From Candidatus Undinarchaeales archaeon (GTDB lineage Archaea > SpSt-1190 > JASMDC01): a stretch of DNA of 64,000 nt. The notes beneath the pieces are model-generated. The model was not told the DNA's origin. It did no database searches and saw only the letters and a list, made by a program, of their open reading frames with translations. The DNA is taken from positions 1-64,000 of the forward strand of contig JASMDC010000012.1 in NCBI GenBank assembly GCA_030753015.1, read 5' to 3'. This document shows, piece after piece, positions 1 through 64,000 of this stretch (positions are counted from its first letter, which is position 1; each line of letters starts with the position of its first letter). The translations under genes were made by a program, and so were the position numbers.

Positions 1-2
1 TC

Positions 3-62
3 AACTGGGTGGTCGACCTGACTGTCGAAGAGGACAAGGGATTGGAGCCGAGAAAAGGTTAG
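3..62 (+). CDS. C-terminal fragment of a CDS entering from the left edge (NWVVDLTVEEDKGLEPRKG*)
   Basis: Open frame from window start to TAG at 60-62; too short for assignment. Confidence 0.35.
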   Translation, partial: NWVVDLTVEEDKGLEPRKG

Positions 63-163
63 TTATGCAACAAAGCATATTGGATGGTTGATTCTTAAAG
101 GTATCGAGCACGGCCCTGCCGACCGAAACCTTTTTGACCGTTGACTCCGGAAGCGACCGACAA

Positions 164-238
164 GGACCAGTGGTGTAGCCTGGATAGCATGGGGGCCTCC
201 GGAGCCTCAGATCGCGGGTTCGAATCCTGCCTGGTCCA
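164..238 (+). tRNA. tRNA-Arg (anticodon CCG)
   Basis: Acceptor GGACCAG/CTGGTCC, anticodon arm GGGGC-CTCCGGA-GCCTC, 5-nt variable loop, T arm GCGGG-TTCGAAT-CCTGC, discriminator A; CCA not encoded. Confidence 0.93.
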
Positions 239-389
239 TTGGAGGGCGTGTCCTTGTGGGGCGCGCCCTCTTAGCCTTTCTCAATACCTCTCTTCTGCAG
301 GACAGCAAGCGTGCTCGATCGACGCACTCAAGATTGAACGATGGCAATAGTTGAAGAAAGATTCCTGCGGGAACGGTGTGGAGGGCCTA

Positions 390-716
390 CTACAGCCCCT
401 CGATGTTGTCCTTCCACTCGTCGAGCTTCTCCACGATGGCATCGGAGGTCTGGACGACATGGTCCTGGGTGAGCTCGAACACGTTGATGAGCGAGGACAT
501 GCCCAGGGCGGTGACGGCCAGGAGGGTCATGGCGGCCACGATCCCCATGATCAACTTACTGACGCGTAGGTCCTGGATGAAGGAGTCCACCGTGTACGGC
601 CCGCGGGGGACGTACGCCGAGGCGATGAGCGCGGCTAGAATGATGAAAACCACGGCCGTGATGGAGTAGACCTTGGACATGCTCGTCCGTCGTGCCATGT
701 TCTTCATGCTGGACAT
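390..716 (-). CDS. Small membrane protein, two predicted TM helices
   Basis: ORF 108 aa with two hydrophobic segments (YSITAVVFIILAALIASAYV; LIMGIVAAMTLLAVTALGM). Confidence 0.7.
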   Translation of the reverse strand: MSSMKNMARRTSMSKVYSITAVVFIILAALIASAYVPRGPYTVDSFIQDLRVSKLIMGIVAAMTLLAVTALGMSSLINVFELTQDHVVQTSDAIVEKLDEWKDNIEGL

Positions 717-805
717 TGCCTTGATTATTTAAAAAATATCCCCTCGCGGCCGCCGGAAAAGCGTATATAGGTGAGCTGCTATATTCTATCCTTGGTGGTG
801 CGGGC

Positions 806-3800
806 ATGAGCGGGGATGGTCTAGTGCGTGCACGAGCAGGCCTTTTACTCGTCGTTCTTCTCGTCCTGCTCACACCAGTCCAGGCAGGATGCCGTCGTGG
901 CCAGGACTTCAGTGGTGTATCCCAGCAGGTCGAGTACCGCGACGGCAGCATGTGGTGCACTAACCTCTGGTACCGCTATAACAACGGTCACTGGGAGGTG
1001 AAGGGCAAGGGCCTCTCGAGCAGCTACAACGACGTGGGCAGCAGCTTCGTCCGGCGCAAGGAGAGCGGGATGTGTGACATCTACAAGCGTATCACCCGCG
1101 CGCTGCGCAACGCAGACCTCGATGCGGGCGCCCGTGTCCTCTGGAGAACGATGCACGGTGAGGATGGCGACGACGACGTCATCATCTACAACGACTACCG
1201 CGGGAAGGAGATGGAGGTCGACGACGACACGAGCCTCACCGAGGGGGGATTCAGGGGTATCATCGGCCGCAGCCTCAGGGCTTGCCCGAAGCCGACGCCC
1301 ATACCGACCCCGACACCCAAGCCGACCCCGACTCCAACGCCCAAACCGACACCTACTCCTACACCGAAGCCGACGCCCACACCGACACCCCGTCCTCCCG
1401 CACGCCACCGCTTGGCGATCCCAGACGGGTACAACCAAGGAATCCCTCACGATCCCCCGGACGGTGCCGGCGGTGTGTCCCCCGACGACATACGTGGGCT
1501 TGATATAGGTTCTATGACAGCGCCCTCGACCCGACCCGTCCCGCTCGGTGCACCAGAGGTACCGTGCACGGGCCAGACGTACGACAACATGGCTGACTAT
1601 CTTGACGCTATGGCGGCCACCTATGAGGCGCTCGCTATCCACTATACCGCCATCGCCGCCGACCTGATCGTCGTGGAGGACGGATTGGGCCAGCAGTGCG
1701 ATATGTGCTCGAAAGCCCTCGGAAGTGTGAAAGGTCTCGGGTTCGGTCCGTGCGATCCGGCCCTCACGGGCGAGGGCCTCACCGCTGCAGCGGTCGCAGC
1801 GAACACGACGCTCGGTCCGTCCCTCTGCCACAAGGCCGCCGAGCGGAGGTGCGAGCCCCGGGCGCTCAAGGAGTGCCTGCCTGAGGGCGCTGGCGTTACT
1901 GAGGGGCCGATCCCGCTCCCCCCGTCGACGGAGCGGGAGGGCGAAAAGCTCCTCCTCCCCATCCCAGGGATGAAGGAGGATCAGGACAAGAGCTATGCAT
2001 CGGACACGGGAATGGACGCCCACGCTCCCGTGGGCACGCCCATCCAGGCGGTTGCGGACGGGGCCCTCATATACAGCGAGGAGGGGCACACGCCCTGGAA
2101 CCGGCCGCCGGACACCCCCAACACCATCCTCATCAGGCTCGACAAGCCGGTCACCTTCAAGCAGAAGACCTACTATTTCGTCTGGTACGCCCACCTCGCG
2201 AGCCTGGCCTTTGAGGTGAAGGACGGTGGCGAGGAACGGCCCGTCCGTCGGGGCGAGCGGCTCGGTACAACGGGCATCGGGAACAAGGTCCCTCACGTCC
2301 ATTTCGGGATCATCGTCCATCGCAGCCAGGGGCCAGGCCTCTTCATGAAGCCTGAGGACATCCACGAGTACTACTGGGGCACGGCGAGTTCGCCCTCTGC
2401 GGATCGGACGGGAGCTGGTGTCGCAGGTGAGGGATATCCCGCGTGCTGCCTCGACCAGACATTTGACAAGGCAACGAACAAGGTCGTCGAGGAACGATGG
2501 AACGTGTATACCGGTACCGGTCAGTTCCTGGACAAGGACTGCGTCCAGGTCCAGGCGGCGTTCGAGCGGGCGGACCGCTACCATCGCTACACTAAGAAGA
2601 CCCTCGATGAATGCAAGGCGCATTGTGGGAACGCTGATGGTGCCCGCTGCTGTGGGCTCCACTGCTTCGATGGGTTCCGGTGTGACACGTCCAAGTCATA
2701 CCCGTACAAATGTACCGCCGTGGCCACGCCCACACCGGTACCGACCGCAACGCCCACGCCTGCCCCCGGTGCTTCCCCGACGCCGCTCCCCGCCCCTGAA
2801 CCGATCATCGATCCGCTACCCGAGCCCGAGCGCGTCCGCTCGAGCGGTCAGGTAGCGGCCGCTGTACGCTGTCCTCTCTGCGTGGCCGTTCCCTGCGCCT
2901 ATGCTGTGGCCTGCGAAGTGGGCTCACCGTCGTCCGACGACCGGTGCGACACCAGTGGTTCCTGCGGTGACATCGTCCGGGCCGGAGCAGCGACAGGGCT
3001 CCGAGGGGGCTACACATGCACCGCCGATCCCGAGAAGGGCGATCCCTGCTGCATCAAGGAAGGAGCGACCTGTCCGTCCTCGTGCAGCGTGTGCAAGACC
3101 GTGCGGACCTCAGTGGTGACGGCCGGCTCCCGTACGGTGGTGACCCTGCCAACGTCCCTGGCCATGTGCCAGCGCGTCTTTGCCGACCTAAAGGACGCGT
3201 GCACCGTGGACGGCTCCGACGTCATCACCGGCAAGACGCTGGACCCGTGTGCCACTCGGGACCGCGTGACCGTTGTCAGGGAACGGCTCGAGGAGCTCGT
3301 CACCAACCTCGGTACAGCTGCCAGGGAGCTGAGAGCAATGGCCCAGGGCGTGCGGGGCTCGCTCCGCAACGGCGTGCCTCCCGACGGGACGGAAGGTCAG
3401 GTAGAGCGTATGATGGACGCGCTCTCGGGCGAGGGCTGGGACGGTGCGTCCGTGACGGCGTTCCAGCACGACCTCACCAGGATCCTCACCTTAGCCGGTG
3501 GCCCCCTTATCCGGGACGTGGGCGGGGCCATGCCCTCCGCGGGTGCTGGTGGAGCAGGTGCTCCGGGCTCGTGGCGTGACGCTTCCGCACCGTACACGCC
3601 CACAGAGGATACCTGGCGCCGGTCCGAGGTTAGTACTGCTGCCGGAGAGGAGATGAAGCGCGCGGTCGTCCGGTACCGCGGCAGCGACGAATGGGCCACG
3701 TTCTGTGGCCGCTACGCCCAGACAGCTGGGAGGTACCCCGTGGACACCTCGGCCATCGAGTCCAAGGCACCCGGTGTGGGATGTGGGGGCCCCATGGGGC

Positions 3801-6800
3801 GGTGCGAGTCCGCGCTCGAGGCCGGTGGCGAGGTGGCGCTGGGCAACAGTGATCGATGGTCGACAACCCATCTCGAGGCCTTACAGGCCCTGGCCGGTCT
3901 GGACACCAAGAAGCTCTTCATCGACGCGCGGGAATGCTTCAGGTACGCAACGACGGATCCTCCGGACGGTCCGGGGGATTCCGACGATGGAGGTGGGGAA
4001 CTGGCGCCTGGCCAGTGCTCTGAGGGCTGTGCGCTCTGCTTCGGCTCACGGGACTCGCACTGCCACCCCCAGCTCAGCCTGTGCGTGTGCCGCACTGCGA
4101 GCGGTCGACATACCATCGACCTCGGCTGCACACCGGGCCCGGGCGAGGACGACCTGGCGCTCGCTCGTGAGTGCTGTGCAGCGGAGCGGTCCGGACCTTC
4201 GCGGGAGGAGAAGGGGGATGAGGGCCTGCTCGTACTGCGCGAGAGCGCTGTCGGTTCGGACGCCGACCATGCCGTGTGCCAGAGCCCGGCAGAGGCCGCG
4301 AAGGCCACCTTCGACGTGTGCGATAGCAAGAGCTCGCCGACGGGACTGTGCTGCCTCGACGGGCTCAAGGAGAGCCCGGTCGGGAAGGATGAATGCAAGG
4401 AGCGGCTGAACCTCACATGCGAGGAGGAGTGCCTCAGGATCCATGCTGACGACACCCGGGCCGCTCGGCGGTGCGTCCGCAACTGCACGCTCCCCGAAGA
4501 CGGCACCGCACCTGAACCCACGCCCGATGTACCAGCGCCCGATGACGCTGACAACGCGACCCTGGAGTGCAAGCAGGCGTGCCTTCGGGACAACGACGAT
4601 GACGCTACGGCGGCCCTCACCTGCATGCGGGGCTGCGGGGGCGACCTCGCCTGTGAGGACACTTGTTCCAAGGAACGGCCGGACCCCGTGCTCCTCCGGC
4701 CCTGTCTCGAGGCATGTGTCGGCTGGGGTGACGGCTCGGCGAACGTCACATGCGAGGAGGGCTGCATCATCAAGTTCGGGGCCGGTTCTTCCAACGCCAA
4801 GATATGCGTCAGCAGGTGCGGTGAGGTGGACGTGACCTGCGAGGAGCGGTGTCTGCGCGAGGGCGACGAGCTCGCAGTAACAGGGGAAGAGCGGACCACA
4901 TGGATCAGCTCCTGTCTCGTCGGATGCGGGAAGAGCCCCGGGTGCATGGATGTGTGTCGCGAGCGGTTCCCCCTCGACGAGACGGCACGTCGGTCGTGCG
5001 AGGTGGCCTGCGAACCGCCCAACAGCACGGTATCCTGCATCCAGAACTGCACAGCCTCGGGCGGCGACGAGCACGAGTGCGTCCGGCTCTGCAAGGCTCT
5101 GGCCCCCGACGTCACCGTTTCCGGTGTGGCGCTCACGCGTGGAACGACGCCCGCCCGGACCTTCCTCGCCAACGAGACCGTCCGGGTCCATGCCCAGGTG
5201 AACAACACGGGCAACTACACGTTCGCTGGCCGTGCCATCGTCCAGATGCGTATAATCGGCGATTGTGACTGCCCGACCTGCCCTGAGGACTATGCCTGCG
5301 GGTGCACGTGCGAAGAGGAGGTCAGGACCCTCCGCGAGCTATCGGTCCCCAGCCTTGCTCCGGGCAAGGGCATCGCCTATCTGTCCGATCCGGTGACGCT
5401 CGAACCGTCGCTGGCCAACAAGACCGTTCAGCTCCGTGTAGAGGTCGTGGGCCCCGACGCCACGACAGTAGCTATTGGCGAGGGTCCACTGGTGCACATC
5501 GTCGAGATGGGTGACGTTTCGGTCACGCACGCATCGTTCATCGAGACGGCCGAGGGCGCCGAGGTGACCGCAGGGCATCCGGGCATGGACATCTCGGGCA
5601 GGGTACGCTTCTCGACCCGCTTGTTCCCCGTGCTGGTGGAAGCCTACACGATCATCGGCGACAACCAGGAACTGATGGGGACAAGGAACGCTCTGATGGT
5701 CGAGCGACCAGGAGCGACATCCCTTCGATGCGATGGCGGCGATCTCTCACGCCTCGAGAAGAGCGGTCTACGTCGATGTGCTCCCTACCGGGAGTTCGTG
5801 GAACGGGAGCTTGAGATTTTCGACCTCCAGGGACGTATCGATCCGCTGATGGTCATGGCCCTCATGATGCAGGAGTCCTCGTGCAATCCCGACGTGAACT
5901 GCGGAGGTATCATGCAGGTCGACCATCCATGCCGGGTGGAGAAGGACTCCCCGCTATACTGCGCATGCAAGGGCGATGCGGAGCTCGGTATCAACCTCGG
6001 AACGAAGCTCCTGCGCGACCGACTGGACCGCGCCGTGCTCCGGGGTGCTGCCGAGGAGGAGGCGCTCACGTTCGTGCTCTTCGGCTATAACCGCGGGATG
6101 GCGGCCATGGACGATGCCATCAAGAACAGAAAGGCGGGTGCCACGGTGTTCGAGGCCATGATGGGTGCGTGCGAGAAGTGGTACGGACCGGGGACGTCGT
6201 GGGACAATATCGACTATTATTGCCGACGCCAAGGGATGGGCCCCCACTATCCCGAGATCGTGTTCGAGCGGTTCCGGAAGGCCTGCGGTGAGATCGGCGG
6301 TACGGTCACAGAGGGCGGGGGCACCGTCACCGACCTCGAGGTGCTCACCCATCCTCTGTCGCTCACGGATGATCATCTGGGATTGGTGCTCCACCTCGGT
6401 GTACGCCTGAGCGACGGTGGCGGGAGGACGCTCGTAGAGACCGTGCTGGACGAGCAGGGGTTCGATCCCGGTCGGTGCGAGGGACGGGCCATGACGACCT
6501 GGTGCGTCCAGGAACGGGCGAGGGTGCGGCTCGGGTACCCTCAGGCCTACCTGGAGGTGCGTCGGCCTACGGTCCGTATAAAGGAGGCGGCCTTCCTCGA
6601 CGCGGATGGTCTGGCGACGGCACGGGCAGGTGCCGGTGAACAGGTCACCTATGAGATGACGCTCGAGAACCGGGAGCTGGTCCCATTCTCCGGCACCATG
6701 ACGGCAGTGGCCCGGTGGCCCGACGGTACGAACATTACCGGTTCTTCGGTCCACCGCATCGTCGATTCACTGGAGCGCGGTGAGCCTGTCACCCTCGGTT

Positions 6801-7132
6801 CGCTGCCCTTCCCGGCCTTCGCGGACCCGGCCGGGGGCGATGCCATGGCCATCCACGTCACCGTCCGGGACGTAGAGGGTCGGATCTGGCTCGACGAGGA
6901 CGTGGACCCCGCGCTATTCCCATTCTCCACGCTCACACAGCGGGAGGACGAAGAGGATGACGTGGCGGACGGACGGCGGCGCGATATCGAGACCACCTTC
7001 ATCGTCGGCAGCTGCCGGCTCGAGGTGCTCTGCGAGGGTTGCCTGCCCACGTGCGAGCTGCACATCGACCGGGCCACCTGCGGTCTGGTGACCCGCCGAT
7101 GCGGGTGCACCTGTGATACCGGGGGGGGATGA
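806..7132 (+). CDS. Giant secreted multidomain protein: signal peptide, Pro/Thr linkers, M23-like peptidase domain, twin-CX3C repeats, CARDB-like domain, SLT/lytic-transglycosylase-like domain
   Basis: 2108-aa ORF; N-term ARAGLLLVVLLVLLTPVQAG; M23-like GMDAHAPVGTPIQAVADG...YAHL...PHVHFGI; SLT-like MMQESSCNP...GGIMQV...FGYNRG. Confidence 0.9.
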   Translation: MSGDGLVRARAGLLLVVLLVLLTPVQAGCRRGQDFSGVSQQVEYRDGSMWCTNLWYRYNNGHWEVKGKGLSSSYNDVGSSFVRRKESGMCDIYKRITRALRNADLDAGARVLWRTMHGEDGDDDVIIYNDYRGKEMEVDDDTSLTEGGFRGIIGRSLRACPKPTPIPTPTPKPTPTPTPKPTPTPTPKPTPTPTPRPPARHRLAIPDGYNQGIPHDPPDGAGGVSPDDIRGLDIGSMTAPSTRPVPLGAPEVPCTGQTYDNMADYLDAMAATYEALAIHYTAIAADLIVVEDGLGQQCDMCSKALGSVKGLGFGPCDPALTGEGLTAAAVAANTTLGPSLCHKAAERRCEPRALKECLPEGAGVTEGPIPLPPSTEREGEKLLLPIPGMKEDQDKSYASDTGMDAHAPVGTPIQAVADGALIYSEEGHTPWNRPPDTPNTILIRLDKPVTFKQKTYYFVWYAHLASLAFEVKDGGEERPVRRGERLGTTGIGNKVPHVHFGIIVHRSQGPGLFMKPEDIHEYYWGTASSPSADRTGAGVAGEGYPACCLDQTFDKATNKVVEERWNVYTGTGQFLDKDCVQVQAAFERADRYHRYTKKTLDECKAHCGNADGARCCGLHCFDGFRCDTSKSYPYKCTAVATPTPVPTATPTPAPGASPTPLPAPEPIIDPLPEPERVRSSGQVAAAVRCPLCVAVPCAYAVACEVGSPSSDDRCDTSGSCGDIVRAGAATGLRGGYTCTADPEKGDPCCIKEGATCPSSCSVCKTVRTSVVTAGSRTVVTLPTSLAMCQRVFADLKDACTVDGSDVITGKTLDPCATRDRVTVVRERLEELVTNLGTAARELRAMAQGVRGSLRNGVPPDGTEGQVERMMDALSGEGWDGASVTAFQHDLTRILTLAGGPLIRDVGGAMPSAGAGGAGAPGSWRDASAPYTPTEDTWRRSEVSTAAGEEMKRAVVRYRGSDEWATFCGRYAQTAGRYPVDTSAIESKAPGVGCGGPMGRCESALEAGGEVALGNSDRWSTTHLEALQALAGLDTKKLFIDARECFRYATTDPPDGPGDSDDGGGELAPGQCSEGCALCFGSRDSHCHPQLSLCVCRTASGRHTIDLGCTPGPGEDDLALARECCAAERSGPSREEKGDEGLLVLRESAVGSDADHAVCQSPAEAAKATFDVCDSKSSPTGLCCLDGLKESPVGKDECKERLNLTCEEECLRIHADDTRAARRCVRNCTLPEDGTAPEPTPDVPAPDDADNATLECKQACLRDNDDDATAALTCMRGCGGDLACEDTCSKERPDPVLLRPCLEACVGWGDGSANVTCEEGCIIKFGAGSSNAKICVSRCGEVDVTCEERCLREGDELAVTGEERTTWISSCLVGCGKSPGCMDVCRERFPLDETARRSCEVACEPPNSTVSCIQNCTASGGDEHECVRLCKALAPDVTVSGVALTRGTTPARTFLANETVRVHAQVNNTGNYTFAGRAIVQMRIIGDCDCPTCPEDYACGCTCEEEVRTLRELSVPSLAPGKGIAYLSDPVTLEPSLANKTVQLRVEVVGPDATTVAIGEGPLVHIVEMGDVSVTHASFIETAEGAEVTAGHPGMDISGRVRFSTRLFPVLVEAYTIIGDNQELMGTRNALMVERPGATSLRCDGGDLSRLEKSGLRRCAPYREFVERELEIFDLQGRIDPLMVMALMMQESSCNPDVNCGGIMQVDHPCRVEKDSPLYCACKGDAELGINLGTKLLRDRLDRAVLRGAAEEEALTFVLFGYNRGMAAMDDAIKNRKAGATVFEAMMGACEKWYGPGTSWDNIDYYCRRQGMGPHYPEIVFERFRKACGEIGGTVTEGGGTVTDLEVLTHPLSLTDDHLGLVLHLGVRLSDGGGRTLVETVLDEQGFDPGRCEGRAMTTWCVQERARVRLGYPQAYLEVRRPTVRIKEAAFLDADGLATARAGAGEQVTYEMTLENRELVPFSGTMTAVARWPDGTNITGSSVHRIVDSLERGEPVTLGSLPFPAFADPAGGDAMAIHVTVRDVEGRIWLDEDVDPALFPFSTLTQREDEEDDVADGRRRDIETTFIVGSCRLEVLCEGCLPTCELHIDRATCGLVTRRCGCTCDTGGG
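1288..1398 (+). repeat. Pro-Thr low-complexity linker repeat (PTPTPKPTPTPTPKP...)
   Basis: Tandem degenerate ccgacnccnacn units within the giant ORF. Confidence 0.9.
4418..5092 (+). repeat. Seven tandem CX3C-Xn-CX3C units in the giant secreted protein
   Basis: CEEEC-X13-CVRNC; CKQAC-X13-CMRGC; CEDTC-X12-CLEAC; CEEGC-X13-CVSRC; CEERC-X20-CLVGC; CMDVC-X13-CEVAC; CIQNC-X9-CVRLC. Confidence 0.9.
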
Positions 7133-9967
7133 ATGGTGCGTGAAGGTCTCGGGAGCGGACGGGTGGCAGTAGCACTAGTGGCAATGCTGGTCGCGCTCGT
7201 TCACGCCGGTGCTCCTGTCGCGTCGGTGGTCACGGAAAGTGTGGACATCTCATTGTTGGAAGTTCAGGAGGTGGACGTCGTGTTCTCACTGCCTCCCGAG
7301 GACGCTGCCGCTCTCGACGATGCGGACCTCGCGGCCCGGTGCATCACAGCCGTGCCATCGCTCACATGCCGTCCCGAGAGGGACGAGGCCTCGGGGCGCA
7401 TCACGTTCGACGTGTCCGGCGAGCCGGTCTTCGGGCTCGAGGAGCTCACCTGGCGCGAGGGGACCGACGGTACCGTCCTTCGCCTCAAGCTCTCCTTCGA
7501 GTACCGCCCCGTCCAGTTCGCAATGGCACCCGGGCTTCTGGCGGACCGGCGGGACCTCACCATCCGCTATCCGTCCCACCGGGCGGTCGTGGAGGACCTG
7601 CGGGACATGCCCACCTTCTCTACCTTCATCCTCTCCGGCCCCGAGGGAACGCTCGACCTGCCCGACGATGTGGAGGGATGGGCACGTGAGCTTGTCATCG
7701 GCGATGCTCTCCTTCTCCCGCAGCTCCCGGGTGCGCTGTGCGTCGCTGCCGTCGTTCGCGAGGGCGAGCCCCGGCCCGTACTGAACGCTCTCTCGCCGGG
7801 ATGCACGCCCTTCCCACTCTCCACAACGGGGCTGATCGCTGGCGGTGACGCCGAGCTGGTCGTGGTATCGGTCAGGACAGGTGGAGACGATATAGAGCTC
7901 GTCTCGTCGCGCGTCCCCCTCTCCCTCGAGCAGCCGGACATAGTGGTGGCGGTCCGACCGGACGGTGATGTCGTGACCGGGCCCGCTTTCGATGTGGACG
8001 TTCGTGTCGACGGCCCCGTGGACGCGTGCGAGGTCTCGCTGGTGGACCTTGAAGGGAACAGGATGGAGCATCTCTCGCTCACCACCTGCGGCAGGATCAG
8101 GCTGAGCACAGCGAAGCTCGAGCCGGGACGCTATCTGGTACGCGCCAGGGCAACGCGCGGGGATCTCGAAGGTATCGGTACTGCTGTTGTGACCTTCGTC
8201 GCAACCCGGACCGAAGGTGTCGTGTTCACGACCGACAAGGACGTGTACGCGGCAGGCGAGACCGTGTCGGTGTACCCCGAGCGGGAAGGGGACGTATGTG
8301 AGGTGACGATCTCGGACATGGACGGCGCCACCGTGACGCGGACGAGCGCAGGCGGCTGCGCGCCGGCCCAGCTCGCACTGGACGAGGCGCTCGAGCCCGG
8401 CACTTATGAGGTGCGCACCGAGCTGTTCCAAGGAGGTTCCATCGTGGCGACCGGTGTCAAGACCGTCGAGGTCGTCGACTGGCAACCGCGACGGGGTAGC
8501 GTCCACTCCACCCTGTGCTTCGGCGGTTCGTTGCCCGTGCTCGACACCAGCATCCCATGCATCGGCCCGCGCATGATGTGCCATCCGACCTCCGAGTCCA
8601 TCCCGCTCTGTCTGTGCTTCGATGCGGACGGACGCCCCCGTGACGTGTGCGAGTACCGCGATACGTGTGTCCCGGACCAAGGTGCCGACGCCAGTGTATG
8701 CAAACCCCCCCCGTCGACGATGTCCCCCTTCACCGTGATCCGTTCCCGTGGAAGGTGTGTGGCGAAGCGCGGTCTGGAGACGCTCTCCTGCGTCGAGGTG
8801 GGCGAGCTGTGCACGGGTACGTGCGTGTGCCTGGACCCGTCGGACCGTGCTCTCTCTCCCTGCACTGCGGGGCAGGCGTGCACGCTGACAGGCTGCCGTG
8901 ACCCCGCGTTCGTGTTCGAGGTCAAGGGATTCGATCCCATCCACGTGCGCACCGGTGCGGTGGCGGAGGAGGTACAGCTCACCTGGAAGGGGGTCGTGAA
9001 GGTGGGTGAACGTCTGGATGACAAGCGTGTGCGCGAGCAGCTGACCGCGTCCGCCTTCCTGGGCGGTACCGGAGGTACGGCGCCCGAGACGTCGTTCGAC
9101 GCATCCCGTAACGAGTGGACATTCACCTCGGGCTTCACCCACCACCTCGAGCCAGGGCGGTACGACGCCTTCCTCATGCTGAGCGTGGGGGATGATATGC
9201 TCCTCGTGCGCCGGCCCTTCGAGATGTGGTACCCGCTGGAGAAGAGCGAGCTCGACATGGAGGTGGTGTCCGTGAAACCGCGTCGCCTCTCCATAGCGGA
9301 CGTGGAGCAGGGAGCGACCGTCCAGTTGAACGTGCGCATCTCCGATGGTTCGGGCGCTCCCGTGCCCTTCGTACCCGCTTCGGCCATGACCGCGACCGTG
9401 GGCGACGAGGAGGGTGGGGTGCGCGCGGACGTGACCTCTGCCGGGTACGAACGCCACACCGGCCTCTGGACTGTTGTGGTGTACCTCCGGGGCGTTTCGA
9501 CCATGTCCGATCACCTAACCCTGTCGGTAGGCCACCTCGGCCGGACGGGCCAGGCACGGACCCGGCTCGATATCCTCGAGCGCATCCCCCTCTCACTGGA
9601 CATCATCCGGGTGGAGCCGGGGACGCAGGAGGACCCGTTGTTCCTGCTCCTGGCGGGCCTCGGGTTCGACATGGACGTGCTCATGGACCTGGAGGGCGGC
9701 GACCGGATCTCTGCCGACAGCTTCACCGTCATGGTGGGCGACCACGACGTGAGCGAAGCGATATCCTACATCTACAGGACGAGCGTCGGCGTCCGCCTCC
9801 ATCTATCCAGTGCCCGCCTATGCCCCACACCCGACCGCCCCATGCCCCTTGACGTGGTGGTGACCGTCCGGGACGCGACCACCGGCGAGGAAGCGTCCGC
9901 CACGTCCCGCATCAGGCTCTCGGGGAATCCCGGGAACTGGCGGTCGCTAGAGGGGGTGAGCTGCTGA
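7133..9967 (+). CDS. Large secreted protein with repeated Ig/MG2-like beta domains and a Cys-rich segment
   Basis: 944-aa ORF, N-terminal signal peptide; starts directly after the stop of the upstream gene; repeated VxFTTDKDVYAAGETVSV-type segments. Confidence 0.85.
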   Translation: MVREGLGSGRVAVALVAMLVALVHAGAPVASVVTESVDISLLEVQEVDVVFSLPPEDAAALDDADLAARCITAVPSLTCRPERDEASGRITFDVSGEPVFGLEELTWREGTDGTVLRLKLSFEYRPVQFAMAPGLLADRRDLTIRYPSHRAVVEDLRDMPTFSTFILSGPEGTLDLPDDVEGWARELVIGDALLLPQLPGALCVAAVVREGEPRPVLNALSPGCTPFPLSTTGLIAGGDAELVVVSVRTGGDDIELVSSRVPLSLEQPDIVVAVRPDGDVVTGPAFDVDVRVDGPVDACEVSLVDLEGNRMEHLSLTTCGRIRLSTAKLEPGRYLVRARATRGDLEGIGTAVVTFVATRTEGVVFTTDKDVYAAGETVSVYPEREGDVCEVTISDMDGATVTRTSAGGCAPAQLALDEALEPGTYEVRTELFQGGSIVATGVKTVEVVDWQPRRGSVHSTLCFGGSLPVLDTSIPCIGPRMMCHPTSESIPLCLCFDADGRPRDVCEYRDTCVPDQGADASVCKPPPSTMSPFTVIRSRGRCVAKRGLETLSCVEVGELCTGTCVCLDPSDRALSPCTAGQACTLTGCRDPAFVFEVKGFDPIHVRTGAVAEEVQLTWKGVVKVGERLDDKRVREQLTASAFLGGTGGTAPETSFDASRNEWTFTSGFTHHLEPGRYDAFLMLSVGDDMLLVRRPFEMWYPLEKSELDMEVVSVKPRRLSIADVEQGATVQLNVRISDGSGAPVPFVPASAMTATVGDEEGGVRADVTSAGYERHTGLWTVVVYLRGVSTMSDHLTLSVGHLGRTGQARTRLDILERIPLSLDIIRVEPGTQEDPLFLLLAGLGFDMDVLMDLEGGDRISADSFTVMVGDHDVSEAISYIYRTSVGVRLHLSSARLCPTPDRPMPLDVVVTVRDATTGEEASATSRIRLSGNPGNWRSLEGVSC

Positions 9968-11802
9968 TGCGCGCGCGACCGTGGACAGGCATCGGCCGGC
10001 GACGAGGCCAGGTCAGCCATATCGCCCTCCTCGGCATATCCTTGGCCGTGCTGATCATCGTGTTCCTCTTCCTCCGCTGGGGACGAGCGGAGCGCCAAGC
10101 GCGGACCATCGCCAGGGCAGGGACCGCGGCCGTGGACGATGCGCGGGACCTCGCTGAGATCGTGGAGAGCGCCCTGCGCGATGCCGTGGAGGAGGCGACC
10201 TACGAGCTCGGCCGCCATGGCGGCTATACTGCCGCGACCCTCCCGGGACCGACTGTCGGTGAGCGTCCCGTGTTCTTCCTCGGTGGACGGATGATACTCT
10301 TCCCGTCGGTTCGTGTCATGGAACAGCTGTTGGGACAAGAGGCGACCCGACGGTTGGGAGCACGGCTCGATGCTGTGCGCGCGGACGCGAACGGCACAAT
10401 CTCGTTCGGCGCCCCGCTGGTCACTGTCAAACTCAATGAGAACTCGGTGGAAGCGTCGCTGGAGCTGACCTACACATTGAACGCCGAGGGGGGGACCGCA
10501 CGCTCCGTGGAGGATATGAGCGTCGTCCTCGATCTCAGGCTGCGGGCCCTCTGGTCACGGGCGAAGGCCTATCTCGAGGCCTATGCGCGGGAGCGGTACA
10601 TGGAGCGGTCATTGCTGTCCGGTATAATCAACGACGAGCGCATCCCGAGCCCACCGGGGGGGCCGGGCGAGACCATGTCGTGCAGAAAGCGGAAGGTCCT
10701 GGCGACCGGGGGCGGGATGGCAGAACCCTTCTCGGAGAACGCCAGACTGTCCGTGGCCCGGGAGCTCCAACGGATACGCGAGGCCGCCGCCGACGAACGC
10801 GAGATCGAGTGGTCCATGCGCCTGACCTCGGAACGTGTCAACATGACCTTCCTGGCCAATCCTGGCACGCCCCTGAAGAGCAACGATACGATCGAGTACA
10901 TAGCAGTTCCCATCCCCTTCATCGACCGGCGTGGCGACGTAGATCCCATGTGCCTCAGCCGCTACAACGTGAGCTACACCGTCCGGTACCCCGTGATGAT
11001 GACCGTACGTGACCTCCGACCGGCGGCACGGGGCGCCCGGACCGGTGGGAGGCCGCTGGAGTTCGTGTTCGTGCTTGAGCCGTTCATGGCGGGCATCGAT
11101 CCCTTCGCCCGGCTCGGCGAGCTCTTCCCGCCCTCGGTGGATGACCTGTGCGCACCGTCCGGCCAATGCGAGATGGAACTGGCGGTCACCGGGCCGAACG
11201 ACATGCCCGTGGACGGCCGGGCGTGGCTGGACACGTGCGTGTACGGTTTCGAGAAGGGCAAGCTCGAACGGACACCGGTCCCCTGCGGTGAGCGGACCCT
11301 CATCGTCGAGGCATTGCTCCCACCAGGGCTCGGCCGATATGTGGAGCGTGTGGAGGTTGACGGGCTCCTCTCCCGTCGCATCCAGCTAGGCGCGCGTGGA
11401 AGGGTTCACGGCAGGGTGTACGTCAACGACCGGGTATGGTGCGCAGAGACGAAACGGGTGAAGGCCGAGAGCGAGCGAGCGCTCGGTTTCGTGGAGGGCG
11501 TCCCGCCGCGCGCCGTCCGCCTCCATCTCGTCCCCCTGGACGGAACCCTGGCGCTCGAGCTGTCCGCGGTCGCTGACGAGGAAGCACTGTACACCTTCCC
11601 CGAGGTGGACGCAGGTACGTACATGTTGCTGGCCCTCCCATCGACCGATGCCGCTAACCGGCCGGCATACAAGGTACGCTCCCGTGGCCTGGTCGTGACC
11701 GTGGGAATCGGGGACCTCGAGGTGCCCGTGGAGATGTACCCCCTCATCCCGGTCCACACGAGCAGGGGTTACGAGTACGTGACCCGGGTCGAGGACTGCT
11801 GA
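9967..11802 (+). CDS. Membrane-anchored extracellular protein (single N-terminal TM, C-terminal beta domains)
   Basis: 611-aa ORF; N-terminus RRRGQVSHIALLGISLAVLIIVFLFLRW; overlaps the end of the preceding gene. Confidence 0.85.
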   Translation: MRARPWTGIGRRRGQVSHIALLGISLAVLIIVFLFLRWGRAERQARTIARAGTAAVDDARDLAEIVESALRDAVEEATYELGRHGGYTAATLPGPTVGERPVFFLGGRMILFPSVRVMEQLLGQEATRRLGARLDAVRADANGTISFGAPLVTVKLNENSVEASLELTYTLNAEGGTARSVEDMSVVLDLRLRALWSRAKAYLEAYARERYMERSLLSGIINDERIPSPPGGPGETMSCRKRKVLATGGGMAEPFSENARLSVARELQRIREAAADEREIEWSMRLTSERVNMTFLANPGTPLKSNDTIEYIAVPIPFIDRRGDVDPMCLSRYNVSYTVRYPVMMTVRDLRPAARGARTGGRPLEFVFVLEPFMAGIDPFARLGELFPPSVDDLCAPSGQCEMELAVTGPNDMPVDGRAWLDTCVYGFEKGKLERTPVPCGERTLIVEALLPPGLGRYVERVEVDGLLSRRIQLGARGRVHGRVYVNDRVWCAETKRVKAESERALGFVEGVPPRAVRLHLVPLDGTLALELSAVADEEALYTFPEVDAGTYMLLALPSTDAANRPAYKVRSRGLVVTVGIGDLEVPVEMYPLIPVHTSRGYEYVTRVEDC

Positions 11803-11845
11803 ACCCGGCGACGCACTCTTAATCCTTTGTGCTCTTTACGGGTGT

Positions 11846-12064
11846 ATGGACCTGCGCACTCTGCTCCTCACCGAGAACGTCGGCGGATGGGACCTGTTCC
11901 TGCGTGCGCTCTTCGGGAGCGTTGCAGTGGTCGCTCTGGCCATGGACCTCGTACCAGAGGGTACCGTACGTGGGGTTGTGGGGTTCATCGCCGCCGCCTG
12001 CCTGTTCACCTCGATAATGCGCCACTGCACACCCTACGTGCTCCTTGACTACAGTACTAAGTGA
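11846..12064 (+). CDS. Small YgaP/DUF2892-like membrane protein
   Basis: 72 aa; two TM helices; similar layout to DUF2892 proteins. Confidence 0.6.
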   Translation: MDLRTLLLTENVGGWDLFLRALFGSVAVVALAMDLVPEGTVRGVVGFIAAACLFTSIMRHCTPYVLLDYSTK

Positions 12065-12070
12065 ACCCGC

Positions 12071-13420
12071 TCACAGCGCGAACCGTTCTGTGACCACCTG
12101 ATCGTCAGGTACGCCGAGCTCGGCCAGTGTCGTCCTGAGCGCGTCCATCATGGGCGGCGGGCCGCAGATGAAATAAGTGGGGGCTGTAAGCTCCTCGATC
12201 TCGTCGCTCAGGACGAGACCGTCGACAAAACCGTGACGCATTCCCTCGACGGTCTCTTTGGAGAGAACGTGGACCACACGCAGCCAGTCGGACCCACGCT
12301 CAATGGCGGCCAGTTCCCCGAGGAAGGCGATGTCGCCCTGGGTCCGGTTGGCATATAGCAGCAGTGTCTGCGGTTGTGTATCCCCTTCCTTATGCATGGC
12401 ACGCAGCATGCTCATCAGGGGGGTGATGCCGATACCACCGGCGATGAGGACGAAGGGACCGGGCATGCTCCTGTTGGAGAACACACCGTACGGACCTTCT
12501 ACATGGGCCATGTCTCTTCGTTCGACCTTGCCGAGAAGGGCGGTGAAGTCGCCCGACTCCTTGATCGAGAACGAGATGGTGTCCCCACCCGGGGCCGAGG
12601 CGATGGTGAAGGGATGCTCCTCCACAGGGAGATCCTCGGATGTGAACGTGAGGAAGGCGAACTGTCCCGACTCGTGGCCAAGGACGGTACCGTCCGTCGG
12701 CCGGAGGGTGATCGTGTGAACGTCGTGTGTCTCGAGCTTGTTGGCGACGACCTCGTACTCGCTGCCCGCGAACGTAATGCGCCGGACCACGTACCGGTAC
12801 ACGACCGCCGCCACGGACACCGCGGCTAATAGCAGCCACCAGGTGTAGAGGGGGCGTCCGCTCTTGATGTCGGAACCGAGGAGGAGACTGTGAGAGAGAC
12901 CGATGGCTACCAGGAGATAGGTGAGGAGATGGACGAGCCGCCAGCGCTCGTACAGGAGCCCGAGCTGCTTGCGTTTGAGCACGCTGATCCAGATTATGCC
13001 GATGATCACGGCGCCGATGACGCCGCCCAGGATGTCAGTGCCGTACATGGTATAGGGGGCCATGATGTCCCCCTTCAGGAGCTGCCTGAGGAAGAGGAGC
13101 AAGGGGTGCAGGAGCACGAACAGCGCGATGAACTTGGCGTTCGCAGAATGCCAGCGCATGATGCGGTCGAGGCCGACACCGCGTTCGAGGATGCGCCAAC
13201 GGGAGGCCAGTACGAGCTGGACCGCGATGGCCGTGAGGGCAAGGGTGCCCGCTGCTTGCCCGAGGCTGTAGATGGACGGAGGGGCTGGCTGGGGCTGTAC
13301 GGTGATGACAAGCCCTGCTCCCATGAGACACACATAGAGCAGCTTGAGCGTGGCTGCCTTGTGGTCGTCCCGGAGCATGCATCGGTCAAGGACATGAAAG
13401 CTCAAATATCTGAGCAGCAT
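12071..13420 (-). CDS. Ferric-reductase-like transmembrane protein with FAD/NAD(P)-binding domain
   Basis: Multiple TM helices with His residues; EEHPFTIASAP and FVLIAGGIGITPLMSMLRAM nucleotide-binding motifs; C-term YFICGPPPMMDALRTTL. Confidence 0.88.
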   Translation of the reverse strand: MLLRYLSFHVLDRCMLRDDHKAATLKLLYVCLMGAGLVITVQPQPAPPSIYSLGQAAGTLALTAIAVQLVLASRWRILERGVGLDRIMRWHSANAKFIALFVLLHPLLLFLRQLLKGDIMAPYTMYGTDILGGVIGAVIIGIIWISVLKRKQLGLLYERWRLVHLLTYLLVAIGLSHSLLLGSDIKSGRPLYTWWLLLAAVSVAAVVYRYVVRRITFAGSEYEVVANKLETHDVHTITLRPTDGTVLGHESGQFAFLTFTSEDLPVEEHPFTIASAPGGDTISFSIKESGDFTALLGKVERRDMAHVEGPYGVFSNRSMPGPFVLIAGGIGITPLMSMLRAMHKEGDTQPQTLLLYANRTQGDIAFLGELAAIERGSDWLRVVHVLSKETVEGMRHGFVDGLVLSDEIEELTAPTYFICGPPPMMDALRTTLAELGVPDDQVVTERFAL

Positions 13421-13431
13421 GGCCTGGGTCC

Positions 13432-13845
13432 ATGCAGCCTGTCGTACGCCCTTTCAGAGAAGAGGACATCCCCGCTCTCATAGAGATGCTCACTCTCAAC
13501 GGCCAGTACGATTACCCCGAGATCGAGGGGCCAGAGGCCATGCGACGTGTGGCCGCGTGCGATGCGGCCGTGTTCCTCGTGGCAGAGGTGGAAGGCAGGT
13601 CCGTCGGGCTCGTCCGGGCGGTGTACGACGGATCCCGGGCACTTGTCCACTTGCTCTCGGTCCATCCGGACCAGCAGGGCCGGGGCGTGGGCACGACCCT
13701 CCTCCAGGCCTGTGTCGACGAGCTGGTCCGCCGCGGAGCACCCACGGTGAGCGTAACCGTGTCCGAGGCCAGTGCGGCCTTCTGGGAGAAGGTCGGGTTC
13801 GCACGGCTCCCGGTGTTCGTCATGCTCAAGGAGGTCGAGCGATGA
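13432..13845 (+). CDS. GNAT family N-acetyltransferase
   Basis: 137 aa; VHPDQQGRGVGTTLLQACVDELVRRGA acetyl-CoA motif. Confidence 0.9.
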   Translation: MQPVVRPFREEDIPALIEMLTLNGQYDYPEIEGPEAMRRVAACDAAVFLVAEVEGRSVGLVRAVYDGSRALVHLLSVHPDQQGRGVGTTLLQACVDELVRRGAPTVSVTVSEASAAFWEKVGFARLPVFVMLKEVER

Positions 13846-14309
13846 GACGCGCTGACCGAGAGGTCACGGACCGGGAAGAGATCGATTCAATCCTGGAACG
13901 GGCGACGGTTTGCCGGCTCGGGATGTGCGCTGATGGTAAACCGTACGTGGTACCGCTGAACTTCGGTCACAAGGACGGCCGTCTCTACTTCCATTCCGCG
14001 ACCGAGGGGAAGAAGCTCGATATCCTTCGTAGGAACGAGAAGGTCTGCTTCGAGGTGGACGTGGACACCGAGGTGATCCCCGCCCAGAGCCCGTGCGGGT
14101 GGGGGATGCGATATGCGAGCGTCATCGGGTCCGGGACCGCTTCCCTCGTAGAAAACCTTGACGAGAAACGCTCGGCGCTCGACATCATCATGGCGCATTA
14201 CGACGGTCAAGGGGCTGACTACCCCGAACCCATGCTCCGCAAGGTCACTATCATCAGGGTGGACATCGAGCACATGACTGGCAAACGTTCGAGACCAGAG
14301 GAACGCTAG
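13842..14309 (+). CDS. Pyridoxamine 5'-phosphate oxidase-like flavoprotein (NimA-type)
   Basis: VCRLGMCADGKPYVVPLNFGHKDGRLYFHSATEGKKLDIL; ATGA overlap with the GNAT gene; the listed ORF start at 13419 is too far upstream. Confidence 0.9.
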   Translation: MRRADREVTDREEIDSILERATVCRLGMCADGKPYVVPLNFGHKDGRLYFHSATEGKKLDILRRNEKVCFEVDVDTEVIPAQSPCGWGMRYASVIGSGTASLVENLDEKRSALDIIMAHYDGQGADYPEPMLRKVTIIRVDIEHMTGKRSRPEER

Positions 14310-15407
14310 ATGGACGATTATGCCCGTCTCTGGACGGTCCCGGACATCGATCCGAAGTGGTCGATGCGCTGGTACTGGTGGTTCTGGGTAGTGTTCCTGG
14401 ACGATCCCGCTGAGACGGCCCGTCCCCGCCAGCTCATGGTGCTGTGGACGTACAAGGAGGCGGCGACCTTGTTCAACGACATGCTCGTCCTGCCGGAGGA
14501 CGGCATCAAGAATGGGTCGGGGCGCGAGTCCTTCCCCGGCGTGGTGGCCGCCTGGTACTTCGACGGGGAGCGCATGGACCCCGAGCTGGCCTTCGAGCGG
14601 GGGACCCTTACAGCAGAGCACAATGCTGATGATCCCTGCAATGGACGCCTCTCCTTCGAGTCCGCGGTAGGTAACGAGTGTGCATTCTCAGGACAACCGA
14701 GGGACTGGCGGCTGCGCCTGCGCAATGAGAAGGTCGACGTGGACGTGTCCCTCCGCCTCGACGAGCCTGCGTCGTTTACCCGCCCGTCCCACATCCGGAA
14801 CCGCATCGTGGCAAAGAGGTTCATGTACAGCGCCCTGGAGCTCAACCGATGCACTGCGGCAGGTACCATCGACGGCGAGCAGGTGAAGGGCACAGCATAC
14901 TTCCAGCGCATCGGGCTCAACAGTCCCATGGGTCCCTGGTACTGGGGCGTGTTCCACTTCGCCGACGGATCGGTGCTCAAGTACTTCTTCCCCCACGTGT
15001 CCACCAGTGCCTTCCGCCACGATCCCGCCGAGAGGCTGCCGTGGCACGAGCGGTGGTTGCTGCCCGCGAGGCGGCAGGCGGAGTTCTACCACGCACCAAC
15101 GGACACCACCCACACCTTCTCCCGTGGTACTGTGGAGAAGGAGCTGGACGCTGATGGTCTCCCCACCTGGAGGCTGCGCGTCCATGACGACACCACGCAC
15201 CTGGACGCCACCCTGGATTCCTATGCTCGGGTTGTCTGGCGCTTCCGTCCCCATCGACCGCGACTCCCGCTCAACGACATGTACTACAACGAGTACCCCA
15301 CGCAGATTACTGCTTTCACGCTCGACGGTCCCGATGGCCGGCTGACCCTGGACGACCTCGGCCCCGGGGTGGGCAACACTGAGCATACCTGGGGCGGATT
15401 AGTGTGA
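14310..15407 (+). CDS. Lipocalin-fold CrtC/AttH-like protein (possible carotenoid/isoprenoid hydratase)
   Basis: 365 aa; MGPWYWGVFHFADGSVLKYFFPH segment; starts immediately after the NimA-like stop. Confidence 0.5.
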   Translation: MDDYARLWTVPDIDPKWSMRWYWWFWVVFLDDPAETARPRQLMVLWTYKEAATLFNDMLVLPEDGIKNGSGRESFPGVVAAWYFDGERMDPELAFERGTLTAEHNADDPCNGRLSFESAVGNECAFSGQPRDWRLRLRNEKVDVDVSLRLDEPASFTRPSHIRNRIVAKRFMYSALELNRCTAAGTIDGEQVKGTAYFQRIGLNSPMGPWYWGVFHFADGSVLKYFFPHVSTSAFRHDPAERLPWHERWLLPARRQAEFYHAPTDTTHTFSRGTVEKELDADGLPTWRLRVHDDTTHLDATLDSYARVVWRFRPHRPRLPLNDMYYNEYPTQITAFTLDGPDGRLTLDDLGPGVGNTEHTWGGLV

Positions 15408-15412
15408 TCCCC

Positions 15413-16297
15413 TCATGTAGCGGATGATACAGGCCCGGCCTGCCCTCGCTGTACGAGTGGCGTCAGATACGGTGTGGCAGCGGCGATGTAGAGGACGGAC
15501 CACGCCATGAGGTCGTGCTCGGCAGCGGCTGCCGCACCGGCCAGGAAGGCGAGGTGGATGAGGAGGAATAATATGCAGGGGAGCGTCACGTCCACATCCG
15601 CGCACTGCTGTCGGGCGTGGGCGTACCACACACCTGCAATGAACGTGCCGCAGGAGAGGAGCCCGACGACGGCCTTGGCGTTCACGGGACCGATCACGTT
15701 CTCTACGTCGAGGTGGAGCCAGGCCACGCCAACGGGGAGGATGAGGAGCACCGGCATGATGGCCAGGAACAGGGAGCGCATGATGACGTTCGGGAAGACG
15801 CGCTTGACGGCCCTCGACGCAGACAGGTGATTGAACAGGAAAACGATGAGGAACCATCCCAGGAAGTTGCCAAGGGGGACACCGTAGAAGCTGTTGGCGA
15901 TATTCCAGTGCCAGAGGCCCACGGCCTCCGCCAGCGGATCGAGCATGAGATCGATGTTCACCGCAAGCGCCCCCATCATGAGGAATCCGACGGTGGAACG
16001 CGGTATCTGCATGGCTTGTACGATCTCGTGGGAGATGAAGATGATGACCACCCACCCGAGCACGATGACCAGCGGCACGTCCCCGATGGGGACCGGGAAG
16101 ATCCCGTTGTAGGTGTGGGACGCAAAGAGTCTCATGGTCAGGCCCTCCATGAGGAGGCCGGCCACCGCCATGGTAAGGAAGGTGCGGATGGTGGCGTTCC
16201 TGCCGTAGGTCCTGAGGCTGCTGAGAACGGCAAGCAGGAATACCAGCGGGATCAGCCCGTAGATGAACAGAGAGTGCAACGTGGCCTCGGCGATCAT
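15413..16297 (-). CDS. CruF-like carotenoid biosynthesis membrane protein (DUF422)
   Basis: Multi-TM; NIDLMLDPLAEAVGLWHWNIANSFYGVPLGNFLGWFL signature. Confidence 0.8.
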   Translation of the reverse strand: MIAEATLHSLFIYGLIPLVFLLAVLSSLRTYGRNATIRTFLTMAVAGLLMEGLTMRLFASHTYNGIFPVPIGDVPLVIVLGWVVIIFISHEIVQAMQIPRSTVGFLMMGALAVNIDLMLDPLAEAVGLWHWNIANSFYGVPLGNFLGWFLIVFLFNHLSASRAVKRVFPNVIMRSLFLAIMPVLLILPVGVAWLHLDVENVIGPVNAKAVVGLLSCGTFIAGVWYAHARQQCADVDVTLPCILFLLIHLAFLAGAAAAAEHDLMAWSVLYIAAATPYLTPLVQRGQAGPVSSAT

Positions 16298-17214
16298 CGT
16301 CGTGCGGACCTCCGCGGATCGGGGACCACGTTGCAGTACTCGGCAAGGCCGTAGCCGGTCCGGTCCCCGCAGGTGAACACCGTGTAGCCATCGTGCAGCA
16401 CCAGGGGATACGGCTTGAATAGGAGCTTGAGCGGATTGTGCTCTCGCAAGGGGGGGATCCTGGAGATGCGCTTGACGTCCCCCTGGACCTTCAGTGTATG
16501 CGAGCCATAGCCAATGTCAAGGTCAACCTGCTTGTGAAGGCCCCGATGATCGTAGGTCGTTTCGACGTTGACATGCGTGACCGGATGGTTCACACCGTCC
16601 TTGTAGACGAATCCGGTGTAGATGTTCGTGGACCCCTTCTCCAGGCGCGAGCATTGGATGGTGAAGTCCTTGGAGAAGAACATTGTGAACAGTCGGTACC
16701 GGTCGACGAAGAGGAAGTCACGGACACCCCACGAGTGGTCCCGCTCGCCGAACCCTTCGATCTTCCGGGCGTCGCCATCGAGGGTGATCTCGCCTGTGAC
16801 CACACCGGACTGCTCGATATGGTCCAGGCCGATATCACCCCAGAAGTCCGGATCGACCTCCGATAGGAGCTGTCCGCCGTCAGTGTAGAGGTGATGGCCG
16901 AAGTGGAAGCATGGATTGATACCATCGAACGCCAGCTCGAAGGACACCGGGACCATCTTCTTCCTGGAGAGGAGCAGTCGGAGGGGGTGGGGTGGGAAGT
17001 CCTCGTTCTTGAACGCCATGAGCTCCCCTGTGTAAGAGAGTCGCCATCGCTTGAGGGGGACCTCTGCGTTCAGCTGCAGGCCTTTCAGGGAAAGGGGTCT
17101 CGGAAAACCATCAAGCGGTTCCCGCTTGATATCGACGAGGATTGTCTCCTCGTCGGGATGGAGCACCGTGGCATACTCGATCCGCTTCTGGTTGGGCCAG
17201 AGGGCCATGGTCAC
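16294..17214 (-). CDS. CrtC/DUF7065-like lipocalin-fold protein
   Basis: GFGERDHSWGVRDFLFVDRYRLFTMFF motif; overlaps the CruF-like gene by 4 nt. Confidence 0.6.
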   Translation of the reverse strand: MTMALWPNQKRIEYATVLHPDEETILVDIKREPLDGFPRPLSLKGLQLNAEVPLKRWRLSYTGELMAFKNEDFPPHPLRLLLSRKKMVPVSFELAFDGINPCFHFGHHLYTDGGQLLSEVDPDFWGDIGLDHIEQSGVVTGEITLDGDARKIEGFGERDHSWGVRDFLFVDRYRLFTMFFSKDFTIQCSRLEKGSTNIYTGFVYKDGVNHPVTHVNVETTYDHRGLHKQVDLDIGYGSHTLKVQGDVKRISRIPPLREHNPLKLLFKPYPLVLHDGYTVFTCGDRTGYGLAEYCNVVPDPRRSARR

Positions 17215-17318
17215 CAGCCCCTTGATGTTCGATGCGGGATCGAAGAAGGGGAAGAAGTGGCTCTCACGCCACAGGTGGTGGCTGTCAGGAGTGTGTAACG
17301 CCTCGTCCTTCTCGTTGA

Positions 17319-19796
17319 TTATGCCCGTCCCCCTCCCGGTCCTTTTATAGAGACGGTTCCCGTGTTCGCATCCACGATGACGAGGTCCCCGTCCTGTATC
17401 GAATGGGTCGCTCCCTGGACATCGACGATGGTGGGGACCTTCAGCTCCCGGGCGATGATGGCGCCGTGGGAGAGCAGCCCACCCTTGTCAGCAACGATGG
17501 CCGAGGCCAGGGCGAACAACGGCGACCACCCGGCGTCGATCACCGGCGCCACAAGGACCTCCCCACGACGGAGACCCGATGAGGTGGGGTCCAGAACTAC
17601 CCTCGCGCGCCCCGAGATCCGTCCCGGGTAGCAGGGTATCCCCGCAAGCCCCCCGGTGGATGCTGCGTCCTCACACTCGGTGAGCACGACACGTGAGTCG
17701 ATGATGGAAGGGAACGAGGCGAGGGCGCTGTTCGCCTCGAACTCCCGTCTTCGTGTCGCGATGCGGTCACCAAGGTCTTCTTTCTTCTCATCGAGGGCGA
17801 GGATCTCTTGGAGCGTGAGGAAGTAGATATCGTCCTCTGAGTCGAGCTGCCCCTCATGAGCGGCGTTTGAGGCGAGGGCACGCAGGTTCTTGCGGCAGAA
17901 ATTTGCGAGTCGGATGAGGTTGCTCTTCTGGCGTTCACGGTACTTGGAGAACAAAAGCTCCAGTCTCAATAGCGCTGTGAGTCGTACCTTGGAAAGAAGT
18001 GGCAACACGGGAACGCTGACCTCGGGGGAGGGCCCGTGCTGGGACGGCGGGTCCCGGAGGTACAGCTTGAGGATGTCCACCACAAGGGAGGGATCCGTCT
18101 CCCAGGAGTCGGCACGCATCTCTGCCTCCTTCGGCCCCCTGTAGCCGTATCGGTGTAAGAACTCCCGGAAGAAGGACAGGTCCTGAACGATGGTGATGAT
18201 GTCACGGGTGTCCCGCTCGAACAGGTCCGAGAGCAGGGAATCCCCGGCGATGGTGCCCGCGAGCCGCTCCAGCTCAATGATCGGCTTCAGGCTCTCGAGC
18301 TCGTCGTGGCCGGAGGTCAGCGATGTGGCGATGGCATGGTGGTCGTCATCGAACACGGTCTTGCAGAACTGGAAGAAGTTGCCGGTGATCTTGGAGCTGA
18401 ACTGGGAGATGAGGAAGTGTAGACGCGCTGTCTCTATGCCGGTATGGATGAAGCGTCTGAGGTTCTCGCGACATCCGACAGGGTTCGCTCGAGCGGGGCG
18501 TCGATCCAGCAGCAGTTCGATATCCCGCTCGTTCTGCTCCACGAGACGCGCCATGGAGAGGAAGAATGCCTGCGACTGCGCCAAGAAGGTAGCTGAGGAC
18601 CGGAGGGAGAGCCTATTGCCGGCGGATACCAGCGGCTCGAACGCGTACGTGTCGTTCTCGCCGAGGATCGTCCGCTTCAGGTCCTCCACCGAGGTACCGG
18701 GGATCCTGATGGTCTGAGCACAGAGGTAGGCGAGGTTGAGAAAGACACGATTTGAGAAGTAGCCCAGGAACACCTGATCGCTGGTGGCCTCATCGTGGAT
18801 GCCGTAGTACCGCTCGGCCTCGACGAACCCCTTCTGGAGGACCTCGCCGAGGGTGGACCAGGTCACGGGTGTGATGGCCCCGGGCAACACCTCCCCGATA
18901 TTCGCAGACGTGTAGATGGGATAGTCCGGATCGATGGGCGTATCCATCGAGTTCCCGGGAACCGGCTCCTCGATGGTGGTGATGTCCCGGGCCTGGAGGA
19001 GGTAGAGACGGTCGTCCTCGAACGCCCACTCGATGTCCTGGGGGGTGCCGAAGGAGTCCTGAACTGCCAGGGACCGGTCCGCGATGGCGAGGAGTTGTCG
19101 GGTGTCAAGAACTTCATTGCCATGAACGTTCTTGGAGATCAGGAGCCTGTCCCGGACCTGGATGACGAAGGTGTCCACCCGCCGTGTCCCGGAGACCACG
19201 GCAGTGCCGAGTCCCGCGGAGGCCTCGATGACCGCGTAGTTCATGCCCGTCGTGGGCTCGCGGGTGAAGCACACACCAGCCACCGACGGGGTAAGCATCC
19301 GCTGGACGATGACGGCGAATCCGAATCCCTGCTCGCGAAGGTCCTTCGTGTACTCCTCGGGTGGCCGGTTGAACGCAGAGGCCAAGCACTCCTTGACAGC
19401 ATCCAGGAGGGCATCCTTTTCCACGTCCAGAAGGCTCTCGTACTGACCGGCGAACGAGCGGGCCGCCAAGTCTTCAGAGATGCCTGATGAGCGGACGGCG
19501 CTCCTGTCTGATCCCAAAGCGTCGAACGCATCCAGTATCCGTTCCTCGAGCTCGTCCGTGAACACTGCGAGCTGGACCTGCTCCTTCATCCCTTCAAGTC
19601 TGCCCTCCCGAGCGCGGTCCAGAAGGCCGTTGTGGGCAAGGAGCTGCTCGATGGCCGCAGTGGTGATGACGAAACCGTCGGGAACCTCGAATCCTTCCCG
19701 ATGGAGCCGGATGAGGTTGTGGCCTTTGGAGCCGACATCACCGACATCCACCTCTCCCTGGGAGCGGAGGGCTATGACGAGATCGGGCCGGGGCAC
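17319..19796 (-). CDS. PEP synthase/rifampicin phosphotransferase-like enzyme (ATP-binding plus PEP-utilising mobile domain)
   Basis: KGHNLIRLHREGFEVPDGFVIT; AVRSSGISEDLAARSFAGQYES; C-terminal DKGGLLSHGAIIARELKVPTIV with catalytic His. Confidence 0.88.
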   Translation of the reverse strand: MPRPDLVIALRSQGEVDVGDVGSKGHNLIRLHREGFEVPDGFVITTAAIEQLLAHNGLLDRAREGRLEGMKEQVQLAVFTDELEERILDAFDALGSDRSAVRSSGISEDLAARSFAGQYESLLDVEKDALLDAVKECLASAFNRPPEEYTKDLREQGFGFAVIVQRMLTPSVAGVCFTREPTTGMNYAVIEASAGLGTAVVSGTRRVDTFVIQVRDRLLISKNVHGNEVLDTRQLLAIADRSLAVQDSFGTPQDIEWAFEDDRLYLLQARDITTIEEPVPGNSMDTPIDPDYPIYTSANIGEVLPGAITPVTWSTLGEVLQKGFVEAERYYGIHDEATSDQVFLGYFSNRVFLNLAYLCAQTIRIPGTSVEDLKRTILGENDTYAFEPLVSAGNRLSLRSSATFLAQSQAFFLSMARLVEQNERDIELLLDRRPARANPVGCRENLRRFIHTGIETARLHFLISQFSSKITGNFFQFCKTVFDDDHHAIATSLTSGHDELESLKPIIELERLAGTIAGDSLLSDLFERDTRDIITIVQDLSFFREFLHRYGYRGPKEAEMRADSWETDPSLVVDILKLYLRDPPSQHGPSPEVSVPVLPLLSKVRLTALLRLELLFSKYRERQKSNLIRLANFCRKNLRALASNAAHEGQLDSEDDIYFLTLQEILALDEKKEDLGDRIATRRREFEANSALASFPSIIDSRVVLTECEDAASTGGLAGIPCYPGRISGRARVVLDPTSSGLRRGEVLVAPVIDAGWSPLFALASAIVADKGGLLSHGAIIARELKVPTIVDVQGATHSIQDGDLVIVDANTGTVSIKGPGGGRA

Positions 19797-19898
19797 ATGG
19801 TGCGCTCGGTTCCTCTATTTTAAAGCTGTTTCGCCGGGCCGTGGCCCGGTAGGGAAAACCTATTTCAATACAGTATCCTTGTGGTGACTTGGAGCCGA

Positions 19899-20759
19899 AT
19901 GATACTCGATGTCATTGAATACACGGACCCGTACTGTACCTGGTGCTGGGGTTCCGAACCCATCCTACGAAAGATCCAAGAGGTCTACGGGGAACAGGTC
20001 CGGATCGGTTTCAGGATGGGGGGGCTCGTAAAGGACATAGGGCAGTTCTTCGACCCGGCCAATCGCATCGGTGGGAAGGACTGGTACAAGCAGGTCGCCG
20101 AGCACTGGCTGGAGGCATCCTCACGCCACGGGATGCCGGTCGATCCTGAGATATTCTTCGACATCAAGGATGAGGTGTTCTCCACTTATCCGGCGAACAT
20201 CGCCTACAAGTCCGCCGAGATGCAGGACGAGAGGTTGGCGAAGAGGTTCCTGAGGCGGATGCGTGAAGCTGCCTCCGCCGAGCGACGGGCGATCCATCGT
20301 TTGGATATGCAGGCGGACCTGGCGGAGGAGGTCGGACTCGACCGCGACCGGTTCCTGGAGGACATCAACAACGGCCAAGCGGAAGGTGCGTTCAAAAAAG
20401 ACCTTGCGGAATGCAGGTCGATGGGTGTCAGTGGTTTCCCCACCTTTCTCATTAGGAACCAGAAGGGCGAACGGATACTCCTTCATGGATACGTGTCGTT
20501 CGGGTCCTTCGAGGCGGCTTTCACCAAGCTTGCAGACGACACCCTGAAGCCACGAACGATAGTGCTGACTGAGCAGACCGTTCTCGACCTCGTTCGCAGG
20601 TACGGGAAGGTGGCCCCGAGGGAGGTAGGCGAGGTCTTCGACATCACGATGGAGGCCGCGACTGGACGGCTCGAGCTGTTGAGGGAACGAGGGCTGCTGG
20701 CAGAACAAAAGGCAGGGAACGGCGTCTTCTATTCGGTGCCAGAGGATCTGGAAGAATAA
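19899..20759 (+). CDS. DsbA-family thiol oxidoreductase-like protein with C-terminal extension
   Basis: MILDVIEYTDPYCTWCWGSEPILRKI (CTWC) and cis-Pro region GVSGFPTFLI; C-terminal winged-helix-like region. Confidence 0.85.
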   Translation: MILDVIEYTDPYCTWCWGSEPILRKIQEVYGEQVRIGFRMGGLVKDIGQFFDPANRIGGKDWYKQVAEHWLEASSRHGMPVDPEIFFDIKDEVFSTYPANIAYKSAEMQDERLAKRFLRRMREAASAERRAIHRLDMQADLAEEVGLDRDRFLEDINNGQAEGAFKKDLAECRSMGVSGFPTFLIRNQKGERILLHGYVSFGSFEAAFTKLADDTLKPRTIVLTEQTVLDLVRRYGKVAPREVGEVFDITMEAATGRLELLRERGLLAEQKAGNGVFYSVPEDLEE

Positions 20760-20819
20760 CGATCGATCCGCTCGAACACCGGATGATAGCGGTTAAAGAT
20801 GTCGAGCGAGGGCGCTCGT

Positions 20820-21128
20820 TCACGAGGAGTCAGGTATGCAACAAGCGAACATATCGTTCACGTCATAGAAGATATTGGAGAATTCCTTGCTCGCCTCTTT
20901 CAGCTCATCCTCCCCCTTCTTTGTCAGCGTGTAGGCCTTCTTCTTGTTTGCCTCGATGAGGCCCTTCTCCCTCAGCGTCTTCAGGGCAGGATAGAGGGTT
21001 CCGGGGCTCGGCTTGATCCCCCGCCGATTCTCCAGGTCCCGGGCGATCTCGGCACCTGTCATGCTCTCCTTGCTGAGGTTCCAGAGGATGAGGTAGGACA
21101 GGAAGCCCTTCATGTTGCAGCATTCCAT
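20820..21128 (-). CDS. PadR-family transcriptional regulator with N- and C-terminal Cys pairs
   Basis: MECCNMKGFLSYLILWNLSKESMTGAEIARDLENRRGIKPSPGTLYPALKTLREKGLI...FACCIPDSS; start placed at MECC. Confidence 0.9.
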   Translation of the reverse strand: MECCNMKGFLSYLILWNLSKESMTGAEIARDLENRRGIKPSPGTLYPALKTLREKGLIEANKKKAYTLTKKGEDELKEASKEFSNIFYDVNDMFACCIPDSS

Positions 21129-21184
21129 ACCAATATTATCAGACAACCGAGATAAAAACATTCCCGTTCCCGAGGACGAGTAGA

Positions 21185-21200
21185 TATCGGTTAACCGATA
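21185..21200. promoter_or_regulatory. Perfect 16-bp palindrome TATCGGTTAACCGATA, candidate PadR operator
   Basis: Perfect inverted repeat between divergent genes; imperfect second copy TATTGGATAACCGATA at 21229-21244. Confidence 0.75.
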
Positions 21201-21228
21201 ACTATTTATGGAAGTATCGGGTATAAGA

Positions 21229-21244
21229 TATTGGATAACCGATA
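21229..21244. promoter_or_regulatory. Second, imperfect operator copy TATTGGATAACCGATA
   Basis: 14/16 identical to the 21185-21200 palindrome. Confidence 0.65.
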
Positions 21245-21255
21245 AAGTGGTGAAC

Positions 21256-21387
21256 ATGATGACCTGCAAGATATTGTGCGACGACAAGGAGATCGCGACC
21301 TTCGACTGTACCGCTGACGGGTGCAACATCCAGTTTACGGATGAGGGAAAGGACCTGTGCAAGGACGGCTCCAAGGGATGTTGCTGA
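21256..21387 (+). CDS. 43-aa Cys-rich small protein (MMTCKILCDDKEIATFDCTADGCNIQFTDEGKDLCKDGSKGCC)
   Basis: Manually read; absent from ORF track because it is <60 aa; seven Cys; divergent from PadR with operators upstream. Confidence 0.75.
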   Translation: MMTCKILCDDKEIATFDCTADGCNIQFTDEGKDLCKDGSKGCC

Positions 21388-21669
21388 GCAGCGTCCCTTC
21401 CTTTCTTCCGACAACATAGGGGGTGATGGGAACAGGGTGATCAACGAATGATGAGACGTCAGTCGAAGAGACTGAGAGGAGGGGGGGGGTTCACGGGATG
21501 GGCTCCATCCTATTCCTCCCCTCGCCGTTGTGAAGAGTTTTTTTCAAGTTACGTAAAACCATCGATATTGACGGGAGCTGAGATGCACATAGCCGTCCGT
21601 GCCAACGTCCAACCTACAGACCCGGGTGATCCTGAACGCGATCGGGAGGATTGACCCGATATCTGGCGC

Positions 21670-22398
21670 TCAACCTTCCACGAGATGGACCAGCACGCCC
21701 AGGGCGATCAGCACGATCCCTGTGATGAGGCGCTCGTGCTCCTCCAGGAAATGCCATTCTATCCTCTCCATCCCGCTCAAGGCCAGGTTCACCATCAGGA
21801 CCAATCCCAGGACCGTAACGATCAGATAGATCACTGAGACCATGACGATGCCTGGCCAGCCACCGGTACTGGCCAGAAAGAAGTAGGAGACCATGGCGAT
21901 GCACGGGGAGAAGAACAGCGCTGTGGCCAGGGGGATCGCGATGGCGAACCGTGATCGTTCTGAATATGCATCGGTGTCGACGGGTCCCTCGTGGCCGTGG
22001 TGATCGTGGCCTCTGAAGTCCAGGGCCACGTAGACAAGTCCCACGGCGATCAGGACGAGTGGGGCGGCGACGCCCATGATGAACTCGTGGGTCGAGGAGA
22101 GAGTATGGCCGACGACCCCGATGAGGACACCGACCAGGATCGTACTCACAGTGTGCGGGATGGCGATGAGGGCTGCGATCCAGGAGCTTTCTGCGCGGGT
22201 CCATCCCTCGGCCCTGCTGATCATGACCAGGGGGATCCAGTGATCGGGCATCAATGCATGGTTCACGCTCAGGGCAAGGGCCCCGATCGCAAGTTGGATC
22301 ATGTCCATCCTTCGCTCTCCTCTCTGAAGCCTGGTTTCATTGGTAGGTTGTGACCGGAAAATCTTCAGGGCATAAGAGATTAATAGACAGTGCACCAC
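21670..22398 (-). CDS. NicO/UreH-like metal transporter-type membrane protein
   Basis: SVNHALMPDHWIPLVM; HxxxxDH motif; DFRGHDHHGHEG His-rich loop; ~6 TM; true start probably an internal Met (MDMIQLAIGAL). Confidence 0.7.
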   Translation of the reverse strand: MVHCLLISYALKIFRSQPTNETRLQRGERRMDMIQLAIGALALSVNHALMPDHWIPLVMISRAEGWTRAESSWIAALIAIPHTVSTILVGVLIGVVGHTLSSTHEFIMGVAAPLVLIAVGLVYVALDFRGHDHHGHEGPVDTDAYSERSRFAIAIPLATALFFSPCIAMVSYFFLASTGGWPGIVMVSVIYLIVTVLGLVLMVNLALSGMERIEWHFLEEHERLITGIVLIALGVLVHLVEG

Positions 22399-22420
22399 TC
22401 CCGGCCCAGAGGTGCATCAC

Positions 22421-22618
22421 ATGCCGATCGTGACAATCGAGACGTGGCCCATGGAGAAAGAGATGAAGACCGACGTGATCCGAAATATCACCGAGGTGTT
22501 CGTGGGACTGGGCATCCCTGCCCAGGCGGTGACCGTGGTCATCCACGAGAACGAGATGGAGAACTGGGGGAGCGAGGGGATCCAGCACTCAGTGAAGTTC
22601 GCGGACATGAGGAAGTGA
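22421..22618 (+). CDS. 4-oxalocrotonate tautomerase-like protein
   Basis: MPIVTIETWPMEKEMKTDVIRNITEVFVGLGIPAQAVTVVIHE; Pro at position 2. Confidence 0.88.
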   Translation: MPIVTIETWPMEKEMKTDVIRNITEVFVGLGIPAQAVTVVIHENEMENWGSEGIQHSVKFADMRK

Positions 22619-22628
22619 CGGGACCGAC

Positions 22629-23084
22629 TCAGTCGGGATCGTTGCCGGCGCTCGGCACCCCGAGGACCATCCTCACGTGTTCTATGCCTGCATCCATGAA
22701 GATGGGCCCGTGAGCTGTGAACCCCAGTTCTTCGTAAAAACCGCGGACGGCGCACTGGGAGTGCAGGACGACCTTCTCCATGCCATGCTTCTGACAGTGA
22801 TCAACAAGGAACACTACAAGCCGCTGGCCGAATCCCTTGCCCCGCCATCCCTTGAGGACGGCGATGCGCTCAAGCCTTGCCGTCCTTCCTGTGGTCCTGA
22901 CGCGGGCGCACCCGATGGGCTCGCTCCCGAGCAGAACGAGGATATGCTCGGCTCCGTCATCCAGCCCGTCCAGCTCCCTGTCGAGCGGGACGCTCTGGCC
23001 TTCAACGAACACCTCCCGACGGATGGCAAGTACCGTCTCGAACTCCTCCCGGCCACATGTGAGGCGAATCTCAAGATCCTCCAC
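22629..23084 (-). CDS. GNAT family N-acetyltransferase
   Basis: AVLKGWRGKGFGQRLVVFLVDHCQKHGMEKVVLHSQ. Confidence 0.88.
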   Translation of the reverse strand: MEDLEIRLTCGREEFETVLAIRREVFVEGQSVPLDRELDGLDDGAEHILVLLGSEPIGCARVRTTGRTARLERIAVLKGWRGKGFGQRLVVFLVDHCQKHGMEKVVLHSQCAVRGFYEELGFTAHGPIFMDAGIEHVRMVLGVPSAGNDPD

Positions 23085-23191
23085 AGAAGCACTGGTAGCG
23101 GCCGCCCCTTATAATGATGAGCCCCCTTCCACTGCAGGCCGGCCCCATGAAAGGTAATATTTAAGATGCCATAGCAGTTCTCACGTCACGG

Positions 23192-23620
23192 ATGGTGTCA
23201 CGTATGCCCGCTTGGTTCACCTTTGCCCTGATTACACTGCTGCTCTGGGGGTTGTGGGGGATCTTCCCCAAGCTCGCTACCAACCATATCGATCCGAGGA
23301 GTGTCCTGGTCTTCGAGGGCATTGGCCGGTTCGTTGTGACCCTTGTGGTCCTTGCCATGATCGGCTTCCGACCGGAAATGAAAGTTGAAGGTGTGTCGTA
23401 CGCTGTGCTCGGTGGACTGATAGGGAGCATCGGTGCCGTGTTCTTCTTCTATGCTGTCAGCCAGGGCAAGGCGTCCGTCGTCGTGACGACAACGGCGCTC
23501 TATCCGCTAATCACCATCCTGGTCTCGTACCCGCTCCTGGGCGAGGAGCCGTCAGCACGACAGGGTCTCGGGATGGTGTTCGCGATGATCGCCCTCGTGC
23601 TGTTCTCGGTGGAGGCATAG
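23192..23620 (+). CDS. EamA/DMT-type small membrane transporter
   Basis: 142 aa, 4-5 TM; WFTFALITLLLWGLWGIFPKLA. Confidence 0.85.
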   Translation: MVSRMPAWFTFALITLLLWGLWGIFPKLATNHIDPRSVLVFEGIGRFVVTLVVLAMIGFRPEMKVEGVSYAVLGGLIGSIGAVFFFYAVSQGKASVVVTTTALYPLITILVSYPLLGEEPSARQGLGMVFAMIALVLFSVEA

Positions 23621-23629
23621 GCGTCCAGA

Positions 23630-24392
23630 TCACCAGACACCGGGGACGAGCCGGTGTGGCACCTTCCTCGTGTACTCCTTGTACCCGTCGAGGTTCTCTT
23701 GGAGGAACGCGTCCTCTTTGGCCGTGCGGAGGGTGATGACGGCGATGGCGAGCACGCCCGGAATAAACGCTATCGGAGAGCCAAAGAACAGGGGGACGCC
23801 GATGAGGGCGGGGATGCTCCCTGCATAGCCCGGATGGCGGACGTAGGCATAGGGGCCCGTGTCGACGACCCGATGGTCCCGTTCCTTCTGGATACGGACA
23901 AAGGCCTCGAAGAACCGGTTCTCGCCCATGGCCCAGGTCCCGACGGCGAACCCGAAGGTGTAGAGGACGAAGCCGAGCGATGAGAGGTAGGGGTCGAGCA
24001 GCGCCCATTGTGGCACCCAGGCGCCGGTCCACCCGTAGCGTCCGATGTCCAGCCCGACGACCAGAGGTTGGAGACGGGCACCAAGGAGCATGAATAGGGG
24101 CATGAGCCAGCGGTCCCAGGGCTCGGACTCCTGTCGGTTCCCGAACCGGTGGGTTACCATGGCCGGATTATGACGGTAAAAAATACGCCATTGTGGCGAA
24201 CGTGTACACGAACATGATGCCCAAGAACTGCCACGCCCGGAAAATGTTCGTGTGGCCAGCACCGACGAACAGGAGGATCCCCGTCAGGCCCACAGAGAAG
24301 ACGCTGATGGCAAGCATCTTCACCGTGGCATGGAGAAGCCCTTCTTCCTTCGGTCCCGTCGCTGCCTTCTTCTCTTTGGCCATGTGCATCAC
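23630..24392 (-). pseudogene. Isoprenylcysteine carboxyl methyltransferase-like gene split by a +1 frameshift at a homopolymer
   Basis: N-terminal ORF 24168-24392 (...AWQFLGIMFVYTFATMAYFLPS*) and C-terminal ORF (FYRHNPAMVTHRFG...YVRHPGYAGSIPALIG...) rejoin if one A of the A6 run 24178-24183 is removed. Confidence 0.8.
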
Positions 24393-24402
24393 CTCCGTTC
24401 AG

Positions 24403-25590
24403 CTATTTTCGCAGGCTCTCTACCGGGTGGAGCTGGGCCGCCTGGTAGGCGGGCAACACCCCCGACATGCTGCCGGTGAGGAACGAGAACCCAAGTGCCG
24501 TGCCGATGAGCCCTGGTGTGATGTAGAGGTGCAGTGAGAAGCCTCCGGCCTGGGCCGCCGCTTGGGCGACGAGGGCGAACGAAAGCCCCACACCCACTCC
24601 CAAAAGCCCTCCCACGAGCCCCAGCAGCCCCGACTCGATGAGGAAGATGGCGAGGATGTCGCCGTTGCGGGCGCCCACGGCCTTGAGGATACCGATCTCC
24701 CGCTGACGCTCCATCACCGAGGTGTACATGGTGTTCATGATGCCGATGCACCCCACTACCAGGGCGATGGAGGCCACCCCGATGAACAGCACCTGGACGG
24801 CGAGCATGATCCCCGATACCAGGTTTATCATCTGGGTGGCAGTCTGGACCGAGAAGTCGGCCTGGCCCCGGTGGTCCTCCAGCTCCTCCTTGATGTCCTC
24901 GGCGACTTTGGTTGGATCGAGACCTGGGCGGACGATGGCCACCATCATGGACACCTCCTCGGGCTTGTCCATAAGCTCCCGCACCATGTCCTTGTTCACG
25001 AAGATCTGGGCGTCGTCATTGGAGTTCCCCTTGCTCTTGAGCGCTCCCACGACCTTGAACCTGTGGCCCTCCAACACCAGGCTCCCCCGCACGGGAACGG
25101 GCTTGGCGAAGATCTTCTCGGCGATGCGGTAGCCGATGACGATGTTGGAGCGGTCGGTAGGCTTGAGCGTGCGCCCCCCGGCCAGCTCGGACCCCTGGCC
25201 TTCGAAGAAGAAGTCCATGTCCTTCGCGTCGATGCCCATGAGGTAGCCGATGTACTTCTCCTGGCCGTACTCGATGGTGACCGTGCCCGAGAGCATGGCC
25301 ATCACCCGGTCAACTCCGCGGACCCGCTCCACCACCTTGGCGTCGCGCTCGGTGAGGGTTCCCGCGGAAACCCCGAAGCTCCCCATCCCCCCCTCGCCAG
25401 TGAGGATCATGATGAAGCCGGTCCCCATGCGCTCGAACTCGTCGTTAAAGTAGCCCTCCAGCCCCTTGGTGATGGAGATGAGGCTCACCACCGCAGCCAC
25501 GGCGATGAAAACCCCCAGGATGGTCAGCCAGGAGCGCAGCCCCCGTCTGGCCAGGTTCCGTACCGCGATGATGAAGTATTCGCCGATCAT
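24403..25590 (-). CDS. MacB/FtsX-like ABC transporter permease (copy A2)
   Basis: 395 aa; LARRGLRSWLTILGVFIAVAAVVSLI; C-terminal GCIGIMNTMYTSVMERQREIGILKAVGA. Confidence 0.93.
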   Translation of the reverse strand: MIGEYFIIAVRNLARRGLRSWLTILGVFIAVAAVVSLISITKGLEGYFNDEFERMGTGFIMILTGEGGMGSFGVSAGTLTERDAKVVERVRGVDRVMAMLSGTVTIEYGQEKYIGYLMGIDAKDMDFFFEGQGSELAGGRTLKPTDRSNIVIGYRIAEKIFAKPVPVRGSLVLEGHRFKVVGALKSKGNSNDDAQIFVNKDMVRELMDKPEEVSMMVAIVRPGLDPTKVAEDIKEELEDHRGQADFSVQTATQMINLVSGIMLAVQVLFIGVASIALVVGCIGIMNTMYTSVMERQREIGILKAVGARNGDILAIFLIESGLLGLVGGLLGVGVGLSFALVAQAAAQAGGFSLHLYITPGLIGTALGFSFLTGSMSGVLPAYQAAQLHPVESLRK

Positions 25591-25611
25591 TGAAGTCCTC
25601 TGTCGAGGGTA

Positions 25612-25872
25612 CTAATCCTCACCGAACATGTGCTTCAGCGGCCGGATGTAGAGTACCAGCGCCAGAACGATGAACGCCCACCAGTAGGGCAGGACCCAGT
25701 CGGCGAAGTAAGCACCAACAGGCACCCCGATAAAGAACCCGCCCTTCCCGATGAACCGGATGTCGATGAAGTCCAGCTTACTTGCTTTATAGTCCAACCA
25801 CTCGTGCCAGCCCATGTCCTTGGGCTTCTTCTTCGTGGGTTCGCTCGATTCGTTGGTTTCTTCTTCTGCCAT
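25612..25872 (-). CDS. Small single-TM protein with KDMGWHEWLD motif (copy 2)
   Basis: 86 aa; paralogous to 25902-26156. Confidence 0.8.
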   Translation of the reverse strand: MAEEETNESSEPTKKKPKDMGWHEWLDYKASKLDFIDIRFIGKGGFFIGVPVGAYFADWVLPYWWAFIVLALVLYIRPLKHMFGED

Positions 25873-25901
25873 GGAGTATCACCTTTACGGGCGGAGTGTC
25901 C

Positions 25902-26156
25902 TTACCCGAACATATGCTTGAGCGGCCTGATGTAGCAGAGCAGCGCCAGGACGACGATGGGTATCCAGTAGGGCGTGATGTAGCCGGGGAAGTGCGCCCC
26001 TATCACGAGCCCGAACAGCAACCCGATATTCCCGATGAGCTTCACGTCCACGTAGTCGAGTTTCGTCACCTTGAAGTCCAGCCACTCATGCCAGCCCATG
26101 TCCTTGGGATCCTTTCCCTTGGGTGTGCTTTCATCTTTCGTATCTTCTTCAGCCAT
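25902..26156 (-). CDS. Small single-TM protein with KDMGWHEWLD motif (copy 1)
   Basis: 84 aa; shared PYW...IRPLKHMFG C-terminus. Confidence 0.8.
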   Translation of the reverse strand: MAEEDTKDESTPKGKDPKDMGWHEWLDFKVTKLDYVDVKLIGNIGLLFGLVIGAHFPGYITPYWIPIVVLALLCYIRPLKHMFG

Positions 26157-26175
26157 GATGGATCATCTCCTTTCG

Positions 26176-27363
26176 CTACTTTCTGAGGCTCTCCACGGGG
26201 TGGAGCTGGGCTGCCTGCCACGCGGGCATTACCCCCGACAGGCTGCCGGTGAGGAACGAGAACCCAAGTGCTGTGCCGATGAGACCGGGTGTGATGTAGA
26301 GGTGGAGGATGAAGCCGGCGGCCCCGGCCCCCGCCTGGGCGAGGAGGGCGAACGAAAGCCCCACGCCCACTCCTAAAAGCCCCCCCACGAGGCCCAGAAG
26401 GCCCGACTCGATGAGGAAGATGGCGAGGATGTCGCCGTTGCGGGCGCCCACCGCCTTGAGTATGCCGATCTCCCGCTGGCGCTCCATCACCGAAGTGTAC
26501 ATGGTGTTCATGATGCCGATGCCGCCGACTACCAGTGCGATGGAGGCAACGCCAACGAACAACACCTGGATGGCGAGCATGATCCCCCCCATCAGGTCCA
26601 TCATCTGGTTGGCGGTCTGGACCGAGAAGTCCGCCTGGCCCCGGAAGTCCTCCAGCTCCTCCTTGATGTCCTCGGCCACCTTGGCCGGATCGAGCCCCGG
26701 ACGGACAATGGCTATCATATTGGACACCTCCTCGGGCTTGTCCATAAGCTCCCGCGCCATGTCCTTGGTGATGTAGAGTTGGGAGTCGTCCTGGGAGTTG
26801 CCCATGCTCTCGAGGATCCCGACGACCTTGAAACGGTGGCCATCCACGACCAGGTTCCCTCGCAGGGGCACGGGCTTGTCGAAGTAGCCATTGGCTATCC
26901 TGGAGCCGATGACTATGTTGGAGCGGTCGGCGGGATTGAGCATCCGTCCCGCCGACACATCAATACCCATTCGGTGGAAGAAGAACCCTATGTCCTTTGG
27001 GGAGACGCCGATGATGAAGGTGACGTACTTCTCCTGGCCGTACTCGATGGTGGTGGCGCCCGAGAGCATGCTCATAGTCCGGTCCACGCCCCGAACCCGG
27101 TCCACCACCTTGGCGTCCCGCTCGGTGAGGGCTCCAGCAGAGACCCCGAAGCTCCCCATCCCCCCCTCGCCGGTGAGGATCATGACCATGTCGGTGCCCA
27201 TGCGCTCGAACTGCTCGTTCATGTAGCCCTCCAGCCCCTTGGTGATGGAGATGAGGCTCACAACAGCCGCCACGGCGATGAACACCCCCAGGACGGTCAG
27301 CCAGGAGCGAAGCCCCCGCCGGGTCAGGTTCCGTACCGCGATTATGAAGTATTCGCCGATCAT
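26176..27363 (-). CDS. MacB/FtsX-like ABC transporter permease (copy A1)
   Basis: 395 aa, near-duplicate of 24403-25590. Confidence 0.93.
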   Translation of the reverse strand: MIGEYFIIAVRNLTRRGLRSWLTVLGVFIAVAAVVSLISITKGLEGYMNEQFERMGTDMVMILTGEGGMGSFGVSAGALTERDAKVVDRVRGVDRTMSMLSGATTIEYGQEKYVTFIIGVSPKDIGFFFHRMGIDVSAGRMLNPADRSNIVIGSRIANGYFDKPVPLRGNLVVDGHRFKVVGILESMGNSQDDSQLYITKDMARELMDKPEEVSNMIAIVRPGLDPAKVAEDIKEELEDFRGQADFSVQTANQMMDLMGGIMLAIQVLFVGVASIALVVGGIGIMNTMYTSVMERQREIGILKAVGARNGDILAIFLIESGLLGLVGGLLGVGVGLSFALLAQAGAGAAGFILHLYITPGLIGTALGFSFLTGSLSGVMPAWQAAQLHPVESLRK

Positions 27364-27372
27364 GGTATCACC

Positions 27373-28572
27373 TCACTCGTACCTCAACGCCTCCACGGGA
27401 TGGAGGTTGGCCGCCTGCAGAGCCGGGAGCACCCCCGAGATGCTCCCCACCAGGAAGGAGAATCCGATGGCCCCCACCCACAGGTGGATCCCCAGGTCGG
27501 GCTGCATGGCCGGGATGCCCGCTGCGGTGGCCCCTATACCCATGAGCAGCCCCAGACCGGCGCCCACTATGCATCCCAGGATGCCGCCCACGGTGCCCAG
27601 CATCCCCGACTCGATGAGAAAGATCGCGAGGATGTCCCCGTTGCGCGCCCCCACGGCCTTGAGTATACCGATCTCCGGGGTGCGCTCCAGAACGGATGTG
27701 TACATGGTGTTCATGATACCGATGCCGCCCACCACCAGGGAGATGGCGGCCATCCCCACGATCAGGCCCTGGATGGCCAGCATGGCAGCACCCGCCATCT
27801 CCGCCATGCCGGCCATGGTGTTGACCGCAAAATCCTCCTTGCCCCTGGAGTCCTCCAGCTCCTCCTTGACCTCGTCGGCCACCTTCTGCGGGTCGAATCC
27901 CTTCTTGGGCCTCACGTAGAACATGGACACCTCGTCCCCCACGCCCAGGACCTCCTTGCCCTTCTTCCAGGGGACGAAGAAGTTGGAGTTGTCCTGCTCG
28001 TTCCCGAAGTCCTCCATGACCCCCACCACGGTGAAGGTGTGGCCGCGGACGTCGACCTTGCTGCGCAGGCGGACGGGCTTGTCGAACTTGTCCCGGGTGT
28101 ACGCAACACCCACGACGGCCGCGTCGCGGTCCGATCTCAGAAAGTCCCTGCCCTGCTCCACCTCGAACCCGAACATCCTCTCGATGACGCCGTCCATGAG
28201 ATGGTTGGGGGTGATCACGAGGTAGCCCCGGGTTTCCTGCCCGCTGCGCTCGAAGGTCACCACGGTGAAGATGAAGGGCGCCACCGAGTCCACCCCGCGC
28301 ACACGCTCGATGACCTTCTGATCCTTTGAGGTCATGGGCTCGATGGCCATGCCCCCCGCGCCCATGGTGCCGCCCACACCGGGCAGGACCATGATCAGGT
28401 CGTACCCGACCTTCGAGTACATCTCGTCCATGTATTTCTGGAGCCCGGCGCCCATGGACATGAGCGCCACCACGGAGGCGATGCCGATGAAGATTCCCAG
28501 CACGGTGAGGAAGGACCGGGTCCCGCGACTGCGCAGGTTCCGGAACGCGATGCGGAAGTAATCTGCGATCAT
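27373..28572 (-). CDS. MacB/FtsX-like ABC transporter permease (copy B2)
   Basis: 399 aa; FRNLRSRGTRSFLTVLGIFIGIASVVALMSMGAGL; GGIGIMNTMYTSVLERTPEIGILKAVGA. Confidence 0.93.
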   Translation of the reverse strand: MIADYFRIAFRNLRSRGTRSFLTVLGIFIGIASVVALMSMGAGLQKYMDEMYSKVGYDLIMVLPGVGGTMGAGGMAIEPMTSKDQKVIERVRGVDSVAPFIFTVVTFERSGQETRGYLVITPNHLMDGVIERMFGFEVEQGRDFLRSDRDAAVVGVAYTRDKFDKPVRLRSKVDVRGHTFTVVGVMEDFGNEQDNSNFFVPWKKGKEVLGVGDEVSMFYVRPKKGFDPQKVADEVKEELEDSRGKEDFAVNTMAGMAEMAGAAMLAIQGLIVGMAAISLVVGGIGIMNTMYTSVLERTPEIGILKAVGARNGDILAIFLIESGMLGTVGGILGCIVGAGLGLLMGIGATAAGIPAMQPDLGIHLWVGAIGFSFLVGSISGVLPALQAANLHPVEALRYE

Positions 28573-28581
28573 CTCTTTCCC

Positions 28582-29781
28582 TCACTCATAGCGCAACGCC
28601 TCTACGGGATGCAGGTTCGCCGCCTGCATGGCCGGGAGCAGCCCCGACGCGCTACCCACGATGAAGGAGAACGCGATGGAGCCGATCCACAGGTGGATCC
28701 CCAGGTCGGGCTGCATGGCCGAGATGCCCGCGGACCTGGCGCCGACGCCCATGAGCAGCCCCAGGCCAACGCCCACCAGGCATCCCAGGATGCCCCCCAC
28801 GGTGCCCAGCATCCCAGACTCGATGAGAAAGATCATCATGATGTCCCCGTTGCGGGCGCCCACGGCCTTGAGTATGCCGATCTCCTGGGTGCGCTCCAGC
28901 ACGGACGTATACATGGTGTTCATGATGCCGATGCCGCCCACCACCAGTGATATGGCGGCCATGCCGATGATCAGGCCTTGGACGGCAAGCATGCCGGCCA
29001 TGACCATCGCGCTCATGGTGGCTAGGGTATTGACCGCAAAATCCTCCTTGCCCCGATGGTCCTCTAGCTCCTCGCGGATGTCCGCGGCCACCTTCTCCAC
29101 GTCGAACCCGTTCTTTGCGGTCGCGTAGATCATGGACACCTCGTCCCCGACGCCCAGGACCTCCTTGCCCTTGTCCCAGGGGACGTAGATGGTGGAGTCC
29201 TTCTGCACGGCCCCAATGGCCTCCAGGAGGCCCACGACCTTGAACTCGTGGCCACGGACGGTGAGCTTGCTGTGCATGGTAACGGGTTTGTCGTACATAT
29301 CGCCCACGAACTCGGTCCCCACGACGATCGCGTCCCGGTCACTGGTCCGCAGGGGCCGGCCCTGGGTCACGTAGTACCCGAACATCTTGCCCACCACGTC
29401 GTCCGTGATGTGGTTGGGGATGACGCCGATGAATCCCTTCCTCTCCTGGCCCGCGTGCTCAATGGTCACCAAGGACATTATCATCGGCATGACCAGGTCC
29501 ACTCCGCGCACCCGCTCGATGATTTTGACGTCCTTGCTGGTGAACGGTTCGATGGACAGCCCCCCGGCACCCATGGTGCCTCCCACACCGGGCATGATCA
29601 TGATCTTGTCATACCCCACCTTCGAATAGGCATCGTCCATGAAGTTCTTTAGCCCGGTCCCCATGGAGACCAGGGACACCACGGCAGCGATGCCGATGAA
29701 GATGCCGAGCACGGTGAGGAACGAGCGGGTTCCGCGACTGCGCAGGTTCCGGAACGCGATCCTGAAGTACTCGGTGAACAC
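28582..29781 (-). CDS. MacB/FtsX-like ABC transporter permease (copy B1)
   Basis: 399 aa, close paralogue of 27373-28572. Confidence 0.93.
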   Translation of the reverse strand: MFTEYFRIAFRNLRSRGTRSFLTVLGIFIGIAAVVSLVSMGTGLKNFMDDAYSKVGYDKIMIMPGVGGTMGAGGLSIEPFTSKDVKIIERVRGVDLVMPMIMSLVTIEHAGQERKGFIGVIPNHITDDVVGKMFGYYVTQGRPLRTSDRDAIVVGTEFVGDMYDKPVTMHSKLTVRGHEFKVVGLLEAIGAVQKDSTIYVPWDKGKEVLGVGDEVSMIYATAKNGFDVEKVAADIREELEDHRGKEDFAVNTLATMSAMVMAGMLAVQGLIIGMAAISLVVGGIGIMNTMYTSVLERTQEIGILKAVGARNGDIMMIFLIESGMLGTVGGILGCLVGVGLGLLMGVGARSAGISAMQPDLGIHLWIGSIAFSFIVGSASGLLPAMQAANLHPVEALRYE

Positions 29782-29826
29782 GGTATCACTTCCCTATCAT
29801 GGTCCTGTGCCCTCCCGGGCAGGGGC

Positions 29827-31803
29827 TCACTTGGAGCCCCTGCGCCAGAAGAAGCGGTACGCGCCGTACAGGCCGCCGACGAATACCAAGAGACCCGTCA
29901 CTATACCGATGACAGCTCCGGTCCCCATGGTGAACTCGAGCCCTAGGCGCTTGATGTCCTCTGCCCCGTAGATGGTCAGTTCGATATTCTCCGTCTTGGT
30001 GTAGATCTTCCGACTGGAGTCCTGATATTCTACGGTCACGGGGAACTCCAGGTTCCCGGGTGCGGCATCGGCATTGACCTTGAGCTCGAACTCCGCCGTC
30101 TCGAAGTCGTCGGAGTCCATCTTGCCCACGTAGATTCGGTCCGAGGACAGGACCTCCAGAGCGTCGGTGGGGGCCACCGAGACCGTCAGGAACTTGATGT
30201 TCTCTGTGCCCTTGTTCACGAAGTTCAGGGTCACGGTCCCCTTCTGTCCCGCCTTGTAAAGGGGCGACTTCTCAAGTCCGATCTGGAGGCGCGGGACCTC
30301 GCCCGTGAGCTCGCCTATGGGATCGCCAGCCAAGTAGAGCCGGAGCAGTGTGTGCTTCTCCTCGGTATACTCGTGGTTCTGGGTGTCGCTGAATCTCAGC
30401 TGGAGTTCGAGGTCAGAGGTTGCCGCAGCGAACACCTCGGGCACGTGGATTGTGTAGGTGAGGGTGGCCTTTGCGTTGGCCGCAAGGCTCTCCACGAACG
30501 TCGTGGGCGAGGAGAGCACCTTCACTCTCTTGGGTACCAGTAGCTGGGCCACCACGGACCGGGCCTCCTCGGCGCCCACGTTGAGCAGCTCGATGGACAC
30601 GTCCTGGGTGGTCCCCTTCTTGAACAGGTCGGGGGCAGCCACCCGCAGGTCCAGGTCGGGCTTCGAACCCACCACGAGGGTGAGGATGCTCATGCGGGTG
30701 AAGCGTTCGCCCAAGCTGTCCAGGTAGGAGATGCCTACTGGGACCTTGTAGATACCAGGAGCGGCGGTTCCTGCCGCCGACAGGTCGAACTGCACGGTGC
30801 CCTCGGTACCTGGAGCAAGGCTGTCCAGTACCCGTTCTGCCGACGACTGGCTTGTTGCGAAGGGGAGGGTCTCTGACGAGAGGACCAGGCCAACGGTGAT
30901 GCTCCGCAGGGGCACGTCCGAGGCGCTCTTCAAGGTGAGGTAGACGCTGGCGTCCCCGCCGGGCGGGATGCGCACGGGATCGGTTGTCGTACCTGCAACG
31001 AGCAGGTCGCGTCCGACCGCCTTGCGCACGTTCAACGCGAGCTCGAGGCTCTTTGTAGCCGTTGCGCCTTTGCTCTTGTAGGTGAGGGTGAGCGGAAGGA
31101 TATAGATACCGTCCGCACCGTCACCGATCCCCAGGGAGATGTACACCTTCTTCGCGGATCGGGGGCCCATATCCCCCAGCCATCGGCTGTTACCGGTACT
31201 TAGGAGATAGAAGAGGCTGGAGTCCGTGGATCCCTTGGGCGTGGTGCTGATGTCCAGCTGAACGTCCTGGGCCTTCCCAAGGCCCGAGTTCTCGAGGGTA
31301 AGGGCTGCAGTGACGGTCCCGCCCGGTACGAGGTGCTCGGGTTCAAGGACAATCTCTTTGAGCGTGAAGTCCGCTCCGGACTCCACGTCGATGCTCACCT
31401 TATTGACTGTCACTTCCTCGCCCTCGGCGCACGTGTCGGGGCAAGCGGCTATCTCAAGCTCATATGTGTCCTCCGGCGCGTCCTCGGCCACGATGACATA
31501 GAACTTGCGGTACACTTCCGTCTTGGGTGCGAGACTGCCGATATGGAACGATTCGCTCTCACCCGGTTTCAGGCTGAACGGGTACTTGGGCCGCACCTCA
31601 AGCACAAGATCGGACGCTGTGTTCTGTGCGTAGTTGTCCACCTTGATGCTCACCTCCACCTGGCGCCCGGGCTCGGCAGGGGCCGGGTCATAGCTCAATC
31701 CGAGCACGCGGATGTTCGGCTCCGTCGGGAGGAAGTCGGCCCCGGCCGAAAGGGCTAGAATCAGGGCGCATACGATACCGGCTACGATCTTCTTGTCAGT
31801 CAT
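29827..31803 (-). CDS. Secreted CARDB/NEW3-like multidomain protein with C-terminal TM anchor
   Basis: 658 aa; signal peptide; repeated Ig-like segments; C-terminal TM followed by RRGSK. Confidence 0.85.
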   Translation of the reverse strand: MTDKKIVAGIVCALILALSAGADFLPTEPNIRVLGLSYDPAPAEPGRQVEVSIKVDNYAQNTASDLVLEVRPKYPFSLKPGESESFHIGSLAPKTEVYRKFYVIVAEDAPEDTYELEIAACPDTCAEGEEVTVNKVSIDVESGADFTLKEIVLEPEHLVPGGTVTAALTLENSGLGKAQDVQLDISTTPKGSTDSSLFYLLSTGNSRWLGDMGPRSAKKVYISLGIGDGADGIYILPLTLTYKSKGATATKSLELALNVRKAVGRDLLVAGTTTDPVRIPPGGDASVYLTLKSASDVPLRSITVGLVLSSETLPFATSQSSAERVLDSLAPGTEGTVQFDLSAAGTAAPGIYKVPVGISYLDSLGERFTRMSILTLVVGSKPDLDLRVAAPDLFKKGTTQDVSIELLNVGAEEARSVVAQLLVPKRVKVLSSPTTFVESLAANAKATLTYTIHVPEVFAAATSDLELQLRFSDTQNHEYTEEKHTLLRLYLAGDPIGELTGEVPRLQIGLEKSPLYKAGQKGTVTLNFVNKGTENIKFLTVSVAPTDALEVLSSDRIYVGKMDSDDFETAEFELKVNADAAPGNLEFPVTVEYQDSSRKIYTKTENIELTIYGAEDIKRLGLEFTMGTGAVIGIVTGLLVFVGGLYGAYRFFWRRGSK

Positions 31804-32582
31804 GATTTCTCACCTTTCTTTGTATCCTTCTTCTTCTCTTTCTTTGCTTCCAAAGCATGGTTCTCTTTGTACTTCAAACGGTCGACGACAGCGCCGTCCA
31901 GGAGATAGACGGTCCGCTTCGCATACGTGGCGAGGTGGTCGTCGTGGGTCACCATGATGATGGTCTTGCCCTCCTTGTGGAGCTTGGAAAGCATGGTCAT
32001 GATGTCCCGCCCCATCTTCGAGTCCACGTTCCCGGTGGGCTCATCAGCGAGTATGATATCGGGATCGTTGCACAGCGCACGAGCGATGGCCACGCGCTGC
32101 TGCTGGCCCCCTGACAGTTCAGAGGGCAGATGGTCCATGCGGTTGCCCAGCTCCATCTTCTCCAAAAGCTCAGTGGCCCGTTCAAACCGTTCGTCCGAGC
32201 TGTATCCCTGGAATACCATGGGCAGCATGACGTTCTCGAGAGCGGTGAGCCCCGGGATGAGGTTGAACTGCTGGAAGATGAACCCGATATTCTGCCCACG
32301 GATCTGGGCCAGATCGCTCTCCTCCAGTTCGGCGATGTCCTGGCCCTCCAGGAGGATGGTCCCGTCCGTAGGCACGTCCAAGCATCCCACCATGTTCATG
32401 GCGGTGCTCTTCCCCGAGCCCGAGGGTCCCATGATGGCCACGAACTCCCCCTGGTGAATGGTAAGATCGATACCGCGAAGGGCATGGACGGCAGCGTCAC
32501 CCTCGCCGTAGATCTTCGTGACCCCCTTGAGGATAAGCAGGGTGGTCCCCCCGTCACCGCTGGTTTTCTCGTCCTTGGCCAT
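31800..32582 (-). CDS. LolD/MacB-type ABC transporter ATP-binding protein
   Basis: GPSGSGKST, ELSGGQQQRVAIARAL, ILADEPTGNVDSKMG. Confidence 0.97.
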   Translation of the reverse strand: MAKDEKTSGDGGTTLLILKGVTKIYGEGDAAVHALRGIDLTIHQGEFVAIMGPSGSGKSTAMNMVGCLDVPTDGTILLEGQDIAELEESDLAQIRGQNIGFIFQQFNLIPGLTALENVMLPMVFQGYSSDERFERATELLEKMELGNRMDHLPSELSGGQQQRVAIARALCNDPDIILADEPTGNVDSKMGRDIMTMLSKLHKEGKTIIMVTHDDHLATYAKRTVYLLDGAVVDRLKYKENHALEAKKEKKKDTKKGEKS

Positions 32583-32606
32583 GGTCTCACCTTCTGTTCT
32601 TGTCTC

Positions 32607-33173
32607 CTATCTCTTCAGAGCCTCGAAGCTATTCTCCAAGGGAATGCCGTGCTTCTCCTCGAGGAAATTGAAGATGTCCTCGTAGATCTCTATGACCTGT
32701 GTGTACTCGTTCTCGAGCTTGCGGAGGGTCTTGATCCGGTACTCCAGGTCAGCCCGCTCCTCGGGCGATGCCTTGGAGCTCTTCTGCAATCCCTCGAAGT
32801 CCGCAAGAGCAGTGCGCACCGCATCACGGAGCGTGCGGGACATGACGGGAATCTGGGTCATGAGGATGAGCAAGGCCTTCCCCAGTTCGAGGGTCATCAC
32901 CGAGAAGTACAGCTTCTTGCTCCCCGGCCGGGTCTCATGCCGGACCTTCTTGAGCCCCACTAGCAGTTTGAGGTTGGTGGAGAGGGAGGAGAGGCTGTAG
33001 CCCGTGCGCGCAGAGAGCTCCTGCATGGTGACGGGCTCGGGAGAGAACATGAGCGTGAACATGATCCTGCCAAAGATGGGGGACATGCCCATGGGCGCCA
33101 TGACCGGGATGACGTTCGTCAGCAGATCATCCTCGATGCCCTTTATCTCCGATGCGAGCGTTTTCATAGCCAT
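32607..33173 (-). CDS. MarR/GbsR-like winged-helix regulator
   Basis: PVTMQELSARTGYSLSSLSTNLKLLVGLKKVRHETRPGSKKLYF. Confidence 0.85.
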   Translation of the reverse strand: MAMKTLASEIKGIEDDLLTNVIPVMAPMGMSPIFGRIMFTLMFSPEPVTMQELSARTGYSLSSLSTNLKLLVGLKKVRHETRPGSKKLYFSVMTLELGKALLILMTQIPVMSRTLRDAVRTALADFEGLQKSSKASPEERADLEYRIKTLRKLENEYTQVIEIYEDIFNFLEEKHGIPLENSFEALKR

Positions 33174-33268
33174 GTCATCCCCTGGATATTCGAATTTTAT
33201 ATTATTTACTGTATTTTTAGAACATTCCGAATTTAAATAATTTTAGTATATACTGAAAATACCGAATA

Positions 33269-33826
33269 TCATCCGACACTCTCCTCTCCTTCGATGATGA
33301 ACCTGCCTATGAGCATCATGAACCGCTCCATTAGCTGATAGTCCTTTTCCATCCCATCGACTATCTCGAGCCGCTTCCGGAGTGCCTCACGTTCCTCTGC
33401 GGTCGCGCCCTCCTCATCCAAGCGCTCCTCCACGGCCAAGTACCCCTTGCGGATGCGCGGGAGGTCCCTGAGCATCACCTTGACCTCTCGTTCGTACCCG
33501 ATGCGCATGATGTTCATCATGATCTCAAGGAGCTTCTTGGATCTGATCGATATGTACGACTTCTTGCTCCCAGGTCGTTTATCACGTCGCACAATACCCA
33601 TACCGTCGAGGGCACGGACGTTCCTGCTGAGGGTCGGAAGGCTGTAGCCCGTCTTTTCCGAGAGCTCCTGCATGGTGACTGGCCCCTCTACCAGGAAGAG
33701 CTCGGCCATGATTCTTCCCGGAGCGGCGGGGAGCCCGAAGCTGGTCGTGACATCAACGAAGAGCTGATGGAACTCTTCATCGGCGGTCTTGATGAGAGCG
33801 TCATGTGGCGATGTGTGCGAGGTCAT
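33269..33826 (-). CDS. MarR/GbsR-like winged-helix regulator (paralogue)
   Basis: PVTMQELSEKTGYSLPTLSRNVRALDGMGIVRRDKRPGSKKSYI. Confidence 0.85.
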   Translation of the reverse strand: MTSHTSPHDALIKTADEEFHQLFVDVTTSFGLPAAPGRIMAELFLVEGPVTMQELSEKTGYSLPTLSRNVRALDGMGIVRRDKRPGSKKSYISIRSKKLLEIMMNIMRIGYEREVKVMLRDLPRIRKGYLAVEERLDEEGATAEEREALRKRLEIVDGMEKDYQLMERFMMLIGRFIIEGEESVG

Positions 33827-33847
33827 AGGTGGACAAGTATATGGCGT

Positions 33848-33891
33848 TTGTTACTTTTATATTTTTCTTAATTATGAAAAATAAGCAACAA
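33848..33891. promoter_or_regulatory. Imperfect inverted repeat (TTGTTACTTTTATATTTTTC...GAAAAATAAGCAACAA), candidate operator
   Basis: Exact inner arms TATTTTTC/GAAAAATA flanking 8 nt; outer TTGTTAC/GCAACAA near-match; TTGTTAC recurs at 33921-33927. Confidence 0.5.
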
Positions 33892-34018
33892 GTGAAATCT
33901 TCTATGCTACATATCCGTTTTTGTTACAATTTAGAAACGCTAGGCGGCGGATACGTCCGGCCGGTTTCGTAAGGTTTTTAAGCCCCGCCGGGTAATATAA
34001 CTACGGAGTGGTAACTAG

Positions 34019-37000
34019 GTGTTGCCCCGGAGTGTGTTCATCTTGGTAGGGCGAACTTCGTTGGTCGTGCTCATCGCATTAACATTGCTCATGCTCCCCG
34101 TTGTTGGGAACGGTGAGGGCACGGGGACAGGCACCGGTTCCGGCACGGGTGCACCCCAGAACACCGCGGACAATGCAATAGACTTCTCCCAGTTTTTCAG
34201 CGAGAGCGAACAAGAGATGCTCGAGACAAACGAGGAACTGGAAGCCGTAAGAGCGAACCTCCAGATAGCCATCCAGGAATGCTCGGCCAAGGAGGAAGAA
34301 CGCCTCCAGAAGTGGCAGACGCTTGAGCAGAAACGTGTGGTCATGGAGCAGCGTCAGGAGGTCCTTGACCAGCGGACGGAAGAGCGTGTCCAGAAGGAGA
34401 CAGTGCGCGACGAGAAACAGGTGAACAAGAACAACGCTGATGCGGCATTATCAGATTGCCAGGACTGCTCGTGCCCCGAGGGTGAGGAGAACTGCGGCTG
34501 CGACTGCGGCGACGAGGAGGCCGCCGTAGCGACCGCTCAGGCGGAGCTCACTGCCGCCCAGACCGAGCACACGACGGCCGAGACCGAGTTCAACGATGCT
34601 GATGAGTATGCCGCCGCCGCTTGTCTAGTCCAGGGCGACCTTGACGGTGTTGACCTCCGGGAGGGCGGATGTAGTGGCGGCGCTTGTGTGACCTTTTCGA
34701 CCGATGAAGAAACGATCACGCAGGACGTCGAATCACTGACAGAAGAGGACCCCTTGGCTATTGAGACATCCACGAACGCCGAAGCAGACGATGTTTTTTC
34801 AGATATGGATACACCAGAAGCGACGACCACCGACTTCGATGCAGCGGCTGGCGACTTCCTGATAAACGGCGTGGACCGGCTCGAGGACCTCATAACCTAC
34901 ACCGAGACTATGGCGGAGGCCTATGATAGACTGGAGACAGCTATGGAGGAGGACAACGAGGAGCTTACGGCCTATCTCGAGGGAAAGGACCCCATGGGTC
35001 TCACACCTGCTGAGCTCGAGGACCTCTTCACGTTCGTGATGGAGACAAAGGATGAGCTACCTGTGGACGACAACCACTTTTTCGACGCCATGCACTACCT
35101 CTCGAGCGAGGAGGGCGAGCTCTTCCTGGCGGATGTAGAGGAGAAATCACTGGCCGGCACGATCAGTGGCCTGAACATGGACAAGGAGAACATCGAGAAC
35201 GTCATCGACGCGCTCCAATCGGAGAAGGAGTTCTATACGATGCTCCTGTTCTGGGCCGCGGATCCCGAGGACATCGCCTGGGTCTTGGAGGAGATCGCCC
35301 TCATCGAGGAATTCCAGGACGCTCTCAAGGACGAGGTCACTCGGATCGACACTGAGATGGTTAAGCTCAACGAACAGCGAGAGAAGGCAGAGGAGGCGAA
35401 GACGGCCATCGTGGAGAGCTTAACGGCGGCCGAGGCGAAGGTGACGACGGCCACGAACGCCCTCAACGAGTGTAGTGGGGATACGGTCGAGTGCGACGAG
35501 GACACGGTGACACAACTCCAGCTAGATCTGCAGACGGCGGAAGAGGAAAGGAACCTGTTGCAGACCCAGCTCGATGAGACGAACACGCTGCTCGAAGAAC
35601 TGGACGCGAAGGGGGGTGCGCTCGAGGAGGAGAAGGAAAATATCGAGACCACTGTGGACACCTTCGACGATATCATCGGTGGCGAGGAAGTGGACCCTGA
35701 CGCGCTCAACACCCTGGTGGGCATCACAACAAACAGGGCGACGGAAACGGTCGACACCATCGATGAGCAGATAGATCTGAAGAAGGACGAGCAGGGTCAG
35801 ATCACCATCACGATCGACCAGAGCCAGAACGACCTGGAGGACAAGCAGGCCCAGACCGAGAAGGAGCGGCAGGAGCTGGCGCAGAGACAGCTCGAGGAGG
35901 CCCAGAAGAAGGAGCTGGAGCTTCAGCAGACCAAGACCGAACTCTCCACGGACCTCACAGCAGCAGAGGAAAAGCTCGCCTATATCGAGGAACAGCTCAA
36001 GGCAGCGACCGAGGAGGGGGACAAGAATACGCTCGAGGATCTCAAGCAGCAGATCCTCAAGGAACGTGAGGAGCTGGAGACCAAGCTCGGGGAGATAACG
36101 AACCAGATCGATGACGCGCGGGACCGTCGCCATGAGATCGAGGATAAGTACGGTGTAGGCAATCCCGAACAGCGGACCGCTGAGAACCAGATCGACGAGG
36201 CGAAGGCCCAGGAGACGCAGCTCAAGGAGAACCGTGAGCAGCTCACCACCGACATCAAGGAGAAGGACCAAGTGCTCGCGACCATCGAGGAGCAGCTCAA
36301 GGGGGTTTCCAATGACGAGGAACGGAAGCAGCTCGAGGAGCAGAAGGCGATCGTGCTCAACGAGCGCGAGCAGCTATCCACACAGCTCGAGGACGTGACA
36401 CAGGACATCGAAGAGGCCGCTACCAAGCGTCAGGAGCTCGAGACGAAGTACGAGGAGCAGTACGGGGCAGCTCCGCCGGAGGCCGAGCCCAAGGCCACCG
36501 ATACAAAGGAGGACAAGCCCGGGACGGTGGAGGAGGCGACCAATGCTTTCGAGTCGGTCATCGAGAACATCGAGCAGGCCGGCGTGGGGATCGAGGGCGA
36601 GGAAGCCGTGACCGAGGCCCCACCCAACACCAATCCGAATGTTGAGTTCCTCAACGCCGTGACGGAGACACTGGAACGGGTGGGCCAGTCAACTGCCAAG
36701 GAAGAACCTGACGAGGGGACGCCCGAGCCGTCGGAACCCGAGCCCCCGAAGAAGGAGAGAAGACGGCTCGAACCGGTGATCATCCCTCCGCCAGTGGCGT
36801 CGTACATCGATCCGTTCCCCACCCAGTACAGCCCTATAGGGATCATGACGATTATCGAGGAGCCGCTCGTTGCTGTGAAGGCCGCACCGCCCCCGTCACC
36901 ACCCTCGACATCGTCGCCCGTCACCCCTGCAGGCCCGGTCCAACCGTTGCAACCCGGAGAGATCGTAACAGCACCGCCCCAGCTCGATCCGGTGGATGCG

Positions 37001-37633
37001 GCAAATCTAGCGGCCGTGTTCGTGGACGGGGAACAGCTCGAAACGCCGGACGGCGCTACCATCCTCGTGGACTCGACGACCAACGAGGTGTACAAGGTGA
37101 CCCAGGAGGGAGTGGAGACCACAGGGACCGACCAGCTCCACATCCAGGAACGGGTGGACCCCCTCACAGGGGATACCGACTACTATGCCGTTGTGGGCAA
37201 CGTGACCGATGAGAACTCCACTCTCAACGATATCGCAGCAGGGAACGTGACAGACATAACCGAGGGAGCCATCATCGAGATCCGCTACCTGGACGATGCC
37301 AAGAACGTCCTTTTCATCGGCCCACGATGCCAGATGACAAACCTCACGGACGTGGATGTGCGCGTCGTGACCCTCAACGATACGGTCATCAACGCCACCA
37401 AGAACGAGACCAACGCCACCGTGATGCTGTTGGACATCTCGTGCGTCCCAGCCGTGATCGTGGACAAGGACGATCCCGAGGCCAACGTCGTCACATTCCT
37501 TGAGGAGATGGAATGCTTCGGTGCCGATGTGGGCCGGTGCTTGGACATCGAACTGTACATGGTGGTCATAGGTAAGGACGAGAACCTCTGGGAGGTCCAG
37601 TGCATCGAGAAGCTCTATTCAGGGATCGAATGA
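34019..37633 (+). CDS. Giant secreted coiled-coil protein
   Basis: 1204 aa; N-terminal hydrophobic signal, GTGTGSGTG linker, long Glu/Lys/Gln heptad-like region, Pro-rich hinge, globular C-terminus. Confidence 0.85.
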   Translation: MLPRSVFILVGRTSLVVLIALTLLMLPVVGNGEGTGTGTGSGTGAPQNTADNAIDFSQFFSESEQEMLETNEELEAVRANLQIAIQECSAKEEERLQKWQTLEQKRVVMEQRQEVLDQRTEERVQKETVRDEKQVNKNNADAALSDCQDCSCPEGEENCGCDCGDEEAAVATAQAELTAAQTEHTTAETEFNDADEYAAAACLVQGDLDGVDLREGGCSGGACVTFSTDEETITQDVESLTEEDPLAIETSTNAEADDVFSDMDTPEATTTDFDAAAGDFLINGVDRLEDLITYTETMAEAYDRLETAMEEDNEELTAYLEGKDPMGLTPAELEDLFTFVMETKDELPVDDNHFFDAMHYLSSEEGELFLADVEEKSLAGTISGLNMDKENIENVIDALQSEKEFYTMLLFWAADPEDIAWVLEEIALIEEFQDALKDEVTRIDTEMVKLNEQREKAEEAKTAIVESLTAAEAKVTTATNALNECSGDTVECDEDTVTQLQLDLQTAEEERNLLQTQLDETNTLLEELDAKGGALEEEKENIETTVDTFDDIIGGEEVDPDALNTLVGITTNRATETVDTIDEQIDLKKDEQGQITITIDQSQNDLEDKQAQTEKERQELAQRQLEEAQKKELELQQTKTELSTDLTAAEEKLAYIEEQLKAATEEGDKNTLEDLKQQILKEREELETKLGEITNQIDDARDRRHEIEDKYGVGNPEQRTAENQIDEAKAQETQLKENREQLTTDIKEKDQVLATIEEQLKGVSNDEERKQLEEQKAIVLNEREQLSTQLEDVTQDIEEAATKRQELETKYEEQYGAAPPEAEPKATDTKEDKPGTVEEATNAFESVIENIEQAGVGIEGEEAVTEAPPNTNPNVEFLNAVTETLERVGQSTAKEEPDEGTPEPSEPEPPKKERRRLEPVIIPPPVASYIDPFPTQYSPIGIMTIIEEPLVAVKAAPPPSPPSTSSPVTPAGPVQPLQPGEIVTAPPQLDPVDAANLAAVFVDGEQLETPDGATILVDSTTNEVYKVTQEGVETTGTDQLHIQERVDPLTGDTDYYAVVGNVTDENSTLNDIAAGNVTDITEGAIIEIRYLDDAKNVLFIGPRCQMTNLTDVDVRVVTLNDTVINATKNETNATVMLLDISCVPAVIVDKDDPEANVVTFLEEMECFGADVGRCLDIELYMVVIGKDENLWEVQCIEKLYSGIE

Positions 37634-38214
37634 TGGTGCGGCCGACCACGGTCATGAAAGTCCTGATAATCCTCACCACTTCACTGGCGCTCGCCGAGCC
37701 GGGATTCGCACGCGTCAACCTTAGCCATACCACGGGAAAGGTCTGTCCCGGACAAAGGATATCCATGGCCGTGGACATAACGAACGAGCTCAACACGGCA
37801 GCATTGTTCACCGTGGACGTCAGGTTCTCACTGCCGGGCCGTTCGCTGCGCGTGAACGAGGTTGTGAACATCGGGACGGGCGAGAGCTACAGCTACCCGG
37901 TGACCGCCAAGCTCCACGCGGTGGATCCAGATACTTATCCCTTCACGGTGACCGTGTCCACGGACATCACCAGGGGGGCCGAGGTCGTCGAGGGTACGTT
38001 GGACGTGGTCGCCTGCACGGACGAACCACCCGTGTCCGAACAACCTGCTGCCCCGGGCGGTAATAGCGGGGCCATCTCGGCCAGCCTTGTCGGACTTATC
38101 ATGCTCCTACTGCTGGGCGTCGTTGTGCGCATGCGCCGGAACGTGAACCGGGCCGCCCAGACCCCTGTCTACCAGGGCTACTACAACCAGCCGGTCTATC
38201 GGCGGCCCTACTGA
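37630..38214 (+). CDS. Secreted beta-domain protein with C-terminal TM and Tyr/Arg-rich tail
   Basis: MMVRPTTVMKVLIILTTSLALAEP...SLVGLIMLLLLGVVVRMRRN...YQGYYNQPVYRRPY; overlaps upstream stop. Confidence 0.8.
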   Translation: MMVRPTTVMKVLIILTTSLALAEPGFARVNLSHTTGKVCPGQRISMAVDITNELNTAALFTVDVRFSLPGRSLRVNEVVNIGTGESYSYPVTAKLHAVDPDTYPFTVTVSTDITRGAEVVEGTLDVVACTDEPPVSEQPAAPGGNSGAISASLVGLIMLLLLGVVVRMRRNVNRAAQTPVYQGYYNQPVYRRPY

Positions 38215-39213
38215 TCATGACAAGGACGATGCATCGCTTCCTTCCAGCGATTCAACGGTCTCCTCGAGTGCCTCTAGCGGATCCTTGCCCTTGATGCGCG
38301 CGACCCTATCCCTGAGACCCGCGATCTTCTTCTCGAACCGCCCCCGTTCCTCGATGTCGAAGGGGAAGAGGTCCTCCTCCGCCTCGTCAAGGCGCGCAAG
38401 AAGGCTGGGCTTGAGGGCAGGATCATGTTCCTTGATGTCCTTCTCGATGGCCTCGAGGAGCTTGGTCATGATGCGCGAGTTGGGCGTCTCGATATAGGTG
38501 CGCTTCTCGTGCTTGCGCTTGCGTGGCTGGTGCGGGCGGTGGGTCCGTGGCGGCATGTACACCATCCTGAGGTCGAACGTGCTAGAGAGCCGGGACATGA
38601 GGCCGATGATACGTCCCAGTCGCCGGTCCACCTCCTCAACGATATGGAAGCGCTTCCGGTTCACGGTAAGGGTGTCGGCGATGGACCGCAGGTCGTCCAC
38701 GAGGCTCTCGGCGCGTGGGGGGTCCTGGCAGGTGCGGACCTGACGGTCGAACTTCGCGAGGTCGCGATCGACCCGCGCGAGGACCAATTCCTGAGTGGAA
38801 AGTTCGAGCGGGAGGTCGGCGGTATCGACCCCCACCGAGGCCAACATGTTCAGGAGTCCTGTATGGACCTGCATGACCTCTTTCCGTGCTTCGGCGTTCT
38901 CCTCGCCGGTGAGCGAGCGCTCGATGTCATACAGGTCGCGAAGGAGCTCCCGGGCGAGGTCGACCTTCGGGATATAGCGCGCCGTGTCGATGCAACGCTC
39001 AAGGCGCTGCCTGATCTCTGGCGTTAGCACCGATGCATTGAGCCGTACATCGGACCTGTCCTTCCTCTCAGTGGCGTGTTCCTTATCCGATCCGCTCTCG
39101 AGCGCATCGACACGTGAGAGGATGGCGTCCTGCTGCGAACCCATCCGCTCGAGCTGTAAGAACATCTCCTTCTGCTGGGCGAGCAGCTTCCGGAGTAGTT
39201 CGGTCTCCTCCAT
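38215..39213 (-). CDS. Cytoplasmic coiled-coil protein of unknown function
   Basis: Start placed at MEETELLRKLLAQQKEMFLQLERMGSQQDAILSRVDALE. Confidence 0.75.
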   Translation of the reverse strand: MEETELLRKLLAQQKEMFLQLERMGSQQDAILSRVDALESGSDKEHATERKDRSDVRLNASVLTPEIRQRLERCIDTARYIPKVDLARELLRDLYDIERSLTGEENAEARKEVMQVHTGLLNMLASVGVDTADLPLELSTQELVLARVDRDLAKFDRQVRTCQDPPRAESLVDDLRSIADTLTVNRKRFHIVEEVDRRLGRIIGLMSRLSSTFDLRMVYMPPRTHRPHQPRKRKHEKRTYIETPNSRIMTKLLEAIEKDIKEHDPALKPSLLARLDEAEEDLFPFDIEERGRFEKKIAGLRDRVARIKGKDPLEALEETVESLEGSDASSLS

Positions 39214-39277
39214 CGCATCGAGCCTTGAAGGGTAATTTTTTAAATACCTCCCGCCAATCCAGAAAACACACTCTTGT

Positions 39278-39371
39278 GGGGACATAGTGTAGCTAGGCAG
39301 CACGGTGGGCTCCAGAATCCATTCACGGCTGTGGAAACCCGCAAACTAGGGTTCAAATCCCTATGTCCCCA
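39278..39371 (+). tRNA. tRNA-Trp (CCA) containing a ~21-nt archaeal intron
   Basis: GGGGACA/TGTCCCC acceptor, GTGGG/CCCGC anticodon stem, anticodon CCA, expanded loop CTCCAGAATCCATTCACGGCTGTGGAAA; T arm TAGGG-TTCAAAT-CCCTA. Confidence 0.88.
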
Positions 39372-39430
39372 CTCCTTCACCCTTCCCTGTCCGAACACTT
39401 TTTAACGCTTCAGGCTTTCGTCCAGCGCCC

Positions 39431-40015
39431 ATGTCCATCGAGGAGGAGTTCGGTGTCAAGATCGTCGCCGAGAGCGCGATGTGCCCCATCTGCGGCAAGG
39501 ATACCGTTGTGGTCTCCAAGCGCGAGCACATGGGCGGGGATCTCGAGGGCGTGACGGAGATCTTCAACCAGTGCCGCTCGTGCTCGTATTGCGCCTCCGA
39601 TGTGTTCCCTTCAGCAGGAGGTGAGCCAAAACGCTATACTTTCCGCGTGCGTTCCAGCAAGGACCTGGATGTACGGATCGTGAAGTCCTCCACCGCGACC
39701 GTGCACATCCCCGAGCTCGGCGTTGATATCGAGCCCGGACCCGCGTCCAAGGGATATATCACAAACGTGCAGGGCGTGCTCGAGCGAGTGAAGGACGCGA
39801 TACACATGGCCCGGTCCTGGGAGACGACGGACGAGGGAAAGGCGCGCTGTGACGAGAAGCTCGCCTCCATCGATGCCATAATCGATGGGAACTCCTTTAC
39901 ACCCTTTCGTCTAATTCTCGAGGACATATTCGGTAACTGCATCATCATCGCGAAGCAGGCCAAGGCCGCGGCCCTCTCACCTGAAGAGGTCGATCGGATA
40001 GTCACACGGGGATAG
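39431..40015 (+). CDS. ZPR1 zinc-finger domain protein
   Basis: CPICGKDT...CRSCSYCASDVFP; ELGVDIEPGPASKGYITNVQGVLERV. Confidence 0.93.
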   Translation: MSIEEEFGVKIVAESAMCPICGKDTVVVSKREHMGGDLEGVTEIFNQCRSCSYCASDVFPSAGGEPKRYTFRVRSSKDLDVRIVKSSTATVHIPELGVDIEPGPASKGYITNVQGVLERVKDAIHMARSWETTDEGKARCDEKLASIDAIIDGNSFTPFRLILEDIFGNCIIIAKQAKAAALSPEEVDRIVTRG

Positions 40016-40068
40016 AGAAAGGGTGGGCGCCCGGCCTCTTGTGGACCGGGCGCACACAGAAGGGCGTC

Positions 40069-40650
40069 TCACCAGTTCTCGGCAAGGAGCTGGAAGTGTT
40101 CCTGACCATGGGCGCAGGCGGGGCATTCCGCGGGGGCCTCGGGCCCCTCGTGGACGTATCCGCAGTTGTCGCACTTCCACTTCACCGACCGGTCCTTCTT
40201 GAACACGGTGCCGTTCTCGATGTTCGCAAGGAGGCCGAGGTAGCGCTTCTCATGCTGCTTCTCGGCGACGGCGATGGACCGCATGACCGCAGCGATCTCT
40301 GGGAAGCCCTCCTCGTCAGCGATGTCGGCGAACCCCGGGTACATGGTGGTGTGCTCGAAATTCTCGCCGGCAGCGGAGGCCTTGAGGTTCTCGGCGGTCG
40401 AGCCGATGATACCTGCAGGGAAAGCCCCGGTGATCTCGACCTCGCCTCCCTTGAGGAACTCGAAGAGCTTCTTCGCATGCTCCCTCTCATTGTCGGCCGT
40501 CTCCAGGAAGACGTTCTGGATCTGGACGAAGCCGTCCTTCTTGGCCTTGGAGGCAAAGAAACCGTAGCGGTTCCGTGCCTGGGACTCTCCAGCGAACGCT
40601 GTGAGTATGTTCTTTTCGGTCTTTGTTCCTTTCAGTTCAGGCATTTTCAA
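40069..40650 (-). CDS. Rubrerythrin
   Basis: Ferritin-like [17 protein letters not shown]...[12 protein letters not shown]-terminal [10 protein letters not shown]...[11 protein letters not shown]. Confidence 0.97.
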
Positions 40651-40683
40651 TTCACCTTCTCAGACAGAGTTATGGTCATCACT

Positions 40684-41073
40684 TCAGACCTTCGCCGACC
40701 ATAGGCCGTGGACAGTACAGTACTCCCTGACCAGAAAGACCTTCTCGGCGGTACAGTTGCAGAAAAGGGCCTCAGGTGCCTGCCCCGGTTTCAGGAACGC
40801 TTTGTGCGTACCCGTGTCCGTGACTAGCTCGATCATTTCGATGTAGTGCTCAGCCTCCATCGGATGTGCCACAGAGCCCACGGTCACCTTGAGTCCGGTA
40901 TCTGTATCCTGCACTACGGGCACATGCTTCTCCTTGCCCTGGTCTTCGTTCTTTCCGGGAAGCAGTGTCATCCGCTGGCCGCAGCACACAAGCTCGGCGC
41001 CACCTCCGTGGATCAGCTCAACGATGTTCCCGCAAAACTCGCACTCATACACTTCCAATCGGTTCGTCGTCAT
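40684..41073 (-). CDS. Desulfoferrodoxin / superoxide reductase
   Basis: YECEFCGNIVELIHGGGAELVCCGQRM; KHVPVV; VGSVAHPMEAEHYIEMIEL; FCNCTAEKVFLVREYCTVHGLW. Confidence 0.96.
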   Translation of the reverse strand: MTTNRLEVYECEFCGNIVELIHGGGAELVCCGQRMTLLPGKNEDQGKEKHVPVVQDTDTGLKVTVGSVAHPMEAEHYIEMIELVTDTGTHKAFLKPGQAPEALFCNCTAEKVFLVREYCTVHGLWSAKV

Positions 41074-41094
41074 AGAAAATCACCTTTTTCATCT

Positions 41095-41559
41095 TCAAGC
41101 TTTATTATCAGTACCCGCCGGAGGGTGGGGCGTATCACAGCTATCACAATCATGGTCGCAGCTAGCGTGCACGGTGTGTTCTCCATTCCGTGCCCTGTAG
41201 TCCTTGATGGCCGCGTGCAGGGCATCGGCGGCGAGGTTCGAGCAGTGCATCTTCTTGGGCGGGAGCCCGTCCAGTTCGTCCGCCACGTCCTGACGCGTGA
41301 TCTTCATGGCCTCGTCCACGTGCATGCCCATGGCCAGCTCGGTGACCATGCTGCTCGTGGCGATGGCAGAACCGCACCCGAATGTCCGGAACTTGATCTC
41401 GGAAATGATGTCTTCCTTGACGTTGATGAAGATCTCCATGAGGTCGCCGCAGACAGGATTACCTACCTTCCCGTAGCCGTCAGCTTCCTCGATGACGCCG
41501 ACGTTGCGGGGATTCATGAAGTGCTCCATCACCTTCTTGCTGTAGCCGATTTGTGTCAT
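41095..41559 (-). CDS. IscU/NifU-like Fe-S scaffold with Cys-rich tail
   Basis: NPVCGDLM...FGCGSAIATSSMVTEL...KMHCSNLAADALHAAI; tail CDHDCDSCD. Confidence 0.95.
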   Translation of the reverse strand: MTQIGYSKKVMEHFMNPRNVGVIEEADGYGKVGNPVCGDLMEIFINVKEDIISEIKFRTFGCGSAIATSSMVTELAMGMHVDEAMKITRQDVADELDGLPPKKMHCSNLAADALHAAIKDYRARNGEHTVHASCDHDCDSCDTPHPPAGTDNKA

Positions 41560-41571
41560 GTGACCACCTTC

Positions 41572-42729
41572 TCATAATGGGGATAGGTTTCTTAACCTTT
41601 CGACTGTGCCCCGGGCGGCGTCGACCACCGCGGGCACCTGGGCCATTGTGTTTGACCGTCCGAGGGTGAGCACCATGGACCCATGTGCCTGCTCATGCTT
41701 GAGCCCTATAGCGAGGAGTACATGGGACGCCTCCAGCGTGCGCGAGGTGCAGGCCGAGCCGGTGGCCATGGCGATACCGTACATGTCCATGCTCAGCAGG
41801 ATGCTCTCGCCTTCGATCCGGCCGAACCGGAAACTGGCGTGATGGGGTAATCGTCGCTCGGGATGACCGGTAAGATGGGAGTCCTCGATAGCGAGGATGC
41901 CTTTGACAAGCGCGTCCCTGACACCCTGCAACCGATTGCTCTCTTTGGCCATCTCGTCCCGGGCCAGACGGGCCGCTTCTCCCATCCCCGCGATGGCGAA
42001 CACGTTCTCGGTACCCGAGCGAAGACCCTGCTCCTGGCCGCCGCCGGGGAGCACCGTCTGGAGCTTCACACCGGGAGCAACATAGAGGGCGCCGGCACCG
42101 GGCGGCCCCCCCATTGCATTCCCGGAGAGGGTGAGCAGGTCGATACCGTCCCGCTGGACATCGATGGGGATGCGCCCCGCCGTTGCGGTGGCGTCCACAT
42201 GAAGGTATCTGCCCTTCTCATGGACTATCGTGGACACTTCCTTGATGGGTTCGATGGTGCCGATCTCGTTGTTGGCGTACATGACCGAGGTCACAACGGT
42301 GGCATCGGTCAACAGCCCCTCCAGCGCCCCGAGGTCGATGAGCCCCCTCCCGTCCACCGGAGCGAGGGCCAACTCGAAACCATGCTTAGCGAGGTCCTTC
42401 ATTGGATTGAGCACGGAGATGTGCTCGATGGCGCTGGCCACCACGGCCTTTCCCTTGCCCATATTCCGGATAGCGGTACCCCTTACGGCGAGATTGTTCG
42501 CCTCAGTGGCGCCGCTCGTGAAGATGAGCTTGCCCTTCTCATCGGCATTGATAAGAGCGGCAAGCCGTTCCCGAGCGTCCTCCACCGCTTGCTTGGTACC
42601 GAGACCGTCCGAGTGCAGAGATGATGGATTCCCGACGTCCTCTACGAGGTACCTCTGGGCAAAGGCGAGGACCCGCGGGTCCACTGGTGTCGCCGAGCCA
42701 TGGTCCAAGTAGATTCGGTCCATCTCCAT
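41572..42729 (-). CDS. Cysteine desulfurase (NifS/IscS family)
   Basis: MDRIYLDHGSATPVDPRVL...FTSGATEANNLAVRG...GSACTSRTLEASHVL. Confidence 0.96.
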   Translation of the reverse strand: MEMDRIYLDHGSATPVDPRVLAFAQRYLVEDVGNPSSLHSDGLGTKQAVEDARERLAALINADEKGKLIFTSGATEANNLAVRGTAIRNMGKGKAVVASAIEHISVLNPMKDLAKHGFELALAPVDGRGLIDLGALEGLLTDATVVTSVMYANNEIGTIEPIKEVSTIVHEKGRYLHVDATATAGRIPIDVQRDGIDLLTLSGNAMGGPPGAGALYVAPGVKLQTVLPGGGQEQGLRSGTENVFAIAGMGEAARLARDEMAKESNRLQGVRDALVKGILAIEDSHLTGHPERRLPHHASFRFGRIEGESILLSMDMYGIAMATGSACTSRTLEASHVLLAIGLKHEQAHGSMVLTLGRSNTMAQVPAVVDAARGTVERLRNLSPL

Positions 42730-42737
42730 CTCTCCGA

Positions 42738-43100
42738 TCAGAACCACATGGCCGCGTTAGCGTCCAGGGCGAGGTCATTGAGGGTGGCGGCTCCGACGAT
42801 CTTGACGCCGTCCCGCAGCTCAACCTTCTCCCAGCCGAGCATCCGCTTTGAGGCTTCGCACACGTAAACGGGGATTCCCATCTCGACGGTCTTCTGGAGC
42901 ATCTCGCCCACGCTGGGGAAGTCGCCGAGCTTGATCTTCTCGGCCTCTCCCGGCCGCAACACCTTTAACGCCATCCCGAGGTAGTACACAATAGGTTCAA
43001 GGTCCATGGCCTTTGCCGTCTGTGCAAGGACCAGGGGTGAGTACTGCCGCTCGGGCGCATCGCTCGTCTGGACATAGAGGATCGATTTTTCGTTCTTCAT
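42738..43100 (-). CDS. DsrE/DsrF-like sulfur relay protein
   Basis: 120 aa DsrE-like fold pattern; VYVCEASKRMLGWEKVELRDGVKIVGAATLNDLALDA. Confidence 0.85.
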   Translation of the reverse strand: MKNEKSILYVQTSDAPERQYSPLVLAQTAKAMDLEPIVYYLGMALKVLRPGEAEKIKLGDFPSVGEMLQKTVEMGIPVYVCEASKRMLGWEKVELRDGVKIVGAATLNDLALDANAAMWF

Positions 43101-43166
43101 CGTTCCGATCTCCTTGGAGGTCTAATCCGCCAATAGTATTATGTACGGGATAACTATAAATACTTT

Positions 43167-43183
43167 ATTGTACTAATTACAAT
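43167..43183. promoter_or_regulatory. PerR/Fur-like operator ATTGTACTAATTACAAT
   Basis: 6-5-6 inverted repeat between divergent DsrE-like and Fur-family genes. Confidence 0.7.
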
Positions 43184-43225
43184 GTAGTAATCATAACAAA
43201 TCATGTTATTGGAGTGCACGAAATC

Positions 43226-43657
43226 ATGGCCGATGATGCGATCGAACGCGGAGTGAAGCTTCTCAGGGACCATGGATTGAAGGTGACGCCCCAGAGGCTC
43301 GTGATCCTTCGATACCTTGAGAAATATCGTAATCACCCTAATGCGGACGAGATCTACAATGCCCTGAAGTCACGGAATCCCTCGCTCTCGAAGACGACCG
43401 TCTACAATACACTTGAGACTATGCATAAGCAAAGGCTCGTCGATGTACTGACTATATCTGAGTCCGAACGCAGGTACGACCTTAGACGAGAGTCCCACCA
43501 TCACTTCATGTGTCAGGAATGCGGGCGGATCCTCGACATAGAGATCGCATGCCCGAACTGTCACCGGATCATAAACGGAGAGCACCGGGTCGACGAGGTC
43601 CACGGTTACTTCAAAGGAATCTGCAGCGAGTGCCTGACCAAGGAAGATAAACTATGA
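43226..43657 (+). CDS. Fur/PerR family transcriptional regulator
   Basis: GLKVTPQRLVILRYL...SLSKTTVYNTLETMHKQRLV...HHHFMCQECGRILD; C-terminal CSEC. Confidence 0.95.
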   Translation: MADDAIERGVKLLRDHGLKVTPQRLVILRYLEKYRNHPNADEIYNALKSRNPSLSKTTVYNTLETMHKQRLVDVLTISESERRYDLRRESHHHFMCQECGRILDIEIACPNCHRIINGEHRVDEVHGYFKGICSECLTKEDKL

Positions 43658-44850
43658 GTGAGAGATGGACCATGGAGACCACCGAGATCAAACCGGGCGT
43701 GTACTGGGTCGGTGCCATCGACTGGGACGTCAGGAACTTCCACGGGTACCTGACCCAACGGGGGACCACATACAACGCCTACCTCATCATTGATGAGAAG
43801 GTCGTGCTGGTTGACACGGTCAAGGCACACCTGGCCGATGAGATGCTCGCGCGTATCCGTGCGATCATCGATCCCGCAAAGATCGACTACATAGTCTCTA
43901 ATCACGTAGAGATGGATCACTCCGGCTCCATCTCTGCAGTCCTCGAGCACGCTCCGAGCGCGAAGGTCATCACCTCTACCATGGGCGCCAAAGGTCTCAA
44001 GCGCCACTACAAGGCGGACTGGGACCTCCAGGTGGTCAAGAGCGGCGACACCCTGTCCATCGGCAAGCGGACACTGGCATTCGTCCACGTCCCCATGGTC
44101 CACTGGCCCGACTCCATGGTCACCTACATCCACGAGGACCGTCTCCTGCTCCCCAACGACGGGTTCGGCCAGCATATAGCTTCCTCTGAGCGGTTCGACG
44201 ACGAGCTCGACTGGGGCATCCTGCGGGAGGAGGCCGCCAAGTACTACGCGAACATAATCCTCCCCTTCGGCGCGAACGTCCAGAAGGCCATGGAGTCTCT
44301 TGGCGGCCTCGATATCGACATGATCGCTCCAAGTCATGGCATCATCTGGCGCTCGCATATCCCTGACATCCTGGCAGAGTATCAGAAATGGTCGACCTAT
44401 GCCACCGAGACATGCGCGGTCATCGTCTACGACTCCATGTGGGGCTCGACCCAGAAGATGGCGCACGCTCTCGGGGACGGGCTGCGCGAGACCGGCGTAC
44501 ATGTCCACCACCACAATCTCAAGCACACCCACATCTCCGATGTGATGACCGACGTCCTCACGGCCCGACTGGTCTGCATCGGCTCACCCACGTTGAACAA
44601 TGGTATACTCCCGACGGTGGGGGCGTTCCTCACCTATGTAAAGGGCCTCCGCCCTGAGAAACGGTTCGGGTTCGCCTTCGGCTCCTATGGCTGGGGCGGA
44701 CAGGCCGTCAAGGAGATCGAGACCGTCATGGACGGGCTCAAATGGGAGCGGCCCGAGGACGGGGTTCGTATCACGTACATCCCGGACGAGGATGAGCTCG
44801 ACGCGGTGCGGGAGACCGGCCGGGCCCTCGGGAAACAAATAAGAGACTGA
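43654..44850 (+). CDS. A-type flavoprotein (flavodiiron protein, FprA-like)
   Basis: Metallo-beta-lactamase motifs SNHVEMDHSG; VHWPDSM; flavodoxin VIVYDSMWGSTQKMAHAL. Confidence 0.96.
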   Translation: MSERWTMETTEIKPGVYWVGAIDWDVRNFHGYLTQRGTTYNAYLIIDEKVVLVDTVKAHLADEMLARIRAIIDPAKIDYIVSNHVEMDHSGSISAVLEHAPSAKVITSTMGAKGLKRHYKADWDLQVVKSGDTLSIGKRTLAFVHVPMVHWPDSMVTYIHEDRLLLPNDGFGQHIASSERFDDELDWGILREEAAKYYANIILPFGANVQKAMESLGGLDIDMIAPSHGIIWRSHIPDILAEYQKWSTYATETCAVIVYDSMWGSTQKMAHALGDGLRETGVHVHHHNLKHTHISDVMTDVLTARLVCIGSPTLNNGILPTVGAFLTYVKGLRPEKRFGFAFGSYGWGGQAVKEIETVMDGLKWERPEDGVRITYIPDEDELDAVRETGRALGKQIRD

Positions 44851-44878
44851 TGTAAGATAATGAAAAGGAGGAATCGAC

Positions 44879-45115
44879 ATGGCAGACATAACCGTATACT
44901 CAACGCCAACCTGCCCCTATTGCAAGATGGTCAAGGCGTTCCTGAACGAGAAAGGGGTCGAGTTCAAGGACATTGACGTATCGACCGATCGCGATGCGGG
45001 CAAGACGATGATCGAGAAGTCCGGCCAGATGGGTGTACCCCAGATCGAGATCAACGACAAGATCATCGTGGGGTTCAACAAGGAAGCGCTAGAGAGGGAA
45101 CTTGAGAGTGTATGA
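44879..45115 (+). CDS. Glutaredoxin
   Basis: ITVYSTPTCPYCKMVKAFL; GVPQIEINDKIIVGF. Confidence 0.95.
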   Translation: MADITVYSTPTCPYCKMVKAFLNEKGVEFKDIDVSTDRDAGKTMIEKSGQMGVPQIEINDKIIVGFNKEALERELESV

Positions 45116-46028
45116 TGTCATCATCGTGGGCGCGGGCCCCGCCGGAATAACCGCGGCTGTGTACGCCGCGCGGAAGAAGATGAGGACGCTGGTCCTCACC
45201 AAGAACATCGGCGGGCAGGCGGCCCTCTCGGGAGATGTCGAAAACTACACAGGCTTCCAGTTCATCACCGGAATCGAGCTGGCCCAGAAGTTCGAGGAAC
45301 ATCTCAAGGGCTTCGACATCGAGGTCCGGATCGACGTGGAGGCGTCGTGCATCAATAAGGAGGGCGACCATCTTCTGGTCAATACGCCATCGGGTGATAT
45401 CTCCGCTCGGAGCGTGATCCTCGCCACAGGAAGACGTCCTCGGAACCTGAACGTACCGGGCGAGCAGGAATACCGCAACCGGGGTGTGACCTGGTGCGCC
45501 ACATGCGACGCGCCCCTGTTCAGTGGTATGGACGTGGCGGTCATCGGCGGGGGGAACTCCGCCATGGATGCTGCGCTCCAGCTGGACACTATCGCGAACA
45601 AGGTCTACCTGGTCAACAGGAACGACGATCTAGCAGGTGACGAGATAATGAAGGAGAAGCTACTGGCCTCCGAGAAGGTCGAGGTTCTCAATCTAGCAGA
45701 GACGAACGAGATCATCGGTGATGACTTCGTGACCAATCTCAGAGTGCTCGTGGACGGTGAGGAGCGCCTACTGGTGGTCGGGGGCGTGTTCATCGAGATC
45801 GGCTCCGTGCCCGTTAACGCTCCAGCTTGCGAGGCCGAGAAGAACGAGTGGGGCGAGGTCATCGTCAACGAGCGGTGCGAGACGAACGTCCCCGGACTGT
45901 TCGCAGCGGGTGATGTCACGGACATACCGGAGAAACAGATAATCGCTGCGGCTGGTCAGGGATGTATCGCACTCCTCTCGGCGTTCAAGTACTTATCAAC
46001 CCACAAGTTCGAAAATGAAACGAAATGA
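45102..46028 (+). CDS. Thioredoxin reductase
   Basis: DVIIVGAGPAGITAAVYAARK; GVTWCATCDAPLF; GLFAAGDVTDI. Confidence 0.96.
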   Translation: MRVYDVIIVGAGPAGITAAVYAARKKMRTLVLTKNIGGQAALSGDVENYTGFQFITGIELAQKFEEHLKGFDIEVRIDVEASCINKEGDHLLVNTPSGDISARSVILATGRRPRNLNVPGEQEYRNRGVTWCATCDAPLFSGMDVAVIGGGNSAMDAALQLDTIANKVYLVNRNDDLAGDEIMKEKLLASEKVEVLNLAETNEIIGDDFVTNLRVLVDGEERLLVVGGVFIEIGSVPVNAPACEAEKNEWGEVIVNERCETNVPGLFAAGDVTDIPEKQIIAAAGQGCIALLSAFKYLSTHKFENETK

Positions 46029-46070
46029 GACGTGACTGACGATAGAACAGTAACTATTGGAGTGATCAAA

Positions 46071-46583
46071 ATGTTATCGGAAAGGATGCAAGAGGCCTTG
46101 AACAAGCAGGTCAACGCGGAGCTCTACTCCTCGTACCTTTACCTCTCCATGGCGGCCTACTTCTCCGCCAAGAACCTGCCAGGATTCGCCAGCTGGATGA
46201 CCTGTCAGGTACAGGAGGAGATCGTGCATGCTATGAAGATACATCAGCATGTGCTCGGGCGTGGTGGGGGAGCGACCCTTCTACCTATCGAGGGCCCACC
46301 CCTCGACTGGGAGTCACCTCGGGCCGTGTTCGAGGCTACCTATGCCCACGAGCAGAAGGTCACGGGGCTCATCAACGGCCTCGTCGACCTTGCACAGGAG
46401 GAAAAGGATCATGCAACAGTGAACTTCCTCCAGTGGTTCGTCGCGGAGCAGGTAGAGGAGGAGGAATCCGCTAGTGGGGCGCTCGAGAAGGTAAAGCTCG
46501 CAGGGGACGGCGCAGGTCTGTTCATGCTTGATCAGGAGCTCGCTCAGCGGATCTTTACAATCCCCCCCGTCCCTAGTGAATGA
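46071..46583 (+). CDS. Ferritin
   Basis: [31 protein letters not shown]...[12 protein letters not shown]. Confidence 0.96.
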
Positions 46584-47038
46584 ATATGATGGAGGAACTG
46601 ACTATGGCTAACGATGTTGAGATTTGGGATCACATGACAAAGGACCATGCACGGATCATAGGATTCCTTGAGGGGCTGCGCGTGAGCTTCGGCAAGGAGC
46701 CCTCGGTGATCAGACAGGCTTTCGAGCGGTTCCGTTGGACACTGGAGAAGCACTTCTTCACAGAGGAACGTGCCATCTTCACCTTCCTCAAGCAGGAGGA
46801 TGAGACCGGTGGGATGATCAATGACATCCTCCGCGAGCACAGTGAGATCCTGGGGATGCTGGATGCGCTCGGTAAGGACATAGATGACGAGCGACACATC
46901 GACATCACGGGATTGAGCGACCTGCTGGTCCGACATAGCCAGTTCGAGGAGAAGGTGCTCTATCCCCGACTTGATCGGGAGCTGTCCGCCGAGCATAAGC
47001 GGTTCATCCTTGGGCGCATAACCTCGATCGTGGAGTAA
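46580..47038 (+). CDS. Hemerythrin HHE-domain protein
   Basis: [15 protein letters not shown]...[11 protein letters not shown]...[15 protein letters not shown]...[10 protein letters not shown]. Confidence 0.9.
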
Positions 47039-47047
47039 GGTTCTTCT

Positions 47048-47374
47048 GTGGAGGGTCCTACCATGTCGAGTTCTGATGTGAACAAGGGGGATGAAGCAGC
47101 AAGTGGCCCAACGGTAGTGCTATCGGACGATGCTCCGAGCTGCACTTCCCCGAGCTGTCCCCTCTGTCGGTGGGAAACCTTGGCCTTCATCATCCTTGGT
47201 TTCTCCCTCGTGATGACCGGCCGGCGGGACTTTATGCTCTCAGGCTATCTCATCATATTGGTTGCTTACTCCCTGGCATTCCTCGGCATTCCCCTTCCCG
47301 ATCCATTCAGGATACAGTCGCGGACCGCTCCCGCGGCGGGATCGATCGGAGAGGGACCGGAGGCGGATGAATGA
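47048..47374 (+). CDS. Small membrane protein with CTSPSCPLCRWE motif
   Basis: 108 aa; two TM helices; overlaps the start of korA-like gene. Confidence 0.65.
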   Translation: MEGPTMSSSDVNKGDEAASGPTVVLSDDAPSCTSPSCPLCRWETLAFIILGFSLVMTGRRDFMLSGYLIILVAYSLAFLGIPLPDPFRIQSRTAPAAGSIGEGPEADE

Positions 47375-49026
47375 CCAAGGACGTGTTCACGTTCCTCGTC
47401 GGCGGTAAGGCCGGTGAGGGCACGAAGAAGGCAGGGCTCACGGCAGGTCGCCTGTTCACAGGACGAGGGCTCCATGTGTTCTTGATGGACGATTACATGA
47501 GCCTCATCAGAGGAGGCCATAACTTCTCTGTCATCAGCACGACCTCCAGCCCTATCTCCAGCCATTACATGGCCGCCGATCTCGTAGTAGCGCTCGACCA
47601 ACGAAGTTACGACAACCATAGAGGACATCTGGCAAAGGACGGTGTGATGGTCTATAACGCCGATGTTGTCAAGGACGCGGAGGGGATCGGACTCCCGCTC
47701 ACATCCCTGGCCAAGACCTTCCCCAACCCATCCTTGCGTATCGGTGTGGGTACCATCGCCGTGCTGGCAGCGGCAATCGGGATTACCGGCGACGGGCTGG
47801 AGGCATTGGTCAGGGCCGAGTATCCCCGGGATATTGAGAACAACATAGCCTATGCTCGGGCCGTGCACGACGCGGTCCCTCAAGAGCTTCATGGCAGGTT
47901 CACACTTCCAGAAGGTGACGAGGCGCGGGCCTTTCTGACCGGGAACGAGGCCATAGCCCTGGGCGCGGTCGCTGGCGGGCTGGACCTTTATGTGGCCTAT
48001 CCAATGACCCCTGCATCCTCCATCCTCCACTACCTAGCGGCTCATGAGGAGGAACTGGGGATCACGACGATGCACGCCGAGAGCGAGCTTGCCGTCATCA
48101 ACCTGGCCGTTGGTGCTGCCTCTGTAGGGGCCCGGACGATGGTAGGGACCAGCGGGGGAGGTTTCGCCCTCATGGAGGAGGGGCTCTCTTTGGCAGGGAT
48201 GGCAGAGGTCCCCATGCTGACGGTACTCTCACAACGACCGGGGCCCGCAACGGGCGTCCCCACCTATACATTACAGGGCGACCTCCTCTTCGCCCTCCAC
48301 TATGGGCATGGTGAGTTCCCCCGCATTGTCGCTTCCCCGGCGACCGTGGGCGAAGCGTTCTCGGTTACAGCCGAGCTCCTCGACCTCTCGTGGCGGTTCC
48401 AGACGCCTGCAGTGCTGCTCACCGAAAAACACCTATCAGAGTCACGTATGACCACTGAGCTTGCCCTCGACGCAGCCCCCGAGGCCACAGGCATTATGCA
48501 CGCCGAGGGGGAGTACGCGCGTTACCGGCTCACTGAGGACGGCATCTCGCCATTGCTATTCCCCCCGACGACAGAGCTCGTCAAGTGGTCGAGCTACGAG
48601 CATGATGAACGGGGCGTCACCACTGAGGCCCCCAATGCTATCATGTCGATGCAGGAGAAACGCGTACGCAAGAACAAGGCCCTGGTCGCTCATATGCAGC
48701 GCATGCGGACTGTCAACGTGTACGGTGACAAGGGACCTATCATCCTCACCTATGGGTCCACCACCATGAGCGTCCTTGAAGCGCTCAGAGCGGGCGGGCT
48801 CGAGGCGATTGTGGTACAGCCCCTGTACCTCGAACCGTTCCCATGGTGGGAGCTCAAACGGTTCGCCGATGAACGTATCGTGGTCGTGGAGCAGAGCGCA
48901 ACAGGCCAGTTCGCGCGCCTCGTCAGTGAGCGCGGTGGGCTGGTCCCGCGGGCCGTCGTCACCCTCTTCGATGGAAGGCCCTTCGATCCACACGAGCTCG
49001 CTGATGAGCTGAGGGGGTGCTTGTGA
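47371..49026 (+). CDS. korA: 2-oxoacid:ferredoxin oxidoreductase, fused gamma-alpha subunit
   Basis: FLVGGKAGEGTKKAGLTAGRLFTGRGLHVF; AYPMTPASSILHYLA; GTSGGGFALMEEGLSLAG. Confidence 0.93.
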   Translation: MTKDVFTFLVGGKAGEGTKKAGLTAGRLFTGRGLHVFLMDDYMSLIRGGHNFSVISTTSSPISSHYMAADLVVALDQRSYDNHRGHLAKDGVMVYNADVVKDAEGIGLPLTSLAKTFPNPSLRIGVGTIAVLAAAIGITGDGLEALVRAEYPRDIENNIAYARAVHDAVPQELHGRFTLPEGDEARAFLTGNEAIALGAVAGGLDLYVAYPMTPASSILHYLAAHEEELGITTMHAESELAVINLAVGAASVGARTMVGTSGGGFALMEEGLSLAGMAEVPMLTVLSQRPGPATGVPTYTLQGDLLFALHYGHGEFPRIVASPATVGEAFSVTAELLDLSWRFQTPAVLLTEKHLSESRMTTELALDAAPEATGIMHAEGEYARYRLTEDGISPLLFPPTTELVKWSSYEHDERGVTTEAPNAIMSMQEKRVRKNKALVAHMQRMRTVNVYGDKGPIILTYGSTTMSVLEALRAGGLEAIVVQPLYLEPFPWWELKRFADERIVVVEQSATGQFARLVSERGGLVPRAVVTLFDGRPFDPHELADELRGCL

Positions 49027-49874
49027 TGGATGATCTCGGTACTGGGGCGGAGAACACATGGTGCCCCGGATGTGCCAATTTCGGCATCCTCAACGCTACC
49101 AAGAAGGCCGTCAAGAAGCTCGAAGAGCGCGGGGTTGGACGTGACCGACTCCTCATGTCCGCAGGCATCGGCTGCCACGCCAAGATGTTCGACTACTTGG
49201 CGCTCTCGGGCCTCTATTCCCTCCATGGTCGCTCCATCGCCACCGCGCAGGGCATGAAGCTGGCGAATCCCGACCTGAAGGTCATCACGTTCGTCGGGGA
49301 CGGCGACTCCCTCGGAGAGGGGCTGGCCCACCTGATGTTCGCCGCGAAGAGGAACGCGGACATCACCGTCATCCTGCATGACAATGGTGTGTACGCATTG
49401 ACCACCGGGCAGTTCAGTCCCTTGGCATGCAAGGGCTTCAAAGGGCCCTCAACCCCACGCGGGAGCATCGAGGAGCCCTTCAATCCACTGACCCTCATGT
49501 TGGAGGCCGGTGCCACCTTCGTGGCCCGGGGATTCCCTGGGCGACAGGACCATCTGGTCGACCTCATGGTGGCGGCAGTGGAGCACGAGGGCTTCGCGGT
49601 CATCGATGTGCTCCAGTCGAGCATCACTTTCCATGACACCTTCAAGGAGCACAACGGCCTCGTCGATGAGCTCGACCATATCCCTGATACGATCGATGAT
49701 GCCCGGGTGCTCGCGGTCCGACGAGACCGACTTCCCATAGGGATCATCTACAAGGTTCAGCGGCCTGTGTACCACACGGAATTGTATGGCGATGCGAATC
49801 CCGTGGCACGGCGAAAGCCAAGGGGAGAACGTCTTGCGGCGATCAGGACGCTGATCACCCCACGAAAGAAATAA
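49026..49874 (+). CDS. korB: 2-oxoacid:ferredoxin oxidoreductase, beta subunit
   Basis: [14 protein letters not shown]-binding [39 protein letters not shown]. Confidence 0.95.
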
Positions 49875-49899
49875 AGAACTCAAAGGAGATGAAAGGGCA

Positions 49900-50058
49900 A
49901 TGCAGAAGTTCCAATGTACAGTGTGCAACTATGTCTACGACCCCGAGCAGGGCGATCTGGAGAACGACGTGGAACCGGGAACGGTCTTCGAGGACCTTCC
50001 CAACGACTGGGTTTGCCCCGTGTGCGGTGTGGATAAGGACCAGTTCGAGCCGGTATAG
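49900..50058 (+). CDS. Rubredoxin (52 aa)
   Basis: Manually read; absent from ORF track: [52 protein letters not shown]. Confidence 0.97.
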
Positions 50059-50081
50059 GCTACGATCGAAGGTGCGTTTCC

Positions 50082-50327
50082 ATGACCCACGATGAAATAA
50101 CTCCTGCCAAGGAGCTGGATTGTGTGGGCCTCTACTGCCCCATACCAATCGCCCAGACCAAGGAGGCCATAGAGACCGTCAAGGTGGGCGAGGTGCTGAT
50201 GGTGGAGGCCGACGATCCCGCCGCCGAGGAGGACATCAAGGCCTGGGCGAAGCATACCGGGCACGAGCTGATGAAAATCGAGCGTGCAGGTTCGATCATG
50301 ACCTTCTACATCAAGCGTACGAAGTGA
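50082..50327 (+). CDS. TusA/SirA-like sulfur carrier protein
   Basis: KELDCVGLYCPIPIAQTKEAIETVKVGEVLMVEADDPAAEEDIKAWAKHTGHEL. Confidence 0.94.
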   Translation: MTHDEITPAKELDCVGLYCPIPIAQTKEAIETVKVGEVLMVEADDPAAEEDIKAWAKHTGHELMKIERAGSIMTFYIKRTK

Positions 50328-50382
50328 TCAGAGGACACTGCTCACGCTAGGACCGTAGGATGCGCCGGGAGGGGTGTCTTGC

Positions 50383-50853
50383 CTACTCCCCGTCCCATGT
50401 CATAACGCGCTCGTAGTGGTTGTAGTACCCGTTGTGGGTATCCTCGATCTCTATGAGCTCTGCCTTGACCTTGTGCTCCTTGATGACGCCCCTTGTGGCG
50501 AAGAACGCCTTTGTGGACTCGATGGGGTGGAGGATGGAGCCGAAGTGCGTCTTGTCCGGAGTACCGTAACCCATGTCCTTGATGGCCACGATGCACTCCT
50601 CCAGAGCGTCCTTGTCTCCGCTGAACTGAACGCGAGCACCCTCGGTGAAGGTACGGAGGTTGTAGACGCCGCCGTGGTCGCCATAGTGCTCCAGTGATGC
50701 GTTCCACTCGGGGTGGTCCGAGAAGAGCCCCGCAACGTCGGCCTCGAAGGTGTCCTCGGGCCGCTTGTCGTACACGGTGTTGTAGTCGTACAGACCGACC
50801 ATGGTGTACCCGCGGTCATGCTCCCTCTCGATGTAGTCGAACTCGATATCCAT
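50383..50853 (-). CDS. Conserved-looking protein of unknown function
   Basis: 156 aa from MDIEFDYIEREHD; no recognisable family. Confidence 0.65.
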   Translation of the reverse strand: MDIEFDYIEREHDRGYTMVGLYDYNTVYDKRPEDTFEADVAGLFSDHPEWNASLEHYGDHGGVYNLRTFTEGARVQFSGDKDALEECIVAIKDMGYGTPDKTHFGSILHPIESTKAFFATRGVIKEHKVKAELIEIEDTHNGYYNHYERVMTWDGE

Positions 50854-51055
50854 GATTATTACCGAGCGGGCTTGCCTGTTACGGAGTATAAATAGGTTTC
50901 GTATATATTTTCTAGAGACGGCCAATATCCCGGGTGACAGGGCGCGGACCTCCATGGATGGATTTTTCGTGCTAAGATCATTGAATCATCCGAAGAATCC
51001 TTGGTGAGCGGCATGATTAGGTTTATAATTCTTGTACAAGGGATGACTGACAGAG

Positions 51056-51298
51056 GTGGGATCCATCGACGAGTACGAGCTCCTCAAGCGGATGCATAAC
51101 TACGGAGTGGTCAGCAGGCACAATGCCAAGACGGTGCAGGAGCTCGTCGGCATGATGAACATCGACGAGGGGGAGATCAAGGGACACCTCGAACGCCTTA
51201 TCGAATTCAGCTATGTCCATACAATCACCTCTGATGACGTGGCCCGGTATTACGTGACGGGTCCGGGCATCATCACGGTGTGTTCATTCTTTACCTGA
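51056..51298 (+). CDS. Small winged-helix-like protein
   Basis: 80 aa, GTG start; HTH-like TVQELVGMMNIDEGEIKGHLERLIEFSYV. Confidence 0.55.
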   Translation: MGSIDEYELLKRMHNYGVVSRHNAKTVQELVGMMNIDEGEIKGHLERLIEFSYVHTITSDDVARYYVTGPGIITVCSFFT

Positions 51299-51311
51299 GG
51301 GCGGAGAGACC

Positions 51312-51947
51312 ATGCAGACGAACATCGAACGTGCGCTCGTGCTCACCTGGGAGTACCCTCCCCGAGTCGTCGGTTCCATCGCCCCACATTGCGAATCGCT
51401 GGCCCGGGGCCTGGCCAGGAAGAAGGTGGCCGTTGACGTGGTGACCTTCGATCACTGGGCAGAGGGTATCACCAAGGGAACGGGTAAGGACCGGGGTATC
51501 ACAGTCCATCGCGCAGCCAATCCCATCTCACCATGTACAAGTACGCTCACATGGGCGCTCACCGCGGGCGTCGAGCTCGAACGGCTCGCAGCCGACGTGA
51601 TCCACGCCGCCAAAGGCAAGGCGGACGTGATCCACGCACATGACTGGGCGGCCATCCCCGCTGCCGTGGCTCTACGCCACGAGTTCGAGATTCCGATGGT
51701 GCTCACGCTTCATTCCACAGAGACTCACCGCAGCGGGAAGGTGTTCACCCCCTACCTCGACGCGATCCGTAAGATCGAGTGGCAGGGGACCTTCGAGGCC
51801 GAGGCGGTCATCGTCGACACCGAGCAGATGCGCGAGGACGTGGTCGAGGAGTACCAGATACCCGAGCGGAAAGTGCACGTCGTCGAACCGGGGAAGCGCG
51901 GTTGGATCAATGCCCTACTGAAGCAGTACCGGGAGGCCATGCCATGA
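51312..51947 (+). CDS. Stand-alone N-terminal GT-B domain (half glycosyltransferase, GT4/GT5-like)
   Basis: 211 aa; ALVLTWEYPPRVVGSIAPHCESLARGLARK; ADVIHAHDWAAIPAAVAL; ends before a nucleotide-sugar binding domain. Confidence 0.8.
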   Translation: MQTNIERALVLTWEYPPRVVGSIAPHCESLARGLARKKVAVDVVTFDHWAEGITKGTGKDRGITVHRAANPISPCTSTLTWALTAGVELERLAADVIHAAKGKADVIHAHDWAAIPAAVALRHEFEIPMVLTLHSTETHRSGKVFTPYLDAIRKIEWQGTFEAEAVIVDTEQMREDVVEEYQIPERKVHVVEPGKRGWINALLKQYREAMP

Positions 51948-53224
51948 GCCCCGCGAAGAAGGCCGCGCCCAAGCAGCGGAAGACGGCGAAGAAGCGGGAC
52001 CGGCCTCTTACCGTGCTCCATCTCTGCTGGGAGTACCCTCCCCGGAGCGTTGGCGGGCTCGCTGCCCACGTGCACGACCTTTCGCGCGCGCTGGTGAAGA
52101 AGGATATCGAGGTCCACGTGGTGACCTGCGGATTCCCCGGGACCAAGGACTACGAGCACTACGAGAACGTCCATGTCCACAGGTTCGATGCTTACACCAT
52201 CCCGTCCGAGGACTTCCTCGGATGGGCGCTACAGATGAACCTATACAAGCGCATGAAGGCCGCTGACGTCATCCAGAACCTCGACGGTGAAGTGGACATC
52301 ATCCACGCACATGACTGGCTCTCCGGACCGGCGGCCATCGCGCTGAAGAACGCCTTCCGCATCCCGCTCGTCTCGACTATCCACGCCACCGAACATGGCC
52401 GGCGGCAGGGCATCCACGATCCCTTCCAGCAGATGATCCATGATATCGAAGGCTGGCTCTCCTATAACTCCTGGCGCGTCATCGTATGCTCGAAGTACAT
52501 GGAGACCGAGGTGTCAAACGTCTTCGGTCAGCCACGTGATAAGCTTGACATAATCCCCAACGGCGTGGACTACAAGAAGTTCGATCTTGAGTTCGACGCC
52601 AACGCGATCAAGTCCCAGTTCGCCATGCCCCATGAGCGTATCGTGCTCTATGTAGGACGCATGGTGCACGAGAAGGGCCTTGGCGTGCTCGTCGGGTCAA
52701 TCCCCCGTGTCCTTGAATCCTGCCCGGATGCGAAATTCGTGCTGGTGGGCAGCGGTTACATGAAGAGCAAGGTCAAACAGCTCGCCTGGGACATCGGTGT
52801 GGGCGATAAGACCCTCATCCCCGGGTATCTGGACGAGGAGGTCCTTCTGGGCCTGTACAACGTAGCTGACGTGGCGGTGTTCCCGTCACTGTACGAACCA
52901 TTCGGCATCGTGGCCCTGGAGGGGATGGCGGCCCGGACCCCTACCGTGGTCACCGACACTGGCGGGCTCGGAGAGATAGTCGATCATGACGAGACGGGTG
53001 TGAAGGTCTGGGTTAACAACTCGGAGTCTCTGGCCTGGGGCATCTCTCACGTGCTCAAAGATCCAGCACTCTCCAAGAAGCTTGGCAAGCAAGGGCGTCA
53101 CAAGGTGGAGAAGGTCTACAACTGGGAGGTCATCGCCGACCAGACCATCGACGTGTACCGCCGGGTGTTGGCGGAATACAAGAAGGGTGACTGGCAGCCC
53201 GGGTTCAAACCGGGCATACGGTGA
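51944..53224 (+). CDS. Full-length GT4-family glycosyltransferase / glycogen-synthase-like
   Basis: VLHLCWEYPPRSVGGLAAHVHDLSRAL; HAHDWLSGPAAIAL; PSLYEPFGIVALEGMAARTPTVVTDTGGLGEIV; ORF-track start 51779 overextended. Confidence 0.94.
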   Translation: MSPAKKAAPKQRKTAKKRDRPLTVLHLCWEYPPRSVGGLAAHVHDLSRALVKKDIEVHVVTCGFPGTKDYEHYENVHVHRFDAYTIPSEDFLGWALQMNLYKRMKAADVIQNLDGEVDIIHAHDWLSGPAAIALKNAFRIPLVSTIHATEHGRRQGIHDPFQQMIHDIEGWLSYNSWRVIVCSKYMETEVSNVFGQPRDKLDIIPNGVDYKKFDLEFDANAIKSQFAMPHERIVLYVGRMVHEKGLGVLVGSIPRVLESCPDAKFVLVGSGYMKSKVKQLAWDIGVGDKTLIPGYLDEEVLLGLYNVADVAVFPSLYEPFGIVALEGMAARTPTVVTDTGGLGEIVDHDETGVKVWVNNSESLAWGISHVLKDPALSKKLGKQGRHKVEKVYNWEVIADQTIDVYRRVLAEYKKGDWQPGFKPGIR

Positions 53225-53346
53225 AGGCTCTCACTCGAGCCTAACTCATATCCGTGTCCAGTAGTAATGACACTGACAGCCTATGAGCTGCATAATGGAA
53301 AGAAGTGGGGGCGTCCGAAGACGCCCCCGATATTCTCTCAACTACC

Positions 53347-56300
53347 CTAGACCTTGCCACCGGAGCCGCACGTGTAGTCGTCGGGGAAACAACTGTGAGG
53401 GGCAGAGTCGCCCTCGCACCATTGGCATTCGGCCAGCTCCCCGCACGTGGCATCCGTGATGGCATCGTAGCAATCGGGGTGGTCGTCGCCACCCGTCGGA
53501 TCTCCACCCGAGGTCATATCGCACCAGGGCGGATCGGTCATACCGGGTCCGGGGCTGATGCAGTTGGCGGGTGCGTTGGGGTCCACCCACTCGTCCGGAA
53601 GGTCTTGGTACTTGTCCGGGCACGGCTGGTCGAGGTCGACGCGGCATGCGTCCATATCATCTGGGGACTGGCAGCACTTGTAGCCGCTCGGGCCGCCGTC
53701 AGTACTACCGCCGTCAGTACCATCGTCCTCGGGCTTGCAGATGTTCGACTCATACTCACAGTACTCGCCGCCGGTGCATCCGCAGTCCTTGCAGCAGTTG
53801 CCGGAATTCTCCTCACCGTTGCACTCATTGTCACCGCAGAAGCCACCCTGGCTCCCACCGTCCTCGGGCTTGCAGATGTTCGATCCAGTATCGCAGAACT
53901 CACCGCCGGTGCATCCGCAGTCCTTGCAGCAGTTGCCTGTACTCTCCTCACCGTTGCACATACCATCACCGCAGTATGCTTCGATCCCGCCGCTGCTACC
54001 GCCGCTGCTACCGTCGCTGTTGGACTGCCAGTAGTTCTCAGACATCTCGTTGAACCGCTGTTCGAGGTCCCGCTGGAGCCTGTCCCAACCGCGGCCGTCG
54101 GACTCGAGCGCCTTCACGCGCATCTCCTCGTAGTACAGCTCGAGCTGCTTGAGTTGGGCCTGGTCGTGGTACTGTACGTCCTCGCGCATCTGGCGGAGGT
54201 CCCGGGACTTCCACAGGAGCCACTGCATCCGCCAGAATTGGAACCGGTAGCCCTCCCAATCGCGCTCGAAGCGTTCCATCACGCGACCGGCGTCGTAGGT
54301 GCCGTCGAGCTCGCCGCGGAACTCCTCGGCGCGAGCCTTCATATCGAGAAGGATGCGGTTAAGCTCCTCGGTACCGGGTACGTTCTCGTACTCCATACGA
54401 TCGACCTCGTCCTCGAAACCCTGGAGCTCGTTCGTGAGACCGCTGAGGCGCTCGAGCATCCACAGGCTCTGTTGGAACTGCTCTAACTCACGCTGGAACG
54501 GCTCGAAGTGGCGCCAGATGTCCCTGACACCGGCCAAATCGCTCCCCATGGAGGCCAGCTTGTTCTGAAGTTCGCGGAACTGGGACTTTGCTCTGCTCAC
54601 GTCCACACCGTCGTACTCCATGCGCTCGATCTGATCCTCGATTTCCTCGAAGCGGCGCTGGAACTCTTGTGTGATCCGCTGGCCCTCGAGCTGCTGGAAC
54701 ACGGAGTTCTGGAACTCATCGACGCGGCGGTTGAACGTTTCCTGCTCACGCCAGATGCGGTCCATCTGCTCAGTGGTCCTCAGCTTCTCCTTGAACTCGT
54801 CCAGCTCGTACCAGAGGCTCTTGAGCCCACGGCGAGCATCGGCCGTATCGATACCATCGTACTCCATGTCCTCGAGGCGCTGTTCCATTTCCCTGAACCT
54901 GCGCTCGAACTCGCGGGGGATGGTGGCGATGGCGCGGCGCTGTTCGAGGGCGTTGATCTTGCGCTCGAACTCGTGGATGATCCTGTCCCACCTGCCGCCC
55001 TCCATCTCTTGGATCTCGCGCACCACGCGCCGCAGCTCGGCCCGAAGGTCGGCGAGCTCCTCGTAGAGGTCGTCGACGCGGATGCCGTTGTACTCATCGT
55101 CACGGAGCTGGTCCTCCATCTGACGCAGGCGATCCTCGAGGCCGCCCAGCCATCGGCGGGACTCGAACTCGCGCTCGATTCGCTCGATGTCACGGTGGAA
55201 CCGCTCGAGAGCGCGGCCGAGCCGGTGGCTCTGTATGCCCGAGCTGCGCATCTCTTCTATGCCCTCGCGGATGTCGTTGATGGCGGAGCGGTACGGCTTG
55301 GTGTCGACACCGTCATACTCGGCCTCATCGAGGCGCTGTTCGATATTGCTGAGCCTGTTCTCGATATCGATGAAAGCACCGCTCATCTCGATCTGTTCCC
55401 GTAGGTGCCAGAGCTTCTCGAACATCCGCTCAGCACGCCGGAAGTCGCCCTGCTTGGCCAGACCCTCGATAGTGCGGAGCACCTCTTCGTATTCCCTTCT
55501 GAGGTCCTCTACGAAGTCGGGGACCTTGAAACCACTGTAGCTGGCGTCCTCGATGCGCCTGTCGATATCCTCAAGGAACCGATAGGCGTCCTCGATCTGA
55601 TCGTTGAAGTGGCGCCATTGCATGAACGACTCGAACTCGCGGTGGAGCCGTTCCATCCTGTGATGGCACTTGCCCATGATGCGCTGGAACTCGTGCGGAT
55701 TACGCACATTGCGCATCTCGTCCATCGCGTTGTCGAAGCAGAGGGCGACGTCCTTGAGCTTGGTCTCCATCTCGGAGACGTCGAAGCCCTCGTAGGCCAT
55801 CTTGTCGAGCTCCTCGAACATGCGGTACAGGTTCTCATCGATCATGGTACGCTCGTAGAAGAAGTGCACAAGGGGCATCTTCTCCATAGCGTTGCGGAAG
55901 ATCTTCTCGGCCGCCCTGGTTTGACCATTCATGGCTAGCTTGATGGCCTTGTCGATACCTTCTTCGATCTCGTCCAGAAGGGCGTTCAGGCGCGCACCGA
56001 CATCGCCCGGAAGCTCTTCAGCGCGGAAGCGCATCTCCTCGATCTCATACAGGATGTGCTCCTGCTCACGCAGGAAGTCGAAGTACATCCGCGTCTCGTC
56101 AAGAGCACGGTGGAGGCCGCCGAAGCGCTTCTCGATCTTGCCCAGGAGCTTACCGGCCGACTTGAACTTGCCGGCCTCGATGTCGTCCTGTACCTCCACG
56201 ATCAAGTCCTCGATCTCGTTGAAGATGGACAGAGCGGGGCCTATGTCGACACCGTTGGCCACCATCTCCTCGACCTCCCAGGAGACGTCCTGATAGTGAC

Positions 56301-58926
56301 GGAGGATGCCCTCCAGATGGCCGCGGATATGGATCTCCTCAATAACGGTCCAGGCATTACCTATCTCCTTCCAGGCATTGTCCATGTCACCGCTCGCCGC
56401 AGCACTGTACGACTGGTAGAGATAGTCCTCTGCCACGCTTATGAGGTAGAGCATCTCCTCGATGTCGGCACCCATCATCTCCATCTCGAAAAGACGTTCC
56501 TGTGCTTCCTCGAGCTGGTTGTAGGCGTTCTCGAGCTCGTCCTCGAACGCGAAGCCTTCAGGCTCTCTGGCTCGCTGGAACGCGCGATTTATGAACTTGT
56601 GCACCCTGCGAGCGAAACCCTCGAAGCGGTGCTGGACATCGATGATGTATCCGATATCGCCGGAGCCCTCCGCTTCCGTGAGCTCGTTCTGGATGTTTTG
56701 GAGCTCCTCGAGGAGCCGGGAGAGCTCGATGCGGAACCTGCCCACGTCGGTGCCCTGTTCCTCAAGCTCGTTGAGCGACTCGTCAAAGGCAGTGATTTCA
56801 AGATCGAGATCCATGATGCCGATCGAGGTCTCCAGACGAGCTACGAGCATGTTCGCATTCTCGGCAAGGAAGTCGACCTCTTCGAGCTTGCCCTCGAGGA
56901 TGAGCTGCTGGGCCTCATCGATAAGGAGGCGCAGCTCCTCGATGATCTCCTCTTCGACGGAGAGATCGTAGCCGGCACCCTTGAGCTCCTCGACCTTCTC
57001 AGCGAGACCTTCGATGTATTGCTTACCATCGTCTAGGTCGTGTTGGTAGCGTCGGTGGTCCTTCTTCCGGTCAAGCTGCTCACGGATATCCAGCACTTGA
57101 TCCCAATTGTCTGAGCTGCTACCAGCATCCTTGAGCGCACCGAGCAGGTCCTGCAGGTCACCGAGGTCGACATTCTCGTCCTCGGCCTCTTCGAACTCGT
57201 ACTGAAGGCTCTTGAGGGCGGAATCGAACTGCCGGCTCTCCACCTCGGAAGAAACATCCTCCTCATCGCTACCGAGTTGGGCTCTACCTATGAGTTTCCC
57301 GATCTCACCCACCTTGTGCTTGATCTCCTTACCCGCGTGCTTGAAGGCGTCGATGTCCTTCGCGTCGAGGGCGTAGAACTCAGCGTCCCTTCCTAGCCGC
57401 TGGACAGCCTTGAGGAGGTAGCGCATCTTCTTGTCCTCCCCGAACTCCTTCTCGAAGGACTCGACTTTCTCCTCAAGGGCGAGGATGATGTCCTTGATGT
57501 CCTTGAGCTCCTTGCGAACGTCGTTCTTCTCGGAATCTACCATTTCTTCGATTCGTTCGGCCCGGCGATCCTTGTCAAGGCTGGAGACAATCGCCCACTC
57601 GCTCTGTGAGGCGAGGTCCTGGGCCAGACGTGCCTGACGGAAGCCCTCTACGTACTTCTCTCCCGCCAGTGATTCCTGGGCTCTGGCGAGAGCGGCCTCT
57701 GCCTTGTCGATGAACTCGAGGGCCTTCTTTAGCACACCCTCTTCGATGGTGATGTCGTCCTTGAAATTGGCGACGAGCACGCGCATTTCGCCAATGACAA
57801 CCTCAGCGCGTCCAGCCTCGTCGACGGCCTTCTTGGCGAGCTGGAGCCGCGCGAGCTCCTTCTCAAGAGCACTGATCTTGGAAGCGAGGTCCTTGGCCTT
57901 CTTAGCATACTTCTCCTTGGCATCGCGGACCTGTTTCGCCACCGCGGCCACAGGGTCCTCTCCCTCCACCTTCTGGATGGCGTCCTCGGTAACGTTCTGC
58001 TCCTTGAAGCGCTCCACGAGCTCTTCCGAGAGACCGCTGTCACCAACGACGATGATATTGGTGATGTTGTAGTTACGGACGAAGTCGGCCAGTTCCTTGG
58101 TCTTGCTGGTGTCAGAGATGACGAACACGACCGTGTCCTCGGCGTCCGCGGGCATCTTGAGGATGTCCTCGTAGTTATCCTCGGTGACGATGATACGTGC
58201 GGTGGTGATGCCCTCGATCTCGGTGAGCTTGCTCTTGATATGGCCGAGTATACGGTCGAGGGTCTTGTCGATGGAGGATCCGGCCACCTTTGTCAGTGTG
58301 GGTCCGATGGACTCTATCGCCGATGTAAGGTTCTCGGAGGGGTTGGTTCCCACGAGCACCACATTCGAGACATTGAGGCCGGTGAGGAGCGATGCCGCAT
58401 CGACTGAGAGCGCGTCACAAGGAGTGAGCAGGATAGGGGATTCATACATCCGTGCAAGGGACAACGATGCAGCCAGCTGCTTGTACTCCTCACCCACGGA
58501 GTATATGTTGTCGCATACTAGAACGGCGTTGTCAGTCCCCGTTGAGAACCAGAAGTACATACCGATGCTGGCGGCCGTACCATAGCGCGTCATGTCCCAA
58601 ATGCGCTCGGTCGTGAAGCCAATCTCATTGATTTTTTTCTCGACGTCCTCACTGATGACGGCAGGCCCACCAATTATATAGACCGTCTTGGGATTAAGGT
58701 CCCGCAACGTGGCCTCCACCGCCTCGGAGAGCTCGTTCTCGTCCGTTACGATGACCGGTGCACCGATATGGTTCGCAGCGGCCGCCGCAACGACGGAATC
58801 AGGGTAGTTCACCGTGGTGGTGAGGAACACCGCGTCCACGGTCTCTTCTGCCATGGCCAAGGTGGCCATGAACACGGTTAATATGAGTAAAATGCGCAAT
58901 CCTCTATACATAGCCTTCGCCTCCAA
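53347..58926 (-). CDS. Giant secreted protein: CWB2-like N-terminus, long repetitive coiled-coil, Cys-rich C-terminal repeats
   Basis: 1859 aa; signal peptide; VYIIGGPAVISEDVEKKINEIGFTTERI repeats; recurrent EYDGVD-type repeat units; two CGDxxCNGEExxGNCCKDCGCTGGExC repeats. Confidence 0.9.
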   Translation of the reverse strand: MEAKAMYRGLRILLILTVFMATLAMAEETVDAVFLTTTVNYPDSVVAAAAANHIGAPVIVTDENELSEAVEATLRDLNPKTVYIIGGPAVISEDVEKKINEIGFTTERIWDMTRYGTAASIGMYFWFSTGTDNAVLVCDNIYSVGEEYKQLAASLSLARMYESPILLTPCDALSVDAASLLTGLNVSNVVLVGTNPSENLTSAIESIGPTLTKVAGSSIDKTLDRILGHIKSKLTEIEGITTARIIVTEDNYEDILKMPADAEDTVVFVISDTSKTKELADFVRNYNITNIIVVGDSGLSEELVERFKEQNVTEDAIQKVEGEDPVAAVAKQVRDAKEKYAKKAKDLASKISALEKELARLQLAKKAVDEAGRAEVVIGEMRVLVANFKDDITIEEGVLKKALEFIDKAEAALARAQESLAGEKYVEGFRQARLAQDLASQSEWAIVSSLDKDRRAERIEEMVDSEKNDVRKELKDIKDIILALEEKVESFEKEFGEDKKMRYLLKAVQRLGRDAEFYALDAKDIDAFKHAGKEIKHKVGEIGKLIGRAQLGSDEEDVSSEVESRQFDSALKSLQYEFEEAEDENVDLGDLQDLLGALKDAGSSSDNWDQVLDIREQLDRKKDHRRYQHDLDDGKQYIEGLAEKVEELKGAGYDLSVEEEIIEELRLLIDEAQQLILEGKLEEVDFLAENANMLVARLETSIGIMDLDLEITAFDESLNELEEQGTDVGRFRIELSRLLEELQNIQNELTEAEGSGDIGYIIDVQHRFEGFARRVHKFINRAFQRAREPEGFAFEDELENAYNQLEEAQERLFEMEMMGADIEEMLYLISVAEDYLYQSYSAAASGDMDNAWKEIGNAWTVIEEIHIRGHLEGILRHYQDVSWEVEEMVANGVDIGPALSIFNEIEDLIVEVQDDIEAGKFKSAGKLLGKIEKRFGGLHRALDETRMYFDFLREQEHILYEIEEMRFRAEELPGDVGARLNALLDEIEEGIDKAIKLAMNGQTRAAEKIFRNAMEKMPLVHFFYERTMIDENLYRMFEELDKMAYEGFDVSEMETKLKDVALCFDNAMDEMRNVRNPHEFQRIMGKCHHRMERLHREFESFMQWRHFNDQIEDAYRFLEDIDRRIEDASYSGFKVPDFVEDLRREYEEVLRTIEGLAKQGDFRRAERMFEKLWHLREQIEMSGAFIDIENRLSNIEQRLDEAEYDGVDTKPYRSAINDIREGIEEMRSSGIQSHRLGRALERFHRDIERIEREFESRRWLGGLEDRLRQMEDQLRDDEYNGIRVDDLYEELADLRAELRRVVREIQEMEGGRWDRIIHEFERKINALEQRRAIATIPREFERRFREMEQRLEDMEYDGIDTADARRGLKSLWYELDEFKEKLRTTEQMDRIWREQETFNRRVDEFQNSVFQQLEGQRITQEFQRRFEEIEDQIERMEYDGVDVSRAKSQFRELQNKLASMGSDLAGVRDIWRHFEPFQRELEQFQQSLWMLERLSGLTNELQGFEDEVDRMEYENVPGTEELNRILLDMKARAEEFRGELDGTYDAGRVMERFERDWEGYRFQFWRMQWLLWKSRDLRQMREDVQYHDQAQLKQLELYYEEMRVKALESDGRGWDRLQRDLEQRFNEMSENYWQSNSDGSSGGSSGGIEAYCGDGMCNGEESTGNCCKDCGCTGGEFCDTGSNICKPEDGGSQGGFCGDNECNGEENSGNCCKDCGCTGGEYCEYESNICKPEDDGTDGGSTDGGPSGYKCCQSPDDMDACRVDLDQPCPDKYQDLPDEWVDPNAPANCISPGPGMTDPPWCDMTSGGDPTGGDDHPDCYDAITDATCGELAECQWCEGDSAPHSCFPDDYTCGSGGKV
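53725..53995 (-). repeat. ~135-bp tandem repeat encoding the two Cys-rich units
   Basis: gtcctcgggcttgcag starts at 53725 and 53860; exact shared block ccgccggtgcatccgcagtccttgcagcagttgcc. Confidence 0.85.
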
Positions 58927-59058
58927 GTAACTTGACTTCCTAGTCTAGAACTCATTCGGTATGACATTTATAGGTTTCGTTCTGCTTATGAAGGATATAG
59001 ACAATCTATACACGTCATTATATTTTCAGGAACGAGGTAAGGGGACGAGGTTATCTGT

Positions 59059-60195
59059 ATGGACAAAACGGGACCAAGTGTGGAAGATGTGGTTTCCCAG
59101 CTGAAGGAATACGAGTTCTCCACCTTTCAACTCGGCACGACCTGCTTCCATGACAAGGACAATTTTATCCGGGCGATTACCGAGAGGTTCGGCGCCACCT
59201 TCGCAGAGAAACACCCCGACCTCACAATAGTGCTTGGACCGGGTACAATGGAGATCGTGACCCGCCCACTGTTCGTGTACGGGCGATACCTCAAGACCTC
59301 ACGAGAGATACCACAGACAAGATGGCCCTGTCGCGTATGCAAGGGTGGCGGCTGTCCACGCTGCGATGGTACGGGGAAAATGTATCAGGAGAGCGTCGAG
59401 GAGATCTTGGGCGCTCCCCTTCTGGCAGATACCGGTGGGACGGGGACCCGGCTCCACGGCTGCGGTCGTGAGGACATCGACGCGCGGATGCTCGGTTCTG
59501 GACGGCCATTCGTGATCGAGGTAATCAATCCGCGCTGCCGCACCATCGACCTGCCAGAAATAACGCACGGGAAGGCCGACTACCTGTTCCTCAGGTTCTG
59601 CGAAAAGGGCATATCCAGGATGTTGAAGTCTTGTGCTGCGTTCAAACGTTATAGGGCGCAGGTCACCCTTGAGAACGAGGTCGACGATCTGCATCTCAAG
59701 AGGGTACACGATCTCTGTGGCGTCCGGATCGACCAGCAGACACCTACCCGCGTCCTCCACCGTCGAAAGGACTTGAAGCGCGGCCGAGCGATAGCTAGTA
59801 TAGTCTGTCGTCGCCGTGGGCCTACGGAGCTGGAGCTCGAGCTGGTCGTAGCCTCGGGCTTCTATGTCAAGGAGTTCGTCTCCGGTGACGGAGGGAGGAG
59901 CATACCGTCCCTTGCTGAGACCTTGGACGTCGGGTGTACGTGCTCACGCCTCGATGTATCGGCCGTGTTCGATCCCACGTTACTCGACCTCATCAGAGAG
60001 ACCGGAGAGTCGGGCAGCGATCCTCATGAAGGAGCGCAAAGGATTGGTATGACGCTTTCCTGCGGCTGCAATCCTGAGACCCAGCTGGAGCGCATGTTCC
60101 CTGGTGATGAGCTGCCACCAGTGTTGGATGCGCTCTCATGTGCCGCCACCGCGGACGCATCGCTAGCGCTCACAAGACCTGACGATGACTTTTAA
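59059..60195 (+). CDS. pus10: tRNA pseudouridine synthase Pus10
   Basis: CRVCKGGGCPRCDGTGKMYQESVEEILG; GCGREDIDARMLGSGRPFVIEVINPRCR; EFVSGDGGRSIPSLAETL. Confidence 0.93.
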   Translation: MDKTGPSVEDVVSQLKEYEFSTFQLGTTCFHDKDNFIRAITERFGATFAEKHPDLTIVLGPGTMEIVTRPLFVYGRYLKTSREIPQTRWPCRVCKGGGCPRCDGTGKMYQESVEEILGAPLLADTGGTGTRLHGCGREDIDARMLGSGRPFVIEVINPRCRTIDLPEITHGKADYLFLRFCEKGISRMLKSCAAFKRYRAQVTLENEVDDLHLKRVHDLCGVRIDQQTPTRVLHRRKDLKRGRAIASIVCRRRGPTELELELVVASGFYVKEFVSGDGGRSIPSLAETLDVGCTCSRLDVSAVFDPTLLDLIRETGESGSDPHEGAQRIGMTLSCGCNPETQLERMFPGDELPPVLDALSCAATADASLALTRPDDDF

Positions 60196-60199
60196 TTAG

Positions 60200-61264
60200 A
60201 TGAGAGCTACTGCTCAGTCCATGGATGAGGCTCACGAGTCACTCGAGGACATCCTCAATAAGCGTCGCAAGATGGCAAATCGTCTCCAGGACGCCATAGC
60301 AGGCAGGGAGGACCCAGGGCTCCATCCAGGTGGTACAGCGCCTGATGAGGGGGAAGAACCAGCCCCTCTGGCCACGAGCGACCTTCATCCCCCCTCAGCA
60401 GATCTGTTCTCATCACCATCTCGTACTGCTGGCCCTGCTCCCTTTGACGAGGGCCTTCCGAGCATGAAGCGGGCCCCGAAGGGCGACGACTCCTTCCCTG
60501 AACCGGCAAGCCCTACCAAGGGGGACGATATGTTCCCTGAAGGCTCCGGTCCAGTAAAGGGTGACGATAGTTTCCCGGACGCTCCCGGTCCGACAAAGGG
60601 TGACGACCTTTTCCCCGAGCCTGTCTCGTTACCCGTTGATGACGGATTCCTACCTGAGGCAGAGCCTGATTCGTCAGCTACTGACGACGGATTCCTACCC
60701 GAGGCGAAGGAAGAGCCCGAGCCCATTGAGGACGAATCCGAACCTGAATCCGAGGAGAAAGAACCAGAGCCCCTCCCTGTCCGGGAACCTGAGCTTATAG
60801 AAGATGAGCCCGAGCCCATAGAGGAAGAACCTGGACCTCTTCCAGTCCTCGAGCCCGAGCCCTTGGAGGAAGAACCTGAACGTCTCCCTGTCCTCGAGCC
60901 CGAGCCCGCAGAGGAAGAGCCTGAGCCCATCACTCTACCCTTCCATGACGAGGAAGAGGAACTCGTTGTACCTTCACGTGAGCCTGTTGGACCACCTTCC
61001 GATGAGGAACCGGTTCCCGAGCCAAGTGAGGCACCCCCGCGTGCAGTCCCTCTTGAGGAACCTCCAACTCGCTTCGAGCCTGAGACTATCCCCGAACCTG
61101 TGCACACGGGAGTCTCAGATATGGAGAAGGAGGTCCGTTCATTGAGCGAACAGCTTGACGGTCTCCTACGCGATCGCCAGCGGTTCCCCAACAGCGAGGT
61201 CTTCTACAACGTCCTTAACGAGGCCTCCAACGGACTGAAGGACTCACTTGAGCTGCTACGGTGA
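60200..61264 (+). CDS. Acidic Pro/Glu-rich repetitive protein
   Basis: 354 aa; four KGDDxFPE units and EPEPxEEEP repeats; helical C-terminus. Confidence 0.8.
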   Translation: MRATAQSMDEAHESLEDILNKRRKMANRLQDAIAGREDPGLHPGGTAPDEGEEPAPLATSDLHPPSADLFSSPSRTAGPAPFDEGLPSMKRAPKGDDSFPEPASPTKGDDMFPEGSGPVKGDDSFPDAPGPTKGDDLFPEPVSLPVDDGFLPEAEPDSSATDDGFLPEAKEEPEPIEDESEPESEEKEPEPLPVREPELIEDEPEPIEEEPGPLPVLEPEPLEEEPERLPVLEPEPAEEEPEPITLPFHDEEEELVVPSREPVGPPSDEEPVPEPSEAPPRAVPLEEPPTRFEPETIPEPVHTGVSDMEKEVRSLSEQLDGLLRDRQRFPNSEVFYNVLNEASNGLKDSLELLR

Positions 61265-61280
61265 TTACGAGAGCCCCCGG

Positions 61281-61874
61281 TCACGACTCGCTGAGAACCT
61301 CGTAGAGCTCTCGGTTCAGAACGACACGGTTGACCTTGCCGAGCCGCTCCTTCGCGATGATGCCCTTATTCTCGAGGTTCTTGAGGATACGGTGGGTCTT
61401 GACCTTGTTGAGGTTGGGAAGATGCGATAGCTCATACTGTTGGACCTTTCCTCCGTTCTCAAGGATCGTGTCCACAACCTTCCGCTCGAGAGGATTGAGG
61501 AATTTGAGGATGATACGCGTGTTCTTCTGAAGGACCGTCTCCTGATGGACGATTCGGTCGGCCATGATGTAGTAGACCACCGTCCCGACGAACAACCCGA
61601 TGAACGCGAAGAAGGGAAAGAAGTAGTAGGGGCGGAGTGTGGGCATCGACGCGTACTGTGCCTCCAGCTTGCTCTTGATTTCCTCCTTGGTCATCTGGTC
61701 GATAGCGTCAGGTGTGAGCCGGCCGGCGGCACGCTCCTCGTGCAGGAGGTTGTAGAAGAGACTCACCGATATGACTAGGAGGGCAAAGGAGACGATGAGG
61801 CCGATGCCAAGTACCTTGTTCTTGTTCCCCTCAGTATCCACTCCCTTTAGAAAGGGCGACATGTTTTTAACCAT
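61281..61874 (-). CDS. Membrane-anchored winged-helix protein
   Basis: Two N-terminal TM segments then FLNPLERKVVDTILENGGKVQQYELSHLPNLNKVKTHRILKNLENKGIIAKE. Confidence 0.85.
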   Translation of the reverse strand: MVKNMSPFLKGVDTEGNKNKVLGIGLIVSFALLVISVSLFYNLLHEERAAGRLTPDAIDQMTKEEIKSKLEAQYASMPTLRPYYFFPFFAFIGLFVGTVVYYIMADRIVHQETVLQKNTRIILKFLNPLERKVVDTILENGGKVQQYELSHLPNLNKVKTHRILKNLENKGIIAKERLGKVNRVVLNRELYEVLSES

Positions 61875-61907
61875 TTCTTGGAGGCGGATGCGCCGGCCAA
61901 CGGTTAC

Positions 61908-62168
61908 ATGATTTTGAAACCGTCATCGTTCACGAATCTGATAGTTTCAATAGGTTGTGCACTCGCTCAGTAGGGTTCACCTGAAGCGGCCGCACCAGAG
62001 GTCAAGTATGGTGGTTGTCCGATAGGGAGGGTCAACGACCTGTACGCCGGTGACTGCGAACAGTACGTGGATTCAGACCGGAACGGGTATTGTGATTTAA
62101 GCGAATACGTCATATTGGATATAGGGACGACCGTCGTCCCTTCCTCTGTACAGGTGTGTACTCCATGA
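61908..62168 (+). pseudogene. Small Cys protein (CPIGRVNDLYAGDCEQYVDSDRNGYCDLSE) interrupted by an in-frame TAG
   Basis: MILKPSSFTNLIVSIGCALAQ-[TAG 61971-61973]-GSPEAAAPEVKYGGCPIGRVNDLYAGDCEQYVDSDRNGYCDLSEYVILDIGTTVVPSSVQVCTP*; stop overlaps the next ATG. Confidence 0.65.
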
Positions 62169-62452
62169 AACGGACAGACATCAACTACATCGTCGACCTT
62201 GCCATGGCTGTATTCTTTCTCCTGAGCTTCATCACCGGCCTCATCAAGTTCCCCGCCGTCCTCGTGTACGTACTACAGGTGTACAGTTCCCTTCCCATGT
62301 ACAAAATCAACTGGGTGCACGACTACAGCGGGCTCGCTTTCGGCAGCCTTGGCGTGATCCACATAGTACTGCATTGGGATTGGCTCGTAGCGATGACACG
62401 AGGGAAGCTGGGTACAACGAAGCGCGAGACCAAAGAGCACAGTGATCAATGA
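62165..62452 (+). CDS. DUF4405-like membrane protein
   Basis: IVDLAMAVFFLLSFITGLIKFP...VHDYSGLAFGSLGVIHIVLHWDWLV; conserved His residues. Confidence 0.8.
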   Translation: MKRTDINYIVDLAMAVFFLLSFITGLIKFPAVLVYVLQVYSSLPMYKINWVHDYSGLAFGSLGVIHIVLHWDWLVAMTRGKLGTTKRETKEHSDQ

Positions 62453-62509
62453 ACAGGGCAGGGCGCATCACGAGAAACCTTTTAATATCCGCTGAACCTC
62501 TCAGGCGCC

Positions 62510-63337
62510 ATGGCCCATTGTGCCGAGTGCGGCAAGGACGTCACCATGCCCTACAGGTGCAAGTTCTGCAGCCAGCATTTCTGCGATGACCACCGACTGC
62601 CCGAGAACCACAGCTGCTCGGGATTGGAGGAGTACAAACGCAAACGTCGTGAGGGCCGCACAGATCCTGTAAAGGCCCGAAAAACGAGAGAGGAGCACGA
62701 GTCGCATATCATCTACACACCTTCACGGGTGCGGCATGAGGTCGTGATCGGGCCACCGGATGCCTTCCGTGTGACGAACCGGGCCCTCGTCCCTAAGATC
62801 GTTGGGTTGTGCGTGGCAGTGTACATACTTCAGTTCTATATTCTGGGTCCAGGGTTCACCAAAGCCTTCATGCTCTATCCCATTTATGCGTTCTCGCGAC
62901 CTTGGACACTGGTCACGCACATGCTACTTCACGCGAATATAAGTCATTTATTCTTCAACATGTGGATCCTGTACCTCTTCGGCAACCGCCTGGAACAGGA
63001 CATAGGGAGCGAGACCTTCATCACCATCTTCCTTCTTGCGGGTCTCTCTGGTGGACTGGCCTATGTGGTATTGAACCCGGGTTCACCCATGCCCGCCCTA
63101 GGGGCGAGCGGTGCGATCTATGGTGTGTTCGGCTGTCTTGCGATCCTGCGGCCGAACCTCACGGTGCTCATCCAGTTCCTCATACCCATGCGGCTCATCC
63201 ACGCGGCCTTTCTTTACGCAGCCATCGACCTGATGCAGTTCGGAGCCGCGGACAACGTGGGCCACGCAGCCCATCTGGCAGGTATCTTGGTGGGCTTTGC
63301 GGCAGGTAAGTACCTGCATGACCATGGTGTGCACTGA
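62510..63337 (+). CDS. AN1-type zinc finger fused to rhomboid intramembrane serine protease
   Basis: CAECGKDVTMPYRCKFCSQHFCDDHRLPENHSC; GASGAIYGVFG and HAAHLAGILVG motifs. Confidence 0.94.
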   Translation: MAHCAECGKDVTMPYRCKFCSQHFCDDHRLPENHSCSGLEEYKRKRREGRTDPVKARKTREEHESHIIYTPSRVRHEVVIGPPDAFRVTNRALVPKIVGLCVAVYILQFYILGPGFTKAFMLYPIYAFSRPWTLVTHMLLHANISHLFFNMWILYLFGNRLEQDIGSETFITIFLLAGLSGGLAYVVLNPGSPMPALGASGAIYGVFGCLAILRPNLTVLIQFLIPMRLIHAAFLYAAIDLMQFGAADNVGHAAHLAGILVGFAAGKYLHDHGVH

Positions 63338-63415
63338 ACTGACCGCCCACTGCGTCGTTGGGCGTGGACCCTAAGAAAATCCTACTCTATATAAAGCGAG
63401 AAAACAAAGAGTGTA

Positions 63416-63999
63416 ATGGGCACGATGGCCAAGGACGATGTGGGGAAGGAAACGTCATCTGAAGGGCCAAAGGACGATGCGGCCCGTAAGGATGAGGCTC
63501 CACCTAAGGCAACTGGTAAGAAGAAGAGCTCATCCAAAGACGAGACCCCCCCCTCCAAGAAAGATGGTAGTGAACCCGCGGATGAAGCCCTCGATACGGA
63601 GGGTAAGGGAACAGCTCCGCCACCGGTGACCTGGGGGCAGTGGTTCCATGCCGAGCTCCTCGACTTGGAAAAGACCGTTGCTGCGCTCCTGGTGACCGCC
63701 CTCGTGGTCGTCGCGTTCAATAGCCTCGGCGGTATATCAAAGTCATCTTCCGAAGTGATGATGACGGACCATGTGACGTCTGATTATGTCGCCGAACCGC
63801 CCCCGCCTCCCGAACCGACGGCCGATCTTAGTGTTAAGGGTCGTATGGGACCTGCTCCGACGATGGCTACACAGCGCGAGGGAGGAGGCACGGAGGGCAC
63901 AGCTGACACGGGCTCCGAGACGGCAGGACCCGATCCTATCCTCGACTTGGCCATTGAAGGACGCGAAACAGACCCGGCGCCGGTCAAGGACGAGGACAC
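63416..63999 (+). CDS. Membrane protein with charged N-terminus and one TM, truncated by window end
   Basis: Manually read open frame MGTMAKDDVGKETSSEG...VAALLVTALVVVAFNSLGG...to window edge. Confidence 0.75.
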   Translation, partial: MGTMAKDDVGKETSSEGPKDDAARKDEAPPKATGKKKSSSKDETPPSKKDGSEPADEALDTEGKGTAPPPVTWGQWFHAELLDLEKTVAALLVTALVVVAFNSLGGISKSSSEVMMTDHVTSDYVAEPPPPPEPTADLSVKGRMGPAPTMATQREGGGTEGTADTGSETAGPDPILDLAIEGRETDPAPVKDED

Positions 64000-64000
64000 C

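What the first reader, a model, noticed from the sequence alone, without database searches (positions are those of the whole stretch)
806..7132. Archaeal 2108-aa secreted protein combining two bacterial-wall-type hydrolase folds (M23-like and lytic transglycosylase-like)
Seen: M23-like segment (GMDAHAPVGTPIQAVADG...YAHL...PHVHFG) at ~1.98-2.35 kb, and a lysozyme-like segment at ~5.75-6.3 kb that keeps the SLT triad of motifs: MMQE*SS (Glu codon 5873-5875), GGIMQV and FGYNRG. Established: both families normally cut peptidoglycan, which archaea lack (a few have pseudomurein). Inference: the protein could act on the walls of bacterial neighbours, remodel the host's own surface glycans, or use these folds as binders. 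The context fits a host-interaction or predation effector.
Basis: partly seen in the sequence, partly recalled or inferred. Interest (0 to 1): 0.8.

Follow-up and report, generated by a model that had tools for sequence, protein, structure and literature searches.

The report
Archaeal giant secreted bacterial-wall cutters
An archaeon that shows no sign of making a peptidoglycan wall encodes a family of about twenty giant secreted proteins built from swappable parts, and several of them, including the one in this window, carry the kinds of enzyme domain that normally cut bacterial cell walls, so it probably attacks or feeds on neighbouring bacteria.

Summary
The 2108-aa ORF carries an M23 domain (aa 401-505) and an SLT domain (aa 1676-1778), both above Pfam's curated cut-offs. 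The SLT module folds confidently, and its best PDB matches are g-type lysozymes and MltE/MltF. It keeps Glu1690 and 10 invariant cysteines. One correction: this M23 has Asp400 where the first zinc His should be, so its activity is doubtful; three other M23 copies in the genome look intact.
The same genome has at least 17 giant secreted paralogues with a shared Cys-rich C-terminus. Six carry peptidoglycan-hydrolase modules (M23, SLT, NlpC/P60) in shuffled orders; one has all three. No copy of these domains was found outside these giants. At 19 loci two partner genes lie side by side, usually in an operon with giants: a 944-aa secreted protein and a 611-aa protein with a pilin-like N-terminus. 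Mur ligases are absent. Neither public collection searched nor the nine other genomes of the phylum gave relatives, except M23 in two.
Best reading: surface-displayed, modular enzymes acting on bacterial peptidoglycan. Archaeal peptidoglycan hydrolases are already known; the multi-copy giant cassette is new. No activity was tested.

The parts
806..7132 (+). Giant secreted protein, 2108 aa; 5.1% Cys, no transmembrane segment after the signal
806..886 (+). N-terminal Sec-type signal (hydrophobic core aa 5-23)
   Evidence: hydropathy; sequence
1283..1396 (+). Thr-Pro-rich linker (aa 160-197)
   Evidence: sequence; weak low-complexity hit
2006..2320 (+). M23 domain (aa 401-505); Asp404, His463, His497 and His499 kept, first Zn ligand His replaced by Asp400
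5720..6319 (+). SLT / goose-lysozyme-like module (aa 1639-1838), Glu1690 kept, 10 invariant Cys
6335..7114 (+). Conserved C-terminal module ending in a Cys-rich tip (aa 1844-2103), shared by at least 17 giants of the genome
7133..9967 (+). Partner 1: 944-aa secreted Cys-containing protein; 19 full or nearly full copies plus 2 partial in the genome
9967..11802 (+). Partner 2: 611-aa protein with RRGQ plus a hydrophobic stretch (class III / prepilin-like signal), a long N-terminal helix and stacked beta domains; about 20 copies

Best explanation
The protein is one member of a family of giant, disulfide-rich, secreted proteins in which peptidoglycan-cutting modules are swapped on a common scaffold. 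It is made from an operon with a secreted 944-aa partner and a membrane-anchored, pilin-like stalk protein (611 aa), which probably hold or assemble the giant at the archaeal cell surface. There the SLT domain would cut the glycan strands of peptidoglycan of neighbouring bacteria. The M23 domain would cut or merely bind the peptide cross-links; in this copy the M23 may be weak or dead. The likely purpose is to breach, kill or feed on bacteria. Shown: domains, catalytic Glu, signal, operon, paralogues, no Mur ligase. Inferred: surface display through the partners, enzyme activity, bacterial target.
For: Both domains score over curated cut-offs. The SLT fold is confident and its best PDB matches are lysozyme / lytic transglycosylase. 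The catalytic Glu and the GGIMQV and FGYNRG motifs are invariant in three paralogues. One paralogue on contig C20 carries SLT, M23 (119 bits, all ligands) and NlpC/P60 (68 bits, DCSSL Cys) in one chain. All 4 M23, 4 NlpC/P60 and 3 SLT domains detected in the genome lie in these giants. Mur_ligase_M is absent, while the control rings in 12 of 14 genomes. The SLT module sits in three different positions in three paralogues. Partners 944 and 611 are adjacent at 19 loci; junctions measured at eight loci run from -34 to +58 bp. Recognition-type modules occur in sister giants: C-type lectin, FG-GAP, Kazal; Laminin_G_3 in another giant of the genome. A 2287-aa protein of the same class (G001) has an M23 domain and an N-terminal membrane segment, and its N-terminal region weakly matches the 611-aa partner (E 2e-4, prob 46%). 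Archaeal peptidoglycan hydrolases that kill bacteria are established (PMC12352652).
Against: No activity is measured. This protein's own M23 lacks one canonical zinc ligand. No known peptidoglycan-binding domain (LysM, PG_binding_1) was found in the giants scanned. About two thirds of the C-terminal-module giants have no recognised wall-cutting domain, so wall cutting cannot be the role of the whole family.
Confidence: 0.66

Rival explanations
1. The hydrolase domains act on the archaeon's own surface (S-layer glycans or a murein-like layer), as autolysins or remodelling enzymes.
For: Secreted and multi-copy; the organism clearly invests in its cell surface. M23 and SLT folds can in principle cut other peptide or sugar bonds (PMC12352652).
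Against: No Mur_ligase_M domain in the genome, so neither peptidoglycan nor pseudomurein precursors are expected by the known routes. Three different classes that converge on peptidoglycan occur in one protein. Only two of the archaeal peptidoglycan hydrolases surveyed come from pseudomurein makers.
Confidence: 0.14
2. The folds are retained only as binders: the giants are adhesins that dock on bacterial walls without cutting them.
For: This M23 has Asp400 in place of a zinc His. Degenerate M23 domains such as DipM and EnvC exist (searches list them as relatives; their non-enzymatic role is established knowledge). Sister giants carry lectin and FG-GAP modules.
Against: The SLT Glu is kept in all three copies. 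The C20 and C41 paralogues keep all M23 ligands, and the three NlpC/P60 copies examined by sequence keep DC[SG] with a downstream His.
Confidence: 0.13
3. Binning artefact or foreign element: the gene comes from a contaminating bacterium, or from a virus or provirus.
For: MAG contamination estimate 5.01%; genome far larger than its phylum relatives; cassette GC 0.66 against 0.59 for the rest of the window.
Against: The same contig carries an archaeal Pus10 equivalog and another cassette contig an archaeal-type LonB. Cassettes lie on about 15 contigs. The partner has an archaeal-type class III-like signal. No relatives in IMG/VR or phage records.
Confidence: 0.05

Closest known systems
Archaeal modular peptidoglycan hydrolases (Strock et al. 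2025, PMC12352652; Woldo and Danwoldo of Halogranum salarium)
   Same: Secreted archaeal proteins with a bacterial-type hydrolase domain (M23 related to zoocin A) in a producer not expected to have that wall.
   Different: Here the domains sit in 1900-2250-aa Cys-rich giants without recognised PG-binding domains, up to three hydrolase classes in one chain, in a repeated three-gene cassette; found only in this genome among those searched.
Lytic murein transglycosylases (GH23) of Woesearchaeota MAGs (Vigneron et al. 2022, PMC9723730)
   Same: GH23-type gene in archaea, read as attack on bacterial walls.
   Different: Here the SLT domain is a disulfide-rich movable module of a giant scaffold, joined with M23 or NlpC/P60.
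SPEARE giant proteins of Nanohaloarchaeota (PMC6642349)
   Same: Very long surface-associated proteins with enzyme and adhesion domains in an archaeal lineage.
   Different: SPEARE proteins have protease and restriction-type domains and a transmembrane anchor; these have bacterial-wall hydrolases, no own anchor, and separate partner genes.
Goose-type lysozyme / MltE-MltF SLT domains (GH23)
   Same: Fold, catalytic Glu, GGIMQ-like and YN.G-like motifs.
   Different: Ten invariant Cys; no meaningful relative by sequence in the PDB or in the collections scanned.

Membership tests
GH23 / SLT lytic transglycosylase (Pfam PF01464) | Profile match over the curated cut-off | tested here: met
   21.9 bits against 21.3; 27.8 bits in the genome search; paralogue on C41 only 14 bits
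GH23 / SLT lytic transglycosylase (Pfam PF01464) | Single catalytic Glu plus GLMQ-like and AYNAG-like motifs | tested here: met
   Glu1690, GGIMQV, FGYNRG invariant in 3 copies
GH23 / SLT lytic transglycosylase (Pfam PF01464) | Lysozyme fold | tested here: met
   AF2 pTM 0.82; best hits 4g9s, 3mgw, 153l, MltF, MltE; Foldseek E only 0.01-0.8
Peptidase family M23 (PF01551) | Profile match over the curated cut-off | tested here: met
   37.1 bits against 28.7
Peptidase family M23 (PF01551) | Complete zinc ligand set HxxxD...HxH and catalytic His | tested here: not met
   First His is Asp400; Asp404, His463, His497, His499 kept. Paralogue A on C41 has HRGID
Archaeal modular PGH sensu Strock et al. 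[quoted passage not shown]
   No Pfam wall-binding domain found in this giant
Archaeal modular PGH sensu Strock et al. | Secreted and kills bacteria | not testable with these tools
   Signal by hydropathy; killing needs assay
Class III (type IV pilin-like) signal protein, partner 611 | Charged residue, G/A, Q, then hydrophobic stretch | tested here: met
   Arg13 and Gln15 invariant, position 14 Gly or Ala, hydrophobic run following, in all 7 aligned copies; processing not testable
SPEARE proteins | Own transmembrane anchor and type III restriction-like cytoplasmic part | tested here: not met
   No internal or C-terminal TM segment; no such Pfam domain

The most novel reading that the evidence does not exclude
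A large-genome archaeon, alone in its order, runs a repertoire of about twenty pilin-coupled surface cassettes that display interchangeable giant effectors, some with two or three bacterial-wall hydrolases on one chain and others with lectin-type recognition modules: a modular predation or bacterial-feeding apparatus unlike any described in archaea.
Probability: 0.4. Interest if true: 0.88.

Novelty: new variant of a known kind. Interest (0 to 1): 0.7.

Why it matters
How archaea antagonise or eat bacteria is largely open; bacteria-killing archaeal peptidoglycan hydrolases were reported only in 2025. This genome offers a whole multi-copy system with intact active sites in several members, a defined operon and testable modules. 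It also suggests that some archaea outside the known pseudomurein makers keep large toolkits aimed at bacterial walls.

Tried and rejected
Two scans of genome contigs with the SLT module found no relatives (own genome may be left out). Viral contigs and phage records: no relatives. Archaeal 16S search in the MAG: none found, so the organism could not be named. PDB sequence search with the SLT profile: no meaningful hit. P944 alignment too diverse for a contig scan. An SLT-like stretch suspected by eye in the G001 giant was not confirmed by profile comparison. Several coordinate slips gave stop codons and were redone.

Full report
1. Observation. ORF 806-7132 (+) encodes 2108 aa. Pfam finds M23 at aa 401-505 (37.1 bits, cut-off 28.7) and SLT at aa 1676-1778 (21.9 bits, cut-off 21.3). 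The SLT score alone is marginal, so it was tested further. Two paralogues in the same genome carry the module at 53-61% identity with Glu, GGIMQV and FGYNRG invariant and ten invariant cysteines. An AlphaFold2 model of the module is good (pLDDT 81.2, pTM 0.82). Its 25 best PDB matches are goose-type lysozymes and MltE/MltF/MltC; Foldseek E-values are weak (0.013 at best), but the first matches have probability 1.00.

2. The M23 copy is not fully canonical. Against zoocin A and against paralogue A, the first zinc ligand His is Asp400 (SDTGMD against HRGID). Asp404, His463, His497 and His499 are kept. Asp can bind zinc (general knowledge), but activity of this particular M23 is uncertain.

3. 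The family. Searching the own genome (G000, 3.85 Mb, 117 contigs; window = contig C21:1-64000) with this protein gives 59 matches on many contigs. A profile of its C-terminal module gives 17 strong matches (230-330 bits) and several weaker ones, nearly all in open frames of 1067-3145 aa. Most of these giants have one N-terminal signal and no C-terminal membrane segment. Six carry wall-hydrolase modules. T (this one): M23, then SLT near the C-terminus. A (C41, 1887 aa): M23 followed directly by SLT. B (C20, 2153 aa): SLT, M23 and NlpC/P60. Two neighbours on C53: M23 plus NlpC/P60, and NlpC/P60 alone. One on C46: NlpC/P60. The SLT module thus sits at aa 1639-1838, 395-594 and 27-238 in three members: domain shuffling on a common scaffold. 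Others carry Kazal, FG-GAP or C-type lectin modules; many have no recognised domain. All M23, NlpC/P60 and SLT domains found by the genome searches lie in these giants.

4. The cassette. Directly downstream of T lie a 944-aa secreted protein and a 611-aa protein; the junctions are 0 and -1 bp. The 944 family has 19 full or nearly full copies plus 2 partial, and the 611 family about 20 copies; 19 loci have both side by side. At eight loci where spacing was measured, neighbouring genes overlap or are at most 58 bp apart. Many, not all, of these loci also hold one to three giants on the same strand. The 611 family starts with an invariant Arg and Gln around Gly/Ala and a hydrophobic run, like archaeal class III / prepilin-type signals. 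Its model has a long N-terminal helix (aa 13-83) followed by beta domains (pLDDT 77.5); fold matches are to pilins, adhesins and the SlaB S-layer protein, with low TM-scores, so only the general stalk-like character is taken from them. One giant contains a 611-like stretch, linking the two families.

5. Organism. The contig carries an archaeal Pus10 (293 bits, cut-off 200) and another cassette contig an archaeal-type LonB (891 bits, cut-off 517). The genome is the only one of its order held, in a phylum of ten genomes whose other members are 0.6-1.1 Mb. None of the nine others has the C-terminal module, the 944 or the 611 family at E<=0.001. Two of them have an M23 domain; in G001 it is in a 2287-aa protein with a membrane-segment N-terminus whose following region weakly matches the 611 family. 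The organism could not be named: no 16S was found and the genome-contig scans gave nothing.

6. Own wall? No Mur_ligase_M domain was found in the genome, with the control positive in 12 of 14 genomes. By the known pathways the organism should make neither peptidoglycan nor pseudomurein.

7. Explanation. SLT cuts the glycan strand, while M23 and NlpC/P60 cut the peptides of peptidoglycan (established knowledge of the families). Finding all three, repeatedly, in one secreted family points to bacterial peptidoglycan as the substrate. I propose that the giants are held at the surface through the 944/611 partners and act on bacterial neighbours. Domain content, catalytic residues, operon structure and the absence of Mur ligases are shown; display, activity and target are inferred.

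8. Known relatives. Archaeal peptidoglycan hydrolases occur in nearly 5% of archaeal genomes and at least one kills bacteria (PMC12352652). GH23 genes were reported in Woesearchaeota (PMC9723730). SPEARE giants are a different architecture (PMC6642349). New here are the giant, shuffled, multi-copy architecture and the cassette. Hence 'new variant of a known kind'.

Noticed in passing
L079 (G001:C17:48000-67999) 3077-9940: A 2287-aa protein in another genome of the same class has C-terminal M23 (59 bits) and an N-terminal membrane segment, next to two small proteins with class III-like signals; part of its sequence looks lysozyme-like by eye but was not confirmed.
   Followed up: partly
L005:7591-13689, L033:7793-14998, L038, L039, L089: A second set of very Cys-rich (7-10%) giant secreted proteins without most or all of the shared C-terminal module, some beside the 944/611 cassettes.
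   Followed up: partly
L070:5977-14088 and L069:8357-16735 (contig C22): Two further full cassettes with 2703- and 2792-aa giants; the latter has TSP3-like calcium-binding repeats.
   Followed up: no
L032:915-8837: A 2640-aa giant contains a stretch homologous to residues 42-464 of the 611-aa partner, a natural fusion of two cassette components.
   Followed up: partly
window 39278-39372: ARAGORN reports a tRNA with an unresolved, 4-base anticodon (ccag); Rfam also scores it as tRNA.
   Followed up: no
window 29827-31803: 658-aa protein with a weak match to a putative S-layer protein family (NF033506, below cut-off).
   Followed up: no
L007:11322-18623: Tandem run of about five related-looking 470-515-aa low-Cys proteins with an early membrane segment next to the C41 cassette; similar-looking proteins near other cassettes.
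   Followed up: no
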